From assembly GCF_001905005.1 (NCBI RefSeq), contig NZ_LWKZ01000001.1, positions 1,305,775 to 1,369,774 on the forward strand: DNA of 64,000 bases, in the 5' to 3' direction. The translations under genes and the position numbers were made by a program. The stretch is from Streptomyces sp. CB02923. GTDB lineage: Bacteria > Actinomycetota > Actinomycetes > Streptomycetales > Streptomycetaceae. The notes beneath the pieces are model-generated. The model was not told the DNA's origin. It was given only the letters and a program-made list of their open reading frames with translations, and did not search any database. Shown here piece after piece: positions 1-64,000 of this stretch. Position 1 is the first letter of the stretch. Every line of letters starts with the position of its first letter.

Positions 1-449
1 CCCTTGAAGTTCACGCCGACCGCCCGGTCGAAGTCGTCCTCGGTGATCTCCTCGAAGGGCGCGGCGGCGTACCGGCCCGCGTTGGCGAAGATGATGTCGA
101 GGTGCCCGAAGCGGTCGCGTACGGTCCGGACCGCGGCGTCGAGGTCGGCGACCGAGGCCGTGTCGGCCCGTACGCCGAGCACCCGGCCGGCGGCGGCACC
201 GGCCGTCTCCGTTGCGCCCGCAACGGCCGCCTCGCCACCCGCCACCGCCTCCTGCGCCTGCTCCCTCAGCTGCGCCACGGCGGCGTCGAGGCGGCGCTGG
301 TCCCGTCCGCACACCACCACCCGCGCGCCGTCCGCGAGCAGCCGCCGGGCGGCGGCCAGGCCCACTCCGCTGCTGCCGCCGGTGATCAGGGCGACGGTGT
401 CCGCGGTGAACCGGTCCGGTCGGGCGGTCTGCCCGTTTCGAGTCGTCAT
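1..449 (-). CDS. SDR-family NAD(P)-dependent oxidoreductase, 3' end outside window
   Basis: The reading frame on the minus strand starts at an ATG at 447-449 and runs off the left edge after 149 full codons, so only the N-terminal part is present. It shows the short-chain dehydrogenase/reductase Rossmann signature TGGSSGVG near residues 23-30, a typical CGRDQRRL segment after the second beta strand, and the NAG motif in FANAGRY near residue 126. The catalytic Ser and YxxxK would lie outside the window, so the family is clear but the substrate is not. A low-complexity Ala/Gly/Glu-rich stretch of about 25 residues sits between beta strand 3 and the acidic RAD motif, which is longer than in most SDRs. 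It is transcribed in the same direction as groEL, which lies upstream of it and is separated by a strong terminator hairpin, so it is probably expressed on its own. Confidence 0.85.
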   Translation of the reverse strand, partial: MTTRNGQTARPDRFTADTVALITGGSSGVGLAAARRLLADGARVVVCGRDQRRLDAAVAQLREQAQEAVAGGEAAVAGATETAGAAAGRVLGVRADTASVADLDAAVRTVRDRFGHLDIIFANAGRYAAAPFEEITEDDFDRAVGVNFK

Positions 450-479
450 GGAGTGATCGTGCCCCGCCGGGCCGGGAAC

Positions 480-660
480 CGCGCAAGGACCACCGCACGG
501 AACCGGCACACCTCGGCCGTACGGAACCGGCACACCTCGGCCGTACGGAATCGCCGCGCCGGAAAGCCGCACGGAGAGCCGCATGGGAAGCCCACCGGAA
601 GCCGCACCGGGAGCCCTACGGAAAACCGCACCGGAACCCGCACCGGAACCCGCACGGAAA
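480..660. repeat. Short direct repeats in SDR-groEL spacer
   Basis: A 24-bp unit containing CGGAACCGGCACACCTCGGC occurs twice in tandem around 497-545 with a degenerate third start. It is followed by many short CGGAA-CCGCACC units up to about 660. No convincing gene uses this stretch on either strand. It looks like simple-sequence expansion in a spacer. Confidence 0.6.
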
Positions 661-663
661 CGC

Positions 664-707
664 CGCTGGGGCGGCACCCCCCTGGGAGAGGGAGTGCCGC
701 CCCAGCG
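664..707 (-). terminator. Terminator hairpin downstream of groEL
   Basis: A perfect 14-bp stem pairs 664-677 with 694-707 around a 16-nt loop, 27 bp past the groEL stop codon. There is no T tract, as is common for Streptomyces terminators. Confidence 0.8.
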
Positions 708-733
708 ATCTGAGGACAGATGATCCGGGAGGA

Positions 734-2395
<1,662 letters not shown>

Positions 2396-2510
2396 CTACG
2401 TCTGGGGGAGGGTGGATACTCCGGACCGCGCTGGCGCCCGCGACGGACGGTCTGCGTGCCGGTGGTTCCTTGCCCCACCTGCCCGCGGACCTCACCGAGT
2501 CGGTCCTTAG

Positions 2511-2537
2511 CTGTCACTCTCACTCGTAGAGTGCTAA
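2511..2537 (-). promoter_or_regulatory. CIRCE-like operator 1 (HrcA)
   Basis: Read on the minus strand this is TTAGCACTC, a 9-nt spacer, then GAGTGACAG. The consensus is TTAGCACTC-N9-GAGTGCTAA. The first half-site is perfect and the second matches 6 of 9 positions. It lies about 150 bp upstream of the groEL start. Confidence 0.75.
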
Positions 2538-2545
2538 CGCAATGA

Positions 2546-2572
2546 TTAGCACTCGACCCATGAGAGTGCAAG
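2546..2572. promoter_or_regulatory. CIRCE-like operator 2 (HrcA)
   Basis: Read on the plus strand this is TTAGCACTC, 9 nt, then GAGTGCAAG, with one perfect half-site and one matching 7 of 9 positions. Its centre is 35 bp from that of operator 1. The two outer arms are degenerate and the two adjoining inner arms are perfect. Confidence 0.7.
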
Positions 2573-2698
2573 CGCGTTGGCGGGAGCCATCCCCGCGGAG
2601 GACGGGTGTCAAACCGGAGACGCCCGGTCGACCTGGCGCCTCCCCCCGGCGACCTGCCGCTCCCCCACGGCACGCCCCTCCACCCCACCCAAACACAG

Positions 2699-2732
2699 AA
2701 GGTCCGCGCCCCCCGCAGGGGACGCGGACCTT
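2699..2732 (-). terminator. Terminator hairpin of cold-shock gene
   Basis: AAGGTCCGCG at 2699-2708 pairs perfectly with 2723-2732, and the loop can extend the stem through C/G runs. It begins 24 bp beyond the cold-shock stop codon. Confidence 0.8.
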
Positions 2733-2756
2733 CGTACGCAGCAGTCGGTCGGCGCT

Positions 2757-2960
2757 TCAGCCGGCCACGCGGACCATGTCCGCCTGCGGCCCTTTCTGGC
2801 CCTGCGAGATCTCGAACTCGACCCGCTGACCCTCCTCAAGGGTGCGGTAACCGTCCATCTGGATCGCGCTGTAGTGGACGAATACATCCGCACCACCGTC
2901 GACCGCGATGAAGCCGTACCCCTTCTCCGCGTTGAACCACTTGACGGTGCCCTGAGCCAT
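2757..2960 (-). CDS. Cold-shock domain protein (CspA family)
   Basis: A 67-residue single cold-shock domain, the normal CspA length. It is a five-stranded OB fold that binds single-stranded RNA or DNA and acts as an RNA chaperone. RNP1 is KGYGFI at 13-18 and RNP2 is DVFVHY at 25-30; the family usually has VFVHFS, so the Tyr is a mild variation. The start [10 protein letters not shown] is chosen because it matches the family N terminus and has GGGGAG about 10 nt upstream; an in-frame ATG 30 bp further out lacks such support. The spacer of about 300 bp upstream is AT-rich for this genome and probably holds a long leader, as cold-shock genes often have. A terminator hairpin follows. Confidence 0.95.
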
Positions 2961-3302
2961 GCCTAACTCCCCTATTACTGGCCCTTGCACAGGACCGCAC
3001 TCCGCGGACCCGGGTCAGACCTCACCCCCCGACAGGAGGGGGTGTGCGCCGGAACGCGTCGACCGCCGCTGAATGTATCTGTCCAACTGCCCAGCGCAAC
3101 AGGTCAGTCGGACGAGAATTCTGCTCGCGAACAATCGCGCATAAGTGGAGAAAAGGCCTTGTTCCAGGGCAAGTCGGGCCGGGCAAAGCTCACCAACGCG
3201 ACAAATCATGTCCACACTTCGCGCACAACTTGCCGGGGTCTCATATGCGTTCGGCACGCGCTGGACGGGGAATCACCCCAACTGTATCGCCTTTAACAAC
3301 AT
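2961..3302. other. AT-rich intergenic leader region, no gene seen
   Basis: This 340-bp interval between the cold-shock gene and the metMO terminator is clearly richer in A+T than its surroundings, especially 3110-3300. I see no ORF with a ribosome-binding site. It most likely carries the promoter and 5' untranslated leader of the cold-shock gene. Confidence 0.5.
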
Positions 3303-3342
3303 GGAATCGCCCCGTCCGCATCGTGGCGGACGGGGCGATTCC
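3303..3342 (-). terminator. Strong terminator of the metM-metO operon
   Basis: A perfect 17-bp stem pairs 3303-3319 with 3326-3342 around the 6-nt loop ATCGTG. It lies 58 bp after the sulfur-carrier stop codon. Confidence 0.9.
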
Positions 3343-3399
3343 AGCCGTCGGCCCGGGGAAGGGCCGAAAAAGATCCTTACGGCGTTCCGGGCGGCCGGC

Positions 3400-3678
3400 T
3401 CAGCAGCCGCCGGCCACCGCCGGGATGATCGAGACGCCCGCGCCGTCCGGCGTCGGCGTCGCCAGGCCCTGCTCGAAGCGCACGTCGTCGTCGTTGACGT
3501 AGACGTTCACGAAGCGGCGCAGCTTGCCGGTGTCGTCCAGGACGCGGGCCGCGATGCCGGCGTGGTTCTTCTCCAGGTTCTCGATGACCTCGGAGAGGGT
3601 CGCCCCCTCGGCGGCGACCTCGGCCTGACCGCCGGTGTAGGTGCGCAGGATGGTCGGGATGCGGACGTTGACGCTCAT
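3400..3678 (-). CDS. metO: MoaD/ThiS-type sulfur-carrier protein (MetO/CysO-like)
   Basis: A 92-residue ubiquitin-fold sulfur carrier. The start MSVNVRIPTI has GGAAGG upstream and matches CysO-type proteins; a longer in-frame ATG would add an implausible Pro/Ala-rich tail. The C terminus reads AVAGGC: the diglycine that becomes a thiocarboxylate is followed by one extra Cys, so it would need trimming, as described for QbsE-like and some CysO-like proteins processed by JAMM peptidases. It lies downstream of the threonine-synthase-like gene behind the same SAM riboswitch, and a terminator follows. I recall reports that such a pair (MetM-MetO) makes homocysteine from O-phosphohomoserine in Streptomyces, with the carrier donating sulfur. 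Family assignment is firm; the methionine role is inference from context. Confidence 0.85.
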   Translation of the reverse strand: MSVNVRIPTILRTYTGGQAEVAAEGATLSEVIENLEKNHAGIAARVLDDTGKLRRFVNVYVNDDDVRFEQGLATPTPDGAGVSIIPAVAGGC

Positions 3679-3818
3679 GGTGTTCTGCCTTCCAGCTTGC
3701 GGGAGGGGTACGTAGGGGGCGGGCGCGGATGCACCGGCGCCCGCAGGCGCGGACGGAGGCATGCCGACGCGTACGGGTGTGTACGGCGGCGTACGGGGTG
3801 AACCGCCGCGCGCGGCGG

Positions 3819-5108
3819 TCAGCTCGCCAGACCGGCGGCGCGGAACGCCTCCAGGCTCGGCCGGATGGTGGCCGTGGGCCCGGTGGTCGGCGCGACCGCG
3901 TCCAGCGTCTTGAGCCCGTCGCCGGTGTTCAGCACGACGGTGGTCAGCGCCGGGTCGAGCAGACCGTCCTCGATCAGCTTCTTCGTCACGCCCACGGTCA
4001 CACCGCCGGCGGTCTCCGCGAAGATGCCCTCCGTACGGGCCAGCAGCTTGATCGCGTCGACCACCTGCGCGTCGTCGACGTCCTCGACCGCGCCGCCGGT
4101 GCGCCGGGCGATGTCGAGCACGTACGGGCCGTCGGCCGGGTTGCCGATGGCCAGCGACTTGGCGATGGTGTCGGGCTTCTGCGGCCGTACGACGTCGTTG
4201 CCCGCCTTGAAGGCCGTGGAGACCGGCGAGCAGCCCTCGGCCTGGGCGCCGAAGATCTTGTACGGCCGGTCCTCGACCAGTCCGAGCGCGATCAGCTCCT
4301 TCAGACCCTTGTCGATCTTCGTGAGCTGGGAGCCGGAGGCGATCGGGATGACGATCTGGTCCGGCAGCCGCCAGCCGAGCTGCTCGCAGATCTCGTAGGC
4401 GAGGGTCTTGGAACCCTCGCCGTAGTACGGGCGCAGGTTGACGTTGACGAAGCCCCAGCCCTCGCCGAGCGGGTCGCCGATCAGCTCCGAGCAGAAGCGG
4501 TTGACGTCGTCGTAGTTGCCCTCGATGCCGACCAGCTCGCCGCCGTACACCGCGGCCATGACGACCTTGCCCGCCTCCAGGTCGTGCGGGATGAACACAC
4601 AGGAGCGGAAGCCGGCGCGGGCCGCCGCGGCGCCCACCGCGCCGGCGAGGTTGCCGGTGGAGGAGCAGGACAGGGTGGTGAAGCCGAAGGCGCGGGCGGC
4701 CTCGACGGCGATGGCGACGACGCGGTCCTTGAAGGAGTGCGTCGGGTTGCCGGAGTCGTCCTTGACGTACAGGCCGCCGGTGACGCCCAGCTCACGGGCC
4801 AGGTTGTCGGCCTTGACCAGCTTGGTCAGGCCGGGGTTGAGGTTGGGCTTGTCCGCGACGTCGGCCGGGACGGGCAGCAGCGGCGCGTAACGCCAGATGC
4901 TGTTGGGGCCCGCCTCGATCCGCTTGCGCAGCCCCTCGGGGTCGCCGGTCGGCAGGTCGTACGCCACCTCCAGCGGCCCGAAACAGGACGCGCAGGCGAA
5001 GATCGGGCCGAGGTCGAAACGCTCGCCGCACTCGCGGCAGGACAGCGCGACGGCGGGACCCAGGGAGACGCTGGCGGACGTGGTGCTTTCAGCGGATTGC
5101 ACAGCCAT
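3819..5108 (-). CDS. metM: Threonine-synthase-like PLP enzyme, probable O-phosphohomoserine-dependent homocysteine synthase (MetM)
   Basis: A 429-residue fold-type II PLP enzyme of the threonine synthase family. An N-terminal zinc-ribbon-like segment has Cys at 24, 27, 39 and 42. The PLP lysine is K127 in NPTHSFKDR, and the phosphate-binding loop is CSSTGNLAGAVGAAAARAG. The start MAVQSAEST is chosen because AAAGGG lies 10 nt upstream; the ORF extends further but runs into the riboswitch. The leader carries a SAM-I riboswitch, which fits methionine rather than threonine synthesis, and the next gene encodes a sulfur carrier. Both point to MetM, which uses O-phospho-L-homoserine and thiocarboxylated MetO to give homocysteine. 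The alternative is an ordinary threonine synthase (thrC); no hom or thrB gene is adjacent, which weakens that reading. Confidence 0.8.
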   Translation of the reverse strand: MAVQSAESTTSASVSLGPAVALSCRECGERFDLGPIFACASCFGPLEVAYDLPTGDPEGLRKRIEAGPNSIWRYAPLLPVPADVADKPNLNPGLTKLVKADNLARELGVTGGLYVKDDSGNPTHSFKDRVVAIAVEAARAFGFTTLSCSSTGNLAGAVGAAAARAGFRSCVFIPHDLEAGKVVMAAVYGGELVGIEGNYDDVNRFCSELIGDPLGEGWGFVNVNLRPYYGEGSKTLAYEICEQLGWRLPDQIVIPIASGSQLTKIDKGLKELIALGLVEDRPYKIFGAQAEGCSPVSTAFKAGNDVVRPQKPDTIAKSLAIGNPADGPYVLDIARRTGGAVEDVDDAQVVDAIKLLARTEGIFAETAGGVTVGVTKKLIEDGLLDPALTTVVLNTGDGLKTLDAVAPTTGPTATIRPSLEAFRAAGLAS

Positions 5109-5127
5109 GGAGGCGAGGCCCTTTCTC

Positions 5128-5281
5128 CTCATCTTCCTCGCGACGCATCTCGCCACGAGACGGAATTGGCACCTTCCCGAGCCGGGAGCCTCGCGGGCCG
5201 CACGCGATGTGCGGCGACGGAGACCGGCTGGAGGGTTGCCGGGGCTTCAACGGGCCGTATCCCTCTGCCCCTCTGGATGAG
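5128..5281 (-). ncRNA. SAM-I (S-box) riboswitch in the metM leader
   Basis: Read on the minus strand, the leader has the S-box core. CTCATC (5281-5276) opens P1, followed by CAGAGGGG and GAGGGA for P2, then GCCCCGGCAACC, the conserved GGTGCCAATTCC, and a P4 hairpin TCTCG-TGG-CGAGA. GATGAG at 5133-5128 closes P1. That 3' strand runs straight into GAGAAAGGG, the Shine-Dalgarno region of metM. P1 formation on SAM binding would therefore tend to mask the ribosome-binding site, suggesting translational control. No intrinsic terminator with a U tract is seen between the aptamer and the gene. Confidence 0.9.
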
Positions 5282-5446
5282 CGGTATGGCGCTGGGCCGG
5301 GACCCAGGCGTTTGTCGCGCCGACCCCGGCATGTCCGGGACGATCGCGTTGTTCAAGACTGTAGCCGAAGGGGTGGGCGGTCGAGACAGCCGTCCGCACC
5401 GCGAGATGGATCACATCGCTGGTCCGGGAACGAAGGAGAAGCGCAC

Positions 5447-6394
5447 GTGCTGGAAGAGGTGGAGCGCTGGCTGGCCAGCCGGTCCTGGTCGGCCGCGGAC
5501 CGCCCGCTCGACCGGCTGCTGGCCGCGAAGCGCGAGACGGGGCAGACGGTCTCCGTCGTGCTGCCGGCGCTCGACGAGGAGGCGACGGTCGGCGCGATCG
5601 TCGAGGCGATCCGTGCCGGGCTGATGACACCGTCGGTGCCGCTCGTCGACGAGCTGGTGGTGCTGGACTCCGGGTCCACGGACGGCACGGCCAAGGTCGC
5701 CGCCGAGGCGGGCGCGCGGGTGGTCCACCGGGACGAGGTGCTGCCGCGGCTGCCCGCGCTGCCCGGCAAGGGCGAGGTGCTGTGGCGCTCCCTGCTGGCC
5801 ACCGGCGGCGACATCGTCTGCTTCGTCGACGCGGACCTGCGCGAGTTCTCCGCCGGTTTCGTCTCCGGGATCGTCGGTCCGCTGCTGACCGACCCGGACG
5901 TGCAGTTCGTCAAGGGCATGTACGACCGTCCGCTGGGCGAGGCGGCCGGCCAGGGCGGCCGGGTCACCGAGCTGGTCGCCCGTCCGCTGCTGAACCTGCA
6001 CTGGCCGCAGCTCGCCGGGTTCGTGCAGCCGCTGGGCGGTGAGTACGCGGCCCGCCGGTCGCTGCTGGAGCGGCTGCCGTTCCCGGTGGGGTACGGCGTG
6101 GAGCTGGGCCTGCTGGTCGACGCGCTGCACACGGCCGGTCTGGACGCGCTGGCCCAGGTCGACGTCGGGGTGCGCAAGCACCGCCACCAGGGTGGCCAGG
6201 CGCTCGGCAGGATGGCGGCGGCGATCTACCGCACCGCGCAGCTGCGGCTGGCCCGCGGTCATCTGGTGCGCCCGCGGCTGACCCAGTTCGAGCGCGGCGA
6301 GGCGGGTTTCGTGGCCCGCACCACGGACGTGGACACCGAGGAGCGGCCGCCGATGACGGAGATACCGGAGTACGCGGAGCGCCGCGCGGCCTGA
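5447..6394 (+). CDS. gpgS: Glucosyl-3-phosphoglycerate synthase-like glycosyltransferase (GpgS, GT81 type)
   Basis: A 315-residue GT-A glycosyltransferase. The GTG start at 5447 has GAAGGAG 9 nt upstream and gives the family N terminus MLEEVERWLA. Features include VVLPALDEEATV (37-48), the nucleotide-binding LDSGSTDGT (73-81) and the metal-binding VDADL (127-131), then the acceptor-site GGEYAARRSLLERLPFP and the C-terminal RKHRHQ segment. This pattern fits GpgS, which transfers glucose from an NDP-glucose to 3-phosphoglycerate to make glucosylglycerate, a compatible solute and lipopolysaccharide precursor in actinobacteria. It sits next to trehalose genes, consistent with an osmoprotection theme. 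No partner phosphatase GpgP is adjacent. It is divergent from metM with about 340 bp between the starts. Confidence 0.82.
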   Translation: MLEEVERWLASRSWSAADRPLDRLLAAKRETGQTVSVVLPALDEEATVGAIVEAIRAGLMTPSVPLVDELVVLDSGSTDGTAKVAAEAGARVVHRDEVLPRLPALPGKGEVLWRSLLATGGDIVCFVDADLREFSAGFVSGIVGPLLTDPDVQFVKGMYDRPLGEAAGQGGRVTELVARPLLNLHWPQLAGFVQPLGGEYAARRSLLERLPFPVGYGVELGLLVDALHTAGLDALAQVDVGVRKHRHQGGQALGRMAAAIYRTAQLRLARGHLVRPRLTQFERGEAGFVARTTDVDTEERPPMTEIPEYAERRAA

Positions 6395-6427
6395 GGCGGT
6401 CGCTGCGGGGCCGCGCGGCCTGAGGCG
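6382..6427. repeat. 17-bp direct repeat across the gpgS stop codon
   Basis: CCGCGCGGCCTGAGGCG occurs at 6382-6398 and again at 6411-6427. The first copy contains the gpgS TGA codon, so the repeat looks like a small duplication of the gene's 3' end. Confidence 0.75.
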
Positions 6428-6524
6428 CCCGCCCCAGGGCCCGGCGCGGGGCGCCGCGGCAACCGTGACGTTCCGGCTACGCTCCGCACGTTTGAGCGGG
6501 TGGGTGGCGGGCTAGTCTCGCAAC

Positions 6525-7985
6525 ATGGTCTCCGAGCGTTCTGGTGCCCAGGTTCTCGTCGCGTCCAACCGCGGCCCGGTCTCGTACGCGGTGAGGGAGG
6601 ACGGCGAGCTGACCGCCAGACGCGGCGGTGGCGGGCTGGTGTCCGGACTCTCCGCCATCGGCCCCGACGCCGGGGCGGTGTGGGTGTGCGCCGCCCTCGC
6701 GGACGGCGACCGCGAGGCCGCCCGGCGCAGCGGCGGCCACCTGGACCCCGCCGACACGGGCGGCCAGCATGTACGCATGCTGGACATCCCCGCCGATGTC
6801 TTCACCGACGCCTACAACGGCATCGCGAACTCGGTGCTCTGGTTCGTCCACCACCTGCTCTACCAGACTCCGCTGGAGCCCTCCTTCGACGACGGGTTCC
6901 GCGCGCAGTGGGCGTCGTACGAGGCGTACAACGCGGCCTTCGCGGACGCGCTCGCCGACGAGGCCGCGCCGGGTGCCGTCGTCCTCGTGCAGGACTACCA
7001 CCTCACGCTGGTGCCGGGCCTGCTCCGCGCCCGCCGCCCCGACCTGCGCATCGGCCACTTCTCGCACACGCCGTGGGCGCCCGCCGACTACTTCCGGATG
7101 CTGCCGGACGACGTCGCCGAGGCGGTGCTGCGCGGCATGCTGGGCGGCGACCGTGCCGCTTTCCTGACGCGGCGCTGGGCGGAGGCGTTCGCGGAGTGCT
7201 GTACGGCGGTGCTGGGTGCCGAGGTGCGGCACGGCGCGGACGGCGGGCTGAGCGTCGTCCACGAGGGCCGTACGACGCGGCTCGGCGTGCACGGTCTGGG
7301 CGCGGACGCGGAGTTCCTGCGGGAGCGGGCGCACCGCCCGGACGTGGACGAGCGGCTGGCGGCGCTGCGCGAGCAGATCGGCGGCCCGGACCGGAAGACG
7401 ATCGTGCGCGTGGACCGTACGGAGCTGTCCAAGAACATCGTGCGCGGGCTGCGCGCGTACCGTGCGCTGCTGGCCGGGCACCCCGAGTGGCGCGAGCGCG
7501 TCGTGCATGTCGCGTTCGCCTACCCGTCCCGGCAGGACCTGGAGGTCTACCGCGCGTACACGGACGAGGTCGGGCGGCTGGCCGAGGAGATCAACGACGA
7601 GTACGGGACCCCGGGCTGGCAGCCGGTCGTACTGCACGTGAAGGACGACTTCGCGCGGTCGCTGGCCGCCTACCGGATCGCCGACGTGGCGCTGGTCAAC
7701 CCGATCAGGGACGGGATGAACCTGGTCGCCAAGGAGGTCCCGGTGATCTCGGAGGCGGGCTGCGCGCTGGTGCTGTCCCGGGAGGCCGGGGCGTACGCGG
7801 AGCTGGGCGAGGACGCGGTCTGCGTCAATCCGTACGACATCTCGGCGACCGCCCGCGCGCTGCACGAGGCGCTGTCCATGGAGGACGGCGAGCGGGCGGA
7901 GCGCACGAAGCGGCTGGCCGCCGCGGCCACCGCGCTGCCGCCGGACCGGTGGTTCCTCCAGCAGCTGCGGGCGCTGGAGCGGTAG
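6525..7985 (+). CDS. otsA: Trehalose-6-phosphate synthase
   Basis: A 486-residue GT20 retaining glycosyltransferase that joins glucose from NDP-glucose to glucose-6-phosphate, giving trehalose-6-phosphate in the cytoplasm. Motifs include LVASNRGPVSYAV near the N terminus, the G-rich GGGGLVSGL loop, VQDYHLTLVP, and VNPIRDGMNLVAKE near residue 390 that binds the nucleotide-sugar phosphates. Length matches bacterial OtsA. No Shine-Dalgarno precedes the ATG; instead TAGTCT at 6513-6518 ends 6 nt before it, the pattern of a leaderless transcript. The phosphatase gene otsB is convergent with only 18 bp between the stop codons, so the pair acts together but is not one operon. Confidence 0.95.
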   Translation: MVSERSGAQVLVASNRGPVSYAVREDGELTARRGGGGLVSGLSAIGPDAGAVWVCAALADGDREAARRSGGHLDPADTGGQHVRMLDIPADVFTDAYNGIANSVLWFVHHLLYQTPLEPSFDDGFRAQWASYEAYNAAFADALADEAAPGAVVLVQDYHLTLVPGLLRARRPDLRIGHFSHTPWAPADYFRMLPDDVAEAVLRGMLGGDRAAFLTRRWAEAFAECCTAVLGAEVRHGADGGLSVVHEGRTTRLGVHGLGADAEFLRERAHRPDVDERLAALREQIGGPDRKTIVRVDRTELSKNIVRGLRAYRALLAGHPEWRERVVHVAFAYPSRQDLEVYRAYTDEVGRLAEEINDEYGTPGWQPVVLHVKDDFARSLAAYRIADVALVNPIRDGMNLVAKEVPVISEAGCALVLSREAGAYAELGEDAVCVNPYDISATARALHEALSMEDGERAERTKRLAAAATALPPDRWFLQQLRALER

Positions 7986-8003
7986 CGGCGGGGCCCTCGT
8001 CCG

Positions 8004-8858
8004 TCAGGCGGGTGCCCCCAAGCGGTCCGCGAGGGCGTGCAGCAGGGCGACGACACCCGCCGGGCCGTCGACGACCAGGTCCGCCCGGCCCGCCAGCTCG
8101 GCGACCTCCGCGCTGCCGCTGCACACCAGGACCCCGGTCAGGCCGTCGGAGCGCAGTTTGTCCACGGCGGAGTAGGCGGCGAGGTCGCCGAGGTCGTCGC
8201 CCCCGTACAGGACGGTGGTGGCGCCGGTCTCCCGTACGTATGCGGCGAGCGCGACGCCCTTGTCCATGCCGGGCGGGCGCAGTTCGAGGACGTAGCGGCC
8301 GGGCTCGACGATCAGGCCGTGCCGCTCGGCGAGCGCGTACAGGGGCTCGCGCAGCAGCTCGAAGGCGGCCTGCGGGTCCTCGGCGCGGCGGGTGTGGACG
8401 GCGATGGCGCGGCCCTTGTCCTCCACCCACGAGTTGTGCCAGGCGCCCAGTTTGTCCAGGACACCAGGGAGTTCGGCCTGTACGGCGGCGACGCCGGGGG
8501 GCGGCGCGGGGGCCCGTACCGTGCCGGTGGCCGCGTCCCAGCGCTCGGCGCCGTAGCCGCCGAGCACCACGAGCCGTTCGAGGCCCGGCGCGTCCGTGAA
8601 GCCGCCGAGGCGGACCGCGACACCGGCCGGGCGGCCGGTGATGACCACCAGGGAGCGCAGCAGCGGCGCGAGGCGGGCGAGCGCCGCCACGGCGCCGGGG
8701 TGGGCGCGGGCCTTGTCGGGGTCGGGCACGATGCCGGCGAGCGTGCCGTCGAAGTCGAGAGCGATCACGGCCCGGCCGGGGCTGTCCAGCAGCGCGGCGA
8801 GGCCGTCCCGGCCCGCTGCGGTGACCGGCGTCGGCAAGGAGTTCGGGGGGCTGCCCAT
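8004..8858 (-). CDS. otsB: Trehalose-6-phosphate phosphatase
   Basis: A 284-residue HAD-superfamily phosphatase that converts trehalose-6-phosphate to trehalose. HAD motif I is ALDFDGTLAG near residues 33-42, motif II lies around VVITGRPAG, and the acidic motif YGGDDLGDLAAY lies towards the C terminus. The start MGSPPNSL is preferred over an upstream in-frame ATG because TAATGT (8871-8866 on the minus strand) ends 7 nt before it, suggesting a leaderless message. It converges on otsA. Length and motifs are standard for OtsB. Confidence 0.94.
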   Translation of the reverse strand: MGSPPNSLPTPVTAAGRDGLAALLDSPGRAVIALDFDGTLAGIVPDPDKARAHPGAVAALARLAPLLRSLVVITGRPAGVAVRLGGFTDAPGLERLVVLGGYGAERWDAATGTVRAPAPPPGVAAVQAELPGVLDKLGAWHNSWVEDKGRAIAVHTRRAEDPQAAFELLREPLYALAERHGLIVEPGRYVLELRPPGMDKGVALAAYVRETGATTVLYGGDDLGDLAAYSAVDKLRSDGLTGVLVCSGSAEVAELAGRADLVVDGPAGVVALLHALADRLGAPA

Positions 8859-9002
8859 GGCGACGACATTACCGGGCGGGCGCGGGCACGTGACGGGTCT
8901 ACGGGCGCATCGGCGCACCACGGCGGCACCGGGGGCCGTGCACCGGGCCCGGCGGGCCGGGTGGCCGAGGCTCTGCGGTGGCCGTGTGACCGCAGCCGGA
9001 GC

Positions 9003-9272
9003 TCAGCGGCGACCGCGCCGGGCCTCGCGGACGCGGCGCAGCCGGTTGACCGTGACCGGGTCGTGGGCGAGCGCCCGCGGGTCGTCCAGCAGCGCGTTGA
9101 GCAGCTGGTAGTAGCGGGTCGGCGAGATGCCGAGCCGCTCGCGGATGACCCGCTCCTTGGCGCCCGGCCGGGGCCAGGAGCGGCGCTCGACGCCGAGCAC
9201 CGCCTCGTCCTGGGGGGACAGTGCTCCTATGCCACCGCCTCCGGTGCCGCCGCTGGTGCCTTCGCTCGTCAT
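9003..9272 (-). CDS. DUF3263 domain protein
   Basis: A small 89-residue protein. After a Gly/Ser-rich N terminus of about 20 residues comes the DUF3263 segment with RSWPRPGAKERVIRERLG and TRYYQLLNALLDDPRALAHD, then a basic tail ending RRGRR. The domain is predicted to be helical and resembles a small DNA-binding helix-turn-helix; its role is unknown. It is widespread and conserved in actinobacteria near otsA/otsB. It reads the same way as otsB, 144 bp upstream. The ATG at 9272 is used because the rest of the longer frame is Pro/Arg-rich composition artefact. Confidence 0.85.
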   Translation of the reverse strand: MTSEGTSGGTGGGGIGALSPQDEAVLGVERRSWPRPGAKERVIRERLGISPTRYYQLLNALLDDPRALAHDPVTVNRLRRVREARRGRR

Positions 9273-9393
9273 CACCCGTCCACGATAAGGCCGCGGTACG
9301 ACAATCCCCCGCCGCCGGCCCGGGGCCCGGGGCGCACGGCGCGCCGGGGCCGCCCGGCCGTTCCGCGGCTCCGCGTCCGTGCTCCGCCGCGGG

Positions 9394-10671
9394 TCACTTG
9401 CCGCTGTTGTCCGCCTCGTTCGCCGTGTTCTGGATGTCGCTGAGCACACCGGCCGGGTTGCCGTTGGCGCCCACCGCCGTGCCCATCTTCGCCTTGACGG
9501 TCTTGCTGACCAGCGGCCAGGAGGTCTTGTTGGCGGGGTAGAACTCGGCGTTGTCCAGCTGGCGCAGGAAGCTGTGCAGCTTGGCGTACTTGTTGTCGGC
9601 GAGCATCGCGTGCGACCCGGAGGTGGTGACGGGCAGCAGCCCGTATTCGCCGGAGAAGTCCATGACGTTCTTCTGGTTGTAGACGAAGTCCAGGAACTTG
9701 CCGACCTGGTTGCGGTGGCCGTTCTGCTTGAACGCCGTCATCCAGTCGGCGACGCCCATGGTGGTGCGGGCCTTGCCGCTGGGGCCCGGCAGCTCGACGG
9801 TGCCGTAGTCGACGCCCTTGGCCTCGGCCTGCTTCATCAGGGTGGGGTGGCCGTTGAGCATGCCCACGTCACCGGCCGCGAAGGCGTTGAAGGCGTCCTG
9901 GCGGTTGAGCTTGGCCGGGTCGATGCCGGTCAGACCCGGGGCGACCAGGTCCTTCTTCAGCCATTCGAAGGTCTTGACGTTCTCGCGCGAGTCGACCGTG
10001 TACTTGCCGATGCTGTCGGTGTAGCCGCCGCCGCCGCTGAGCATCCACATCAGCGTCTCGGCCTGCGTCTCCTCCGGGCCCAGCGGCAGCGCGTACGGCA
10101 TCTTCACGCCCTTGGCCTTGAGCTTGGCCGCGTCGGCCGCGACCTGTGCCCAGGTCTCGGGCGGGTCGGTGATGCCCGCCTCGGCGAAGAGCTTCTTGTT
10201 GTAGAAGAGGCGGCGGGTGCTGGCGCCGAAGGGCATCCCGTACTGGATGCGCTGGTACTCCCCGGCCTCCGCGAGGGCGGGCACGAAGTCGGCCTGCACG
10301 GGGATGCCGAGCAGCTGGTCGGCGCTGTAGAGCTTGCCTTCGGCCGCGTAGTCCGCGTACGCGCCGATCTGCGCCATGTCCGGTGCCTTACCGGACTTGA
10401 CCATGTCCTCGACCTTCTTGTCGACGTCCTTCCAGCTGTAGACCGAGACGTCGACCTTGATGCCCGGGTTCTTCTTCTCGAAGTCCTTGGTGAGCTTGTC
10501 CCAATAGTGCTGCGAGGAGTTCGCCTCGTTGTCGCCGTAGTCCGCCGCGACGAGCTTGAGGGTGACGTCGCCGCCGTCGCCCGCGCCGCTGCCGCAGGCG
10601 GACAAGGAAAGCGTCATGGCCGTGGTGAGTCCCGCTGCCGCCAGGCTCAAGTACCGCCGCTGCACTGCCAT
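9394..10671 (-). CDS. Extracellular sugar-binding lipoprotein (ABC importer component)
   Basis: A 425-residue solute-binding protein of the SBP type 1 (MalE-like) family. The signal peptide ends in the lipobox LSAC with the lipidated Cys at 26, so it is anchored to the outer face of the membrane. Typical segments are FEKKNPGIKVDV, PDMAQIGAYADYAAEGKLY and QYGMPFGASTRRLFYNKKLF. No permease genes are adjacent, so it must pair with permeases elsewhere and probably uses the shared ATPase MsiK encoded at 31.0 kb. It is divergent from nagK-nagA, with two DasR-like operator sites in the shared promoter region. An aminosugar or chitooligosaccharide ligand is therefore plausible but unproven. Confidence 0.88.
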   Translation of the reverse strand: MAVQRRYLSLAAAGLTTAMTLSLSACGSGAGDGGDVTLKLVAADYGDNEANSSQHYWDKLTKDFEKKNPGIKVDVSVYSWKDVDKKVEDMVKSGKAPDMAQIGAYADYAAEGKLYSADQLLGIPVQADFVPALAEAGEYQRIQYGMPFGASTRRLFYNKKLFAEAGITDPPETWAQVAADAAKLKAKGVKMPYALPLGPEETQAETLMWMLSGGGGYTDSIGKYTVDSRENVKTFEWLKKDLVAPGLTGIDPAKLNRQDAFNAFAAGDVGMLNGHPTLMKQAEAKGVDYGTVELPGPSGKARTTMGVADWMTAFKQNGHRNQVGKFLDFVYNQKNVMDFSGEYGLLPVTTSGSHAMLADNKYAKLHSFLRQLDNAEFYPANKTSWPLVSKTVKAKMGTAVGANGNPAGVLSDIQNTANEADNSGK

Positions 10672-10777
10672 TACCGCCTTTTGTCCCGAATGTTCCGTGC
10701 TTGCCGGGGAATGCCCCGTGGCTTCAGGGGCCCGCCCTCAACCGGCATGAACGACGAGTCTCCCCCGTTTACCCACA

Positions 10778-10793
10778 CAAGGTCTACACCACC
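10778..10793. promoter_or_regulatory. DasR-like operator (dre) 1
   Basis: The 16-mer CAAGGTCTACACCACC matches the dre consensus ACTGGTCTAGACCACT at 11 of 16 positions, with GGTCTA and ACCAC intact. It lies 107 bp upstream of the solute-binding gene, on that gene's side of the divergent region. Confidence 0.6.
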
Positions 10794-10882
10794 CCTCATT
10801 TCGCTTGCGTATCGCCTGTCACACACGCTGGTCACGCCGTCGCGACCACGCCTTTCCGGAGCGGAACCACGCCATCCCCGCG

Positions 10883-10898
10883 AGTGGACTAGACCTTT
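10883..10898. promoter_or_regulatory. DasR-like operator (dre) 2
   Basis: AGTGGACTAGACCTTT matches the dre consensus at 12 of 16 positions, including CTAGACC. It ends 27 bp before the nagK GTG, where a repressor would block transcription. Confidence 0.65.
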
Positions 10899-10925
10899 CG
10901 CGGCTGATCGCGCGAAACTGTTCCC

Positions 10926-11858
10926 GTGAGACACGTCATCGCCCTTGATGTGGGCGGCACCGGAATGAAGGCCGCCCTGGCAGGCGCGGACGGCACACTG
11001 CTCCACGAGGCACGGCGCCCCACCGACCGCGAACGCGGCCCGGAAGCGGTCGTCGACTCGGTCCTGGACTTCGCCGAGGACCTGCGCGAGACCGGACGGC
11101 AGCGGTTCGGCACCGCCGCGGCGGCGGTCGGCGTCGTCGTCCCCGGCATCGTCGACGACGCGCGGGGCATCGCCGTCTACTCCGCCAACCTGGGCTGGCG
11201 CGACGTCCCCCTGCGCACCCTGCTCTCCGAGCGCCTCGGCGGCGTCCCGGTCGCGCTCGGCCACGACGTACGCACCGGAGGCCTGGCCGAAGGCCGCATC
11301 GGCGCGGGCCGGGGCGCCGACCGCTTCCTGTTCGTACCGCTGGGCACCGGCATCGCCGGCGCGATCGGCATCGAGGGCCGTATCGAGGCCGGCGCGCACG
11401 GCAGCGCGGGCGAGATCGGCCACATCGTCGTCCGGCCCGGCGGCCCCGCCTGCAGCTGCGGGCAGCGCGGCTGCCTGGAGAAGCTGGCCTCCGCCGCCGC
11501 CGTCGGCCGCGCCTGGGCCGAGGCGTGCGGCGACCCCAAGGCCACCGCCGCGGACGCCGCCAAGGCCGTCGAGTCCGGCGACGCCCGCGCGCGTGCCGTG
11601 TGGCAGGAAGCGGTGGACGCCCTCGCCGACGGCCTGGTCACCTCGCTCACCCTGCTCGACCCGCACACGCTGATCATCGGCGGCGGACTCGCCGAGGCGG
11701 GCGACACGCTGTTCGAGCCGCTGCGCGAGGCGGTCCGCGAACGGGTGACCTTCCAGCGGCTCCCCCTGATCGTTCCGGCTGCGCTCGGGGACGCCGCCGG
11801 CTGCCTGGGCGCAGGTCTGCTCGCCTGGGATCTTCTCTCCACGGAGGTAACTGCCTGA
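10926..11858 (+). CDS. nagK: ROK-family sugar kinase, probable N-acetylglucosamine kinase
   Basis: A 310-residue ROK-family kinase with a GTG start. The ATP-binding phosphate loop is DVGGTGMKAAL at 8-18, and the ROK signature with the zinc site GEIGH ... CSCGQRGC lies near residues 160-187. Genome context assigns it to N-acetylglucosamine: it overlaps nagA by one base (TGATG), and a DasR-like site precedes it, as known for nagKA of S. coelicolor. It would phosphorylate cytoplasmic GlcNAc to GlcNAc-6-phosphate, the substrate of NagA and also the DasR effector. Glucose or another hexose remains possible because the ROK family is broad. Confidence 0.85.
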   Translation: MRHVIALDVGGTGMKAALAGADGTLLHEARRPTDRERGPEAVVDSVLDFAEDLRETGRQRFGTAAAAVGVVVPGIVDDARGIAVYSANLGWRDVPLRTLLSERLGGVPVALGHDVRTGGLAEGRIGAGRGADRFLFVPLGTGIAGAIGIEGRIEAGAHGSAGEIGHIVVRPGGPACSCGQRGCLEKLASAAAVGRAWAEACGDPKATAADAAKAVESGDARARAVWQEAVDALADGLVTSLTLLDPHTLIIGGGLAEAGDTLFEPLREAVRERVTFQRLPLIVPAALGDAAGCLGAGLLAWDLLSTEVTA

Positions 11859-13069
11859 TGCCGCTGCAACAGTCCGGGGACAGCGCCCCGACCCCCCGGC
11901 GCACCGTCCTGACCGGCGCCCGGGTCGCCCTGCCGTCCGGCGTGGCCGACGCGGGCCTGGTCGCCTTCGAGGGCACCCGCATCACCGACGCCGCGCGCGC
12001 CGACGGGGCGGCCGCCCCGGCCCCCGGCGACCAGGTGATCGACCTGACCGGCCACCTCGTCGTGCCCGGCTTCGTCGACATCCACGTACACGGCGGTGGC
12101 GGCGGCTCCTTCTCGTCCGCCGACACCGAGGAGTGCCTGACGGCGATCCACACCCACCGGCGGCGCGGCACCACCTCCCTGCTCGCCTCGACCGTCACCG
12201 GCGACCTCGACGACCTGGCCCGGCAGGCCGCCGTGCTGGCCGAGCTGACCGAGCAGGGCGACCTCGACGGCATCCACTTCGAGGGCCCGTTCATCTCCCC
12301 GCACCGCTGCGGCGCCCACCAGCCCGGCCTGCTCCGCGACCCCGACCCGGCGGACGTGCGCAAGCTGGTCGACGCCGCGCGCGGCACCGCCAGGATGATG
12401 ACCCTGGCGCCCGAACTGCCCGGCGGCCTGGAGTCCGTACGGCTGCTCGCCGACGCCGGCGTGATCGCCGCCATCGGCCACACGGACTCCACGTACGACG
12501 CGACCCGCGAGGCCATCGACGCGGGCGCGACCGTCGCCACCCACCTGTTCAACGCGATGCCGCCGCTCGGGCACCGCGCGCCGGGACCGATCGCCGCGCT
12601 CCTGGAGGACGAGCGGATCACCGTCGAGCTGATCAACGACGGTACGCACCTGCACCCCGCCGTCCTGGAGCTGGCCTTCCGCGAGGCGGGCGCCGACCGG
12701 GTCGCCTTCATCACCGACGCGATGGGCGCGGCCGGCATGGAGGACGGCATGTACCCGCTCGGCCCGATGACGGTCGAGGTCAAGGACGGTGTCGCCCGCA
12801 TCAGCGAAGGCCCCACCGCCGGGTCCATCGCGGGCTCCACCCTCACCCTCGACCTCGCCTTCAAGCGCGCGCTCACCGTCGACGGCCTGACCGTCGACCA
12901 GGCCGTACGGGCCCTGTCCGGGAACCCGGCCCGGCTCATCGGCATCGGCGACCGCACCGGCTCGATCGAAGCGGGCAAGGACGCGGACCTGGTCGTCCTG
13001 GACGCTTCGTACGACCTGGTGGGCGTGGTGCGGCGGGGCGCTTGGGTGGTACGGCCTTCGGGGGTGTGA
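11858..13069 (+). CDS. nagA: N-acetylglucosamine-6-phosphate deacetylase
   Basis: A 403-residue amidohydrolase that removes acetate from GlcNAc-6-phosphate to give glucosamine-6-phosphate. Signatures are the metal-site DIHVHGGGGGSF, HFEGPFISPHRCGAH, GHTDSTYD, HLFNAMPPLGHRAPG and the catalytic Asp in ITDAMGAAG. Start and stop codons overlap with nagK in TGATG, with GGAGG (11843-11847) inside the end of nagK, so the two are translationally coupled. NagB is not nearby. A 15-bp hairpin lies about 245 bp downstream. Confidence 0.95.
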   Translation: MPLQQSGDSAPTPRRTVLTGARVALPSGVADAGLVAFEGTRITDAARADGAAAPAPGDQVIDLTGHLVVPGFVDIHVHGGGGGSFSSADTEECLTAIHTHRRRGTTSLLASTVTGDLDDLARQAAVLAELTEQGDLDGIHFEGPFISPHRCGAHQPGLLRDPDPADVRKLVDAARGTARMMTLAPELPGGLESVRLLADAGVIAAIGHTDSTYDATREAIDAGATVATHLFNAMPPLGHRAPGPIAALLEDERITVELINDGTHLHPAVLELAFREAGADRVAFITDAMGAAGMEDGMYPLGPMTVEVKDGVARISEGPTAGSIAGSTLTLDLAFKRALTVDGLTVDQAVRALSGNPARLIGIGDRTGSIEAGKDADLVVLDASYDLVGVVRRGAWVVRPSGV

Positions 13070-13470
13070 GCCGGGCGGACGGCGTCCGGGCGGCTGGCGT
13101 CCGGGCAGACGGCTTGCCGGGCGGACGGCTTGCCGGGCGGACGGCGTGCCGGAGGGGCGCGAGGCGGGGGCGCGGGCGCCGTCCTGTGAGGCGCGGGACG
13201 GGACGCGGGCGCCGTCCCTGAGGGGGTGCGCCGGGCGTCGCCGGGACGGGTGAGGCGTACCGCCTCTCAGGTGGCACATGGCCGGTTCGGCACGACCGGA
13301 GCGGTACCGACCGTGCGGCGGTTGGCCCAAGGGCTGGGCCAACCGCCGCTCGCGATGGCATGATCGCTGCGCACTCGCGCACCCGCGCACCTGTCCGTCC
13401 CGCACGGACCCACCGGCCGCCGGCCCGGTGTGCCGCCGTCCGTCCACGTACGTTCCGGGGAGGGGGAACC
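13070..13470 (+). other. Repeat-containing spacer between nagA and the PfkB kinase
   Basis: The 400-bp spacer begins with short tandem units (ACGGCTTGCCGGGCGG and variants, about 13077-13147). It then carries a hairpin at 13315-13349 and the ribosome-binding site of the kinase. I see no gene in it on either strand. Confidence 0.6.
13315..13349 (+). terminator. Hairpin between nagA and the PfkB kinase
   Basis: A perfect 15-bp stem pairs 13315-13329 with 13335-13349 around the loop AGGGC. It could end the nagKA transcript or act in the leader of the next gene. Confidence 0.65.
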
Positions 13471-14400
13471 ATGATCCTCACGGTCACGCTGAACGCAGCC
13501 CTCGACATCACCTACCGCGTGCCCCGGCTCCAGCCGCACTCCACGAACCGCGTCACGGAAGTCTCCGAGCGACCGGGCGGCAAGGGCCTGAACGTCGCCC
13601 GCGTCCTCACCGCGCTCGGCCACGAGGCGGTCGCCACCGGCTTCGCGGGCGGCGGCAGCGGCGACGCCCTGCGCTCGCTGCTCGCCCAGGAGACGTCGGT
13701 GACCGACGCGCTGGTCCCGGTCGGCGGCGCGACCCGGCGCACCGTCGCCGTCGTGGACGAGGCCACCGGCGACACCACGCAGCTCAACGAGCCGGGCCCG
13801 ATCGTCACCCCCGCCGAGTGGGACGCGTTCATGTCCACCTACCGCGAACTGCTCGTCGACGCGCGGGCGGTGGCCCTGTGCGGCAGCCTCCCGCCGGGCG
13901 TCCCCGTGGACGTCTACGCGCGGCTGACCCGTGCCGCCCGTACGGCGGACGTCCCCGTCCTCCTGGACACCAGCGGCGAACCGCTGCGCCGCGGCCTGGC
14001 CGCCCGCCCCGACCTCGCCAAGCCCAACGCCGACGAACTCGCCGCTCTCACCGGCTCCACCGAACCCCTGCGCGCCGCCCGCGACGCCCGCCGCCGCGGC
14101 GCCCACACGGTGGCCGCCTCCCTGGGCGCGGACGGCATGCTCGTGGTCACCGCGGACGGCGCCTGGCAGGCCGCGCCGCCCCGGCGCATCGCCGGCAACC
14201 CGACCGGCGCCGGTGACTCCGCGGTGGCCGGCCTGCTCTCCGGCCTGGTCGAGGACCTGCCCTGGCCGGCCCGCCTGGCCCGCGCGGTGGCCCTGTCGGC
14301 GGCGACCGTACGGGCCCCGGCGGCGGGCGAGTTCGACCGGGGGACGTACGAGGAACTGCTGGAGCGGATCACGGTCACGGAGCATCCGGCGGCTGCTTGA
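13471..14400 (+). CDS. PfkB-family sugar-phosphate kinase (1-phosphofructokinase/tagatose-6-phosphate kinase type)
   Basis: A 309-residue ribokinase-like kinase. The ATG at 13471 follows GGGAGGGG by a good distance. The first PfkB signature PGGKGLNVARVL (35-46) and the second, NPTGAGDSAVAG near residue 244, with the catalytic Asp in GAGD, are present. The N-terminal ILTVTLNAALDITY is characteristic of the FruK/LacC subgroup that phosphorylates ketose phosphates. It follows nagKA in the same direction, but 400 bp and a hairpin separate them. A role in aminosugar-derived fructose or tagatose phosphate metabolism is plausible; the exact substrate cannot be read from the sequence. Confidence 0.85.
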   Translation: MILTVTLNAALDITYRVPRLQPHSTNRVTEVSERPGGKGLNVARVLTALGHEAVATGFAGGGSGDALRSLLAQETSVTDALVPVGGATRRTVAVVDEATGDTTQLNEPGPIVTPAEWDAFMSTYRELLVDARAVALCGSLPPGVPVDVYARLTRAARTADVPVLLDTSGEPLRRGLAARPDLAKPNADELAALTGSTEPLRAARDARRRGAHTVAASLGADGMLVVTADGAWQAAPPRRIAGNPTGAGDSAVAGLLSGLVEDLPWPARLARAVALSAATVRAPAAGEFDRGTYEELLERITVTEHPAAA

Positions 14401-14504
14401 GAGGCGGTCAGCGTCGCGGCTGCTCGGCGTACTTGAGATACCGGCCGCCATCGCGGCGGCTGCTGCTTGAGGTACCGATTACTGCTTGAGGTACCGATCG
14501 CCAT

Positions 14505-14536
14505 CGCGTCGACGGCTCCCGCGGGCCGTCGACGCG
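14505..14536 (-). terminator. Terminator of the CBM-like membrane protein gene
   Basis: A 12-bp stem pairs 14505-14516 with 14525-14536 around an 8-nt loop, starting 10 bp past the stop codon of the next gene. Confidence 0.75.
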
Positions 14537-14545
14537 CGCCGCGCC

Positions 14546-15484
14546 TCAGCGCTTGACGTGTCCCGCCTTGAGGTAGACCCGGTCGAGGTTGACCTCGCAC
14601 TGGTCGCCCTGCTCGCAGGAGATCTTGATCGTGTTGGTGCCCTCGTTGAGGGTGATCCACCGGAAGGTGGTCGTCCAGCCCTTGTCCCAGGCGCCCTCGG
14701 CGGCATGGGCGAAGTTCGACATGTTGATCTGGTCGTTCTTGCCCCCGTTCACCCCGAGCGTCGTCTTCATGTCCTTGCCCGGCACCGCGTAGTCGACGAG
14801 CAGCGTGTACTCGCCGCTCTTGGGGACGTCGACCGACCAAGTGGCGGAAGCGCCGACCTTGTTCAGCGACACATACGCGCCGTTCGCCGCCTTGGCGCCC
14901 GGTACCGACTTGTCCGTGCTCGCCTCCGGGCTGAGCGAGAGCGCCGCCGCGGCCTCCTTCGGCAGCGGACCCTGGGACGGCTTGCCGGACGGCTTGTTGC
15001 TGGGCTGGACGGACTCGCCGGCCGTCGGTGTCGGGTCGCCGCCGCCCGCTTCGTCCTTCTTGTCGCTGTTCTGGTTGGTGAGCATCGCCGCGCCGATGCC
15101 GATACAGACCACCGCGACGACCGCGACGGCCCCGATCAGCAGGCCCTTGTGGTTGCGCCGGGGCGCACCGCCGTTGCCCGGAGGCGGGCCCTGGCGGGCA
15201 TTGTCGCCGCCCGGGAGCGTCTCGGGGGCCGCGTAGTGGGCGTTCTGCTGCCCGTACGGCTGCTGGGCGGGGACCTGCTGCTGGCCGTACTGGCGCTGCC
15301 CGTACTGGCGCTCGCCGACCGCACGCACCTGGTTGTACGAGGCACGCGGTACGCCCGGCCGACGCGCTGCCGAGCCGCCGCCCGCCGCGCCCTGTGCGTC
15401 GCCCTCGCCGCCTTCGGAGCGGTAGAGGTGGGCGAACGGGTCGTCGTCCTCGGGCGTGCCCGCACCGTTGTTGCCGGCCGTCAT
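14546..15484 (-). CDS. Membrane-anchored protein with an extracellular CBM6/35-like beta-sandwich
   Basis: A 312-residue protein in three parts. Residues 1-110 are cytoplasmic and low in complexity, rich in Gln, Tyr and Gly (RQYGQRQYGQQQ). Residues 114-135 form one transmembrane helix after RRNHKG, so the C terminus faces outside. A Pro/Ser linker then leads to a module at about 175-312 with ASATWSVDVPKSGEYTLLVD and GTNTIKI, typical of carbohydrate-binding modules of the CBM6/35 type. The last strand ends in VNLDRVYLKAGH. It may bind cell-wall or extracellular glycans and link them to the cytoplasm; no catalytic domain is present. It is convergent with the PfkB gene and has its own terminator. 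Confidence 0.8.
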   Translation of the reverse strand: MTAGNNGAGTPEDDDPFAHLYRSEGGEGDAQGAAGGGSAARRPGVPRASYNQVRAVGERQYGQRQYGQQQVPAQQPYGQQNAHYAAPETLPGGDNARQGPPPGNGGAPRRNHKGLLIGAVAVVAVVCIGIGAAMLTNQNSDKKDEAGGGDPTPTAGESVQPSNKPSGKPSQGPLPKEAAAALSLSPEASTDKSVPGAKAANGAYVSLNKVGASATWSVDVPKSGEYTLLVDYAVPGKDMKTTLGVNGGKNDQINMSNFAHAAEGAWDKGWTTTFRWITLNEGTNTIKISCEQGDQCEVNLDRVYLKAGHVKR

Positions 15485-15665
15485 TCCGTGTCACTCCCCA
15501 GCGGTCTGTGCGAGATGGCTGTGTTGATCTTCAGGCCCCCGGCGGCGCCCCGCCGCATCGGCGCAGCCTACCCCGTTCGGGCGACGGCACGCCGATCCAT
15601 AACGGCCACAGGACCGCTGCGGACGCGTGCTGCGGACGGCGCGCGGGTGCCGTCCGGGGCGCATC

Positions 15666-15725
15666 GGTCCGCAGGGCCGCGTACCGGTCCGCAGGGCCGC
15701 GTACCGGTCCGCAGGGCCGCGTACC
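15666..15725. repeat. Three perfect copies of a 20-bp tandem repeat
   Basis: GGTCCGCAGGGCCGCGTACC is repeated exactly at 15666-15685, 15686-15705 and 15706-15725. The array ends 2 bp before the stop codon of the diguanylate cyclase gene. Confidence 0.95.
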
Positions 15726-15727
15726 GG

Positions 15728-17416
15728 TCAGCCCGCGCGCCGGCTCGCCTTCGAGCGGGACCGCTTCTCCACGTACATCCGCTGGTCGGCGGATTGCAGG
15801 ACCTCCTCGGCCGACATCCCGCAGGACGCCCAGCCGATGCCGAAGCTGGCGCCGACCCGCACCCCCCGGCCGTCCACCCGGATGGGCGGGATGATGCTGC
15901 TGCGGAGCCGTACCGCGAGGTCCTGCGCGTCGGCCTTGCCCAGGCCGTCCGCGAGCACCACGAACTCGTCGCCGCCGAGCCGGGCGACCGTGTCGCCGTC
16001 CCGGACCCCGTGGGTCAGCCGCCGGGCCACCTCGATGAGCACCGCGTCACCCGTGTGGTGCCCGAAACGGTCGTTGATCGACTTGAAGCCGTCCAGGTCG
16101 CAGAAGAGGACCGCGAGCCCCTTGGCCCCGTCGTCCTCCGGCCCGTCCGACGGCGCGATGACGTGGACATGGTGGTCGTACGGGCCGGCCGGCACACGCT
16201 CCGGGCCGTCGGCGACGTCGTACCCGTCGAAGACCTCGGGGCCGTCGGAGCCGAACCCGTGCGCCTCCTGGAAGGCCGCGACCGACGCGGCGGAGGCGGC
16301 CGAGGCGTACGCGTCCGCGTCCGAGCCGGGCGGGCGCGAACACAGCCGGGCGCCGAGCCGGGCCCGCAGCTCGGCGCTGTTGGGCAGGCCGGTCAGCGCG
16401 TCGTGGCTGGCGCGGTGCGCGAGCTGCAGCTCGTGGCGCTTGCGCTCCTCGATGTCCTCGACGTGGGTGAGCAGGAAGCGCGGGCCGTCGGCCGTGTCGG
16501 CCACGACGGAGTTGCGCAGCGAGACCCACACGTACGTGCCGTCGCGGCGGGCCAGACGCAGCTCGGCGCGCCCGCCCTCGGCGGAGGTCCGCAGCAGGGT
16601 GCCGATGTCCTCGGGGTGGACGAGGTCGGAGAACGAGTAACGGCGCATCGCGGAGGCCGGGCGGCCCAGCAGGCGGCACAGCGCGTCATTCGTACGGTGG
16701 AGCCTGCCGTGCTGGTCACCGCCCATTTCAGCGATGGCCATGCCGCTGGGCGCGTAGTCGAACGCCTGCCGGAAGCTCTCCTCACTGGCGCGCAGGGCCT
16801 GCTGCTCACGCTCCAGGCGGACCAGCGCGCGCTGCATGTTGGCGCGCAGCCGGGCGTTGCTGATCGCTATGGCCGACTGGAACGCGTACATCTGGAGGGC
16901 TTCCTGCCCCCAGGCGCCGGGCCGGCGGCCGTTGCGCGGCTTGTCGACGGAGATCACGCCGAGCAGCTCGCCCCCGCCGTTCGCCGCCGTGTACATGGGC
17001 GCGAGCAGGCGGTCCATCGGATGCCACTCGTCCGGGAAGCGCGGCGCGGGTCCGGCGGCGTGCCACTGGGGCACATCGTCGTCGTCCAGCACCCAGCCCT
17101 CGGTGTGCGGGATGAAACACAGGCCGCCCCAGCGCTCGCCCATGTTCAGGCGGCGGTCCCAGGAAGCGCGGGAGCCGACCCGGCCCGCCATGAGGGCCTC
17201 GGCACCGGCGCTGCCGGCGACCGCGGCCACCACGAGGTCACCGTCCGGCCGTACGAGGTTGACCGCGGCGAGCTCGTACCCGAGCCCCGTGATCACTCCG
17301 TCGGCGACGGTCTGCAGGGTGTCTGCGAGGCTGCGTGCGGTGTTCAGCTCGGCGACCACTTGGTGCAGCTGCCGCAGGGTCGCAAGGCGGACGTATGGCT
17401 CCGACTCGGTCTCCAT
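15728..17416 (-). CDS. cdgB: GAF-PAS-GGDEF diguanylate cyclase (CdgB-like)
   Basis: A 562-residue signalling enzyme that makes cyclic di-GMP from two GTP. A GAF domain (about 15-185) is followed by a short coiled coil, a PAS/PAC domain (about 230-345) and a GGDEF domain (about 355-555). The active-site motif is intact (ARLGGDEF at 478-485), and an inhibitory I-site RDGD sits the standard five residues before it. A 60-residue Ala/Ser/Gly-rich insert lies inside the GGDEF domain between helix 1 and LFCDLDGFK. The start METESE has GGGGAG 8 nt upstream; the longer frame lacks this. Architecture and neighbours fit CdgB of S. coelicolor, a developmental regulator and BldD target. A perfect TGTGA-N6-TCACA dyad lies about 120 bp upstream. 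Confidence 0.9.
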   Translation of the reverse strand: METESEPYVRLATLRQLHQVVAELNTARSLADTLQTVADGVITGLGYELAAVNLVRPDGDLVVAAVAGSAGAEALMAGRVGSRASWDRRLNMGERWGGLCFIPHTEGWVLDDDDVPQWHAAGPAPRFPDEWHPMDRLLAPMYTAANGGGELLGVISVDKPRNGRRPGAWGQEALQMYAFQSAIAISNARLRANMQRALVRLEREQQALRASEESFRQAFDYAPSGMAIAEMGGDQHGRLHRTNDALCRLLGRPASAMRRYSFSDLVHPEDIGTLLRTSAEGGRAELRLARRDGTYVWVSLRNSVVADTADGPRFLLTHVEDIEERKRHELQLAHRASHDALTGLPNSAELRARLGARLCSRPPGSDADAYASAASAASVAAFQEAHGFGSDGPEVFDGYDVADGPERVPAGPYDHHVHVIAPSDGPEDDGAKGLAVLFCDLDGFKSINDRFGHHTGDAVLIEVARRLTHGVRDGDTVARLGGDEFVVLADGLGKADAQDLAVRLRSSIIPPIRVDGRGVRVGASFGIGWASCGMSAEEVLQSADQRMYVEKRSRSKASRRAG

Positions 17417-17534
17417 CGCTCGCTCTCCCCGAGACCTCGACAGCAACTCCAGGATTCTGTGTCGTCCGATTGCCACGGCCACTGAATCACAGTGAGCTGT
17501 TCACTCGGTACACAGGGTCAACAATTACTGGCTG

Positions 17535-17552
17535 CTGTGACTCAAGTCACAG
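17535..17552. promoter_or_regulatory. Perfect 18-bp dyad with the CRP consensus
   Basis: CTGTGACT-CA-AGTCACAG is a perfect inverted repeat containing TGTGA-N6-TCACA, the classical Crp target, and it also fits the looser GTG-N6-GNCAC motif of Streptomyces Crp. It lies between the divergent cdgB-like and flavin reductase genes. A weaker GTGA-N5-TCAC dyad is nearby at 17492-17504. Confidence 0.6.
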
Positions 17553-17718
17553 AGCGTGGCGACTGCTTGGCGGCCTCCGAAAAGGCGTCGCTGGGGGCAC
17601 TTCTACAATTCCTGAACGCAAATCCGGACGCAAGGGCGAGCTCGGCCGCCGGACCTAGGGCGCGTCTGGTCCCCGGGCCCGATGCGGGCAGCCTACGACC
17701 CCCACTAGCGTTCATGGC

Positions 17719-18321
17719 GTGTTCACGAAAACCTCCGCCGCCACGCCCGACGATCGTCCCGCGGCGCCCACCACGCCACTCTCCGCGCCCGGTGGTGGGA
17801 CGATCCCCCATCCTGGAGGGGTGAGTGACGACGAGTTCCGCGCCGCCCTGTCCCGGCTCGCCGCCGGGGTCGTACTGATCACCGCGCACGATCCGGAGGA
17901 CGGACCGCGCGGCGAGGACGTGGGCATGACCGCCACCGCCTTCCTGTCGGTGTCGCTCGAACCGCCCTTGGTGATGGTGAGCGTTCGCAACGACTCCCGC
18001 ATGGACGACCTTCTGGAACACCAGCCTCTATGGGCGGTTTCGGTGCTGTCGCAAGGGCAGCGGCACATTGCGGGCCGGTTCGCCATGAAAAACCGCATCA
18101 GCGACCGACTGCTCTTCGAGGACATTCCTGCGGAACGGGGCGAACAGGCCGGAGCGCCCCTGATCGGCGGAGCACTGGCGCACCTGGAATGCCGTACGGA
18201 ACAGCGGGTCGTGGCCGGCGATCACACGCTGGTGATCGGCCGGGTGCTGTCGGCGGCGGCCCAGGGGGAGGACAAGGGACCGCTCACCTACTTCCGGGGG
18301 AAGTATCGGCATTTGGGGTGA
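17719..18321 (+). CDS. Flavin reductase-like FMN-binding protein
   Basis: A 200-residue protein of the flavin reductase domain family, which binds FMN in a split beta-barrel and reduces flavins with NAD(P)H, often for a partner monooxygenase. Family segments are FRAALSRLAAGVVLIT, GMTATAFLSVSLEPPLVMVSV, the flavin-contact SVRNDSRM region, and LVIGRVLSA near the end. The first 35 residues are Pro/Thr-rich and not conserved. The GTG at 17719 is preferred because TAGCGT ends 7 nt before it (leaderless); a GTG at 17821 has GGAGGG too close to be used. No monooxygenase is adjacent, so the flavin partner is unknown. It is divergent from the diguanylate cyclase. Confidence 0.85.
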   Translation: MFTKTSAATPDDRPAAPTTPLSAPGGGTIPHPGGVSDDEFRAALSRLAAGVVLITAHDPEDGPRGEDVGMTATAFLSVSLEPPLVMVSVRNDSRMDDLLEHQPLWAVSVLSQGQRHIAGRFAMKNRISDRLLFEDIPAERGEQAGAPLIGGALAHLECRTEQRVVAGDHTLVIGRVLSAAAQGEDKGPLTYFRGKYRHLG

Positions 18322-18509
18322 GGGGGTGGGGGGTGGGGGGTGAGTGGCCGGGGGCGATCGGCGGGGGCCGGGTCGTCGGGGCCACAGCTGGGGGCGGTCG
18401 GCCGGGGTCAGCCGGGGTCGGGCCGTCGGGGCCACGTCCGGTCTCGGCCGGGGTCACGTCCAGCGCGGCCAGGGATCCCGTCCGCTCGCGGCCAGGTCGC
18501 GGCCGGGGA
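18322..18509. repeat. Degenerate G-rich repeats
   Basis: A 190-bp spacer built from degenerate units such as CGGTCGGCCGGGGTCAGCCG and GGGATCACGTCCAG. No gene is seen. Its two flanking genes are convergent. Confidence 0.55.
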
Positions 18510-18947
18510 TCACGTCCAGTCGCGGCCGGAGCGCCCACGCTTGACGTCGCCGCGCTGCTTCTTCTCCCGCAGGCGGCGTTCGTTGATCCCCCGCGGTATT
18601 CGGCTCTTGCGCCGCGGCTTCGGCGGCGGAGCGGTGACCTCGGCGAGAAGCGAGGCGAGCCGTACGGCGGCGGTCTCCCGGTTGCGCCACTGGGAACGGT
18701 GTTCGGAGGCCCGTACGGACACCACCCCGCCGTCCAGCAGCCTGCCGCGCTCGGCGAGCCGCTCCAGCGCCCGCTCCTTCCACACCTCCGGCAGCACGGC
18801 GGTGGCGGCGACGTCGAAACGCAACTCCACCTGGCTGTCCGACGTGTTGACGTGCTGTCCGCCGGGGCCCGAGGAACGCGAAAAACGCCACACCAGCTCG
18901 GCCTCCGGAAGGACGACCGAACCGCGGATGACATAGGGCCCTGACAT
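18510..18947 (-). CDS. arfB: Peptidyl-tRNA hydrolase ArfB (ribosome rescue factor)
   Basis: A 145-residue release-factor-like hydrolase that frees stalled ribosomes by cleaving peptidyl-tRNA. The catalytic GGQ lies at 29-31 in SRSSGPGGQHVNTS, followed by a helix-rich domain with SEHRSQWRNRETAA. The C-terminal tail is very basic (PKPRRKSRIPRG ... KKQRGDVKRGRS) and would insert in the empty mRNA channel. Length matches ArfB/YaeJ rather than full RF1/RF2. It is convergent with the flavin reductase gene. Confidence 0.94.
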   Translation of the reverse strand: MSGPYVIRGSVVLPEAELVWRFSRSSGPGGQHVNTSDSQVELRFDVAATAVLPEVWKERALERLAERGRLLDGGVVSVRASEHRSQWRNRETAAVRLASLLAEVTAPPPKPRRKSRIPRGINERRLREKKQRGDVKRGRSGRDWT

Positions 18948-19172
18948 GCCCCCATGATCCCGCTTCCGCCCGCCCGCGTCACCTTCTTTTGCCGCACCGC
19001 CGCGCCCGCCCCTCCTTCGCCTGCCGCCCCTCCTCGCCCCCCGGCATCAGGAATTGGCAAAGAAAGTAAAGGGAGCTGGAACCCGACGGTCCCTCCGTGA
19101 CGTTGTGCAGGGTGACGGTAGCTTCGTCCGCAGTACGGAGCCCGACGATTCGACGAGGAAAGGGACATCCCC

Positions 19173-19748
19173 ATGGCTGTAAGCCTGTCCAAGGGCGGCA
19201 ACGTCTCGCTCACCAAGGAGGCACCGGGCCTGACCGCCGTCACGGTCGGCCTCGGCTGGGACGTCCGCACCACCACCGGCACGGACTTCGACCTCGACGC
19301 GAGCGCCATCGCGGTCAACCCGAGCGGCAAGGTCTTCTCGGACCAGCACTTCGTCTTCTTCAACAACAAGGTCACGCCGGACCAGTCCATCGAGCACACC
19401 GGTGACAACGTCACCGGTGAGGGCGAGGGCGACGACGAGCAGATCAAGGTCAACCTGGCCGCCCTCCCGGCCGACATCGACAAGATCGTCTTCCCGGTCT
19501 CGATCTACGACGCCGAGAACCGCAGCCAGAACTTCGGCCAGGTGCGCAACGCCTTCATCCGCATCGTCAACCAGGCCGGCGGCGCCGAGATCGCCCGCTA
19601 CGACCTGAGCGAGGACGCGGCGACCGAGACCGCCATGGTCTTCGGCGAGCTCTACCGCAACGGCGCCGAGTGGAAGTTCCGCGCCGTCGGCCAGGGTTAC
19701 GCCTCCGGCCTGGTCGGCATCGCGAAGGACTTCGGCGTCAACGTCTGA
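19173..19748 (+). CDS. terD: TerD-family calcium-binding stress protein
   Basis: A 191-residue TerD-domain protein, the standard length. The N terminus [20 protein letters not shown] and the acidic calcium-site regions [11 protein letters not shown] and [16 protein letters not shown] are typical. TerD proteins are linked to tellurite and other stress responses, and in Streptomyces to development and calcium homeostasis; the mechanism is not settled. The start has AGGAAAGGGA upstream. It is a single gene with no other ter genes adjacent. Codon use is highly biased (nearly all C-ending codons), suggesting strong expression. A hairpin follows at 19817-19850. Confidence 0.95.
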
Positions 19749-19816
19749 CCCCACACGGCCCTCCCCGGCGCAGCCCACTCCTGAGCGGCCTGCCCCCGGA
19801 CAGACAGCCACGCATC

Positions 19817-19850
19817 GCGCCCCGCCGAGAACTCCATCCCGGCGGGGCGC
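19817..19850 (+). terminator. Terminator of terD
   Basis: A perfect 11-bp stem pairs 19817-19827 with 19840-19850 around a 12-nt loop, 69 bp past the terD stop codon. Confidence 0.75.
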
Positions 19851-20540
19851 GGTACGTATCGCGGGACGTATCACGGGACGTATCGGGGGGCGCACCGCAG
19901 GACGTATCGCAGGACGTATCGGGGGGCGCACCGCAGGACGTATCGCGGGCGACCGATCCCGCCAAAACATCTGCCGTGGCAAGGCATCCGCTGCTGCGGG
20001 GCCGGGCGGCCGCTGCCGGGCCGGGGGGCAGCTGCCGGGCCGGGGGCAGCTGCCGGGCCGGGCGGGAGCGGCGGGGCAGGACCGGCCGCGGCCAGTTCGG
20101 TCGGCTGCTGCCGGGCCTGGCGGTCACTGTCGGACGGACAGCTGCCGCCGGGCCGGGAGGCTGCCACCGGGCCAAGAGGCCGCGGCCGAGCCGGCCGGTC
20201 GCGACCGGGCCGGTTGGTCGCTACCGGGCCGGGCCACCGGCCAGTCCGCCAGCCGGGCCGCTGACTGAGCCGCCGGTGAGCAACCGGTGAGCCGCCGCTG
20301 AGCTAACGGTGAGCCACCGGCGGCCCTCCCCGATCAGGCTCCCTCGTCAGGCCTCACCGTCGACCGGCCTTCCCCCCCCCGCCATGCCTCACGGTCGGCC
20401 AGCCCTCCCCTCGCCAGGCCTTACCGTCGACCAGGCCTCCCCCTCCCCTCGCCAGGCCTCACCGTCGACCAGACCTCCCCCTCCCCGCCATGCCTCACGG
20501 TCGGCCGGCCCTCCCCTCGCCAGGACTCGCCTGTCGGCGG
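19851..20540. repeat. 700-bp repeat-rich noncoding spacer
   Basis: Three different repeat fields follow one another. First are GGACGTATC units, including a duplicated GGGGGGCGCACCGCAGGACG (about 19855-19950). Then come CCGGGCCGGGGGCAGCTG units (about 20010-20070). Last are units around GCCAGGCCTCACCGTCGACC, with GCCATGCCTCACGGTCGGCC at 20381-20400 and again at 20487-20506, 106 bp apart. Long open frames here are composition artefacts, with no ribosome-binding site or recognisable protein. Confidence 0.7.
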
Positions 20541-20552
20541 GCCCTCACCTCG

Positions 20553-22016
20553 TCACAGTTCGTCCAGGTCGACCGCCTCCGCCATGGCGCGGTATCCGGC
20601 GTCGCTCGGGTGCAGGTGGTCGCCGGAGTCGTAGGCAGGGGCCAGGCGGTCCCGGTCGGCCGGGTCGGACAGGGCCCGGTCCAGGTCCACGACCTCGTCG
20701 TACTCACCGGAGGTCCGTATCCACTCGTTGAGCGCGTCCCGCTTGGCCTCGCCCCGCTCGGAGTAGTACGCGGCGCCCTCGAACGGCGGCAGCGTCGCGC
20801 CGATCGCCTTGACCCCCGCCTCGTGTGCCTGCTTGATCATCGCGCGGTGTCCCTTGACGAGTTCGGCAACCGAAACGTCCGGGGCCGGGCCTCCGGGCCA
20901 GTCCGGTGAGGCGCTGGCTCCGATGTCGTTGATCCCCTCCAGCACGATGACCGAGCCCACGTTCGGCTCGCCGAGTACGTCGTGCCGGAAGCGGGCCACG
21001 CCCTTCTCCCCGGCCCATGTCGAGTCCGCGGTGATCCGGTTGCCGCCGATGCCCTGGTTGAGCACACTGCGCGGATGCCCGGTGGCCGCGAAGCGCTCCG
21101 CCAGCACGTCGGGGTAGCGGCGGTACGCTTCGGCCGTCGAGCCGTAGCCGTCGGTGATGGAGTCGCCGAAGGCCACCACCGCGCCCCGGCAGGCGTCCCC
21201 CTTGCCTCCGGCCACCTCCACTCCCGAGAGGTAGTACCAGGACTGGCTCTGCTCCGTGAACGCCGCGCTCCCGATGTCGGCACGGTGGTCGCCCGCCGCG
21301 CGGTACGTCGTGACGTAGGCCGACTGGTGGAAGGTGCTCGGCCCGGTCGGCCCTGCCAGGTACAGCGTCACGGCCAGCTTCTCCAGTGCCGTGACCTTCA
21401 TCGGCAGCCCGTCGCTGCGCACCTCGCCGCCCGCCGGCACGGTCACCGACCGCTGCCGCCCGAAGAGCAGGTTCCGTACGGTTCCGTCCTGAACCGACGC
21501 CCCCTTGCCCGCACGGGCGATGGTCGCGCCGGTCACCGTCAGCGGCGTACGGCCGTAACGGTTGGACAGCTCGATACGCGCCTTGGCGCCGCCCGTGGTG
21601 ACCCGGACGACTTGCCGCACCGTCTGGTCGGTGAAGCCCTTCGTCGACCAGTTCGGAACCCGCCCGTGCGGCGCCTGCGCCGAGGCCGCCCAACCGCCCC
21701 TCCAGCGCTGCGTGCTGCCGCGATCATTTCCCGGGCTGCGCTCGCCACTGCCGCTGCGGCCGTTGCCGAGGTCACCCGTTCCATGAGCGCTGCCGAGGCC
21801 ACTGCTCAGGCCTGCACCGGAGCCCCCGGCACTCCCCTCTCCCGTTCCCGTCCCCGTCCCTTCTCCCGCTCCCGCAGCCACCGCCGCAGCCCCCGCCGTG
21901 GGCGCCGACGCGGTCACCGCGGCCGCGTCCCGCTCCGTACCGAGCACCGGAAGCGCCGCCAGTGCCGCGGCGGCGAGCAGTGCGACACCCGAGCGTCTGG
22001 TCATGGAACCCGACAT
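20553..22016 (-). CDS. Secreted SGNH/GDSL-family hydrolase
   Basis: A 487-residue secreted esterase or lipase-like protein. Residues 1-33 form a signal peptide. Residues 45-100 are a Gly/Ser/Ala low-complexity linker. A beta-rich region with WSTKGFTDQTVRQVVRVT follows (about 120-270), then the SGNH domain. Its blocks are GDSITDGYG with nucleophile S286, Gly/Asn in GIGGNRI, Asn in EGINDIG, and DHLHPSD with the catalytic Asp466/His469 pair. This two-domain layout resembles actinobacterial SGNH hydrolases acting on polysaccharide or lipid esters; the substrate is unknown. Upstream lies a tandem 8-bp repeat field. The acidic C-terminal end VDLDEL closes the domain. Confidence 0.88.
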   Translation of the reverse strand: MSGSMTRRSGVALLAAAALAALPVLGTERDAAAVTASAPTAGAAAVAAGAGEGTGTGTGEGSAGGSGAGLSSGLGSAHGTGDLGNGRSGSGERSPGNDRGSTQRWRGGWAASAQAPHGRVPNWSTKGFTDQTVRQVVRVTTGGAKARIELSNRYGRTPLTVTGATIARAGKGASVQDGTVRNLLFGRQRSVTVPAGGEVRSDGLPMKVTALEKLAVTLYLAGPTGPSTFHQSAYVTTYRAAGDHRADIGSAAFTEQSQSWYYLSGVEVAGGKGDACRGAVVAFGDSITDGYGSTAEAYRRYPDVLAERFAATGHPRSVLNQGIGGNRITADSTWAGEKGVARFRHDVLGEPNVGSVIVLEGINDIGASASPDWPGGPAPDVSVAELVKGHRAMIKQAHEAGVKAIGATLPPFEGAAYYSERGEAKRDALNEWIRTSGEYDEVVDLDRALSDPADRDRLAPAYDSGDHLHPSDAGYRAMAEAVDLDEL

Positions 22017-22069
22017 GATCCATCCCCACCTCTGACTCGTTGCTCATTGGCCCGCTGACCTGCTGGCTT

Positions 22070-22145
22070 ATCAACCCGCCGGCTCGCTGGCCCGCCGGCC
22101 CGCTGGCCCGCTGGCCCGCTGGCCCGCTGGCTCACCGGCTCACCG
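22070..22145. repeat. Tandem 8-bp GGCCCGCT microsatellite
   Basis: About seven contiguous copies or near copies of GGCCCGCT lie between the SGNH hydrolase start and the next gene on the other strand. Such tracts are prone to slippage. The whole spacer of about 260 bp holds no other gene. Confidence 0.8.
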
Positions 22146-22277
22146 GCTTGTCGCTCGTGCACGGGCGGGTCGGCCGCCCCTTCCTGCCCCACCTCCTCCT
22201 CCAGCCACCGGTCCGGCGGACGACTCCGACGACCGCGACGGCACCGCCGAACGTATGAGCGTGACACCATCAGGGAC

Positions 22278-22775
22278 GTGATCGACCTCGGCTACTCCCT
22301 TTCCCGCCGTTTTCCGGACCCGCCGCAGACGGACTACCGCACCGCGGACGTGCGGGCCCTGCGCCACGACCTCTTCTGCGGCGACGTCTACCTGGCCGAC
22401 ACCAAGGCGGACCGCGAGGTCCAGACCGCCTGGGGCTGGGTGCCGGTGCTGGACTTCGCCTGGGCCCTGTGTGACATCGTCGAACGGATCGACCGCGATC
22501 CCCTCGGCAACCGCGCCGCACAGCCGCAGTTCGCGGAGCTGGATTTCACCGAATCGGCGGACCGGATGTACTTCGAACGCCGCTTCGGCTGGGTGGACGT
22601 CGACGCCGACTGGATGCCGGCCGACGAAGCCCCGCTCACCTTCCAGCACTCCGCGCTCCGCCGCGAGGCCCGCGACTTCCTGCACGACCTGATCGCGGAC
22701 CTCACCGACCTGCACGACGGGCTCGGTGACAACCCGGCCGTATGGGACCTCCAGGCCCGCTTCCCCCGCGTCTGA
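22278..22775 (+). CDS. Hypothetical protein, 165 aa
   Basis: A 165-residue soluble protein with a GTG start. I do not recognise its family with confidence. It has conserved-looking aromatic and acidic stretches (FCGDVYLADTKADREVQTAWGW would be the core; also FDVDADW-like acidic turns and FLHDLIADLTDLHDG), and no signal peptide or membrane segment. Similar proteins in Streptomyces are annotated only as hypothetical. It stands alone between the SGNH hydrolase and the pentapeptide-repeat gene. Codon use looks normal for the genome, so it is likely a real gene. Confidence 0.65.
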   Translation: MIDLGYSLSRRFPDPPQTDYRTADVRALRHDLFCGDVYLADTKADREVQTAWGWVPVLDFAWALCDIVERIDRDPLGNRAAQPQFAELDFTESADRMYFERRFGWVDVDADWMPADEAPLTFQHSALRREARDFLHDLIADLTDLHDGLGDNPAVWDLQARFPRV

Positions 22776-23028
22776 GCACCCGTCCGGCCGCCTCGCCCCC
22801 GCGCGCCGCCGTACCCGCCCCGGCTACCGACTCCATCCCTGCTCCTCCCCCTTCCATCCCAGCTCCAGCCTCCACCGCCGCTCCGGCCCGCCTACTGGTC
22901 CTGCTACGCCTCCCGGCCCCGCTCGCCCTCCCCCGGCCCGCTGCCCGCTTCCCCCTGGTCCTGATGGATGATCCCGATGGTGCTGATGGCCCTGCTGCCC
23001 CGTGACTCACCCCCGCGGCCCCGGGGGG

Positions 23029-23970
23029 TCACTCCACCCGTACGCCTATCTCCGCGGCGAACGCCGGTGCCAGCTCCATCAGCTGCGCCGCGCTGATCAC
23101 CGCGCCTGCCAGCCGGTCGATCCCCCGTGCGATGTCCAGCCGGTCCACCCCGCGCAGGTCCACATCGCGCATCCGTACACCGCTGAAGTCCGCCCTCGAC
23201 AGCGTGCAGTCATCGAAGCTCACCCGCTCCAGCTCCGCGCCGGCGAAGTCCGCCTCCACCAGCACGCACCCCTCGAAGGTGACATCTTTCAGCTTCGCCT
23301 TGCGCAGATTGAGGAAGTCGATCTTCCCGCCACGCACCAGCACCCCCTCCAGTACCGCCGCGTGCATCTGAACACCGCCGAGCCGCGCGTCCAGGACCTC
23401 GACGTCCCGTAGCGACGCCTGCGACAGGTCCGTCCCCACCCCGCGCACCCCCTCCAGCACGCTGTCGATGAACCGCGCCCGGCTCAAGGCCGTTTCGTCC
23501 AGCGCACACCGTCGCAGCGCGCAGTCCATGAACCGGGCCCCGTGCCCCGACTGCCCCACCAGGTCGGCGTCCGCGAACTCCAGCCCGTCGTAATCCCCCT
23601 CGGTCTCCAACTCGGCGTCCTTATAAGGCTCCAGCTCCGGCAGCCGCACCGTCGGCCGCCGCACCTCCCGCACCGGACGACCCGCTCCGCCCGGACGCCC
23701 CGCTCCGCCCTGCCGAGCCGCTCCGCCCTCACGCCCCGCTCCGTCCTGACGTATCGCCCGGTCCTGACGTACCGCCCGGTCCTGCCGCACCGACCGGCTC
23801 GTCCCGCCGTCACGCTCCCTCACGCCCGCCCACCGCCTTTCTGTCTTCCATCCCAGATCCCGCCCCGGACTCCCGCTCCCGATTCCCCGCTCCGGATTCC
23901 CGTCCGGCCTCCCGGCCCGAGCCCGCCCCGCACCTCCAACTGCCCCCATCGTGAACCACCCCACTGACAA
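23029..23970 (-). CDS. Pentapeptide-repeat protein
   Basis: A 313-residue protein. The first 110 residues are low in complexity, with tandem RQDRA/VRQDRA units and Gly/Arg-rich text. From about 125 to 300 it shows pentapeptide repeats of the A(D/N)LXX type (FADADLVG, RARFIDS, ASLRDVEV, KAKLKDVTF, ADFAGAELERV, ADFSGVRMRDVDLRG) that fold as a right-handed quadrilateral helix. Such proteins can mimic DNA and protect gyrase, or serve other binding roles; nothing here settles the role. The start is uncertain: ATG codons at 23970 and 23949 both lie in unconserved sequence. A GC-rich hairpin around 23002-23031 overlaps the stop codon. Confidence 0.8.
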   Translation of the reverse strand: MSVGWFTMGAVGGAGRARAGRPDGNPERGIGSGSPGRDLGWKTERRWAGVRERDGGTSRSVRQDRAVRQDRAIRQDGAGREGGAARQGGAGRPGGAGRPVREVRRPTVRLPELEPYKDAELETEGDYDGLEFADADLVGQSGHGARFMDCALRRCALDETALSRARFIDSVLEGVRGVGTDLSQASLRDVEVLDARLGGVQMHAAVLEGVLVRGGKIDFLNLRKAKLKDVTFEGCVLVEADFAGAELERVSFDDCTLSRADFSGVRMRDVDLRGVDRLDIARGIDRLAGAVISAAQLMELAPAFAAEIGVRVE

Positions 23971-24164
23971 TCCCTCGGCACCACCCTCTGACCAGCGAAA
24001 ACGCCCCCTCGAACGCGCGCATCGACAGCGCCACCGCCGTGCGCTTCAGACCATCGTGATCTTGGCGCGCCCCAGGAAATACCTCAGGACCGTCCAGGCT
24101 TGACCTCAACCAAAGTTGAGGACCCAGAGTGAAGGCCAACACCCCCCGGACAGCCACCTCATAC

Positions 24165-24262
24165 GGCCACCGGCCACCAGCTCCAGCTCCAGCTCCAGCG
24201 ACCAACACCACCCGCCACCCGCCACCCGCCAGTAGCACCCCACCCCACCCCACCCCACCCTC
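24165..24262. repeat. Microsatellites upstream of the quinone reductase
   Basis: Three adjoining simple tracts: AGCTCC repeated four times, CACCCGC about three times, and CCACC/CACCC about five times, ending just before AGGAG and the ATG at 24277. They lie in the promoter and leader, where length change could affect expression. Confidence 0.8.
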
Positions 24263-24276
24263 ACCAGGAGACCACC

Positions 24277-25290
24277 ATGCACGCGATCCGCCTGCACACC
24301 TTCGGCCCCGCCGAAAACCTCACGTACGAGCGGACCGCGGCCCCCCGCCCCGGCCCCGGGCAAGTCCGGATCGCCGTGGCGGCGGCCGGTGTCCACCTGC
24401 TCGACACAGCCCTGCGCGAGGGCCTCACCGGCGGCCCGGCTCCGCTCCCCGACCTGCCGACCGTCCCCGGCCGGGAGGTCGCGGGCACGGTGGACGCCCT
24501 CGGCGAAGGCACGGACCCCGCGTGGCTGGGCCGACGCGTCGTCGCCCACCTGGGCATGAACCCGGGCGGCTACGCCGAACAGGCCGTCGTCGACGCCGAA
24601 AAGCTCCACGACATCCCCGGCAATCTCGACGAGGCCCAGGCCGTAGCCATGATCGGCACCGGCCGCACCACCATGGGCATCCTGCTCTTCGCCGACCTCA
24701 CCGCCGACGACATCACGATCGTCCCGGCCGCGGCCGGCGGTATCGGCTCGCTGCTCGTCCAGTACGCGAAGAACGCCGGCGCGACCGTCATCGGCCTCGC
24801 GGGCGGCCCGGTCAAGACCGAACGCGTACGGAAGCTCGGGGCCGACCTGGCGGTGGACTACAAGGAGGCCGACTGGCCCGCCGAGGTGCGCGCCTTCCTG
24901 GACGAGCGTGGGGCCGACGGCGCCACCCTGGTCTTCGACTCCGTAGGCGGCGAACCGGGCCGCGCCGCCGTGGAACTGCTCGCCCGCGGCGGCCGTCACC
25001 TCGTCTTCGGCTGGTCCTCGGGCGGGCTGCGGGCCGGTGGTCCGCCGGAGTTCGCCGAGGGGGAGCTGGCCGAACGTGGCATCACCTCGGAGTCCGTACT
25101 CGGCCCGGTGATGATGGCCAAGGCAGGCGGCGACAACCCGATGCGCACGCTGGAGACCGCTTCCCTCGCCGAGGCAGCGGCCGGCCGTCTCATACCCGAC
25201 GTGCAGCGCTTCCCGCTCGCCGAGGCAGCGGCCGCACACCGCGCCCTGGAGAGTCGCGGCACGATGGGCAAGGTCGTCCTGATCCCGTAA
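24277..25290 (+). CDS. Quinone oxidoreductase-like MDR protein (NADPH-dependent)
   Basis: A 337-residue medium-chain dehydrogenase/reductase. The N-terminal GroES-like domain (about 1-120) lacks the catalytic zinc Cys and the structural Cys cluster, so it belongs to the zinc-free quinone reductase/enoyl reductase group. The Rossmann motif is AAAGGIGSLLVQYAKNAGA near 152-170, and the C terminus SRGTMGKVVLIP is typical. It would reduce quinones or activated alkenes with NADPH. AGGAG lies 7 nt upstream of the ATG. It is divergent from the pentapeptide-repeat gene and convergent with the M24 remnant. Confidence 0.9.
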   Translation: MHAIRLHTFGPAENLTYERTAAPRPGPGQVRIAVAAAGVHLLDTALREGLTGGPAPLPDLPTVPGREVAGTVDALGEGTDPAWLGRRVVAHLGMNPGGYAEQAVVDAEKLHDIPGNLDEAQAVAMIGTGRTTMGILLFADLTADDITIVPAAAGGIGSLLVQYAKNAGATVIGLAGGPVKTERVRKLGADLAVDYKEADWPAEVRAFLDERGADGATLVFDSVGGEPGRAAVELLARGGRHLVFGWSSGGLRAGGPPEFAEGELAERGITSESVLGPVMMAKAGGDNPMRTLETASLAEAAAGRLIPDVQRFPLAEAAAAHRALESRGTMGKVVLIP

Positions 25291-25426
25291 GCCGTCGCTT
25301 ACGGCCGACTCAGCTGCGTACGGCAGTCAGAACCCGGCAGTCAGAACCACGCCACACACAGCCCGCACCTGGCTGCCGTACGCACCCGCCTTCCCCTCCT
25401 CCTCCGCCTCCGATATGTCCCCACCG

Positions 25427-26352
25427 TCAATCCACCACCCTCAACAGCTCCCTGTCACTCCCGTTCAGCCACCGCCCACCCGTCTCGGTATATGTCACGA
25501 TGTCCCCGATCCGCACGCCGAACCGCCCTGGAAGATAGATGCCCGGCTCGATCGAGAAGCACATCCCGGGCGCCAGCGGCAGTTGCTCGCCCTCGACCAG
25601 GTACGGCGGCTCGTGCGTGACGGCACCGATGCGCCGCCCCGTACGGTGGGTGAAGTACTCCCCGTATCCCGCCCCCTCGACGACCCGCGGCGCAGCCCGG
25701 TCGATCTCCTGACAGGCTGTTCCCGGCTGCACTGCGTCGAAGGCCGCCTGCTGAGCCTCCCGTACGACCTCGTGCACCCTCCGCTCCTCAGCCGACGGCG
25801 GCGAGCCCACGCGAACGGTCCGGCCGGTATTCGACCCGTAACCGTCCTTCAGGCCGGCGACGTCGAGTACGACCATGTCGCCACTCCCGATGCCCCGTTC
25901 GCATGCCTCGTGGCGCGGATCGGCGCCGTGCGCACCCGACCCGACGACCGCGAAAGCCACCGCACTGTGCCCGCTCTCCATGAGCAACCGCACGATGCCG
26001 GCCGCGACTTCGCTCTCCCGCCGCCCGCCGGGCCGCATCCACTCGGCCAACAGGCCGTACGGGCCCGCGCTGTCCGCCTCCCTCGCCCAAGCGGTCAACT
26101 CCAGCGGCCCGACCCCACGGCCCGCTCCGCGACGCCCCTCTCGTCCGCCGGCACCAGCAACTGCGGGCGACCCTGCGGCGAGACGACCAGTGCGGTCACC
26201 AACCCGCGGAAGTGCACCGGCGTGTACCCGCACAGCCACACCATCAACGGCCCCGGCGTCACGATCATCCCCGCCAGCCCCGCGTCCTCCGCGGCACGGG
26301 CCGCCCGCGCCATCCGCCGCTCATAGTCCCCGCACCGCATCGGACTCGCCAT
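25427..26352 (-). pseudogene. Frameshifted M24 (Xaa-Pro) peptidase with lost metal ligands
   Basis: Two overlapping frames together encode an M24 peptidase of about 300 residues. The N-terminal creatinase-like domain runs from ATG 26352 to a stop at 26095. The catalytic domain continues in another frame to 25427. The switch lies at about 26105-26130, where the first frame reads AERAVGSGRWS and the second GVGPLELTAW. Of the five M24 metal ligands only two look intact (Asp in VVLDVAG and Glu in SIEPGIY). The second Asp is Asn (YGSNTGRT), the His of the usual HRTGHG is Arg (HRTGRRIG), and the final Glu is Gly (GVRIGDIV). This looks like a decaying gene rather than one sequencing error. Confidence 0.8.
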
Positions 26353-26502
26353 GGCGCGAACCTACGCCGCCACGCGCAGATGTCACCCCGCCGAACCCCA
26401 CTGCACTGCACTCCACTGCACCCCACCGAACCGGGCACAGGATGTCGGGTGCGAGACCATGCAGTCCTCCTAACGTCAAGGGAGTAAGGGAAGGAGACCG
26501 GA

Positions 26503-27411
26503 GTGCTGGAACGGCTGAACGAGGCCCTGGAACACATCGAGGCGCATATCTGCCGCCGGATCGAGGTGACCGAGCTGGCGAGGATCGCCATGACGTCGGA
26601 ATACCACTTCCGCCGAATGTTCTCCGCACTCTCCGGGATTCCACTGTCGGAATACATCCGACGCCGCAGGCTCACGGTTGCGGGGGCCGAGGTGCTCACG
26701 GGCGATCGGACGCTGCTGGAAATCGCGGTGCGGTACGGATACGGCTCGGGCGAAGCGTTCGCGCGGGCGTTCCGGGCCGTACACGGTGTGGGTCCCGGCG
26801 AAGCCCGGAGGAACGGCGCTGCGCTGCATTCCCAGCCCCGGATGTCCTTCCGTCTCATTGTCGAAGGGAGCAGCAGCATGCGATACAGGGTCGTGGAGAA
26901 GGACCAGTTCCACGTCGTCGGCAAGAAGGCCCGGGTTCCGCTCCTCCACCGAGGGGTGAACCCGGAAATCGCGGACTTCATCCGGAGTATCGACCGGGAG
27001 ACGATGCAGCGGATCGCCGCACTGTCCGATCAGCAGCCGGAGGGGATCGTAGCGGTGAGCGACGACCTCGATCCGAGCCGCGCAGAGGGCACCGAACTCG
27101 ACTACTACCACGGCGTGGTGACCCAGGCGGGCACGCCGGGCACCCCGAATATGCCGAATACCCCGGAGGACCTCAGAGACCTCGACACGCTCGCCGTCCC
27201 GGCAGGAACCTGGGCGGTCTTCGAGAACTCCGGACCGTTCCCCGAAGCGCTTCAGTTTCTGTGGCGGGACGTGTTCACGGAGTGGTTCCCGTCCAACCCG
27301 TACCAGAGCAGGCCGGGACCCGAGATCCTGCGCACCCGCATCTCGGACGACGGCACCCAGGCGGATGCCGAACTGTGGATTCCCGTGGAACGGGTGGCAG
27401 TTCCCAGCTGA
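26503..27411 (+). CDS. AraC-family regulator with GyrI-like effector domain
   Basis: A 302-residue transcription factor with a GTG start and AAGGAG 6 nt upstream. Residues 1-110 carry the two helix-turn-helix motifs of the AraC/XylS class (VTELARIAMTSEYHFRRMFS and RTLLEIAVRYGYGSGEAFAR). Residues 122-302 form a GyrI-like small-molecule-binding domain starting MRYRVVEKDQFHVVG and ending in ELWIPVERV. This layout is that of Rob/SoxS-type and BmrR-type multidrug-sensing regulators. The ligand and targets are unknown. Base composition is lower in GC than most neighbours, as is the region to about 29 kb. Confidence 0.88.
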   Translation: MLERLNEALEHIEAHICRRIEVTELARIAMTSEYHFRRMFSALSGIPLSEYIRRRRLTVAGAEVLTGDRTLLEIAVRYGYGSGEAFARAFRAVHGVGPGEARRNGAALHSQPRMSFRLIVEGSSSMRYRVVEKDQFHVVGKKARVPLLHRGVNPEIADFIRSIDRETMQRIAALSDQQPEGIVAVSDDLDPSRAEGTELDYYHGVVTQAGTPGTPNMPNTPEDLRDLDTLAVPAGTWAVFENSGPFPEALQFLWRDVFTEWFPSNPYQSRPGPEILRTRISDDGTQADAELWIPVERVAVPS

Positions 27412-27555
27412 TACGTGAGATCGGATCGCGAAATCGAAATCCGACTCCGAATCCGGTCACCCAGTTCACGTACGGAACCGACCCCCACCCGATGCGCAAC
27501 CACAGCCCCGCCGGACGGCCCGGCGGGGCTGCCCCCCTCCCCCCACACACCCAAC

Positions 27556-28509
27556 TCACCCAAAATGATGCCGAACATTCGTCACCAACATCGTGTGGAT
27601 TTCGTCCTCACTCACCCCTGCCGCCCGCAACGCAGGAAGAACATCCTCACTGATGTGCCGATAATTCCACTTCTCACCCATCACCTTCGGATCATCGAAG
27701 AAATCGATGTGGCACGAGGCATCATGCGAGAGCACCAGACTTTCGACATATCCACGGCGGACAAGTTCCACCACGGTCGCGACCCGCTGTTCGAACGGCA
27801 AGAAAACGTCGACACCGAAGCGGTCCATCCCCAGCAGCGAACCGTTATCGGCTAGCTCGATGAGGTATGCGAGATCGGTCGAGTCCCCCGAGTGGCCAAT
27901 GATGATTTTTCCCGCTTCCACACCCTCCTCCAGCAGGAGCCGCTGAGCCACCAGGCCCGACCGGGAAGCGGCGTGCGTGTGGACGGTGACCGGCACACCC
28001 GTCTCCACTCCGGCCCGCGCCACCGCGCGCATCGTCCGCTCCACGCCGTGGGTCAGTCCCGGCTCGTCGATGGCGCACTTGAGAAAGGCCGCGCGTACCC
28101 CGGTGCCGGCAATTCCCTCGGTGATGTCCCTGACGAACAACTCGGTCAGCGGCTCAGGCCGGTCGATGATCTCACCGGGCCCGCGGTAGCCGAACTGCTG
28201 CGGCATATCGTTCCATGTGTACAGTCCGGTGGCGACCACGATATTGAGGTCCGTCTGCTGGGCCACGGCCTGGATACGGGGTATGTAGCGACCGAGCCCG
28301 AGAACGGTCGGATCCATGATCGAATCGATCCCCAGGGCCTTCAGCCCGTTCAGGTCCGAAACCGCTTGGGCAACCTTCTCCTCCTCGTTCCATTCCCTGT
28401 CGTAATTGAGCCGGTACTCCTCCCCCATGACGAACACGTGCTCATGCACGAGCGTCTTTCCGAGCTGCTCGGATTCGACGACCCCGGCCGCCGTAGGAAT
28501 ATTGCTCAC
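27556..28509 (-). CDS. Phosphotriesterase-family amidohydrolase (PTE/lactonase-like)
   Basis: A 317-residue binuclear-metal TIM-barrel hydrolase. The GTG start at 28509 has GAGGAGA upstream. All family ligands can be placed: H22 and H24 in LVHEHVF, the bridging lysine K144 in AAFLKCAID, H177 in VTVHTHAAS, H206 in IGHSGD and D263 in LSHDASC. Relatives hydrolyse organophosphates, lactones or other esters; the substrate loop here does not let me choose. It is divergent from a LysR-type gene, which is a likely regulator. Codon use includes more A/T-ending codons than the genome norm, suggesting recent acquisition. Confidence 0.9.
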   Translation of the reverse strand: MSNIPTAAGVVESEQLGKTLVHEHVFVMGEEYRLNYDREWNEEEKVAQAVSDLNGLKALGIDSIMDPTVLGLGRYIPRIQAVAQQTDLNIVVATGLYTWNDMPQQFGYRGPGEIIDRPEPLTELFVRDITEGIAGTGVRAAFLKCAIDEPGLTHGVERTMRAVARAGVETGVPVTVHTHAASRSGLVAQRLLLEEGVEAGKIIIGHSGDSTDLAYLIELADNGSLLGMDRFGVDVFLPFEQRVATVVELVRRGYVESLVLSHDASCHIDFFDDPKVMGEKWNYRHISEDVLPALRAAGVSEDEIHTMLVTNVRHHFG

Positions 28510-28740
28510 GATCTCTCCTCGCACAGATCCACATCCACATTCAGAACCGCCATCCGGCCCGCATTCCGGTTCACGCCAGGACCTCATACGCCCCGGGTCT
28601 CACATCTTCCGCCCGCCGGAAAACCAGCTGTTCACCCGACCGCTCACCCGATTGCTCACCCGTCTGCTCCCGAAGGGCGTTTCGTTTCCCACTCAAACAC
28701 CGAGCGGCCGCCGGAGCCATGATGGTTCTGATCACGTTCG

Positions 28741-28755
28741 ATACCCTGAAGGTAT
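28741..28755. promoter_or_regulatory. Inverted repeat at the LysR gene start, possible operator
   Basis: ATACC-CTGAA-GGTAT forms a perfect 5-bp dyad that overlaps the first two bases of the LysR start codon. Its place fits autoregulation and control of the divergent phosphotriesterase-like gene, but binding is inferred only from position and symmetry. Confidence 0.4.
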
Positions 28756-29587
28756 GGATCGGTTGGAGACCCGCGAACTCAGCTATTTCGTCACCGTGGC
28801 GGAGGAACTCCACTTCGCCAGGGCTGCGGAACGGCTCGGCATCAGCCAGCCACCACTCTCCCGCGCAATTGCCCGACTCGAACGGCGCATCGGAGCAGAG
28901 TTGTTCCACCGCACCAGCCGCCGGGTCGAACTGACGCCGGCCGGCGAGATCTTCCTGTCGGACGCCCGCGCGGTCCTGGACGCCGTCGACACCGCCGCTC
29001 GGCGCGCGCGGCAGGCAGGCCGCGCCGACCGGCTCGTCGTCGCCGTACGCCCGGGTACGGCCACCGGGATGCTCGCCGACGTCATGCAGGTCTACACGGG
29101 CCGCAGCGGCGCGCTGCCCACCGAGATCGTCTTCACCGACAACCAGGCGGGCGCGCTACGCGACGGAACAGCCGACATCGGCCTGCTCTGCAGCACCGAC
29201 GACCTCAACGGACTGCACAGCGAGGACCTGGCGCCGGAACGACCGGTCGCCCTGCTCCCTTCCGGGCACCACCTGGCCACCCGCCCCACGGTCGACCGCA
29301 GCGAACTGCTCCGGGACCCCTTCTTCCAGGGCCCGTCCCCGCACGCCGCGATCGACGAGATCGTCGACCTGGTGGCGCTCGGCAAACTCACCACGGTAGT
29401 GGGCGAGAGCATCAAACGCCGGCTGGGCCCGGGTGTGGTCGCGGTACCGATGGCCGACGACCCGGGCACCATGCTGGTCCTCGCCTGGCACCCGCGCAGC
29501 CTCGCCGCATCCCGCACCCCCTTCGTACAAGCCGCCCGAACAGCCGCCAAGACCCAAACGACCCGCGACATACCACTGAGCGCCTAA
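28754..29587 (+). CDS. LysR-family transcriptional regulator
   Basis: A 277-residue LysR-type regulator. Residues 1-65 form the winged helix-turn-helix (LETRELSYFVTVAEELHFAR, AERLGISQPPLSRAIARLE, LFHRTSRRVELTPAG). The rest is a periplasmic-binding-like effector domain with the usual LVVAVRPGTA start, here slightly shorter than the family norm of about 300. It is divergent from the phosphotriesterase-like gene with 244 bp between the starts, the classic arrangement of a LysR regulator and its target. An inverted repeat overlaps its start. Confidence 0.9.
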   Translation: MDRLETRELSYFVTVAEELHFARAAERLGISQPPLSRAIARLERRIGAELFHRTSRRVELTPAGEIFLSDARAVLDAVDTAARRARQAGRADRLVVAVRPGTATGMLADVMQVYTGRSGALPTEIVFTDNQAGALRDGTADIGLLCSTDDLNGLHSEDLAPERPVALLPSGHHLATRPTVDRSELLRDPFFQGPSPHAAIDEIVDLVALGKLTTVVGESIKRRLGPGVVAVPMADDPGTMLVLAWHPRSLAASRTPFVQAARTAAKTQTTRDIPLSA

Positions 29588-29679
29588 AAACCCTCAACTC
29601 CCCACTCCCGCACAACGCAAAGCCCCACGACACCCGACACCACCAACCTGCCCACCACGCCCGGAACAACAAGCTCCGC

Positions 29680-29900
29680 TACCGGGCAACAGCCGGTGCT
29701 CGGGGAGCGGGGTAGCGCGCTCCAGCAAGAGGTCGGTGTGCTGGCGCAGCCGGGTGAGCTGTTCGACCAGGGCCGCAGCGGTGGCCAGGGGCGCTGGCCG
29801 GGGCGTGCGGCACGGACAGTTGCGCGTACAGGGCGCGGGCACTGCCCTCGACAGCCCGCAGGCGGGCGTCGACTTCGGCCAGTACTCCACTCGCCGTTGT
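29680..29900 (-). pseudogene. Frameshifted remnant of a helical protein
   Basis: On the minus strand one frame reads VLAEVDARLRAVEGSARALY (about 29890-29795). A second frame continues PLATAAALVEQLTRLRQHTD and LLLERATPLPE (about 29791-29690). Both are amphipathic helical text that join well if one frameshift near 29795 is assumed. No start, stop or ribosome-binding site fits a whole gene. I read it as the relic of a small coiled-coil protein near the tRNA gene. Confidence 0.4.
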
Positions 29901-29977
29901 CGGTGCTGGAGCCGCTGCCGGGGCTCCGGGCCCTCGCGCATTCCGCCCGCGCGAAGGGTGGGTCTACTGGTGACGCG

Positions 29978-30322
29978 TCAGCTCAGTTGTCGACCCATGT
30001 TCGCCGACTGCCGGCTGTGTCCCTTGGTGTCCCACCATTCTTCGAGCAAGCTGCGGACCAAGTCCGCAAGTTGCATTAGCCGAACAGGATCGGGCTGAGG
30101 GGAGGTGAGCACATCGGTGAAGGACTTGTCGTTCCACGGGAGAGCGACTTCCCAGTGTTCGTCCTGGTGCCCTTGGCGCACGACGGTGATCCGGTACGTG
30201 AAAGTGATACTGCGGTTTTCGTGATGCTGCACGGACAGATCGGCAATCTCGAACCTGACCTGCCCGTCACCAGTGGTGTACGAGCGCGCCAGGGCTTGCC
30301 CTGCCGGCGCCTGTTCCACCAC
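29978..30322 (-). CDS. Hypothetical protein, 114 aa
   Basis: A 114-residue acidic protein with a beta-rich first half (GQVRFEIADLSVQHHENRSI, TFTYRITVVRQGHQDEHWEV) and a helical C-terminal part ending LADLVRSLLEEWWDTKGHS. It has no signal peptide or membrane helix and I do not recognise the family. The start is tentative. It lies in the low-conservation stretch between the LysR gene and tRNA-Thr, beside gene remnants, and may belong to a decayed mobile element. Confidence 0.5.
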   Translation of the reverse strand: MVEQAPAGQALARSYTTGDGQVRFEIADLSVQHHENRSITFTYRITVVRQGHQDEHWEVALPWNDKSFTDVLTSPQPDPVRLMQLADLVRSLLEEWWDTKGHSRQSANMGRQLS

Positions 30323-30731
30323 GCGATCACCTGCCCTCTACCTCATCTTGCGATGAACGGTTTTCCCGCGTCCGAGATTATTGGCACGTGCTGGCACCGG
30401 CCAGGGTTGTGACGTCGTACGCAGTGCGAAAATCATTGATTCCGGCAGGGGCGCCGAGGAGGGTGCGGATTTTTCCGACAGACGGGCATTGGTTGATGTA
30501 GATGGAAAAGCCACCTCGCCCATTAGGTGCGCCGTTGGACTGTCCATGTACGTGGAGCTCGCCCGTGGGCGGGCCCCAGCACCTCGCAGGCGGCGCGATA
30601 GTTGCGACCCCGGGGTCGAAGACCGCCAGCAGGACCGAGGCGTCGGAGACGGCGAACGCCGACGGAGTGTTCACCGGCGCAGGTACGCGTGGGTCCAGCG
30701 CGCCGCCGGCGTCGCACCAAGTGATGAGAGA
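30323..30731. other. Spacer before tRNA-Thr, no supported gene
   Basis: This 410-bp stretch has mixed composition and only weak, mutually overlapping frames. The best, on the minus strand at 30378-30674 (98 residues), has no clear ribosome-binding site or recognisable domain. It lies at the 3' side of a tRNA gene, a common integration point, so it may be a scar. Confidence 0.4.
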
Positions 30732-30760
30732 AGCCCCAGATCACGCCGTGACCTGGGGCT
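30732..30760 (-). terminator. Terminator of the tRNA-Thr transcript
   Basis: AGCCCCAG (30732-30739) pairs with CTGGGGCT (30753-30760). An inner TCAC/GTGA extension is separated by one mismatch. It begins 13 bp beyond the mature 3' end of the tRNA. Confidence 0.75.
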
Positions 30761-30772
30761 CCCCACTCGCTG

Positions 30773-30846
30773 AGCCCCCTGTCGGATTCGAACCGACGAC
30801 CTACGCTTTACAAGAGCGTTGCTCTGGCCAGCTGAGCTAAGGAGGC
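30773..30846 (-). tRNA. tRNA-Thr (anticodon TGT)
   Basis: A 74-nt tRNA on the minus strand. The acceptor stem GCCTCCT pairs with AGGGGGC, there is a D-arm AGCTCAGCTGGCCAGAGC and an anticodon arm ACGCTCTTGTAAAGCGT with anticodon TGT. The T arm is CGTCGGTTCGAATCCGACA with the invariant GGTTCGAATC. The 3' CCA is not encoded. Anticodon TGT reads ACA and ACG threonine codons, rare in this genome. Confidence 0.95.
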
Positions 30847-30959
30847 GTGTCCTGGTGAAGTGTACCCAGGCAGGCAGCCTACCTGGCGCCGCTATTTCGT
30901 GACCCGCGGGCTACTGACACCGGGCGTCGGCCCGGGTACCGTCACGGTCAGTCCACAGC

Positions 30960-30975
30960 AGTGGACTACACCACT
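30960..30975. promoter_or_regulatory. DasR-like operator (dre) upstream of msiK
   Basis: AGTGGACTACACCACT matches the dre consensus ACTGGTCTAGACCACT at 13 of 16 positions, the best of the three dre-like sites in the window. It lies 50 bp upstream of the msiK start. DasR control of msiK has been reported in S. coelicolor. Confidence 0.7.
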
Positions 30976-31024
30976 CCTTTTACTCGGATCGTCCGGCACG
31001 TTCCTGCCGGTGAAGGGACACACC

Positions 31025-32146
<1,122 letters not shown>

Positions 32147-32161
<15 letters not shown>

Positions 32162-32188
32162 GCGACTGAGCGACTGAGCGACTGAGCG
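32147..32188. repeat. 8-bp GACTGAGC tandem repeat at the msiK stop
   Basis: Five contiguous copies of GACTGAGC run from 32147 through the msiK stop codon (TGA at 32159-32161) to about 32188. The last residues of MsiK (RLSD) are encoded inside the tract, so slippage could change the protein's C terminus. Confidence 0.85.
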
Positions 32189-32198
32189 ATCCTCGCTG

Positions 32199-32235
32199 AG
32201 CGGCGGTGTCGGCCCTTCGGGGCGGCACCGCCGCT
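32199..32235 (+). terminator. Terminator of msiK
   Basis: AGCGGCGGTG (32199-32208) pairs with CACCGCCGCT (32226-32235), with an inner GCCC-TTCG-GGGC tetraloop hairpin. A further 11-bp inverted repeat (CGTACGGGGCG) lies at 32258-32284. Confidence 0.85.
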
Positions 32236-32533
32236 TCTGCGTACGGGCGCACACGGGCGTACGGGGCGCCGTACGCCCCGTACGCAGAAGCCGCAGAAGC
32301 CGCAGAAGCGGCAGCGGCCGCTGCGGTCGTACGCACCATGGCGGCGCCGTCCGCACCGGATCACCACCCACCCCGGACCACCCCGCCACCACACCCACCG
32401 TGTCGACAAATACCCCGGCAGAGCCGTCATTTCGAGCCCGTACGTCAACATCACGAGCGCACATCGAGCGAAAACATCCCTCGATTCGGTGACTAAATGT
32501 CGCCAAATCATCACTACTCGCTACCATCGCCCC

Positions 32534-32953
32534 GTGAACTCCGCAGCCCGCCGTATCGGCCGAACCCTCGCCCTTGTCCTTCCCGTCGTGCTCGTCCTGT
32601 CCGGGACGCTCGCGGTCACCCGCGTTCCGTGGGCGTCTCCCGGGACGGACTCGCAGATGCTGACCGCGTCCTCCGAGAACGCCTCCACCAAGGCCGGTTC
32701 CCGGGCGCCGCAGGACGTGCTCCGTGACCGGCTCCTGGTGGAACTCCAGGACAAGAACCCCGGTGTCGCTCTGACCCACCTCCAGGAGGAGACCACCAAG
32801 CGCCCCTCGCTGGCCAAACACTGCGTGGCCATCGCGCGCGCCCTCGGCCGTGCCGCGGTCGCCAAGTACGGCGGTGCCGCGCACCGGGCGCAGGCGTGGT
32901 CCCGGCCGGTCTGCGATACGTCGTTCGCCACCGGCGTCGCCTCTGTCCAGTGA
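32534..32953 (+). CDS. Small secreted or membrane-anchored protein, 139 aa
   Basis: A 139-residue protein with a GTG start. TACCAT at 32522-32527 ends 6 nt before it, so the message is probably leaderless; a longer in-frame ATG start would run through this promoter. Residues 11-28 form a hydrophobic segment (signal peptide or anchor) after the basic NSAARRIGR. The exported part has KTGSRAPQ-like polar text, a helical VLRDRLLVELQDKNPGVALT and ends with two Cys-containing segments (HCVAIARALG, RPVCDTSF) that could form a disulfide. The family is conserved in streptomycetes next to msiK, but its function is unknown. Confidence 0.75.
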   Translation: MNSAARRIGRTLALVLPVVLVLSGTLAVTRVPWASPGTDSQMLTASSENASTKAGSRAPQDVLRDRLLVELQDKNPGVALTHLQEETTKRPSLAKHCVAIARALGRAAVAKYGGAAHRAQAWSRPVCDTSFATGVASVQ

Positions 32954-32983
32954 GCCCGGCTCGCACCGCATAGGGTGCGACCC

Positions 32984-33709
32984 ATGACAGCCCCGTACCC
33001 GCACCCCACGCAGGCCGTGGTCCTGGCCGGAGGCCAGGGTTCGCGGCTCCGCCCGTACACCGACGACCGCCCCAAGCCGATGGTCGAGATCCCCGGCACC
33101 GGGACCCCGATCATCGGCCACCAGCTCACCTGGCTGGCCGCCGAGGGCGTCACGGACGCGGTCGTCTCCTGCGGCCATCTCGCCGAGGTGCTCCAGGACT
33201 GGCTGTCCCAGGCGCAACTGCCGCTGCGTGTCACGACCGTTGTCGAGACCGAACCCCTCGGTCGCGGTGGCGGTCTCAAGTACGCCGCCGCTTCGCTCCC
33301 CCGGCCCGAAGAGCCCTGGTACGCGACCAACGGTGACATCTGGACCCGCTTCTCGCTGCGCGAGATGGCGGATTTCCACCATGAGCGCGGCGCGGACGCC
33401 ACCCTCGCGCTGGCCCGGCCGCGCATTCCCTGGGGCGCCGTGGAGACCGACGAGTTCGGCCACGTCCTCGACTTCATCGAGTCGCCCCCTTCCCCTTATC
33501 TGATCAACGCCGGTGTCTACGTCTTCTCCGCCGCCTTCACCGGGCTGTTGCCCGCGCGCGGGGACCACGAGCGCACCACGTTCCCCCGCCTGGCCCGGGA
33601 ACGCCGACTGGCCGGCTTCCCGCTGCCGAACGGCGCGTACTGGCGGGCCATCGACACGGCCAAGGACCTCACCGAGGCCGCCAAGGAGCTCGGCGGGCCG
33701 CGCGCTTGA
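32984..33709 (+). CDS. Nucleotidyltransferase (sugar-1-phosphate nucleotidyl transferase type)
   Basis: A 241-residue nucleotidyltransferase. The GxGxRLxPxT signature is VLAGGQGSRLRPYTDDRPKP near the N terminus. ATNGDIW carries the metal-binding Asp, and INAGVYVF is the sugar-site block. It is of the short RmlA/GMP-type class without a C-terminal left-handed beta-helix, and would activate a sugar-1-phosphate with NTP, perhaps giving GDP-mannose or dTDP-glucose; which one cannot be decided. TAGGGT (32971-32976) ends 7 nt before the ATG, so it may be leaderless. A long hairpin lies downstream. Confidence 0.88.
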   Translation: MTAPYPHPTQAVVLAGGQGSRLRPYTDDRPKPMVEIPGTGTPIIGHQLTWLAAEGVTDAVVSCGHLAEVLQDWLSQAQLPLRVTTVVETEPLGRGGGLKYAAASLPRPEEPWYATNGDIWTRFSLREMADFHHERGADATLALARPRIPWGAVETDEFGHVLDFIESPPSPYLINAGVYVFSAAFTGLLPARGDHERTTFPRLARERRLAGFPLPNGAYWRAIDTAKDLTEAAKELGGPRA

Positions 33710-33754
33710 GGTTGTGGCGGGGGTTGTTGAGGTAGCTCCCTGTAGAGGGACGTG

Positions 33755-33855
33755 GGGGCGTACGGGGGCCGGGATCGACGAGTACCGGGTACGAGCCCGT
33801 ACGAGCCCATACATACCCGTACATGCCCGTACGAGCCCATACGAGCCCAGAGGCG
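33755..33855. repeat. Degenerate CCCGTACGAG repeats
   Basis: A run of near copies of CCCGTACGAG and CCCATACGAG lies between the nucleotidyltransferase and its terminator. Nearby, GCGCTAC is repeated three times at about 33977-33999. No gene is seen. Confidence 0.65.
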
Positions 33856-33884
33856 CGCCGGACCCGAGGTGCGCCGGCCCACGC

Positions 33885-33931
33885 AACGAACCGCCCCCAC
33901 GGCCTCGGCCAGGCCATGGGGGCGGTTCGTT
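33885..33931. terminator. Bidirectional terminator hairpin
   Basis: A perfect 15-bp stem pairs 33885-33899 with 33917-33931 around a 17-nt loop, with TTCATC after it. It lies between the convergent nucleotidyltransferase and DoxX genes and can serve both. Confidence 0.85.
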
Positions 33932-34151
33932 CATCTGCGTCCGGGAGGGGGCGGCGGGGCCGTACTCCCTGCCCCGCGCTACGCGCTACGCGCTACGCGA
34001 TACCAGGGCGACCTAGGAGGCCCCAGGAAAACTCAGGGGGCCAGGGGGCCTCAGGGGCCGTCAGAGGCTTTCACGGGCCCTCAGAGAGCCCCAGAGCCCC
34101 TCGCACCCCACAAAGCCAACAATGCCAACAACCCCACCAAGGCCCCACCCC

Positions 34152-35861
34152 TCACCCCAGCAACCCGCCCAACGTCCCCCCGTGCCCCCGGCCGCTGCTG
34201 GAGCTGCTCGAACCGCTGTCGCTCGCGCCGCCGTTGGTGCCGCCGGAGGTGCCGCCGACGGACGGTGCCTGGGGGGTCGTCGCCGGGGCCCGCGTCGGTG
34301 CGGACTGGCGCGGCGGCGTGCCGCTTGAGGTGCGGCCGGACTCCGGCGCCGATCCGCTCACGCTGCCCGTGGCCCGTGCCGTGCCGGGGGCCGATGCCGA
34401 GGGGGTCTTCGACTTCGGGGAGCCGGCCTTGTGCGAGGCGCCGGCCGACGGCTTTCCGGAGTGCTTCGGCGTCTTGCCGGCGTGCCCGGGGCCGTGCTGC
34501 GCCTTCGAACCGCCGGGCTGCGACTGCTGCGGCAGCGGCGAGCCGGGAAGGTTGTTCGTCGCGGGCTCGCCCGGCTTCGGTACGGACGGCACCGAGGCGG
34601 ACCGTACGGCCCCGCCCAGCAGCGATCCGACCAGCAGCGTCAGCCCGGCGACCACGGCCGTCAGGACGGCGCCGCGGCGCAGTACCCGGCGCCGCAGGTC
34701 CCACAACTCGACGCGCGGGCCCAGCCGCCGCCACGCCTCCCCGGAGAGCCGGGCGTCCATCGAGTAGACCGGCGCGCCCGCGATGACCAACGGGCTCCAG
34801 GCGGCGAGGTAGATGATGTCCGGCGCGTCGTAGACCGGCACGGTGCGCCAGCTGACCGTCATCAGCAGGGCCGTGGAGAGCAGCGCGCCGAACGACGCGG
34901 CGACCCGCTGCCACAGCCCGCACATGGTCAGCACGCCGACCACGACCTGGAGGAAGGCCACGGTCAGACCGGCCCCCACGGGGTGCGAGAGCGCGAAGTC
35001 GCGCAGCGGCGCGACGACCGTCCAGGGGTTCAGCGACTGGAGCCACTTGACCATCGAGCCGCGCTCGCCGCCGTCGAAGTAGACGGGGTCGCAGAGCTTG
35101 CCCATGCCCGCGTACACGCTGATGAAGCCGAGGAAGACGCGCAGCGGCAGCAGCACGACGCCGAGGTTCATCCGGCGCCCGGGGTAGTACGCGTGCCGGA
35201 TCGTGTCGCCGCCGCGCCGCTTGGCTCCGTCGCCGTACCGCTCGTACGCCGCCATCTCCTCGTCCGAGTACGGCGGCTCGTCGTCGTAGTGGTCGTAGGC
35301 GCCGGTGGTCGGCCGCACGCCCTTGAGCAGGGTGGTGTCCGCGTCCACCGGGCCGCGCTGGCCGACCACGGTCGAGGCGGGGCTGCCGGAGCCGGAGCCC
35401 GCGCCCATGCCGGTACCCATGCCCGTCCCCGTATCCGTACCCGTACCCATGCCCGCGCCGGGCTGCGACTCGTCGAGCCGGACCCTGGGCAGGACCTGGG
35501 TCGTGGTGCCGACGTCGTCGCTCCGGTCGGCGGTGACCGTGGTCCGGCCCGACTTCCGTACGGCATGGAGAAGTTGGCTGGTCGCAGCGGTGGTGCCGCC
35601 CGGTTCGGTACGGCCGCTCCACACCACGGGTGCGCGGCGTCTGCCGCCTGCCGGTTCCCGGACCATGGGGATGCGCGCGGTGTCGGCCATGGCGCTGCTG
35701 CTCGCGGCGGGCGCGGCGAGCTGCACGCGGAAGCTGGCGTGATTGACAATGACCTGCGCGGGATCGCACGGCACCTTGACCGAGCTCAGCACCGGCTCGT
35801 CATCGAAGCCCGGCGAGCGTCCCCCCGTAGGTGTGCGGGGTGTTCTGGTGTCCACGCTCAT
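34152..35861 (-). CDS. DoxX-family membrane protein with long disordered tails
   Basis: A 569-residue protein with a central DoxX domain (about residues 230-390) of four transmembrane helices, including VVLLPLRVFLGFISVYAGMG and the following GKLCDP turn. A fifth helix VLTAVVAGLTLLVGSLLG lies at about 412-430. The first 220 residues are soluble and rich in Thr/Gly, with a MGTGTDTGTGMGTGMG repeat. The last 140 are Ser/Pro/Gly-rich and probably extracellular. Single-domain DoxX proteins are about 130-180 residues, so this is a greatly extended form. DoxX proteins have been tied to thiol and oxidative stress homeostasis in mycobacteria; its role here is unproven. The start is uncertain. Confidence 0.82.
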   Translation of the reverse strand: MSVDTRTPRTPTGGRSPGFDDEPVLSSVKVPCDPAQVIVNHASFRVQLAAPAASSSAMADTARIPMVREPAGGRRRAPVVWSGRTEPGGTTAATSQLLHAVRKSGRTTVTADRSDDVGTTTQVLPRVRLDESQPGAGMGTGTDTGTGMGTGMGAGSGSGSPASTVVGQRGPVDADTTLLKGVRPTTGAYDHYDDEPPYSDEEMAAYERYGDGAKRRGGDTIRHAYYPGRRMNLGVVLLPLRVFLGFISVYAGMGKLCDPVYFDGGERGSMVKWLQSLNPWTVVAPLRDFALSHPVGAGLTVAFLQVVVGVLTMCGLWQRVAASFGALLSTALLMTVSWRTVPVYDAPDIIYLAAWSPLVIAGAPVYSMDARLSGEAWRRLGPRVELWDLRRRVLRRGAVLTAVVAGLTLLVGSLLGGAVRSASVPSVPKPGEPATNNLPGSPLPQQSQPGGSKAQHGPGHAGKTPKHSGKPSAGASHKAGSPKSKTPSASAPGTARATGSVSGSAPESGRTSSGTPPRQSAPTRAPATTPQAPSVGGTSGGTNGGASDSGSSSSSSGRGHGGTLGGLLG

Positions 35862-36239
35862 CTAACCGAGTGACCCGCGTTTAAGACACTGCCTTGACCA
35901 TCCTGAACTGTCCGAGACCCGTCAAGGAAACGCGGGAACGGCGCCGGCCCCGCGGATGACCTCCGCAAGGCGGCCTCGGCGCCCCGGCCGCCGGATCGTC
36001 ACGCAACCCGCCGAACAGCCTTCCGGAGGACGTTTCGCACTCTTGTACGAGAGCACTGCGAGGGGCGCCGGCAGCAAGCCGGTACGAGGCCGGTACGGAG
36101 CCAGTGCGGAGTCGACACCGGGCGAAAGGGGCGTGCACCAAGGTAATGGGGCGTGCACGCGGCCCGAGCCTCCGCCCGCGCGCCCTCACCACCCCATCGC
36201 CCCATCGCCCCATCACCTCATCGCCTCACAGGCGCGGCC
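35862..36239. other. Intergenic region, no gene seen
   Basis: A 380-bp spacer with the probable promoter of the DoxX gene at its left end. A CCCCATCG microrepeat (four near copies, about 36190-36225) lies next to the rlmB stop codon. No supported ORF or RNA. Confidence 0.5.
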
Positions 36240-37196
36240 TCACCCCCGGCGCCGCGCCGCCTCCCACAGGACCACGCCCGCCGCGACGCCCGCGTTCAGC
36301 GACTCCGCGCCGCCCGGCATCGGGATCCGTACGCGTACGTCGCAGGTCTCGCCGACCAGCCGCGACAGGCCCTTGCCCTCGCTGCCGACGACGATGACGA
36401 CCGGGCCGTCCAGCACCTGCAGGTCCTGGAGCTCCATCTCGCCGTCCGCCGCCAGGCCCACGACGGTCATGCCCGCCTTCTGGTAGCCCTCCAGGGCGCG
36501 CGTCAGGTTCGTGGCACGGGCGACCGGCGTACGGGCCGCCGTACCCGCCGAGGTCTTCCACGCGCCGGCCGTCATGCCGGCGGCGCGCCGCTCCGGTACG
36601 ACCACGCCGTGTCCGCCGAACGCGGCGACGGAACGCACCACGGCACCGAGGTTGCGCGGGTCGGTGACGCCGTCGAGCGCGACGATCAGCGGGTCCTCGC
36701 CGTCGTCGAAGGCGGCGGCCGCGAGGTCCTCGGGGTGCGCGTACTCGTACGGCGGCACCTGGAGCACCAGGCCCTGGTGGTTGAGCCCGTTGGTGATGCG
36801 GTCGAGCTCGGGGCGCGGCGCCTCCATCAGGTTGATGTTGCCGCGATCGGCGGCGAGCTGGAGCGCCTCGCGCACCCGCTCGTCGTTCTCGATGAACTGC
36901 TGCACGTACAGCGTCGTCGCGGGCACGCCGTCGCGCAGCGCCTCGAAGACCGGGTTACGGCCGACGACCAGCTCCGATGTGCCCTTGGCGCCGCCGCGCC
37001 GGGGGGCCGGGCGCCGGTTGGCCGCCTGCTTGGCCTGGGCGTTGGCGACGCGGTTTTTCACATGCCCCTTCCGCGCGGACGCGGGCGGGGTCGGGCCCTT
37101 GCCTTCCAGGCCCCGGCGCCGCTGGCCACCGCTGCCGACCTGCATACCCTTCTTGTTGGACGTGCGGCGGTTCCTGCGCTGGCTGTTGCCGGCCAT
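36240..37196 (-). CDS. rlmB: 23S rRNA (guanosine-2'-O)-methyltransferase RlmB (TrmH/SPOUT)
   Basis: A 318-residue SPOUT methyltransferase. Residues 1-70 are a very basic extension ([17 protein letters not shown]). An L30e-like substrate-binding domain starts at [16 protein letters not shown]. The knotted SAM-binding domain has [29 protein letters not shown] and [20 protein letters not shown]. It would methylate the 2'-O of a guanosine in domain V of 23S rRNA. It lies downstream of cysS in the same direction, 342 bp away, a common actinobacterial order (cysS-rlmB). Confidence 0.92.
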
Positions 37197-37538
37197 GGGT
37201 CACCTGTCTCTTCACTGCTCTCGACGTCTCGCGACGTGGAGTGGATACGTACGTACGGATGTGTGTGCTCGGTGTGCTCGGTGCACGCCCGATGTGTGCT
37301 TCACGCGTGTTCGCTGCGTGACTGGTGCGTCTCTGCTGTGCCTCTGCTGTGCGTGCCTCTGCAAGAAGTGTCGCCCGGAGGCGGCCGGTACTGCCAACCG
37401 GCACCCACCGGCACGGCACCGGGCGGGCACCGATCCGATATCGGACCGGCACCGGCCGGGCACCGCACGGGCCGCAGGCGACCCTGCCCAGCCGCGGTCC
37501 GCCCGGCCTCCGGCCGACGGCTCAGGACACGGTCCGGC
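37197..37538. other. Spacer between cysS and rlmB, no gene seen
   Basis: A 342-bp spacer. It holds TG-rich simple sequence (TGTGCTCGGTGTGCTCGGTG) at about 37260-37290 and CTCTGCTGTGC units at about 37330-37360. A perfect 12-bp palindrome TCCGATATCGGA lies at 37434-37445. No ORF with support; it may carry an rlmB promoter. Confidence 0.5.
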
Positions 37539-38933
37539 TCAGGTCAGCGACCAGCGCGGGCCCGAAGGAGTGTCCTCGATGGCCAGCCCGGACTGCTGGA
37601 GCTGGTCGCGGATGGCGTCGGCGGTCGCGTAGTCCTTGCGTGCGCGGGCCGCCTGGCGCTGTTCCAGGACCAGCCTGACCAGGGAGTCGACGACGCCGTG
37701 CAGGTCTTCGCCGCGATCCTGGCTGCCGCCCGACCACTGGTCGTCCAGCGGGTCCAGCCCCAGCACGCCGAGCATGGCGCGGACCTCCGCCAGACGGGCG
37801 ACGGCCGATTCCTTGTCGTCGGCCGTCAGGGCGGAGTTCCCCTGGCGGACGGTGGTGTGCACGATGGCGAGCGCCTGCGGTACGCCGAGGTCGTCGTCCA
37901 TCGCCTCGGCGAAGGCCGGCGGCACCTCGGCGGCGGGCTCCACGAGCCCGGCCTTCTCCACCACGCGCTGGACGAAGCCCTCGATCCGCGCGAACGCGGA
38001 CTCGGCCTCGCGCAGCGCCTCCTCGCTGTACTCGATCATCGAGCGGTAGTGCGGGGTGCCCAGGTAGTAGCGCAGCACGATCGGGCGCCAGCGCTTGACC
38101 ATGTCCGAGACCAGCACCGAGTTGTCCAGGGACTTGGACATCTTCTCGCCGCTCATGGTGACCCACGCGTTGTGGCACCAGTACGCGGCGAAGTCGTCGC
38201 CGTACGCCTTGGCCTGCGCGATCTCGTTGTCGTGGTGCGGGAAGATCAGGTCGATGCCGCCGCCGTGGATGTCGAAGGCGGCGCCCAGGTACTTGTGCGC
38301 CATCGCCGAGCACTCCAGGTGCCAGCCGGGACGGCCGCGGCCCCACGGCGTGTCCCAGCTCGGCTCGCCGGGCTTGGCCGCCTTCCACATGGCGAAATCG
38401 CGCTTGTCGCGCTTGCCGGTCTCGCCCTCGGCGGAGGGCTGGAGCAGGTTGTCCAGCTCGTGCTTGGACAGTTCCAGGTAGTCCGGGAAGGAGCGCACGT
38501 CGAAGTAGACGTTGCCGTCGGCCGCGTACGCGTGACCTCGCTCGATCAGGCCCCGCATCATCTCGATCATCTCGGGGATGTGGCCGGTGGCACGCGGCTC
38601 GTAGGTCGGGCGCAGGCAGCCGAGCGTGTCGTAGGCCGTGTTGAACGCGACCTCGTTCTCGTAGCCGATGGACCACCACGGGCGGTCCTGCTCGACGGCC
38701 TTCTTGATGATCTTGTCGTCGATGTCCGTCACGTTGCGGATGAACGTCACGTCGTAGCCGCGGTGCAGGAACCAGCGGCGCATGATGTCGAAGTTCAGTC
38801 CCGACCGGATGTGCCCGATGTGCGGGGCGGCCTGTACGGTCGCGCCGCACAGGTAGATCGAGACACAGCCCGGCGTGAGCGGGGTGAAATCGCGAGTCTG
38901 CCGGGCGCTGGTGTCGTACAGCCGAATAGTCAC
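37539..38933 (-). CDS. cysS: Cysteinyl-tRNA synthetase
   Basis: A 464-residue class I aminoacyl-tRNA synthetase, the usual length. The HIGH motif is H38-I-G-H41, KMSKS lies near residue 267 ([12 protein letters not shown]), and zinc-site residues include C29, C in HLECSAM and HDNE-type HHDNEIAQ. It charges tRNA-Cys in the cytoplasm. The Trp/His-rich active-site segment [16 protein letters not shown] is intact. The rlmB gene follows downstream. MshC, a CysS paralogue of mycothiol synthesis, is excluded by the full length and the C-terminal anticodon-binding domain. Confidence 0.97.
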
Positions 38934-39179
38934 GCATCAAGGGTAGTCCGAACCGGACAGTGCCCTGCGCCCCCCGGGGCCTCGGACACAGAAGCGTGAC
39001 AACTCGCCCACACAACCACGACGCGTGCGAGCCTCGCGGCGGACGGAGCGCGAAGGCCGCGTACGACGTGCAGAGGACCATGCTCGGCACACAAGAACTG
39101 CGGCTTACGCACAGCGACTGCCGTTCACCCACAGGAACTGCGGTCCGCCCCACTCGCCGGTGCCGCCCCAGAGCCCGCC

Positions 39180-39728
39180 TCAGAGCCGGCCGACCACCTT
39201 GCGCGCGGTGATCCGTACGACGACACGCTCCCCGTTGTCCGGCACGCCAGGGTTGAACTCGGCGTACGGCTTACCGGTGTACTTGTGCGACAGCTCGTCG
39301 ATCAGCTCCCGGCCGCCTTCGCTGCTCAGGACGGCCGAGCCGCGTATCTCCGCGTAGGTGTACGGCGCGTCGGACGGCTGCACGAGCACCGTCACGCGGG
39401 GGTCCCGCCGGAGGTTCCGCGCCTTGCGGCAGCCCTCGGTGGTGGAGAAGAGGACGTCGTCGCCGTCCCGCTTCGCCCAGACGGGGGTGAGCTGCGGGCT
39501 GCCGTCGGGCTGGACCGTCGCCACGATGACGAAGACCGGCCCGTCGAGCAGGGCCCTGAGCGAGTCGGCCAGCACGACAGACGCTGCCGGTCCCGCGGGC
39601 ACTGCCGGCCCTGTCGACCCTCCCGATGCGGCCGACCCTGCGGACGCTACCGGTGCTACCGGTCCTGCCGGCCCTCCCGAAGTGGCAGGCCCTGCGGGCA
39701 GAGTCGGCTCTTCTGCTGCGGTTGCCAC
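39180..39728 (-). CDS. PPOX-class F420/FMN-dependent oxidoreductase
   Basis: A 182-residue protein; the GTG at 39728 is chosen because GGGGGC lies just upstream. Residues 1-50 are Pro/Ala/Gly-rich and probably disordered. The rest is a pyridoxamine-phosphate-oxidase-like split barrel (LLDGPVFVIVATVQPDGSPQ, PVWAKRDGDDVLFSTTEGCR, KARNLRRDPRVTVLVQ, YAEIRGSAVL). This pattern fits the actinobacterial F420-dependent reductase group (TIGR03618-type). Substrate unknown. It lies downstream of ispF with 200 bp of low-complexity sequence between. Confidence 0.85.
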   Translation of the reverse strand: MATAAEEPTLPAGPATSGGPAGPVAPVASAGSAASGGSTGPAVPAGPAASVVLADSLRALLDGPVFVIVATVQPDGSPQLTPVWAKRDGDDVLFSTTEGCRKARNLRRDPRVTVLVQPSDAPYTYAEIRGSAVLSSEGGRELIDELSHKYTGKPYAEFNPGVPDNGERVVVRITARKVVGRL

Positions 39729-39925
39729 GACGCCCCCTTGCGGTACGGCTGCGAGGTCACGGTCCGAGCGCCCGACCCCGGTCACTCTGCACAACTCCCG
39801 TGCCCCGCCCGGAGTTCCCGCCCCAGCCGCCGACCTCACCACCCGCGCCACACCACCGCCCCCGGCCCCGGCGCCCCCTACAGCCGGCCCGAACCCCCAA
39901 GCCCGCACCCCCCAAGCCCCACCCC

Positions 39926-40438
39926 CTACCCCACCGGCAACACCATCGCCGTAGCCACCGCGGCCAGACCTTCCGCCCGCCCCGTCAGCCCCAGGCCGTC
40001 CGACGTCGTGCCGGACACCGAGACCGGCGCGCCGGCCGCCTCCGACAGGACCTTCTGCGCCTCGGCGCGCCGCTTGCCGACCTTCGGGCGTACGCCGATG
40101 ACCTGCACCGCGATGTTGCCGATCAGGAAGCCCTCGGCCCGTACGATGCGGGCGGCCTCGGACAGCAGCGTCACTCCGGACGCGCCGGACCACTCCGGGC
40201 GGCTCGTGCCGAAGTGCGCGCCGAGATCGCCGACGCCGGCGGCCGAGAAGAGCGCGTCGCAGGCCGCGTGGGCGGCGACGTCGCCGTCACTGTGCCCGGC
40301 GAGTCCGTACCCGTCGCTCGCCGCGTCGTCCCAGAGGAGTCCGGCCACCCACAGTTCGCGGCCCTTCTCGAAGGCGTGCACGTCGGTGCCGATGCCCACC
40401 AGTGGCATCAGCTGCGGCTGCGGCTCATACATACCCAT
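39926..40438 (-). CDS. ispF: 2-C-methyl-D-erythritol 2,4-cyclodiphosphate synthase
   Basis: A 170-residue enzyme of the MEP isoprenoid pathway that closes the cyclodiphosphate ring. The zinc ligands are D19 and H21 in GIGTDVHAF and a His in [17 protein letters not shown]. The C-terminal [20 protein letters not shown] is diagnostic. Its ATG overlaps the end of ispD by 14 bp and has GGAGG upstream, so the two are translationally coupled and form one operon. It acts two steps after IspD, on the product of IspE. Confidence 0.97.
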
Positions 40439-41210
40439 CGGTGGCCCTCCTTCGGGCGAGTACGGCTTCGGCGAGGATCAGGTCGAGCGGCCGGGTCACC
40501 TTGAACGCCTCTTCGTGTCCGGGCACCACCACGACGGGCGCGCCGAGCTGCTCGACCATCCCGGCGTCGTCGGTCGCGCCGTCACCCTGGAGCGTGATCG
40601 TCTCGTGCGCCTTGACCAGGGTCGCCCGATCGAAGCCTTGCGGAGTCTGTACGGCGCGCAGCAGCGCGCGCTCCGGCGTGCCCACCACGGGCTCCGGCTC
40701 GCCGGCCCGCTCGCCGGTACGCGGCTCGACCTGCTTGACGGTGTCCGCGAGCGGCAGCGCCGGCACCACGGCCGGGGCGCCGTCCCGTACGGCGGCGACC
40801 ACCGAGTCCACCGTGTCGGCGGGGACCAGGGGCCGCGCGGCGTCGTGCACCAGCACCACGTCGATGGCCGCGGGCAGCGCCTCCAGGCCGCGGCGGACGG
40901 ACTCCTGGCGGGTCTCGCCGCCGGGTACGACCACCAGCTCGGTGCGTTCCGACAGCGGGTACTGGTCCAGCAGATTGCGGACCTCGGTGGCGCCGTCCGG
41001 CGGGGCGACGACCACGACGACGGAGACGGCGCGGGAGGCGGCCATCGCGCGTACGGCGTGGACGAGCATGGGGGTGCCGCCCAGCGCACGTAGCGCCTTG
41101 GGGGCGCCCGGTCCCAGCCGTACGCCGCGTCCGGCGGCGGGGATCACGGCCGCGGTGCGGATCCGGGGGGTACCGGAGGGGACGGCGGAATCTGGGGATA
41201 CGTCTGACAT
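40425..41210 (-). CDS. ispD: 2-C-methyl-D-erythritol 4-phosphate cytidylyltransferase
   Basis: A 261-residue cytidylyltransferase that makes CDP-methylerythritol from MEP and CTP. The CTP-binding loop is [17 protein letters not shown] (24-40), VHDAARPLV is the magnesium-site block, and [12 protein letters not shown] lies near the end. The start MSDVSPDS has GGAGC upstream; an in-frame ATG 66 bp earlier (MSAQETNLS) is possible. A Pro/Glu-rich insert of about 15 residues ([18 protein letters not shown]) lies before the TPQGF motif. It is co-transcribed with ispF and follows carD in the same direction after 519 bp. Confidence 0.95.
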
Positions 41211-41729
41211 CGGTTGCTCCGAAGCCCGGGGAGACCCCGGAATTAGCGCAGACAGGTTTGTTTCCTGAGCCGACATGGGTATGGCCGCAGTGTGCCGGGC
41301 GCGACGCCCCGATCCGGACCCTTCCGTGACACCGGTCGGGACAGCTGCCCGGGCCCGGCACGCCATTTGCCGGCGAGACGGCGGATCTTTTCGGGGACGA
41401 GCACGGGGGCGATCACCACGGGGAACGATCACAGGGTTCTGTAGTGGTGCACGGCTTCCGCAAGCCTGTGGGCCATGCCTGCGGGCGCCGCGCGCAACTG
41501 TGGGTACTGCGGATACGGATCTTGCAGATGCAGGACTTGCAGCCGCGGGACTTGCAGACGCGGGGCTTGCAACTGCGGGGCTTGCATGTGCCGGTCCGGC
41601 AGGTGCGCGTCCGGCGGGTGCGAGTACACCGAGACGGGTGCGTCGATGCAGATATGCCGCAGCGCCCGGCAACTGACCGCTCCTGGCCGGAGTCGGCCGC
41701 CACTCGGGCGCCGCGGCATTCGTACGTCG
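41211..41729. other. Spacer between carD and ispD with a minisatellite
   Basis: A 519-bp spacer containing a five-unit 15-bp tandem array (41521-41595). Frames across it (for example 41429-41719 on the minus strand) are open on several frames because of the repeat and have no ribosome-binding site. I see no gene. It probably holds the ispD promoter. Confidence 0.55.
41521..41595. repeat. Five-copy 15-bp minisatellite
   Basis: Five units each starting CTTGCA: CTTGCAGATGCAGGA, CTTGCAGCCGCGGGA, CTTGCAGACGCGGGG, CTTGCAACTGCGGGG, CTTGCATGTGCCGGT. Because 15 is a multiple of three, every frame reads as a pentapeptide repeat (LQ-containing), which explains the open frames. Confidence 0.9.
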
Positions 41730-42212
41730 TCAGGACGCGAGGACCTCGTCGAGCAGGGCCTCGGCCTTGTCCTCGTTGGTGTTCTCCGCGAGGGCGAGTT
41801 CGCTCACCAGGATCTGGCGCGCCTTGGCGAGCATCCGCTTCTCACCGGCGGAAAGACCGCGCTCCCGCTCACGGCGCCACAGGTCTCGCACGACTTCGGC
41901 GACCTTGATCACGTCACCCGAAGCGAGCTTCTCCAGATTTGCCTTGTAACGACGGGACCAGTTCGTCGGTTCTTCGGCATACGGTGCGCGCAGCACCTCG
42001 AAGACCCGGTCCAGCCCGTCTTGGCCGACCACGTCGCGTACGCCGACGAACTCCGCATTGTCCGCTGGCACACGAACAGTCAAGTCGCCCTGGGCGACCT
42101 TCAGCACCAAGTAGGTCTTGTCCACGCCTTTGATCTGGCGAGTTTCGATGGCCTCGATCAGCGCGGCCCCGTGATGGGGATAGACCACGGTGTCGCCAAC
42201 CTTGAACGTCAT
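41730..42212 (-). CDS. carD: CarD-family RNA polymerase-binding regulator
   Basis: A 160-residue CarD/CdnL protein. The N-terminal Tudor-like domain ([20 protein letters not shown]) binds the RNA polymerase beta lobe, and the helical C-terminal part ([40 protein letters not shown]) binds the upstream edge of the transcription bubble. It stabilises open complexes, notably at rRNA promoters. The start MTFKVGD has GGAAGGGG upstream and fits the family; a longer ATG start 30 bp upstream does not. It precedes ispD-ispF in the same direction, the common actinobacterial order. Confidence 0.97.
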
Positions 42213-43042
42213 GTGACAGGTACCCCTTCCGTGGCTATCCATGCTAACACGGGAACGGGCCGTTCTGAATGGCGTTTTCGCAGGTCAGGGCATATCTCGG
42301 GGCTTGACAACAACGGCCGGAACGTGCTGCGACAACCCTCCGGGTGCAGGAATTCGCAGGTCGGAGGCGCTTCGCGCGCAGCCTGAAACACGTACGTCAC
42401 ACCCCTGGGAGCACCGGAAGCGGCGCCTGTACGTCCCGTTTTGCCGGAATCCGGATGTCGCACTTCCGCTACTCCGTTCGGTTTCAGAGGTCAGGTGTCC
42501 GCCGTTTCGTTAATTGATCACTGCGCGATCACCGTGCGAACGCCGAGCGGCCCCTGCGCACCGGCCGCCGTACGTGATCAATTTCGGGTAGCCGGCGCAT
42601 TCCCTGCGAATGCCGATTTACCTGCGGGGAAACCGGCCGGGCTTCACCCGAACGGCCGCTTGGTCGGATATTCGGGTTTCTTCCCGGCGCCAGTCGTGAT
42701 CTTCATGTTCTTCCATTGCGCGAAGCAGGACACGCCCGCGGCACGCGCCCACGGCACACGCCCGCGGCGGCGGCCGGTGCGGGGCAATCGGACGCACGAC
42801 GGCGGACGGCGGCGGCGCGTCGGGGCGGGCCGCGGCACGATATGACGAGGGTGTGATCGTCCAGGGGGCGGGTCGGGTGCGGCGGCCCGGGGACGGCTCG
42901 GTAACCTAGCGGCGCTGACACACCCTTAGGGCGGCTTTACGCGGATGCCGGTACGGCTACCGCGGACGGGCCGCCCAGCCGCCCATCCGCGACCGGGCTC
43001 GAAGTTCGGCCGCCGTAGTTCGTCCAAGGAGATGCCGCCGCC
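42213..43042. other. Long divergent intergenic region, no gene seen
   Basis: An 830-bp gap between the divergent carD and lipoprotein genes, noticeably richer in A+T between about 42440 and 42720. It contains a TGATC-N7-GATCA dyad at 42515-42531 and another TGATCA-containing stretch near 42575. Open frames inside lack ribosome-binding sites. It should hold both promoters and may hold a small RNA that I cannot identify. Confidence 0.5.
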
Positions 43043-43729
43043 GTGAGCCGCAGCCTTCGACGCGGCGTCCTCGCCGCCACCGTTCTCACGCTCTCGATCG
43101 CCACGCTCTCCGCGTGCGGAGCCGGGAACGACGCCCAGACGCTCCAGGTCCAGCCGGACAACGCCGCGACCAGCGTCGGCGACCTCAAGATCCAGAACGC
43201 CTCCGTCGTCACCCAGCCCGACCCGGACGCCAAGGGTCCGGCCGTGGTGACCGCGACGGTCTTCAACAACGGCAGCGAGGACCAGACGCTGCAGTCCATC
43301 AAGGTCAACGGCACGAACAAGGAAGCGAAGCTGTCGCCCGCCAAGGGCTCCGGGCCGATCGTGGTCCCGGCCGGCGGCTCGATCGTGATCGGCGGCAAGA
43401 ACAACGCCACCGCCGTACTGGCCAGCGGCAGCGAGTCCGTGAAGAACGGCGACGCGCAGTCCGTGACCTTCGACTTCAGCGCCGCCGGAAAGGTCAGCCT
43501 GCGGGCGTTCGTCGTCCCGGCCAAGAGCTACTTCAAGGAATACGGCCCGAGCGAGGTGCCGTCGCCGTCCGGGGCGACCCGCCCGTCCGGCGGCCCCTCC
43601 TCGCAGACCGGCAACCCGTCGCCGACGGTCACGCCGGGCGGTGCGGCCGACGCCAACGGCAACGCCAATGGCAGCGGCAACGCCTCGCCGAACAGCGGCA
43701 CGTCGCAGTCGCAGGAAGCCGGCCGCTGA
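43043..43729 (+). CDS. Secreted lipoprotein of unknown function
   Basis: A 228-residue lipoprotein with a GTG start. The lipobox is LSAC with C25 after a signal sequence. Residues 35-165 form a beta-rich domain (AVVTATVFNNGSEDQTLQSI, VVPAGGSIVIGGKNNATAVL, VTFDFSAAGKVSLRAFVV) similar in layout to copper-chaperone-like PCu(A)C or DUF461 proteins, but without a visible Met/His copper motif. The last 55 residues are Ser/Pro/Gly/Asn-rich. It is convergent with phoP, separated by two hairpin terminators. Confidence 0.8.
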   Translation: MSRSLRRGVLAATVLTLSIATLSACGAGNDAQTLQVQPDNAATSVGDLKIQNASVVTQPDPDAKGPAVVTATVFNNGSEDQTLQSIKVNGTNKEAKLSPAKGSGPIVVPAGGSIVIGGKNNATAVLASGSESVKNGDAQSVTFDFSAAGKVSLRAFVVPAKSYFKEYGPSEVPSPSGATRPSGGPSSQTGNPSPTVTPGGAADANGNANGSGNASPNSGTSQSQEAGR

Positions 43730-43736
43730 AGCCCCT

Positions 43737-43777
43737 AGCCGCTCCACGGCAGCTCCTCAGCTGCCCGTAGAGCGGCT
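43737..43777 (+). terminator. Terminator of the lipoprotein gene
   Basis: AGCCGCTC (43737-43744) pairs with GAGCGGCT (43770-43777), with an inner GGCAGCT/AGCTGCC stem (43748-43754 and 43759-43765). It starts 8 bp past the stop codon. Confidence 0.85.
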
Positions 43778-43827
43778 CAGCACCGCACCATCGCGTTACA
43801 AAGCGCACAGCACCACCGCAGTACCAC

Positions 43828-43873
43828 CGCGAGCGCCGTGCGGCCGGAATCTCCCGGCCGCACGGCGCTCGCG
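43828..43873. terminator. Perfect 20-bp terminator hairpin
   Basis: 43828-43847 pairs without mismatch with 43854-43873 around the loop AATCTC. It lies between the convergent lipoprotein and phoP genes and is the most stable hairpin I see in the window. Confidence 0.9.
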
Positions 43874-44061
43874 TACATCTCGCACGTCCCGGGACAGCCG
43901 GAGACGGCCGGGGCCCCGCCGCCCGGACCGGCGACCAGCACCGGCCGAGGCCTACGGGGCCCACCAGGCCGACGGGTCCCGGAAGCCCAGGACCCAGAGC
44001 CCAAGGCCCAGGTCAAAGCCCCAGGTCAAGCCCCCAGACCCAAGCGCGCGCCGCCCGCCTC

Positions 44062-44742
44062 TTACGGCTCGAACTTGTACCCCAGGCCACGGACCGTGAC
44101 CAGGTACCGCGGCGCGCCCGGGTCCGGTTCGATCTTGGCCCGGAGGCGCTTCACATGGACGTCCAGCGTCTTGGTGTCCCCCACGTAGTCGGCACCCCAG
44201 ACGCGGTCGATCAGCTGCATACGGGTCAGCACCCGGCCCGCGTTGCGCAGCAGCATCTCCAGGAGGTCGAACTCCTTCAGCGGCAGGTCGACCTTGCCGC
44301 CGGAGACGGTGACGACGTGCCGGTCCACGTCCATCCGGACCGGTCCGGCCTCCAGCGCCTGCGGCGTGACCTCCTCGGGCTCCCCGCGGCGGCGCAGCAC
44401 CGCGCGGATCCGGGCGACCAGCTCGCGGGAGGAGAAGGGCTTGGTGACGTAGTCATCGGCTCCTATTTCCAGGCCGACCACCTTGTCGATCTCGCTGTCC
44501 TTGGCGGTCACCATGATGACCGGGACGTTGGAGCGGCCGCGCAGCTGACGGCAGACCTCGGTGCCGGGCAGGCCCGGCAGCATCAGGTCCAGCAGGACCA
44601 GGTCGGCGCCGTTGCGCTCGAACTCGTCCAGGCCGTCGGGGCCGGTGGCCGCGACGGCGACCTCGAAGCCCTCCTTGCGGAGCATGTACGACAGGGCGTC
44701 ACTGAACGATTCCTCGTCCTCGACGACGAGCACTCGGGTCAC
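44062..44742 (-). CDS. phoP: Phosphate response regulator PhoP
   Basis: A 226-residue OmpR/PhoB-class response regulator. The phosphoacceptor is D52 in LVLLDLMLPG, with acidic D9/E10 nearby and K in VTKPFSSREL. The C-terminal winged helix has LPLKEFDLLEMLLRNAGRVL and VHVKRLRAKIEPDP. It activates phosphate-scavenging genes and, in streptomycetes, represses antibiotic production under phosphate limitation. It has a GTG start that overlaps the phoR stop by 4 bp, so it is co-translated with its kinase. A PHO box lies between phoR and phoU. Confidence 0.95.
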   Translation of the reverse strand: MTRVLVVEDEESFSDALSYMLRKEGFEVAVAATGPDGLDEFERNGADLVLLDLMLPGLPGTEVCRQLRGRSNVPVIMVTAKDSEIDKVVGLEIGADDYVTKPFSSRELVARIRAVLRRRGEPEEVTPQALEAGPVRMDVDRHVVTVSGGKVDLPLKEFDLLEMLLRNAGRVLTRMQLIDRVWGADYVGDTKTLDVHVKRLRAKIEPDPGAPRYLVTVRGLGYKFEP

Positions 44743-46013
44743 GGAAGGACCTCCGGGGCAGGATGAGCAGGGAGCGGATCGTTGAAGGTCTCGTACGGGC
44801 GGTCCTCTTCGTCGAGGCCTTCCGCCGACAGGTCGGAGGCGGCACGCGCGCGGTCGCGCACGGCACCGGCCTCCGGGAGACGCAGGGTGAAGGTGGAGCC
44901 CTGTCCCTCAGCGCTCCATACCGTGACCTCCCCGCCGTGCGAGGCGGCCACGTGCTTGACGATGGCGAGGCCGAGGCCGGTCCCGCCGGTGGCGCGCGAG
45001 CGCGCCGGGTCCACGCGGTAGAACCGCTCGAAGACGCGGTCCCGGTCCTTTTCGGATATCCCGATGCCCTGGTCGGTCACCGCGATCTCGATCAGGTCGC
45101 CGCCGTGCGCCTGGACACGGCGGCCCGCGATACCGACCCGGGTACGGGCCGGCGAGTAGTTGACGGCGTTCTCCACGAGGTTGCCGAGGGCGGCGGCGAG
45201 CTGGCCGCGGTTGCCCCAGACGTGCAGGTCGGCGGTGCCGGCGGCGGCCATGGTGATCTGCTTGCTGCCCGCCTGCTGGCGGCAGCGGTCGATCGCCTCC
45301 GCGACCAGCTCGTCCACCCGGACCGGTTCGGCGTCCTCCAGCGGGTCGTCGTTCTGCACCCGGGAGAGGTCGATCAGTTCCTGGACGAGGTTGGTGAGGC
45401 GGGTGGCCTCGTTCTGCATACGGCCCGCGAAGCGCTCGACCGCCTCGGGGTCGTCGCTCGCGTCCATGACGGCCTCGGACAGCAGCGACAGGGCGCCGAC
45501 CGGGGTCTTGAGCTCATGGCTGACGTTGGCGACGAAGTCGCGCCGTACGGCCTCTATGCGCCGAGCCTCGGTCAGGTCCTCGACCAGCAGCAGGACCAGC
45601 CGCGAGCCGAGGGGCGCGACCCGCGCCGAGACCGCCAGGGCGTCGCCGCCCCGGCCCGTCCCCCTGCGCGGCAGGTCCAGCTCGATCTGGCGTATCTCGC
45701 CGTCGCGGCGGGTGTCGCGGGCCATCTGGAGCATCGGTTCGACGGCCAGCTTCCCGCCGCGCACCAGGCCCAGGGCGTACGCCGCCGAGCTGGCCTTGAC
45801 CACGGCGTCGGCCTCGTCCAGGACGACGGCCGAGGAGCGCAGCACCGACAGGACCGTGTCCACGCCGGGCGGCAGGACGGCGTCGGTGTGCAGGGACGTA
45901 CGCGTGGGCTTGGCCTGATCCCGCTCGCTCCAGCGGAACGCCAGCATGGCGAAGACGCCGGTGCACAGTCCGGCGATCGCTGCCACTGCGGCGACGGCCG
46001 CGTCCACGTTCAT
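44739..46013 (-). CDS. phoR: Phosphate sensor kinase PhoR
   Basis: A 424-residue membrane histidine kinase. One N-terminal transmembrane helix (about 5-26) is followed by a PAS-like region (about 50-145). The dimerisation/phosphoacceptor block has H166 in NVSHELKTP, and a HATPase domain carries the N-box (LVENAVNYS), DQGIGI and GTGLGLAIVKH. It lacks a large extracellular sensor, as in PhoR proteins that respond to the Pst system and PhoU. It forms one operon with phoP and is divergent from phoU. The acidic C-terminal tail of about 35 residues is not conserved. Confidence 0.95.
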   Translation of the reverse strand: MNVDAAVAAVAAIAGLCTGVFAMLAFRWSERDQAKPTRTSLHTDAVLPPGVDTVLSVLRSSAVVLDEADAVVKASSAAYALGLVRGGKLAVEPMLQMARDTRRDGEIRQIELDLPRRGTGRGGDALAVSARVAPLGSRLVLLLVEDLTEARRIEAVRRDFVANVSHELKTPVGALSLLSEAVMDASDDPEAVERFAGRMQNEATRLTNLVQELIDLSRVQNDDPLEDAEPVRVDELVAEAIDRCRQQAGSKQITMAAAGTADLHVWGNRGQLAAALGNLVENAVNYSPARTRVGIAGRRVQAHGGDLIEIAVTDQGIGISEKDRDRVFERFYRVDPARSRATGGTGLGLAIVKHVAASHGGEVTVWSAEGQGSTFTLRLPEAGAVRDRARAASDLSAEGLDEEDRPYETFNDPLPAHPAPEVLP

Positions 46014-46086
46014 GACTCCAGGTTATGCGTCACCTGTGACATCTCCCCAGCCGTTCGAGGGGCTGCTCGAACATACGTCGCCCAGA

Positions 46087-46119
46087 GTTCACCTTGGTGT
46101 CGGTGCTGGTTCATTCCGG
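46087..46119. promoter_or_regulatory. PHO box (PhoP direct repeats)
   Basis: Three contiguous 11-nt units: GTTCACCTTGG, TGTCGGTGCTG and GTTCATTCCGG. The first and third match the Streptomyces direct-repeat unit GTTCAYYYRSS-type core well; the middle is degenerate. It lies between the divergent phoR and phoU, allowing PhoP autoregulation. Confidence 0.8.
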
Positions 46120-46207
46120 AGGTCAGAACCGGTCGCGTTCCGGCCCGAACGTGGGAGCGTGGGGATTCCGGCCCCCCACCACCACTCGAAGCGAGAGAAG
46201 GTCACTG

Positions 46208-46885
46208 ATGCGGGACGCGTACCACGAGGAGCTGGATTCGATCGGCGAGAGCCTCGTCGAGATGGCCAGGCTCGTCGGCTCCGCGGTCGGGCGCGCCACC
46301 ACGGCGATACTCGACGCGGACCTGAAGCTGGCCGAGGCCGTCATCGCCGCCGACGAGAAGGTCGACGATCTCCAGCGCGACCTGGAGGCACGGGCGATAG
46401 CCCTGCTGGCGCGCCAGCAGCCGGTCGCCACCGATCTGCGGATCGTCGTCACCTCCCTGCGCATGAGCGCCGACCTGGAACGTTCCGGCGACCTGGCCCA
46501 GCACGTGGCCAAGCTGGCCCGGCTGCGTTTCCCGGAGACGGCCGTGCCGCGGGACCTGCACGCCACGATCCTGGAGATGGGCCAGCTGGCCCAGCGCCTG
46601 ATGGCCAAGGCCGCCGAGGTCATCATCACCAAGGACGTCGACCTCGCGCTCCAGCTGGAGCAGGACGACGACGCGATGGACCTCCTGCACCGCACCCTCT
46701 TCCAGCACCTGATGGACGACCGCTGGAAGCACGGCATCGAGACGGCCGTGGACGTGACGCTGCTGGGCCGCTACTACGAGCGGTTCGCCGACCACGCGGT
46801 GTCGGTCGCCAAGCGCGTCGTCTACCTGGTCACCGGCGAGCACGCGGACGAGATCGCTCCGCCGACCACGGTGGAGGGCGCGTAG
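46208..46885 (+). CDS. phoU: Phosphate signalling protein PhoU
   Basis: A 225-residue helical protein of two PhoU repeats (MRDAYHEELDSIGESLVEMA and the second repeat starting near HATILEMGQLAQRLM). Each repeat carries an acidic metal-binding E/D cluster. It damps PhoR signalling and links the Pst transporter to the kinase when phosphate is plentiful. GAGAGAAGG precedes the ATG. It is divergent from phoRP and shares the PHO box region, as in S. coelicolor. Confidence 0.95.
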   Translation: MRDAYHEELDSIGESLVEMARLVGSAVGRATTAILDADLKLAEAVIAADEKVDDLQRDLEARAIALLARQQPVATDLRIVVTSLRMSADLERSGDLAQHVAKLARLRFPETAVPRDLHATILEMGQLAQRLMAKAAEVIITKDVDLALQLEQDDDAMDLLHRTLFQHLMDDRWKHGIETAVDVTLLGRYYERFADHAVSVAKRVVYLVTGEHADEIAPPTTVEGA

Positions 46886-47041
46886 CGGCGCCCGGCCGCG
46901 CGCGGCACGGCACGCCCGCCCCGGCCAGGTGCCGCTCGGCGGCGCGCCGTGCCACCACGCGCCGTTGATGCGCCGCGTCGAGCGGGCATCCAATGGAGAG
47001 CGAACGACATCCGGACGGCCCTCTCCCCGAGGAGACAAGTC

Positions 47042-47161
47042 ATGACGCGTTCCTCTGCCCCGACCCCCAACCCGGCTCCCGGCAACTGCGCCTGCGGCCC
47101 CGGCTGCCAGTGCGGCTGCCAGGCCGGCGGCGCCTGCCAGTGCGGCGGCGGCTGCAGCTGA
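47042..47161 (+). CDS. Metallothionein-like Cys-rich peptide, 39 aa
   Basis: A 39-residue peptide with eight Cys in its last 24 residues, arranged as C-x-C, C-x-C-x-C, C-x-C and a final Cys (NCACGPGC, QCGCQAGGACQC, GGGC). There are no aromatic residues. This is the composition of bacterial metallothioneins, which bind copper(I) or zinc through clustered thiolates; the C-x-C spacing favours copper. The ATG has GAGGAG about 8 nt upstream, and two strong hairpins follow the stop codon, so it looks like a single expressed gene. It was missed at usual length cut-offs. It sits just after phoU and before the Shedu-like operon. Confidence 0.8.
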   Translation: MTRSSAPTPNPAPGNCACGPGCQCGCQAGGACQCGGGCS

Positions 47162-47190
47162 CCCCCGAGGCCGGCTTCGGCTGACGTCCG

Positions 47191-47282
47191 GCCGCGGTTG
47201 CGGCCCCCTTCCGGCGGCCGCTGCGGCCGCGACCGCGGCATGTACAGGGCCTCGCCCGGCAGTTCCGCCGGGCGGGGCCCTG
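47191..47282 (+). terminator. Two consecutive terminator hairpins
   Basis: A 15-bp stem with one G-U pairs 47191-47205 with 47225-47239. A 16-bp stem with one G-U pairs 47245-47260 with 47267-47282. They end the metallothionein-like transcript and insulate the next operon. Confidence 0.85.
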
Positions 47283-47363
47283 AGCTGCGCCGATACGCGC
47301 GTGCCGATACGTACGTACCGGTACGCGGGTGCCTTGTCAGTGCCCGGTCCTATGGTGACCCGC

Positions 47364-48587
47364 ATGACGACATTTCGTTCCGGCTTCACGCTCTGGAGCA
47401 TGGTCAGGACGGCGCGGGAGCTCACCGGCCACGCGAAGGTGCACGAGCGTATCGACGCGGTACTGGACATCATGAGCGGCCGCCACGGCACGGCGTACGG
47501 CAAGGGCAGACGCCTGGTGGACGCCTTGGAGGACGTGGCCCAAGAGGCCCTTCTGCACGCGGACTTAGGGTTCGCCCGGCGCTTCCAGCACTTCGCCGGA
47601 TACGCCAGGGGCGACCTGTTCCTCGACGTCCTGGAGATGCACTACGACGAGGAGGCGCGGCGGCGCAGCGAGGAATTCATGCGGCGGATGACCGCCATGG
47701 GCGCGGAGCGGGCGGTCACCGCCCTGGATGTCCTGTGCCGGGACCGGCCCGACGCGACCGCCGCCGACGCGCGTGATCTCTTCCGAGGCGTTGCCCGGGC
47801 CACCGGGCATCTGGGGATCGGCACCGGGGAGGGCGGCGTCAAGCTGTCCACCAAGGACGTGCGGTACCTCCAGGAGTACGGGCACATGGAGCTGGTTCTC
47901 CGTAATCTGCCCCGGCCGGCCTCCCCTGAGGCCGCGCGGATGATGAGTGATGTGCTGGCGGACATCGATGCCGGAATGCTGGCCCAACTGCTCGAACTGA
48001 AAGCCAGGCGAGCCGGCCTGGAGGCCCTCCGTTCCGCGGTGGAGGACCCGGACAGTTCCGAGAGTGCCCTCCATGCCTGCCTGAAGAACCAGGAGTGGAT
48101 CTTCGGAGGGGCCTACGTGACCGAGCTGGCCCGCCGTCAGTACACCCCGGACACCATCCTCGACATCCCGCTGCTGCGCGGTGACGGCTCCCTGCACGTG
48201 GTGGAACTCAAACGCGCCCACATCAAGGACCTCGTCATCCGGCGCAGCGGCCACCTCATGCTGGGCGCCCCGGCGCATCACGCGGTCTCGCAGGCACAGA
48301 ATTACCTGCGGGTCATGGACGAGAACCGCCCTGGGATTCTCGCGGAGCACGGCGTCGACACCCGCAGGGCGTCGGCGACCGTCGTGATCGGGCATCCCCG
48401 GTATGTGAGCGGGAGCGTCACGCCACAGGAGATCGCGGAAACGCTGCGTACCTACAACACGCACGCCGCACGCATAGAAGTGATCACGTACGGGACTCTG
48501 CTGGAGTCGGCGGAGCGGATGCTGGCCCTCTCGTCGGCACGGCGGGACTCGGCCTCGTCCGAGCCGGGCGAGGAGACTGCCGCATGA
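47364..48587 (+). CDS. Shedu-like anti-phage nuclease (DUF4263, PD-(D/E)xK fold)
   Basis: A 407-residue protein in two parts. Residues 1-225 are helical and unfamiliar, with a possible coiled coil. Residues 236-388 match the Shedu/DUF4263 nuclease layout: HACLKNQEWIFGG, then the PD-(D/E)xK core with D267 in ILDIPLL, E281 and K283 in HVVELKRA. A conserved Gln block AVSQAQNYLRVMDE follows, then TVVIGHPRY. Shedu is a one-gene defence nuclease in its simplest form, and its varied N-terminal domains sense infection. TATGGT (47351-47356) ends 7 nt before the ATG, suggesting a leaderless message. The next gene overlaps by 4 bp (ATGA), so a dedicated partner is likely. Defence function is inferred from the family. 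Confidence 0.78.
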   Translation: MTTFRSGFTLWSMVRTARELTGHAKVHERIDAVLDIMSGRHGTAYGKGRRLVDALEDVAQEALLHADLGFARRFQHFAGYARGDLFLDVLEMHYDEEARRRSEEFMRRMTAMGAERAVTALDVLCRDRPDATAADARDLFRGVARATGHLGIGTGEGGVKLSTKDVRYLQEYGHMELVLRNLPRPASPEAARMMSDVLADIDAGMLAQLLELKARRAGLEALRSAVEDPDSSESALHACLKNQEWIFGGAYVTELARRQYTPDTILDIPLLRGDGSLHVVELKRAHIKDLVIRRSGHLMLGAPAHHAVSQAQNYLRVMDENRPGILAEHGVDTRRASATVVIGHPRYVSGSVTPQEIAETLRTYNTHAARIEVITYGTLLESAERMLALSSARRDSASSEPGEETAA

Positions 48588-48907
48588 ACCACGCCCCCTC
48601 GGAGATCGAACCCGTCCTGGCGCGCCTGAGCGGTGGCGCCATCACCGCACAGGACTACGTCGGTTACTTCCGGAACGAGCACGGCGAAGAACTCGTATTC
48701 GCGCAACGCCGAGGCGAGAAGACCGCCCGGCTGTGGCACAGCGACGCGGAGTGGGAAATGTTCCACGTCGGCGACCACTCGATACGGGTCGACGGCCCAC
48801 TGGACGGAATGATCACCGTCGCCGGCCTCATCATCGACCGTGCGGAGACCACCTGGCTCTCCTCCTGCCTGGCCGCCTCCCGCCACCTGCGCCCGGAACG
48901 CGCCTGA
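48584..48907 (+). CDS. Small protein coupled to the Shedu-like nuclease, 107 aa
   Basis: A 107-residue protein that starts inside the stop region of the nuclease gene (ATGA, 4-bp overlap), so it is translationally coupled. I do not recognise a family. It is acidic and looks like a small alpha/beta fold: VGYFRNEHGEELVFAQRRGE suggests a beta hairpin, then LWHSDAEWEMFHVGDHSIRV and a helix with ETTWLSSCLAASRHL. No membrane segment. By position it could be an inhibitor, an activator or an adaptor of the nuclease. A hairpin at 48935-48970 ends the transcript. Confidence 0.75.
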   Translation: MNHAPSEIEPVLARLSGGAITAQDYVGYFRNEHGEELVFAQRRGEKTARLWHSDAEWEMFHVGDHSIRVDGPLDGMITVAGLIIDRAETTWLSSCLAASRHLRPERA

Positions 48908-48934
48908 CCACCCAAGACCGCCCAGCGCCGACCG

Positions 48935-48970
48935 GCCCCCCTACTCGCGGCAAAACCGCAGGCAGGGGGC
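48935..48970 (+). terminator. Terminator of the Shedu-like operon
   Basis: GCCCCC (from 48935) pairs with GGGGGC (48965-48970), with an inner GCGG/CCGC stem around the loop CAAAA. It lies 28 bp after the stop codon and also faces the end of the convergent asnB. Confidence 0.75.
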
Positions 48971-49041
48971 TCGGGGCCAAGGGGCTTACGGCTTCTTGTC
49001 CGGGGTCTGGCAGGCCCGGTTCCGTCCCTGGCGCCGGCTGG

Positions 49042-50889
49042 TCAGGCGACTCGGATATCCGGCTGGTGCATGTCCATCCAGGTGGCGATGTCGATCATTC
49101 GGTCGAGCTGCTCGCGCGCGGGGCCGGGCATGGTTGCCGGGTCCAGCTTCACCATCTCGTCGATCGTCGTCCGCGTGACGACCTGGAAGATCGGGTGGTC
49201 CTGCTCGGAGAGCAGCTGCTTGCCCATCTGCTGCAGCCCGCTCGCGTAGCGTGCGTCCTGGGTGGACGGGTAGGGGCTCTTCAGCCGCTCCACCACCGAG
49301 CGCGGAAGCAGATCGCCGGCGGCTGCGCGGAGCAGGCTCTTCTCCCTGCCGTCGAAGCTCTTCATCGACCACGGGGTGTTGTAGACGTACTCCACCAGCC
49401 GGTGGTCGCAGTACGGCACCCGGACCTCCAGGCCGACCGCCATGCTGATCCGGTCCTTGCGGTCGAGCAGCATCTGGAGGAACCGGGTGAGATGCAGGTG
49501 GCTCATGACACGCATGCGCCGCTCCTGCTCGTCCTCTCCGGGCAGCACCTCGACTTCGGCAACCGCCTCGCTGTACCGGTCCTTGAGGTACGTCACCAGG
49601 CCGTTGTTGGCCACCAGATCCGGGTTGAGCGCCCCCTTCGGGTTCGCCTTGGTCCACGCGGACATCACGGGGATGATCCACGGGAAGATGCCGGCGCGCT
49701 GCGCCACCGGGTCCCGGAACCACGGGTAGCCACCGAAGAGTTCGTCCGCCGTCTCACCGGAGAGCGCCACCGTGGAGTGCTGGCGGATCGCCTTGAACAG
49801 CATGTACAGCGATACGTCCACATCGGCGATGCCGCTGGGGAAGTCCTTCGCGGCCATGACGGCCCTGCGCGCGTCAAGATCGGTGAGCGCGGTGTGGGGC
49901 AGCACGATGTCCTCGTGCAGCGAGCCGACGTGGTCGGCCACGTCGTGCACGAACGGCGAGTCCGGGGTGGCCCGCATGTCGTCGGGACGGAAGTTGTCGG
50001 CCAGTCCGTCGAAGTCGACGGAGAAGCTGCGCACCTTCTCGCCCTGAGCGGCCAGCTCCCGCGCGGCCAGCGCCGTGAGCGAGCTGGAGTCCAGTCCGCC
50101 GGAGAGCAGCACGCATTGCGGCACGTCCGCGACGAGCTGGCGCCGCACGGTGTCGCCGAGCAGGTCACGGATCGTGGCGATCGTGGTGTCCAGGTCGTCG
50201 GTGTGCTCCCGGGACTCCAGCTTCCAGTACGTCCGCTCGCGCACACCGGAGCGGTCGACGACCACGAGGCTGCCGGGCCGGACTTCGCGCATGCCGGACC
50301 AGATGGCGTTGCCCGGCGTCTTGCACACGCTCAGCAGCTCGAACAGGCCCTCGGCGTCGATCACGCGTTTGAACATCGGGTGGGCCAGGATGGCCTTGGG
50401 CTCCGAGCCGAAAAGCACGCCGTCGGCGGTGGGGTGGAAGTAGAAGGGCTTGATGCCCATCCGGTCACGGATCATGACCAGCTTCTCGTGCCGGGAGTCC
50501 CAGATCGCGAAGGCGTACATGCCGTTGAGGCGGTCGGCCATGGCCTCGCCCCACTCCAGGTAGGCGTGCAGCACGACCTCGGTGTCGCTGGACGTCCGGA
50601 AGCGGTGGCCGCGACCGCGCAGCTCCTCGCGCAGTTCGGTGAAGTTGTACGCCTCACCGCTGTAGGTGATGACCACCGGGCCGTTGGGGGTGTCGACACG
50701 CATCGGCTGCGTGCCGCCCTCGATGTCGATCACCGCCAGCCGGCGGTGGCCGAGTGCCACGTGCCGGTCCACCCAGGTGCCCCTGCCATCGGGGCCCCGG
50801 TAGGCCATGGTGTCGGTCATCGCGTCCACCGTCGCCTGCTCTTTGGTCAGGTCGCGGTCGAAAGCGAGCCAGCCGGAGATTCCACACAT
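49042..50889 (-). CDS. asnB: Asparagine synthetase (glutamine-hydrolysing)
   Basis: A 615-residue class II amidotransferase. The N-terminal nucleophile Cys2 (MCGISGWL) and the glutaminase residues around RGPDG are present. The synthetase domain has the PP-loop SGGLDSS at 263-269 and SGETADELFGGYPWF. It makes asparagine from aspartate, ATP and glutamine. It is monocistronic. An unusually AT-rich tract of about 40 bp (50940-50990) lies upstream and is the likely promoter. A similar class acts in some secondary metabolism clusters, but no such genes are nearby. Confidence 0.95.
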   Translation of the reverse strand: MCGISGWLAFDRDLTKEQATVDAMTDTMAYRGPDGRGTWVDRHVALGHRRLAVIDIEGGTQPMRVDTPNGPVVITYSGEAYNFTELREELRGRGHRFRTSSDTEVVLHAYLEWGEAMADRLNGMYAFAIWDSRHEKLVMIRDRMGIKPFYFHPTADGVLFGSEPKAILAHPMFKRVIDAEGLFELLSVCKTPGNAIWSGMREVRPGSLVVVDRSGVRERTYWKLESREHTDDLDTTIATIRDLLGDTVRRQLVADVPQCVLLSGGLDSSSLTALAARELAAQGEKVRSFSVDFDGLADNFRPDDMRATPDSPFVHDVADHVGSLHEDIVLPHTALTDLDARRAVMAAKDFPSGIADVDVSLYMLFKAIRQHSTVALSGETADELFGGYPWFRDPVAQRAGIFPWIIPVMSAWTKANPKGALNPDLVANNGLVTYLKDRYSEAVAEVEVLPGEDEQERRMRVMSHLHLTRFLQMLLDRKDRISMAVGLEVRVPYCDHRLVEYVYNTPWSMKSFDGREKSLLRAAAGDLLPRSVVERLKSPYPSTQDARYASGLQQMGKQLLSEQDHPIFQVVTRTTIDEMVKLDPATMPGPAREQLDRMIDIATWMDMHQPDIRVA

Positions 50890-51088
50890 CTCGGCACTCC
50901 CGTCGTCGTCATAGGCCGGATTGCCTACAGCCGGGATCGTGCCTCGGATCTATTAGTGTTTTTTTCAAATAATGCCTAGTAGAGCCCCGTCGGATGTTCC
51001 CGATCGGGGTTGGCGGAGCAGATTAAACGGATGGCCACGCGGCGGACAGGTTGAGGGTCTGCGGGCGGACGCATCCGTACTGCTAACA

Positions 51089-51135
51089 GACCACGCCCCT
51101 CATCTGCACCGAACGTGCAGGTGAGGGGCGTGGTC
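51089..51135 (-). terminator. Terminator of gpmA
   Basis: A 21-bp stem with one T-G pair links 51089-51109 with 51115-51135 around the loop CGAAC, 8 bp past the gpmA stop codon. Confidence 0.9.
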
Positions 51136-51142
51136 GCGGTGC

Positions 51143-51904
51143 TTACTTCTTCTTGCCCTGGTTCTTCACGGCCTCGATGGCGGCCTTGGCGGCGTCCGGG
51201 TCGAGGTAGGTGCCACCCGGGGTGAGCGGGTGGAAGTCGGCGTCGAGCTCGTAGGAGAGCGGGATGCCGGTGGGGATGTTCAGGCCGGCGATGTCCGCGT
51301 CGGAGACGCCGTCGAGGTGCTTGACGAGGGCGCGCAGCGAGTTGCCGTGGGCGGCGACCAGGACGGTGCGGCCGGTGGCCAGGTCCGGGACGATGCTGTC
51401 GTACCAGTACGGCAGCATCCGTACGACGACGTCCTTGAGGCACTCGGTGCGCGGGCGCAGCTCGCTGGGGATGACCGCGTAGCGCGGGTCGTCGATCTGG
51501 GAGAACTCGGCGTCGTCGGCGAGGGCCGGCGGCGGCGTGTCGTACGAGCGGCGCCAGAGCATGAACTGCTCCTCGCCGAACTCGGCGAGGGTCTGCGCCT
51601 TGTCCTTGCCCTGGAGCGCTCCGTAGTGGCGCTCGTTCAGGCGCCAGCTGCGGTGGACCGGGATCCAGTGGCGGTCGGCGGACTCCAGGGCCAGCTGCGC
51701 GGTGCGGATGGCGCGCTTCTGGACGGAGGTGTGCACGACGTCGGGGAGCAGGCCGGCGTCCTTGAGCAGCTCACCGCCGCGGACCGCCTCCTTCTCGCCC
51801 TTCTCGTTGAGATTGACGTCCACCCAGCCGGTGAACAGGTTCTTCGCGTTCCACTCGCTCTCGCCGTGGCGAAGGAGGATCAGCTTGTACGGTGCGTCGG
51901 CCAT
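51143..51904 (-). CDS. gpmA: 2,3-bisphosphoglycerate-dependent phosphoglycerate mutase
   Basis: A 253-residue glycolytic mutase that interconverts 3- and 2-phosphoglycerate. The catalytic [10 protein letters not shown] carries H13, the second catalytic His is in [15 protein letters not shown], and [14 protein letters not shown] with Y and H is diagnostic of the dPGM class. Length is the family norm. Gap to the YbjN gene upstream is 436 bp, so it is probably transcribed alone; it ends at a 21-bp hairpin. Confidence 0.96.
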
Positions 51905-52340
51905 GCCTTCGAGCGTAATCCACTTCCGGCCATGGGCTCGCCGCGGCGGGTGTGAGGTGTGCCGGGGGGCGAGGCACGGGGGGCGGGGGGCTTCATGGTG
52001 GCCGGTGCGGTGATGGGGGTGCTGGCACCATCGCGCGGCGCGTGCGGCTCCGGGAGGCTGGGCGGAGGGAGCCGGAGCGGGGAGACAACGGGGAGACGGG
52101 GAGACGGGGAGAGACGGGATGAGCCGGATGTATACGCGGCGCGCGTGATGCGCATACGGGCGCGCGGGTCGCGCGGCACGGCCGGTGGCGCTTCCGCGGA
52201 GGTTGAGCGGGGTGCTGGATCTGCGGGCGGTCGGGATGTTCGGGCCGTCGCGCCGCTTCCCGGAGGTCCGGTTCGTAGGGTGACGGCGCGGGCGTCCCTG
52301 GGCAGGCGCCGCCGGGCAGACGCCCCTTGGGCGTACGCGT
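51905..52340. other. Spacer between YbjN gene and gpmA, no gene seen
   Basis: A 436-bp G-rich spacer with GGGGAGAC repeated four times around 52079-52118. It carries the gpmA promoter. Open frames here are composition artefacts. Confidence 0.5.
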
Positions 52341-52838
52341 CTAAGCGGACGGCCGCTGCGTCAGATGGGTGAAAGCCTCCAGGTTGCGCGTGGATTCGCC
52401 CCGCGCGACCCGCCATTCGTACTCCTTGCGGATGGCGGAGGCGAAGCCCATCTCCAGGAGGGTGTTGAAGCTGCCGTCGGCGTTTTCCAGGACCGTGCCG
52501 AGGATCCGGTCGAGTTCGTCCGGTGTGACGGCCGCGAGGGGCAGCTTGCCGACGAGGTAGATGTCGCCCAGCTTGTCGATCGCGTAACTCACCCCGTACA
52601 GGCGGGTGTTGCGTTCCAGGAGCCAGCGGTGCACGGCCTCGTGGTTCTCGTCCGGGTGACGGACGACGAAGGCTTGGACGGAGAGGGAGTGCTTGCCGAC
52701 GATCAGGGAGCAGGTCGTGGAGAGCTTGCGGGTGCCGGGCAGGGTCACCACGTACGTGCCGTCGGCGGGCGATTCCCACGTCAGGCCGGCCTCGTCGAGA
52801 GCCGCCTCGATCACCTGTCGTGCCGCGTCGTCAGCCAT
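52341..52838 (-). CDS. YbjN-domain protein
   Basis: A 165-residue protein of the YbjN (secretion-chaperone-like) fold, with [39 protein letters not shown] and a C-terminal helix [18 protein letters not shown]. Relatives in actinobacteria are small soluble proteins of unknown role, sometimes tied to stress or motility elsewhere. Its start overlaps the mshA stop by 8 bp, so it is co-translated with mycothiol glycosyltransferase, which hints at a link with thiol metabolism, but no direct evidence is visible. Confidence 0.88.
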
Positions 52839-54342
52839 GGGGCGATCGTAGGTGACGGCGTCTTTCCTGCATCGCGGCGGTGTACACCTCGGCGGTCGCG
52901 GCGGCGGCGGTGTCCCAGCCGAAGGACCGGGCGTGCCGGGCGGCGGCCCCGCCCATCCGGCCGGCCAGCGACGTGTCGCGGGCGAAGCGGCCGAGGGCGC
53001 GGGCGTAGTCGGCCGGGTCGTGGCCGGATACGAGGAAGCCGCTGACGCCGTCGCGTACGGCCACCGGGAGGCCGCCGACGGCCGCGGCGATCACCGGGGT
53101 GCCGCAGGCCTGGGCCTCGATCGCGACCAGGCCGAACGATTCGCTGTAGGACGGCATGACCAGGACGGACGCGGCGCGGTACCAGTCGGCGAGCTGTTCC
53201 TGCCCGACCGGCGGGCGGAAGCGGACGACGTCGGCGATGCCCAGGCGGGCGGCCAGCTTCTGCAGCCCTTCGGGCTTGGCCAGGCCGCTGCCACTGGGGC
53301 CGCCGACCACCGGGACGACCAGGCGGGACCGCAGGGACGGTTCCTCGTCGAGCAGGACGGCGACGGCGCGCAACAGGATGTCGGGGGCCTTCAGCGGCTG
53401 TATGCGGCCGGCGAAGAGCGGGATCAGGGCGTCCTGCGGCAGATCGAGGCGGGCGCGGGCGGCGGACCGTGAGGCGGAGGTGTCCTCGTCGGTGACGGGG
53501 GCGGGAACGGGGACGGAGGGATCAGTGGGTCCTGCGGAGCCCGAGGGCCCGGCGGGTCCACCCGTACCGCCGTGGCCAGTGAGGTCGGCGGTACCTGCGG
53601 TACGTGCGGTACCTGTGGAGCCCGACGGACCCATGGGGCGAAACCGGTCCAGGTTCACGCCCGGGTGTACGACGGCGACCTTGCCCGGCTCGGCCTCGTA
53701 GTGGCGGATCAGCTCCCCGGCTTCCTCCTCCGTGTTCGCGATCAGCCGGTCGGAGGCACGCACGATCTGCGTCTCGCCGATGACACGCGCGGCGGGTTCG
53801 GGGGTGTCGCCCGAGGCCAGGGCGGCGTTCTTGACCTTGGCCATGGTGTGCATGGCGTGCACGAGCGGGACGCCCCAGCGCTCGGCGGCGAGCCAGCCGA
53901 CGTGTCCGGAGAGCCAGTAGTGGGAGTGCACCAGGTCGTAGTAGCCGGGGCGGTGGCCCGCCCACGCCTGCATCACGCCGTGGGTGAAGGCGCAGAGCTG
54001 GGCCGGCAGCTCCTCCTTGGCCAGGCCCTCGTACGGGCCCGCGTCCACGTGCCGTACGAGGACGCCGGGGGCCAGCTCGACGGCGGGCGGCAGCGTGCCG
54101 GTCGTGGCGCGGGTGAAGATCTCGACCTCGATGTTGAGGGAGGCGAGCTTCCTGGCCAGCTCGACGATGTAGACGTTCATGCCGCCGGCGTCGCCGGTGC
54201 CCGGCTGGTGCAGCGGCGAGGTGTGCACGCTCAGCATGGCGACCCGGCGCGGGCGGCGGGCCGCGCCCGGCAGGCGCAGCCCGGAGCGGCCCGGGAACGG
54301 ACCGTGGGAACGGCTGCGGAGCCTGGACACGTATTGGCTCAC
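52831..54342 (-). CDS. mshA: D-inositol-3-phosphate glycosyltransferase (mycothiol synthesis)
   Basis: A 503-residue GT4 glycosyltransferase that joins GlcNAc from UDP-GlcNAc to 1L-inositol-1-phosphate, the first step of mycothiol synthesis. Family blocks are [20 protein letters not shown] (36-55), [11 protein letters not shown] (136-146), [11 protein letters not shown], and the donor-site [20 protein letters not shown]. An insert of about 57 residues (237-293), rich in Gly, Thr, Pro and Ser, splits the linker before ARARLDLP; typical MshA lacks it. A 30-residue basic N-terminal extension also precedes the conserved start. The YbjN gene follows with an 8-bp overlap. Confidence 0.94.
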
Positions 54343-54531
54343 TGCGGGCTACCTCCTAGCCGGTACGGCCTTGGCCGGGGCGTGCGGCGCCTCCGAAGCC
54401 CGTAACAACGGAACCGGCGTGTCCATTTCCCTGTGAGCCCGCTCTCCTTTCTCTTTGCCAAAGCGTGACCCTGGCGGGGTGCGGGGTGCCTGGCGGGACG
54501 GGTGGGGCAGGTGGGCACATAAGGTCAGGAC

Positions 54532-55344
54532 ATGGTCCGCCGCACGCCCGCCGCTCCCCCGCCCTCCCGCCCCCTCGGAAACGCGACCCGCGGCACCACC
54601 AACCCGAACCGGCTGCGCCGCATGGACCGCTGGATCGCCGCCACGCACGCCCCCGCGCTGCTCCGCGGCCCCGCGCCCGTCGCCGTGGACCTCGGCTACG
54701 GAGCCGCTCCCTGGACCGCCGTGGAACTGCTGGCCCGGCTGCGTACGGTCCGGTCGGACGTACAGGTCGTCGGCATCGAGATCGACCCGGCGCGGGTCGC
54801 CGCGGCCGCGCCGTACGAGTGCCCGGGGCTGACCTTCGCCCACGGCGGCTTCGAGGTACCGCTGCCGGGGCGGCGGGCGCCGGTGCTGATCCGGGCGGCG
54901 AACGTACTGCGCCAGTACGCGGAGGACGAGGTGGCCGCCGTATGGGAGCGGCTGTGCGCGCGTCTGGCACCGGACGGGCTGCTCGTGGAGGGCACCTGCG
55001 ACGAGATCGGGCGGCGGCACGTGTGGGTGGCACTGGGCCCCGAGGGGCCCCGCACGGTCACCTTCGCGACCCGCCTCAGCGCCCTCCATACCCCGTCCGA
55101 CCTGGCCGAACGTCTGCCGAAGGCGCTGATTCACCGCAATGTGCCGGGCCAGCCCGTGCACGCGTTCCTGCGCGACTTCGACCGGGCGTGGGCGGCGGCC
55201 GCCCCGTACGCGTCGCTGGGAGCACGGCAGCGGTGGATGCGCAGCGTGCTCGCCCTGAGTACGACGTGGCCGCTGGCCGACGGGCCCCGGCGGTGGCGGC
55301 AGGGCGAGGTCACCGTCCGGTGGGAGGCGGTCGCGCCGGTGTGA
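54532..55344 (+). CDS. Class I SAM-dependent methyltransferase
   Basis: A 270-residue methyltransferase-like protein. Motif I is VAVDLGYGAAPWTAVELL near residues 49-66, with the acidic end of beta 2 in GIEIDPARV. RAANVLRQYAEDEV is motif IV-like. The rest of the chain, including the C-terminal WRQGEVTVRWEAVAPV, has no domain I know. The acceptor is not evident. TAAGGT (54520-54525) ends 6 nt before the ATG, so it is probably leaderless. It is divergent from mshA and a conserved neighbour of it in streptomycetes as far as I recall. Confidence 0.82.
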   Translation: MVRRTPAAPPPSRPLGNATRGTTNPNRLRRMDRWIAATHAPALLRGPAPVAVDLGYGAAPWTAVELLARLRTVRSDVQVVGIEIDPARVAAAAPYECPGLTFAHGGFEVPLPGRRAPVLIRAANVLRQYAEDEVAAVWERLCARLAPDGLLVEGTCDEIGRRHVWVALGPEGPRTVTFATRLSALHTPSDLAERLPKALIHRNVPGQPVHAFLRDFDRAWAAAAPYASLGARQRWMRSVLALSTTWPLADGPRRWRQGEVTVRWEAVAPV

Positions 55345-55439
55345 GGGCCGGTGCGAGGGGCGGTACGAGGGGTGACCCGGAGGGCCGGATCCGAGGACCG
55401 CGCACCCGCCCCCGCCCCTACCCCTCTCACCCCCGGGCC

Positions 55440-55892
55440 CTACCCCCGCCCCACCTCCCGCAACGCCTCCAGCAGCGCGTCCACGAGCTGCCGGTCGCGT
55501 TCCTGGGTGAGGATGCGGCGGGCCTGGGGCGGGGGGAGCCAGAGGAGGCGGTCCACCTCGATGGTCGGGTCGAAGCTGCCGTGGGTGGCTTCGGCGGCCC
55601 AGTAGCGGACCTCTTTGGGGCGGCCGTTGGCCAGGTAGTGGATGGTCGGGAGCCGGGTGCCGGGGCTGCATTGCATGCCGGTTTCCTCGGCGACCTCCCG
55701 GAGGGCGCCGGCGAGCCAGTCCTCGTCGCGTTTGAGCTTGCCCTTGGGATGGGACCAATCATCATATTTCGGTCGGTGTACGAGGGCGATTTCGAGGCCG
55801 CCGTTCGCGGGGGAACGGCGCCACAGGACGCAGCCGGCCGCCCTGACCGGTTTCTGGGGTGACGGCGTGGGTGACGTCATGGGTGAGGTCAT
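55440..55892 (-). CDS. Nudix hydrolase
   Basis: A 150-residue Nudix protein. The Nudix box GKLKRDEDWLAGALREVAEETG fits G-x5-E-x7-REUxEExGU exactly and needs Mg2+. The beta strands RAAGCVLWRRS and EIALVHRPKYDDWSHPKG lie before it. It resembles the Nudix half of MutT1/Ap4A-type enzymes, but lacks the histidine phosphatase half that actinobacterial MutT1 carries. It would cleave a nucleoside diphosphate linked to another group. TATGAC ends 6 nt before the ATG, suggesting a leaderless message. It stands downstream of the CHAD gene in the same direction. Confidence 0.9.
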   Translation of the reverse strand: MTSPMTSPTPSPQKPVRAAGCVLWRRSPANGGLEIALVHRPKYDDWSHPKGKLKRDEDWLAGALREVAEETGMQCSPGTRLPTIHYLANGRPKEVRYWAAEATHGSFDPTIEVDRLLWLPPPQARRILTQERDRQLVDALLEALREVGRG

Positions 55893-55899
55893 GGTGCCG

Positions 55900-57108
55900 T
55901 CATACCTTCCGTGCCGGCAGAACGGGCTCGGATCGCGCCGGCAGCACCGGCTCGGGCACCGGTGCGGAGAGCCAGGACCGGCCGAAGACGAAGCGAGCTG
56001 CCTCGACTTCGTGGCGCTGGTCGGCGTGGAGGACGCCGAGTGCGTACGCGGTGGCAGGGGCGATGCGCGGAGTGCGGGCCGCCGCGGCGGCCGCGCCCGC
56101 GGCTTCGGCGGCGTCGCGGTGGCGTTCCAGCGCGCGGCCCGCCTCCGCGAGGCGCGGGTCGGTGCCGTCGGGGTCGCTCACCTCCTGGGCGTACCGGCTC
56201 AGGCGCGCCAGGAGCCGTACCTGGTGCCAGGACGCGTCCTGGCGGGAGCCGACGGTACGGGCGTCGGCGTACGCGTGTCCGGCGCGGGCGAGCGGCAGGG
56301 CCGCGACGGCCTCGGCGAGGCGCCGGTGGGCCTGTTCCGCCAGGGGCAGCAGCACCTCCGCCGCGGGCCGGTCGGCCGTGGCGGCGAGCGGTGCCTCCGA
56401 GGCGAGTACGGCCACGGCGTCGGCGACGGCGTGGAAGCGGGAGGAGCCGAGCGCCTGGAGGGCGGCGGAGTGCGCGCGGGTGCGGGCGAGGGTGATCTGC
56501 CGTTCCAGCAGGGCACCGGCCCGCGCGGCCCCGGCGGAGAGGAGGGCTTCGGCTTCGTCGGGGGGCGACGGCTGGTTCGTACGGCTTCCTCGGTCCCCGT
56601 GCTCTCCCCGTTCCGTACGCTCCTCCCGCTCCTCCCGCTCCCCCCGTCCGGTCAGCCGTTGCAGCGCGCCCAGCAGCCGGTCGAGCCGTTCCGTGCTGGC
56701 GTGCTCGCGGGCCAGGGTCCCGGACAGCCAGGCCAGTTCGCCGCGCAGGTGATCGGCCCACTTCTCGTCCATGAGCGGGCGGAAGGTGTGCAGCGCGCCG
56801 CCGATCCGCCGTGCGGAGGACCGCAGGTGGCGGGCTGCCTCGCGGGTGCTCTCCGCGTCCGGGCCGCTCTCGCGGTGGGAGCGCAGGCTGCGCAGGAAGT
56901 CCGCCGCCTGGTGGTGCAGGTAGGCGGCGAGGACGTCGCGGGCGGTGCGTCCGGTCAGTGCGGAACCGTCGGTTCCGTACGGGCGCGGACGGCCTGCGGG
57001 GCGCGGCTGCGCCCCGGGCCTGGCCGGTCCGTCGGCCACCGCGGCAGGCGCGCCGCCGGGCCCGGCGGGCTCGTGGCGGAGCGGGGGGAAGTCATGTCGC
57101 TGAGCCAC
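55900..57108 (-). CDS. CHAD-domain protein (polyphosphate-associated)
   Basis: A 402-residue helical protein carrying a CHAD domain (about 50-380), rich in conserved His and Arg/Lys on helices: [57 protein letters not shown], and [22 protein letters not shown] domains bind inorganic polyphosphate. Its start overlaps the end of ppk by 17 bp, so it is co-translated with the kinase that makes this polymer, giving strong context for a polyphosphate-binding or granule role. A Glu/Arg-rich repeat ([13 protein letters not shown]) near residue 165 splits the domain. The N-terminal 45 residues are Pro/Gly-rich. Confidence 0.9.
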
Positions 57109-59374
57109 GCCGGCGCCTCCGGGCGTCTATGAGCAGTTCCTGTACGTTGCGCAGCGGCGCGCCGTCCGCGTCGACCGCGTGCCGGATCCAGTCGCCGTCC
57201 GGGCCGAGGTGCCAGGACGAGGTGGCGTCCGACGTGCCGATCTCCAGGAGCCGGCTGAGGGAGGCGCGGTGGGCCGGGTCGGTGACCCGTACCAGCGCCT
57301 CGATCCGCCGGTCCAGGTTGCGGTGCATCATGTCGGCGCTGCCGAGCCAGACCTCGGGTTCGCCGCCGTTGCCGAAGGCAAACAACCGGGAGTGTTCGAG
57401 GAACCGGCCGAGCACGCTGCGTACCCTGATGCCTTCGCTGAGCCCTTCGACGCCGGGCCGCAAGGCACAGATGCCGCGTACCCATACATCGACCGGCACA
57501 CCGGCCTGGGACGCGCGGTACAGGGCGTCGATGACGGCCTCGTCGACCATCGAGTTGACCTTGATGCGGACGTAGGCGGGCCGCCCGGCGCGGTGGTGCG
57601 CGATCTCCTTGGTGATGCGCTGGACGAGGCCGTCACGCAGGGACTTGGGGGCGACCAGCAGCCGCCGGTAGGTCTCCCGGCGGGAGTAGCCGCTGAGCCG
57701 GTTGAAGAGGTCGGAGAGGTCGGCGCCCACCTGCGGGTCGGCGGTCAGCAGCCCCAGGTCCTCGTACAGCCGCGCCGTCTTGGGGTGGTAGTTCCCCGTC
57801 CCCACATGTGAGTAGCGGCGCAGCATCTCGCCTTCCTGGCGGACGACGAGCGACAGTTTGCAGTGCGTCTTGAGGCCGACCAGTCCGTACACGACATGAC
57901 AGCCCGACTCCTCCAGTTTGCGTGCCCATTTGATGTTGGCCTGTTCGTCGAAGCGCGCCTTGATCTCGACGAGGACGAGCACCTGCTTGCCGGACTCGGC
58001 GGCGTCTATGAGCGCGTCGACGATCGGCGAGTCGCCGGAGGTCCGGTAGAGCGTCTGCTTGATGGCGAGGACGTCCGGGTCGGCGGCGGCCTGCTCCAGG
58101 AACGCCTGTACGGAGGTGGAGAACGAGTCGTACGGGTGGTGCAGCAGGACGTCACGCGCGCGCAGCGCGGCGAAGATGTCGGGCGCGGAGGCCGACTCGA
58201 CCTCGGCGAGGTCGCGGTGGGTGCCCGCCACGAACTTGGAGTACTTGAGCTCCGGCCGGTCCAGGGCGCCGATGCCGAACAGACCGGTCAGGTCCAGCGG
58301 GCCCGGCAGCGGGTAGACCTCGGCGTCGGAGACCTTCAGCTCCTGGACGAGCAGGTCCAGGACGCCCGGGTCGATGGACTCCTCGACCTCCAGGCGGACC
58401 GGCGGTCCGAAGCGGCGCCGCATCAGTTCCTTCTCCAGCGCCTGGAGGAGGTTCTCCGCGTCGTCCTCCTCGACTTCGAGGTCCTCGTTGCGGGTCACCC
58501 GGAACATGTGGTGCGCCCGCACCTCCATGCCCGGGAACAGTTCCTCCAGGTGGGCGGCGATGACGTCCTCGATGGGCACGTACCGCTGCGGCGCGGCCTC
58601 CAGGAAGCGGGAGAGCAGCGGCGGGACCTTGACCCGCGCGAAGTGGTCGTGCCCGCTGACCGGGTTGCGTACGACGACGGCCAGGTTGAGGGAGAGGCCG
58701 GAGATGTACGGGAACGGGTGGGCCGGGTCGACGGCGAGCGGGGTGAGGACGGGGAAGATCTGCTGGCGGAACAGGGTGAAGAGGCGGGCCTGCTCCTTCT
58801 CGGTCAGCTCGGGCCAGCGGATGAGGTGGATGCCGTGGTCGGCGAGTTCGGGGGCGACGTCCTGCTGGTAGCAGGCGGCGTGCCGGGCCATGAGTTCGCG
58901 GGAGCGGGTCCAGATGAGGTCCAGTACCTCGCGGGGCTGGAGGCCGGAGGCGGAGCGGGTGGCGACACCGGTCGCGATACGCCGCTTGAGGCCCGCGACG
59001 CGCACCATGAAGAACTCGTCGAGGTTGCTCGCGAAGATCGCGAGGAAGTTGGCCCGTTCGAGCAGCGGGGTGGCCGGGTCCTCGGCCAGTTCCAGTACCC
59101 GCTCGTTGAACGCCAGCCAGCTGCGTTCGCGGTCCAGGAACCGCCCGCCGGGCAGTTCCTCGCCGTCGGCACCCGCCGCGCCGGACTCCTCGTAGTCGTC
59201 CAGATCCGCGTCGAGGTCGGGTTCCAGCTCGGGCACCGGCACGGCGACCGCGTGCGGGCGGTGCGCCGCTATGGAGCCCACCGACGGCTGCGCGGATGGC
59301 GGCAGGTGGGCCGCCGTCCGGGACGTGGTCGTCTCGGTCCGGTCCGTGTCCTGGGCGCTGGGCTGCTGGTTCAT
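57092..59374 (-). CDS. ppk: Polyphosphate kinase 1
   Basis: A 760-residue Ppk1 that polymerises the gamma phosphate of ATP into polyphosphate. Domains are an N domain beginning [20 protein letters not shown], a head domain, and C1/C2 phospholipase D-like halves. The catalytic His is in [11 protein letters not shown] near residue 660 and the second His is in [13 protein letters not shown] near 525. The start MNQQPS follows the weak upstream ATG choices; residues 1-75 are disordered and acidic. In S. lividans ppk is under PhoP control; I do not see a clear PHO box here. It is followed by the CHAD gene with a 17-bp overlap. Confidence 0.96.
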
Positions 59375-59823
59375 GGCCTTATTCTTCCGCGCCGGGGGCT
59401 CTGTCAGCCCGTCGGACGGAGTCGGTACGGGGCGCAGGCGGCGGCCGGCGGCATTCGGGACAGCGGGCTGCATTCAGTGATGCTCGCAAGCGACGTTGAA
59501 TCGCCGGTAACGCGAACGTGGCGGCCAGGCAAGCGGGCCGCTACTCCCCGGTGTTTACATTCCCGTGTCTTGCGATTCCCGGGGCGCGCCCCAGGGCGCA
59601 CAGGGGGCGTGCGCCCGCACCGGCGTGCGCCCCCTCCGGAGCCCCGGAGCCGTAAGGTGCCAACGAACACCACGAGCCCCCGGCATCGCGCCGGGGGCTT
59701 CGTGATTCCTGCGATTCCTGCGATTCCTGCGATTCCTGGAAGAGACCGTGCCGCTGGGGCCGTGCCGCTGGGGCCGTGCCGCTGGACCCTGCCGCTGCGG
59801 CCGTGCCGCGGTCCTCGCCGTGG
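59375..59823. other. Spacer with tandem repeats between DUF4232 gene and ppk
   Basis: A 449-bp spacer. It carries the ppk promoter, a terminator hairpin at 59675-59699, four copies of GATTCCTGC (59704-59737), and about three copies of CCGTGCCGCTGGGG (about 59746-59787). No gene is seen. Confidence 0.6.
59675..59699 (-). terminator. Terminator of the DUF4232 lipoprotein gene
   Basis: AGCCCCCGGC (59675-59684) pairs perfectly with GCCGGGGGCT (59690-59699) around a 5-nt loop. It lies downstream of the lipoprotein gene, beyond the tandem repeats. Confidence 0.75.
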
Positions 59824-60579
59824 TCAGTTGGCGATGCCGACCGGGTGCACCTGGATCTTCTCGTCGTACGGGCCGGCCAGCTTCGGCGCCCCCGCGGGCC
59901 ACTTCAGGGACACGCTGTGGGTCTCATTCGGCGGCGTCACGATGAGGTTGGTCGGGGTCGCGAGGTTGCCGCCACTGGAGTCGACCTTGTACGAGATGCT
60001 GAAGGTGGCGGTGTCACCGATCCTCAGGTCGGTGATGCGGGGCTGCTCACCGCCGCGGTGAACAGGGGCGGAGGTGCCGTCGGCGTCCTTCAGGTCGACG
60101 CCCGCGAAGCCGGTCACCGAGCAGGTCCTCGAACCCTTGTTCGTCATCTGAATGGTGACGTCGCCCGTCTGCTGGTCCGGCGAGCTGTCCACGGCCTCCA
60201 TGTTCAGCTCGTTCGTCCGGCAGAACTTGCTCTTCGCCGCGCCCTTCGCCGCACCGCTCCCGGAGCCGGCACGGGACGGGGCGCCGCCGCCGGAACCGGC
60301 ACGGGACGAAGCGCCGTCACCGGAGTTCGGCTTGGCCCTGTCCGGCTGGGCACCGGTGCCCTGCTCCCCGGCAGAGGAACCCGCGCCACCGTCCTCGGCG
60401 GGGGCCGCGCCACCGGCCTCGGCGGCACCGCCCGTACCCGCCTGGGCCGCGGGCTTGGAGGCTGCGGCATCCGAGCCGGAGCAGGCCGTCAGGGACAGCG
60501 CGGCGGCTGCGGTCAGGGCGGCGGCGGCAACGCGCAGGGTGCGGCGACGGGTGATGCGGGCAGTGATGTTCGCGCTCAT
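59824..60579 (-). CDS. DUF4232 lipoprotein
   Basis: A 251-residue lipoprotein. The lipobox is LTAC with C33 after a basic N terminus and a hydrophobic stretch. A low-complexity Gly/Ala/Ser linker (about 35-125) is followed by a DUF4232 beta-sandwich of about 120 residues starting CRTNELNMEAVDSSPDQQTG, with RTCSVTGFAGVDLKD (a disulfide-forming Cys pair is likely). The family is common in streptomycete secretomes; function unknown. The start MSANITAR has GGGGGGACC upstream. Confidence 0.88.
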   Translation of the reverse strand: MSANITARITRRRTLRVAAAALTAAAALSLTACSGSDAAASKPAAQAGTGGAAEAGGAAPAEDGGAGSSAGEQGTGAQPDRAKPNSGDGASSRAGSGGGAPSRAGSGSGAAKGAAKSKFCRTNELNMEAVDSSPDQQTGDVTIQMTNKGSRTCSVTGFAGVDLKDADGTSAPVHRGGEQPRITDLRIGDTATFSISYKVDSSGGNLATPTNLIVTPPNETHSVSLKWPAGAPKLAGPYDEKIQVHPVGIAN

Positions 60580-60770
60580 TTCGGGTCCCCCCGGGAAGTC
60601 GGTGTCGGTCTCTCCTCCGTACGACACCCACTCTGGTCAGGGCCACTACCGCCAGGCTGCCGCGCCGCTAACACCCCGCTAACACGCGCGCACCGCGTAC
60701 AGCCGGGCCGCTGACCGGTGCTGACGCCCGGCCAAGAGGACATGGCATCCGGGCCAGCAGGACGCGGGCG

Positions 60771-61250
60771 TCAGCCGTACACGGGCATCAGCCGTACGCA
60801 GCAGGTGACGACGGCGCCCCGCGGCCGGGAGCCGCTGCCCGGCCCGACCTCCAGACCGTCCGTCAGCTGCCGTACGGTCCACAGGCCCCACCCCGTGGAA
60901 CTGCCCAGTCCGGGCGGGCGTTCGGGGATGACGGACGCGTCGAAGCCCGGCCCGCTGTCGGAGACACGGCAGCACACCAGCGCCCCCCTGCGGTAGAGCT
61001 TCAGGAATCCGCCGCCCCCGGCGTGCCGGATCGCGTTGTCGGCCAGTTCGTTGGCGGACAGCAGCAGGGCGTCGTGGCGGCGCCCGGCCAGGCCCAGGCG
61101 GGCCGCGTACGCGCCGAGCACGACGCGCAATCGCGACAGGTCGGCCGAGGTGAAGCCGGTCTCCAGGCAGCAGTCGGCGGGAAGCTCCGCGATCGGCCCT
61201 GGCGGCCGCTGTGGGTCCCCGGCGGGAGGGCCCTGGGTCGTCGGTCCCAT
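60771..61250 (-). CDS. RsbW-like anti-sigma regulatory kinase
   Basis: A 159-residue GHKL ATPase. The N-box is LLLSANELADNAIRHAGG, the G1 box is VSDSGPGFD, and the G2-like loop is STGWGLWTVRQLTDGLEV. Such proteins bind a sigma factor or phosphorylate an STAS antagonist in partner switching. It lies 3 bp downstream of the MEDS-STAS gene in the same direction, so they form one operon and probably one switch. Streptomyces carries dozens of these; the sigma factor controlled is not evident. Confidence 0.87.
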   Translation of the reverse strand: MGPTTQGPPAGDPQRPPGPIAELPADCCLETGFTSADLSRLRVVLGAYAARLGLAGRRHDALLLSANELADNAIRHAGGGGFLKLYRRGALVCCRVSDSGPGFDASVIPERPPGLGSSTGWGLWTVRQLTDGLEVGPGSGSRPRGAVVTCCVRLMPVYG

Positions 61251-61253
61251 GCG

Positions 61254-62138
61254 TCACTCGCCTTCCACGGTCAGCTGCGGGATGTCGAGCGCCCCCAGAA
61301 GCAGGAACGTGTGGGCGTGTATGCCGTCGCACCGGATGACGGCACGTCTGCCGTCCTCGGCGGTCAGCCGCAGGACGGCCCGTGCGCAGTAGACGTCGAG
61401 GAAGGTCAGCTCGGTGAGGTCCAGGAGGATGCGCGGCGCGTTCGACGCGGCGATGCCGCGCAGGGCCTCGTTGAACGGTTCACGGGTGGACAGGTCGGCC
61501 TCGCCGACCAGCCGCAGCCCGTACGTGCCGGGTCCGGCGGCCTCCGTGAGCGGGAGGGCCAGCAGGGTGCCGGGGCGCTTCAGCAGGGTGGTGGGGTGCC
61601 CGGCCGCCGCCTTGTCCAGCACGTCATCGCTGAACCGGGTCTCGTCGTACGTACAGATCTCGGTGTAGTGCGCGTCGGTGAACAGGTAGTGGCAGCCCTC
61701 GGTCTCCCGCCACAGCACCTGCTCGATGTCGGCTCCGAAGGACGCCACCCAGGCCATGTCGATGGCGCTGCGGACCGTGGCGTACCCGGCGTCCAGCGCC
61801 TCCTCGACCTCCCGCCGCAGCCCGGCCATCTGCCGTTCCACCGAGATCGTTTCCGGCAGCCACATCCGGTCCATGGTCAGCAGCTTCAACTGGCCGCGTT
61901 CCAGGGGTTCTCCGACCGGCGGGCCGTACGCCTCCAGGTGCTCCAGTACGCACGACGCGGGCAGGGCGGGGTCCGCGAAGAGCAGGACCCGCTCGCCGCG
62001 GGTGATACCGGTCTGCGCGAACGAGCCGATCGTGGACCAGCGCGACTCGTCGTCGACGTAGCTCGCGAAGGCGTGGTCCCCCGGCCGCAGGCGCTCCACC
62101 GACACGATGCGGGTGTGCTCTTCGGCATGGAAGGGCAA
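61254..62138 (-). CDS. MEDS-STAS protein (sensory anti-anti-sigma factor)
   Basis: A 294-residue protein with two domains. Residues 1-190 match the MEDS domain (DcmR-like sensory module; HAFASYVDDESRW, RGERVLLFADPALPASCVLE, VRSAIDMAWVASFG, CHYLFTDAHYTEICTYDETRF). Residues 195-294 form an STAS domain (LVGEADLSTREPFNEALRGI and ILLDLTELTFLDVYCARAVL) of the SpoIIAA/RsbV class; the phosphorylatable Ser/Thr position is in the FLDV region, where Ser is not obvious. It would antagonise the anti-sigma kinase encoded next. The MEDS domain suggests sensing of a small molecule such as a one-carbon or hydrocarbon compound. Promoter signals are not obvious. Confidence 0.85.
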   Translation of the reverse strand: MPFHAEEHTRIVSVERLRPGDHAFASYVDDESRWSTIGSFAQTGITRGERVLLFADPALPASCVLEHLEAYGPPVGEPLERGQLKLLTMDRMWLPETISVERQMAGLRREVEEALDAGYATVRSAIDMAWVASFGADIEQVLWRETEGCHYLFTDAHYTEICTYDETRFSDDVLDKAAAGHPTTLLKRPGTLLALPLTEAAGPGTYGLRLVGEADLSTREPFNEALRGIAASNAPRILLDLTELTFLDVYCARAVLRLTAEDGRRAVIRCDGIHAHTFLLLGALDIPQLTVEGE

Positions 62139-62329
62139 GGAACTCTCCTACGTCTGCCGCCGTTTCGGCCTGGCCGTACCGAGTGCTCGCGGAGCACTCA
62201 GGCGGGAGGGTAGCGGGACGTACGACGCCGTCGGCCCGGAGTACGGGACGACGGCGGGCATCGATCACTGTGCGTCGGATGATGATCGGTTGTGTCCGTT
62301 GTGCGGCTGGACAAGCCCAGCCGCACACG

Positions 62330-62530
62330 TCAGACGGCGGCCCGCCGGGCGAACTCGACCAGTCCGCTGAAGGCGGTGGGGTGGAGCGACAGGGCCGGAC
62401 CGCTCGGGTCCTTGCTGTCACGGACGGAAACCACGCCACACGAGGCGACGAGGTTCGTGGCGACCTCTATGCAGTCGCCACCGTTGTTGCTGTAGGAGGA
62501 CTTGGCCCAACGGGGGAATTCGGTGGTCAC
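62330..62530 (-). CDS. DUF397 protein 1
   Basis: A 66-residue DUF397 protein with the family WAKSSYSNNGGDCIEVATNL and VVSVRDSKDPSGPALSL. DUF397 genes typically follow an XRE/DUF5753 regulator, as here, and the pair is implicated in development and secondary metabolism (bldB/whiJ-like systems). It lies at the downstream end of a three-copy cluster. It is the most divergent of the three, lacking the WAPTQATITG segment of the other two. Confidence 0.9.
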   Translation of the reverse strand: MTTEFPRWAKSSYSNNGGDCIEVATNLVASCGVVSVRDSKDPSGPALSLHPTAFSGLVEFARRAAV

Positions 62531-62671
62531 GGGGCGCCCTTTCGTACCTGCTTGATCGCGACGCCCGCCGGGAGATGAAACTCCTCGACCCGACGAGGCC
62601 GGCGAACGGGGCCCGCCGCTCCGGTGACGGAGTGGCGGGGCTCAGGGTTGGGTGATGCGGTAGAGCCACAT

Positions 62672-62887
62672 TCACGTAGCGGTGAACGCGCCGCCCCTGA
62701 CACCCGCGATGAACTCAGCGAACGAACGGGAGGGGACGGAGAGAACGGGTCCATTCGGGTCCTTGGAGTCACGGACGGAAACTATGCCGGTGATTGTGGC
62801 CTGTGTGGGGGCCCACTCGACACAGGAGCCGCCGTTGCCGCTGTAGGAAGACTTGAACCAGGTGAGAGATCGGAAGTCAGTCGTCAC
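62672..62887 (-). CDS. DUF397 protein 2
   Basis: A 71-residue DUF397 protein, MTTDFRSLTWFKSSYSGNGG at the start and SFAEFIAGVRGGAFTAT at the end. It is nearly identical to the next copy (about 61 of 71 positions by eye), and lies in the first unit of the tandem duplication. Its start overlaps the end of a decayed fragment of the regulator's tail by the same ATGA geometry used by the intact pair. Function as for the family. Confidence 0.9.
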   Translation of the reverse strand: MTTDFRSLTWFKSSYSGNGGSCVEWAPTQATITGIVSVRDSKDPNGPVLSVPSRSFAEFIAGVRGGAFTAT

Positions 62888-63028
62888 AAGGCACCCTTTC
62901 GTACCTGTTCGATCGCTGCGCCCGCCGGGAGATGAAGCTCCTCGACACGGCGAGGCCGGCGAACGGGGCCTGCCGCTCCGGTGAGGGAGTGGCGGGGCTC
63001 AGGGTTGATTGATGCGGTAGAGCCACAT

Positions 63029-63244
63029 TCACGTAGCGGTGAACGCGCCGCCCCTGACGCCCACGATGAACTCAGCGAACGAACGGGAGGGCACGGAGAG
63101 GGCGGGCCCGTTCGGGTCCTTGGAGTCACGGACGGGAACTATCCCGGTGATTGTGGCCTGTGTCGGGGCCCACTCGACGCAGGAGCCGCCGTTGCCGCTG
63201 TAGGAGGACTTGCACCAGATGAGGGTCTGGGGGTCGATCGTCAC
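63029..63244 (-). CDS. DUF397 protein 3, coupled to the XRE regulator
   Basis: A 71-residue DUF397 protein, starting MTIDPQTLIWCKSSYSGNGG. Its ATG overlaps the stop codon of the XRE/DUF5753 gene by 4 bp (ATGA), so it is the translationally coupled cognate partner. It carries a Cys at position 11 where copy 2 has Phe. In well-studied pairs such as WhiJ-like systems the small protein modulates the DNA-binding partner. Confidence 0.92.
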   Translation of the reverse strand: MTIDPQTLIWCKSSYSGNGGSCVEWAPTQATITGIVPVRDSKDPNGPALSVPSRSFAEFIVGVRGGAFTAT

Positions 63245-64000
63245 GAGATGCCCTTTCGTACCTTCTGGATCATGGCTGCTGACTCCGCCTGGGAGAGCGC
63301 TTCGGCCTGTAACTGATGGTAGGCCCTCACCAGCGGCAGCACGGATGTGAGTTCCCTGTCCAGGCAGCCGTGGGTCTCCGACTCGACGTAGGAAACCACG
63401 GAGCGGTCAGGCAGGGTCAGCAGGTTGACCAGGCGATTGAACGGGCGACGCTCACCTATGGCGTAGGGAGCCACCTGAAGTGTGGTGGTCGGCTGGTCGG
63501 CGAACTCGACCAGCCGAGCCAACTGGGCGTCCATGACAGCAGGCCCACCGATCGGCCGCCGAATGCAGCTTTCGTCCAGGACCACGATCACCATGGGAGC
63601 AACGCGCCGCACTAGAGATGCCTGGCGTTCCGCCAGGAACTCAACTCTCTCGGCGGCCTGTTCCGGGCTGAGTGTTCCGCGCTTCACGTTGCCGTTTTCC
63701 AGGGCCCTTGCGTACTCCGGTGTTTGGAGCAACCCGGGGATCGCTCCTACTTCGAACAGCCGGATCTCCGCCGCGCGGGCTTCCTGCCCCAGGTACTCCG
63801 GAAAGCCTTCCAGCAGGCTGCCGTTCCGGATCTCCGCCCACGCGCGTTCGAATGACTCTGCGGACCCCGCGAGCCCAAGGGCGACGTCCAAGGCGCGCGA
63901 AAAGCGCAGAGTTGGCGGCTTGCAACCTGTTTCGACCGCCGAAATATGCCTCCCCGAGTAGTCCATCCGCTCGGCCAAATCATCCTGCTTCCACCCGCGC
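63241..64000 (-). CDS. XRE-family regulator with DUF5753 domain, 5' end outside window
   Basis: The reading frame enters at the right edge and stops at 63241, giving about 253 residues of the C-terminal part. The visible start holds the end of a helix-turn-helix (AERMDYSGRHISAVETGCKP). The DUF5753 domain follows, with ARAAEIRLFEVGAIPGLLQT, ERVEFLAERQASLVRR, VIVVLDESCIRRPIGG, TTLQVAPYAIGER and VVSYVESETHGCL. This is the standard Streptomyces abaA-orfA/WhiJ-like regulator, paired with DUF397 genes just downstream (4-bp overlap). The DNA-binding start lies beyond 64000. Confidence 0.9.
   Translation of the reverse strand, partial: RGWKQDDLAERMDYSGRHISAVETGCKPPTLRFSRALDVALGLAGSAESFERAWAEIRNGSLLEGFPEYLGQEARAAEIRLFEVGAIPGLLQTPEYARALENGNVKRGTLSPEQAAERVEFLAERQASLVRRVAPMVIVVLDESCIRRPIGGPAVMDAQLARLVEFADQPTTTLQVAPYAIGERRPFNRLVNLLTLPDRSVVSYVESETHGCLDRELTSVLPLVRAYHQLQAEALSQAESAAMIQKVRKGIS

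What the first reader, a model, noticed from the sequence alone, without database searches (positions are those of the whole stretch)
3400..5281. SAM-riboswitch-controlled threonine-synthase-like gene plus sulfur carrier: a MetM/MetO homocysteine route
Seen: a threonine-synthase-family PLP enzyme, a MoaD/ThiS carrier ending GGC, one operon, and a full SAM-I aptamer in the leader. Known: SAM-I riboswitches control methionine and sulfur genes, not threonine synthesis. I recall reports of MetM and MetO in Streptomyces making homocysteine from O-phospho-L-homoserine with thiocarboxylated carrier as sulfur donor. Inference: this locus is such a pathway and is likely misannotated as thrC. The gene order fits, and no hom or thrB gene is nearby.
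Basis: partly seen in the sequence, partly recalled or inferred. Interest (0 to 1): 0.82.

Follow-up and report, generated by a model that had tools for sequence, protein, structure and literature searches.

The report
Riboswitch-controlled methionine gene pair, misnamed thrC
A SAM-riboswitch element stands in front of a gene whose relatives are filed as threonine synthase and a small sulfur-carrier gene, a pair predicted to make homocysteine, the precursor of methionine, by a route already reported in Streptomyces; in a survey of 196 related genomes the same riboswitch preceded every one of the 135 copies of the gene that were found.

Summary
In detail: a full SAM-I aptamer (73.5 bits, the only one found in the genome), a threonine-synthase-family gene and a ThiS/MoaD carrier ending AGGC lie in that order on the minus strand. 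In 196 class-level genomes, 135 of 135 metM genes carry SAM-I upstream, 135 of 144 SAM-I hits are at metM, and 192 of 196 genomes have metM, a strong metX match or metA. MetM is a clade apart from ThrC with fixed changes at aligned positions. The pathway is not new: Hasebe et al. 2024 (paper not held; known through passages in PMC12172450). Not found in print by my searches: adjacent metO is missing in 16 of 80 loci on at least three branches; those genomes keep the CysO carrier, and half lack a strong metX. This predicts that MetM can draw sulfur from the cysteine carrier. MetO's terminal Cys would have to be trimmed before use. Homocysteine synthesis is inferred, not assayed here.

The parts
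5126..5283 (-). SAM-I (S-box) riboswitch aptamer, RF00162
   Evidence: cmscan 73.5 bits, cut-off 44.4, full length; only match found in the genome
5276..5281 (-). P1 helix 5' strand CUCAUC, pairs with 5133-5128
   Evidence: alignment; minimum-energy fold (the fold as a whole is not significant against shuffles, z -1.31)
5119..5133 (-). P1 3' strand GAUGAG (5133-5128) running into a purine-rich ribosome-binding stretch: GAGGAG (5130-5125, overlaps P1, but 16 nt before the ATG, which is long) and AAAGGG (5124-5119, 10 nt before the ATG, just outside P1). Probable translational expression platform
   Evidence: sequence; GATGAG in the aptamer's last 18 nt in 77 of 80 fetched loci, an SD-like motif at or behind the aptamer's end in 78 of 80, no control made. 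Function inferred
3819..5108 (-). metM homologue (threonine-synthase-family PLP enzyme, 429 aa); relatives are filed as threonine synthase
   Evidence: MetM clade apart from ThrC
4983..5039 (-). N-terminal four-cysteine motif CxxC...CxxC (Cys24, 27, 39, 42), zinc-ribbon-like
   Evidence: four Cys in 65 of 65 aligned MetM; no aligned residues in the 5 ThrC rows, 4 of which are database alignment segments that start downstream, so only the genome's own ThrC speaks to absence
4728..4730 (-). predicted PLP lysine Lys127 in NPTHSFKD
   Evidence: aligned to NPTGSFKD of threonine synthases; its role is recalled family knowledge
3400..3678 (-). metO homologue, ThiS/MoaD-fold sulfur carrier, 92 aa
   Evidence: PF02597 62 bits; MetO side of the carrier tree
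3403..3405 (-). terminal Cys codon after Gly-Gly: a C-terminal cap that would have to be removed
   Evidence: sequence; same cap in 18 of 63 fetched metO and 48 of 79 named loci; a Streptomyces carrier with a single C after GG, PtmS3, is described in PMC6006322 (passage)

Best explanation
The pair at 5108-3819 and 3678-3400 is homologous to metM-metO of Streptomyces: MetM likely converts O-phospho-L-homoserine to homocysteine, predicted to take its sulfur from the thiocarboxylated Gly-Gly end of MetO, and the SAM-I aptamer ahead of it (5283-5126) would shut translation of metM down when SAM is plentiful. Steps shown here: the genes, the aptamer, the separate thrB-thrC-hom cluster that would supply the substrate, no match in the searches for metX, metA and a metY/metZ-type protein, and a MoeZ-like E1 with a rhodanese-like stretch as the only strong ThiF-family protein found. 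Steps inferred: the terminal Cys of MetO is trimmed (probably by the Mec-like JAMM protein encoded near cysO-cysM), MoeZ adenylates and sulfurates the exposed glycine, MetM forms a PLP-bound vinylglycine-type intermediate from phosphohomoserine that the thiocarboxylate attacks, and homocysteine is then freed by hydrolysis, alone or by Mec after an S-to-N shift as in the CysM/CysO route. SAM binding would hold helix P1 closed and hide the ribosome-binding site.
For: Aptamer and genes. Separate thrC with thrB and hom. No MetX (two partial hits of 22.5 and 20.4 bits), no MetA, and neither full-length PF01053 protein is over a MetY/MetZ cut-off among the 25 best models shown for each. 135 of 135 metM genes in 196 genomes have SAM-I upstream on the same strand, median gap 34 nt to the first aligned residue; 135 of 144 SAM-I hits are at metM; metM without a strong metX in 74 genomes, both 61, strong metX only 56, neither 5, one of those five having metA. 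MetM-ThrC split SH-aLRT 99, with fixed differences where Thermus threonine synthase has Thr88, Ser155, Asn157, Arg160, Gly187, Asn188 and Ala189. MoeZ-like E1. JAMM protein, cysO and cysM within about 6 kb. Published: MetM of S. albulus as homocysteine synthase with an upstream SAM riboswitch and a role in preventing methionine auxotrophy, as told in PMC12172450 (passages); SCO4293 and SCO4294 of S. coelicolor grouped with sulfate-assimilation genes on arrays (PMC2267785, passages; that these are the orthologues is recalled).
Against: No activity was measured. A MetB-like protein, a cystathionine gamma-lyase and CBS are in the genome, so a transsulfuration route is not excluded. 61 of 135 metM genomes also carry a strong metX match. 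16 of 80 metM loci have no metO, so the carrier is not strictly tied to the enzyme. The Microcystis relative makes threonine and 2-oxobutyrate in vitro and did not raise methionine in cells (PMC12172450). NCBI's thrC model scores MetM over its cut-off. The SD that overlaps P1 lies 16 nt from the ATG, long for one, and the leader's fold is not better than shuffles. The survey's SAM-I search scored only 18 candidates a genome with strict filters, so SAM-I away from metM may be undercounted. The Hasebe paper itself could not be read.
Confidence: 0.87

Rival explanations
1. The gene is a second, ordinary threonine synthase that has come under SAM control to balance threonine against methionine at the phosphohomoserine branch.
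For: TIGR00260 thrC scores 265 bits over its cut-off; database names say threonine synthase; the Microcystis relative has threonine synthase activity in vitro (PMC12172450).
Against: A full thrB-thrC-hom cluster exists elsewhere; a carrier gene follows in 63 of 80 loci; positions shared by all five ThrC aligned differ in 98-100% of 65 MetM; shutting off a threonine enzyme when SAM is high would serve no plain purpose (inference); metM and metX tend to replace each other.
Confidence: 0.05
2. Homocysteine in this strain comes mainly from the MetB-like enzyme joining cysteine to phosphohomoserine, as plant cystathionine gamma-synthase does, and MetM-MetO is a side route or makes another thio compound.
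For: MetB-like protein over its model cut-off, no MetX or MetA found to feed it an acyl-homoserine. Plant use of phosphohomoserine is recalled.
Against: The only SAM-I found in the genome is at metM, not at metB. CBS and a cystathionine gamma-lyase point to the reverse direction. S. albulus MetM is reported as a homocysteine synthase that prevents methionine auxotrophy (PMC12172450). A beta-lyase outside PF01053 was not searched for.
Confidence: 0.06
3. MetM uses free sulfide in the cell, and MetO is an accessory or serves another thiolation reaction.
For: 16 of 80 metM loci lack metO, at least three times independently. A Streptomyces carrier of the same capped type, PtmS3, worked in vitro in thioacid antibiotic synthesis (PMC6006322).
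Against: metO lies directly behind metM in 63 of 80 loci, overlapping or close, and is a carrier clade of its own; thiocarboxylated MetO as donor is reported in the 2024 work (recalled; the paper is not held).
Confidence: 0.12

Closest known systems
MetM-MetO homocysteine route of Streptomyces albulus (Hasebe et al. 2024, doi 10.1128/aem.01247-24; not held, known here through passages of PMC12172450 and recall)
   Same: Threonine-synthase-like gene, sulfur carrier next to it, SAM riboswitch upstream, Streptomyces. S. noursei B-3066, recalled as a near relative of S. albulus, has MetM 90%, MetO 92%, SAM-I 78 bits and the same GGC end.
   Different: Another species; the letters of S. albulus MetM were not at hand, so identity to it was not measured.
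CysO-CysM-Mec cysteine route (Mycobacterium tuberculosis; PMC3227635, passages)
   Same: Phosphoamino-acid substrate, PLP enzyme, thiocarboxylated ThiS/MoaD carrier, MoeZ as activator. The best solved match to MetO is 3dwg_C, which I recall as CysO.
   Different: Enzyme is of the threonine synthase branch, substrate one carbon longer; a cysO-cysM pair and a JAMM gene are also in this genome, separately; MetO and CysO are two sides of one branch.
Threonine synthase ThrC (2zsj, 6cgq, 1uim, 2d1f)
   Same: Same fold family, predicted PLP lysine motif, same substrate by inference; 37% identity to the genome's own ThrC.
   Different: N-terminal four-Cys motif, fixed changes at aligned positions, SAM-I leader, carrier gene.
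Capped sulfur carriers PtmS2/PtmS3 and the thioquinolobactin and PDTC carriers with JAMM proteases (PMC6006322, passages; the names QbsE and PdtH are recalled)
   Same: A residue or two behind the Gly-Gly; PtmS3 has a single Cys, as here.
   Different: Those are described in secondary metabolism; here the carrier stands in a predicted primary methionine operon.

Membership tests
MetM-MetO homocysteine pathway | Threonine-synthase-like gene distinct from the genome's own thrC | tested here: met
   second thrC with thrB and hom; separate clade
MetM-MetO homocysteine pathway | ThiS/MoaD carrier gene directly downstream with a C-terminal Gly-Gly | tested here: met
   PF02597; ends AGGC, so the Gly-Gly is capped by one Cys
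MetM-MetO homocysteine pathway | SAM riboswitch in the leader | tested here: met
MetM-MetO homocysteine pathway | Genome lacks acyl-homoserine routes (metX/metA with metY/metZ) | tested here: met
   for PF01053 only the 25 best models per protein were shown; a MetB-like protein is present, see next row
NF005871 682.6 bits, over cut-off.
MetM-MetO homocysteine pathway | Makes homocysteine from O-phospho-L-homoserine with thiocarboxylated carrier | not testable with these tools
   needs enzyme assay
Threonine synthase (ThrC) proper | Residues conserved in solved threonine synthases | tested here: not met
   Thr88, Ser155, Asn157, Arg160, Gly187, Asn188, Ala189 of the Thermus enzyme replaced in 98-100% of 65 MetM; identical in all 5 ThrC aligned. 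Their roles in the Thermus enzyme are recalled
Threonine synthase (ThrC) proper | Scores over the curated thrC model | tested here: met
   TIGR00260 265 bits, cut-off 167; the model does not separate MetM
SAM-I riboswitch | Full aptamer over the Rfam gathering score in a 5' leader | tested here: met
   73.5 bits, cut-off 44.4
SAM-I riboswitch | Binds SAM and represses expression | not testable with these tools
   needs in-line probing and reporter
CysO carrier | Falls with CysO in a carrier tree | tested here: not met
   MetO (49 rows) and CysO (29 rows) are opposite sides of one branch, SH-aLRT 99, 91 columns, quick method

The most novel reading that the evidence does not exclude
MetM is not bound to MetO: in several actinobacterial lineages the metM riboswitch-gene unit has lost its own carrier and draws sulfur from CysO, so a single thiocarboxylated carrier, charged by MoeZ, feeds both cysteine and homocysteine synthesis. 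In Streptomyces the dedicated carrier is often made as an inactive Gly-Gly-Cys precursor, which looks like the CysO-cysteine adduct that the Mec protease cleaves, so methionine synthesis would depend on the protease of the cysteine route.
Probability: 0.35. Interest if true: 0.55.

Novelty: new member of a known kind. Interest (0 to 1): 0.36.

Why it matters
It settles, as far as sequence can, that a gene filed as threonine synthase in Streptomyces is most likely the methionine-branch enzyme, and shows that SAM-I before metM held in every metM copy found among the sampled Actinomycetes and made up most of the SAM-I riboswitches found there. The signature residues and the constant riboswitch give annotators a simple test to tell MetM from ThrC. 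The metO-less lineages and the capped carrier make two open questions of the pathway directly testable: which carrier MetM can accept, and which protease opens MetO.

Tried and rejected
Ordinary threonine synthase: rejected on the separate thrB-thrC-hom cluster, the residue pattern and the riboswitch. Metagenome and viral collections: not scanned. The C23 protein (third threonine-synthase-like PALP, 32%) took a branch of length 10 in the tree, so its place means nothing; it was left out of the residue table. The same tree warns of long ThrC branches that may meet falsely; only the split between MetM and ThrC is used. Fold significance of the leader: z -1.31, not significant; the case for the aptamer rests on the covariance model. 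Association of metO loss with metX: none (metX in 26 of 63 with metO against 8 of 16 without, Fisher p 0.58). Association of metM with lack of metX: p 9e-11, but relatedness is ignored. TIGR01392's 500-bit cut-off is passed by none of the 196 genomes and none of the 14 controls, so presence of metX was called by E; 'strong' means at least 313 bits. Structure prediction not run: homology to solved threonine synthases was clear already. A script that listed all ORFs of four stretches printed too much and was cut. A search for literature on Thermus active-site residues gave nothing of use. Rows dropped: L096 (contig ends inside metM) from both trees and from the count of metO-less genomes; 15 near-identical Streptomyces loci (L124-L138) from both trees; G007 (38% hit with a stop, no SAM-I) from the metM counts; five weak or partial metX hits (G017, G046, G119, G151, G180) were counted as lacking a strong metX. 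The MetO query carried one extra codon before the ATG.
Full report
What is there. On the minus strand of the window lie a complete SAM-I aptamer (5283-5126; 73.5 bits), a 429-residue PLP-dependent enzyme of the threonine synthase family (5108-3819) and a 92-residue ThiS/MoaD-fold carrier (3678-3400) that ends in Gly-Gly-Cys. The aptamer is the only RF00162 match found in the genome (150 of 507 first-look candidates scored). The carrier's start is the ATG at 3678, and 140 nt separate the two genes.

Is it the genome's threonine synthase? No. A second thrC (319.8 bits against TIGR00260) lies with thrB (212.2 bits, TIGR00191) and hom (547.9 bits, NF004976) at C1:259-263 kb, about 1 Mb away. MetX has only two partial hits, 22.5 and 20.4 bits, and MetA none at E 1e-20. 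PF01053, the family of MetB, MetC, MetY and MetZ, has two full-length members, one further partial match over the cut-off (33.3 bits, 106 positions) and five below it. Of the full-length ones, one is over the cut-off of a cystathionine gamma-synthase model (NF005871, 682.6 bits) and one over that of a cystathionine gamma-lyase (NF005758, 548.6 bits); no MetY or MetZ model among the 25 best shown for each is passed (43 and 42 families matched in all). Cystathionine beta-synthase is present (TIGR01137, 698.3 bits). A cystathionine beta-lyase outside PF01053 was not searched for.

The sulfur side. The genome has one strong ThiF-family protein (283 bits; the next scores 57.2 with its neighbours in the frame) whose 425-codon frame also holds a rhodanese-like stretch (read by eye from the translation), as in MoeZ, the enzyme that sulfurates CysO in mycobacteria (PMC3227635, passages). 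A JAMM protein (PF14464), a CysO-like carrier (PF02597) and a cysteine synthase (TIGR01136) lie within about 6 kb of each other on contig C12 (stretch L013), apart from the window. The window's carrier is 56% identical to that CysO.

Survey. I searched 196 genomes of the class, at least 90% complete, with the SAM-I model, MetM, MetX, MetO and MetA. SAM-I: 140 of 196 genomes, 144 hits, 138 genomes over the cut-off; this search scored 18 candidates a genome with strict filters, so weaker SAM-I away from metM may be missed. MetM at E up to 1e-60: 136 of 196; one (G007, 38%, with a stop, no SAM-I) is not MetM, leaving 135, all at 59% identity or more. A script on the tables finds SAM-I on the same strand upstream of 135 of 135 metM genes (gap to the first aligned residue 11-894 nt, median 34), and 135 of 144 SAM-I hits at metM. 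MetX at E up to 1e-40: 122 of 196, five of them weak or partial. MetM without a strong MetX: 74 genomes; both: 61; strong MetX only: 56; neither: 5, of which G069 has MetA, G180 has a part of metX and G071 a SAM-I cut by a contig end. Fisher p is 9e-11, but the genomes are related, so this is only descriptive. MetA: 4 of 196.

Family. In a tree of 65 MetM (64 loci and the window), 5 ThrC and the C23 paralogue, MetM and ThrC are separated with SH-aLRT 99 (quick method, long ThrC branches). In the alignment positions that are the same in all five ThrC are replaced in 98-100% of the 65 MetM: Thermus Thr88 to Leu, Ser155 to Asn, Asn157 to Arg, Arg160 to Tyr, Gly187 to Ala, Asn188 to Ser, Ala189 to Gly, among others. 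That these line the substrate and PLP-phosphate sites is recalled from the Thermus structures, not checked. An arginine is thus moved by three positions in the loop but kept, which would fit a phosphate-bearing substrate with a different reaction at its gamma carbon; this is inference. All 65 MetM have four cysteines at the N-terminus (CxxC, CxxC). Four of the five ThrC rows are database alignment segments that begin downstream of that region, so only the genome's own ThrC speaks to their absence.

Riboswitch layout. In 77 of 80 fetched loci the last 18 nt of the aptamer hold GATGAG, in 80 of 80 the first 14 nt hold a CTCATC-like partner, in 78 of 80 an SD-like tetramer (GGAG, GAGG, AGGA or AAGG) falls in the last 6 nt of the aptamer or the next 14, and in 71 of 80 an ATG follows within 35 nt. 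No control was made; the P1 letters are partly set by the Rfam model, and the aptamer's own end can supply the tetramer. In the window GATGAG (5133-5128) overlaps GAGGAG (5130-5125), but that lies 16 nt before the ATG at 5108, long for a Shine-Dalgarno; AAAGGG (5124-5119) is 10 nt from the ATG and just outside P1. A closed P1 helix would cover or crowd the ribosome-binding site. That is translational control by inference; the fold of the leader as a whole is not better than shuffles (z -1.31).

Carrier. Of 80 metM loci from 80 other genomes of the survey (one per genus plus further Streptomyces and a few others), 63 have metO directly downstream (gap about -10 to 180 nt) and 17 do not; one of the 17 (L096) is a contig that ends inside metM, leaving 16. 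Of the 63, 43 end in Gly-Gly, 18 in Gly-Gly-Cys, 1 in GGA and 1 in GGAG. Of 80 named Streptomyces and Streptantibioticus loci, 79 have metO, 48 ending GGC and 31 GG; in the one without (L207) the contig ends just behind metM. S. noursei B-3066, which I recall as a close relative of S. albulus, has MetM 90%, MetO 92% with GGC and SAM-I 78 bits. None of 29 CysO sequences ends exactly in GGC; 12 end in GG and 17 have other tails (counted by eye). PMC6006322 (passages) describes a Streptomyces platensis carrier, PtmS3, capped by a single C and another, PtmS2, by MV, and reports that deletion of the JAMM gene ptmS1 or of ptmS4 (the paper's 'MoaZ homolog') stops thioacid production while deletion of ptmS2 does not. 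So the cap was seen before; its place in a methionine operon was not said in the passages I read.

MetM without MetO. I searched 28 genomes with CysO, among them all 16 metO-less ones. All 28 have a CysO; in the 16 no second carrier was found at E 1e-5 except weak ones in G012 (33%) and G115 (37%). MetO and CysO rows are the two sides of one branch (SH-aLRT 99, but only 91 columns). The tree needs four changes of the metO label, at least three forced by well-supported branches. Eight of the 16 also lack a strong metX and none of the eight has metA. Either MetM takes sulfur from CysO there, or from sulfide, or these genomes make homocysteine otherwise. I find the first the likeliest single reading; for the novel case as a whole, trimming included, I put 0.35.

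What is known. PMC12172450 (passages) states that Hasebe et al. 2024 found MetM, a homocysteine synthase, in Streptomyces, with homologues in cyanobacteria and an upstream SAM riboswitch in S. albulus, and names metO of S. albulus as a relative of the carrier gene beside the Microcystis gene. The 2024 paper itself is not held; that MetO thiocarboxylate is the donor is recalled from its abstract. The Microcystis relative, 51.6% identical to S. albulus MetM, lacks the riboswitch, showed threonine synthase and deaminase activity, and did not raise methionine. PMC2267785 (passages) lists SCO4293 'thrC' and SCO4294 among sulfate-assimilation genes with a shared array profile, together with SCO2910-2912. 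PMC8079986 (passages) lists RF00162 before SLIV_16930-SLIV_16925 in S. lividans as 'Threonine biosynthesis'. PMC3293853 (passages) reports ArgR binding upstream of SCO4293. Searches for a published account of metO-less MetM or of the class-wide link to SAM-I gave none in their listings, but the library holds open-licence papers only and not the key paper.

Verdict. The reading is right and the system is known since 2024: a new member of a known kind, with a survey that extends it and two testable points, the shared carrier and the trimming of MetO. Activity, operon transcription, SAM binding and the release step are not shown here.

Noticed in passing
G000:C23:977559-978737 (L012:7545-9878, minus strand): A third threonine-synthase-like PLP protein in the same genome, 32% to MetM, below the curated cut-off of each of the six threonine synthase models it matches (e.g. 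NF006050 156 bits of 303, TIGR00260 103 of 167). Function unknown.
   Followed up: partly
L252 (G021) and L256 (G056): Two of the nine SAM-I hits away from metM precede an ABC transporter ATPase and an SsuA-family binding protein (TIGR01728, NMT1): possibly an importer of a sulfur compound under SAM control. Neither genome has metM.
   Followed up: partly
L255 (G100:C24:288093): A second SAM-I hit (57.2 bits) in a genome that also has the metM one; the next ORF is a peroxiredoxin.
   Followed up: partly
L254 and L257 (G132, G048): Second SAM-I hits of 59.6 and 45.7 bits in two genomes of one genus; the nearest downstream genes could not be made out clearly (a GNAT-family ORF overlaps one of them).
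   Followed up: partly
L253 (G027:C75:67592): SAM-I hit (60.7 bits) in a genome without metM; the first ORF downstream matches 2OG-Fe(II) oxygenase families (PF13640, PF22814).
   Followed up: partly
G039:C13:622790-624025 (in L087): metM match with one in-frame TGA; not examined further.
   Followed up: no
window 30968-31025 (+) and 30846-30773 (-): msiK RNA element (RF01747, 54 bits) and a tRNA gene on the other strand close by.
   Followed up: no
window 734-2990 (-): A groEL-type chaperonin gene and a cold-shock protein gene (recognised by eye) lie downstream of metO; by eye such genes also follow metM in some metO-less loci (L064, L068, L085, L100), so the neighbourhood can outlive the loss of metO.
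   Followed up: partly
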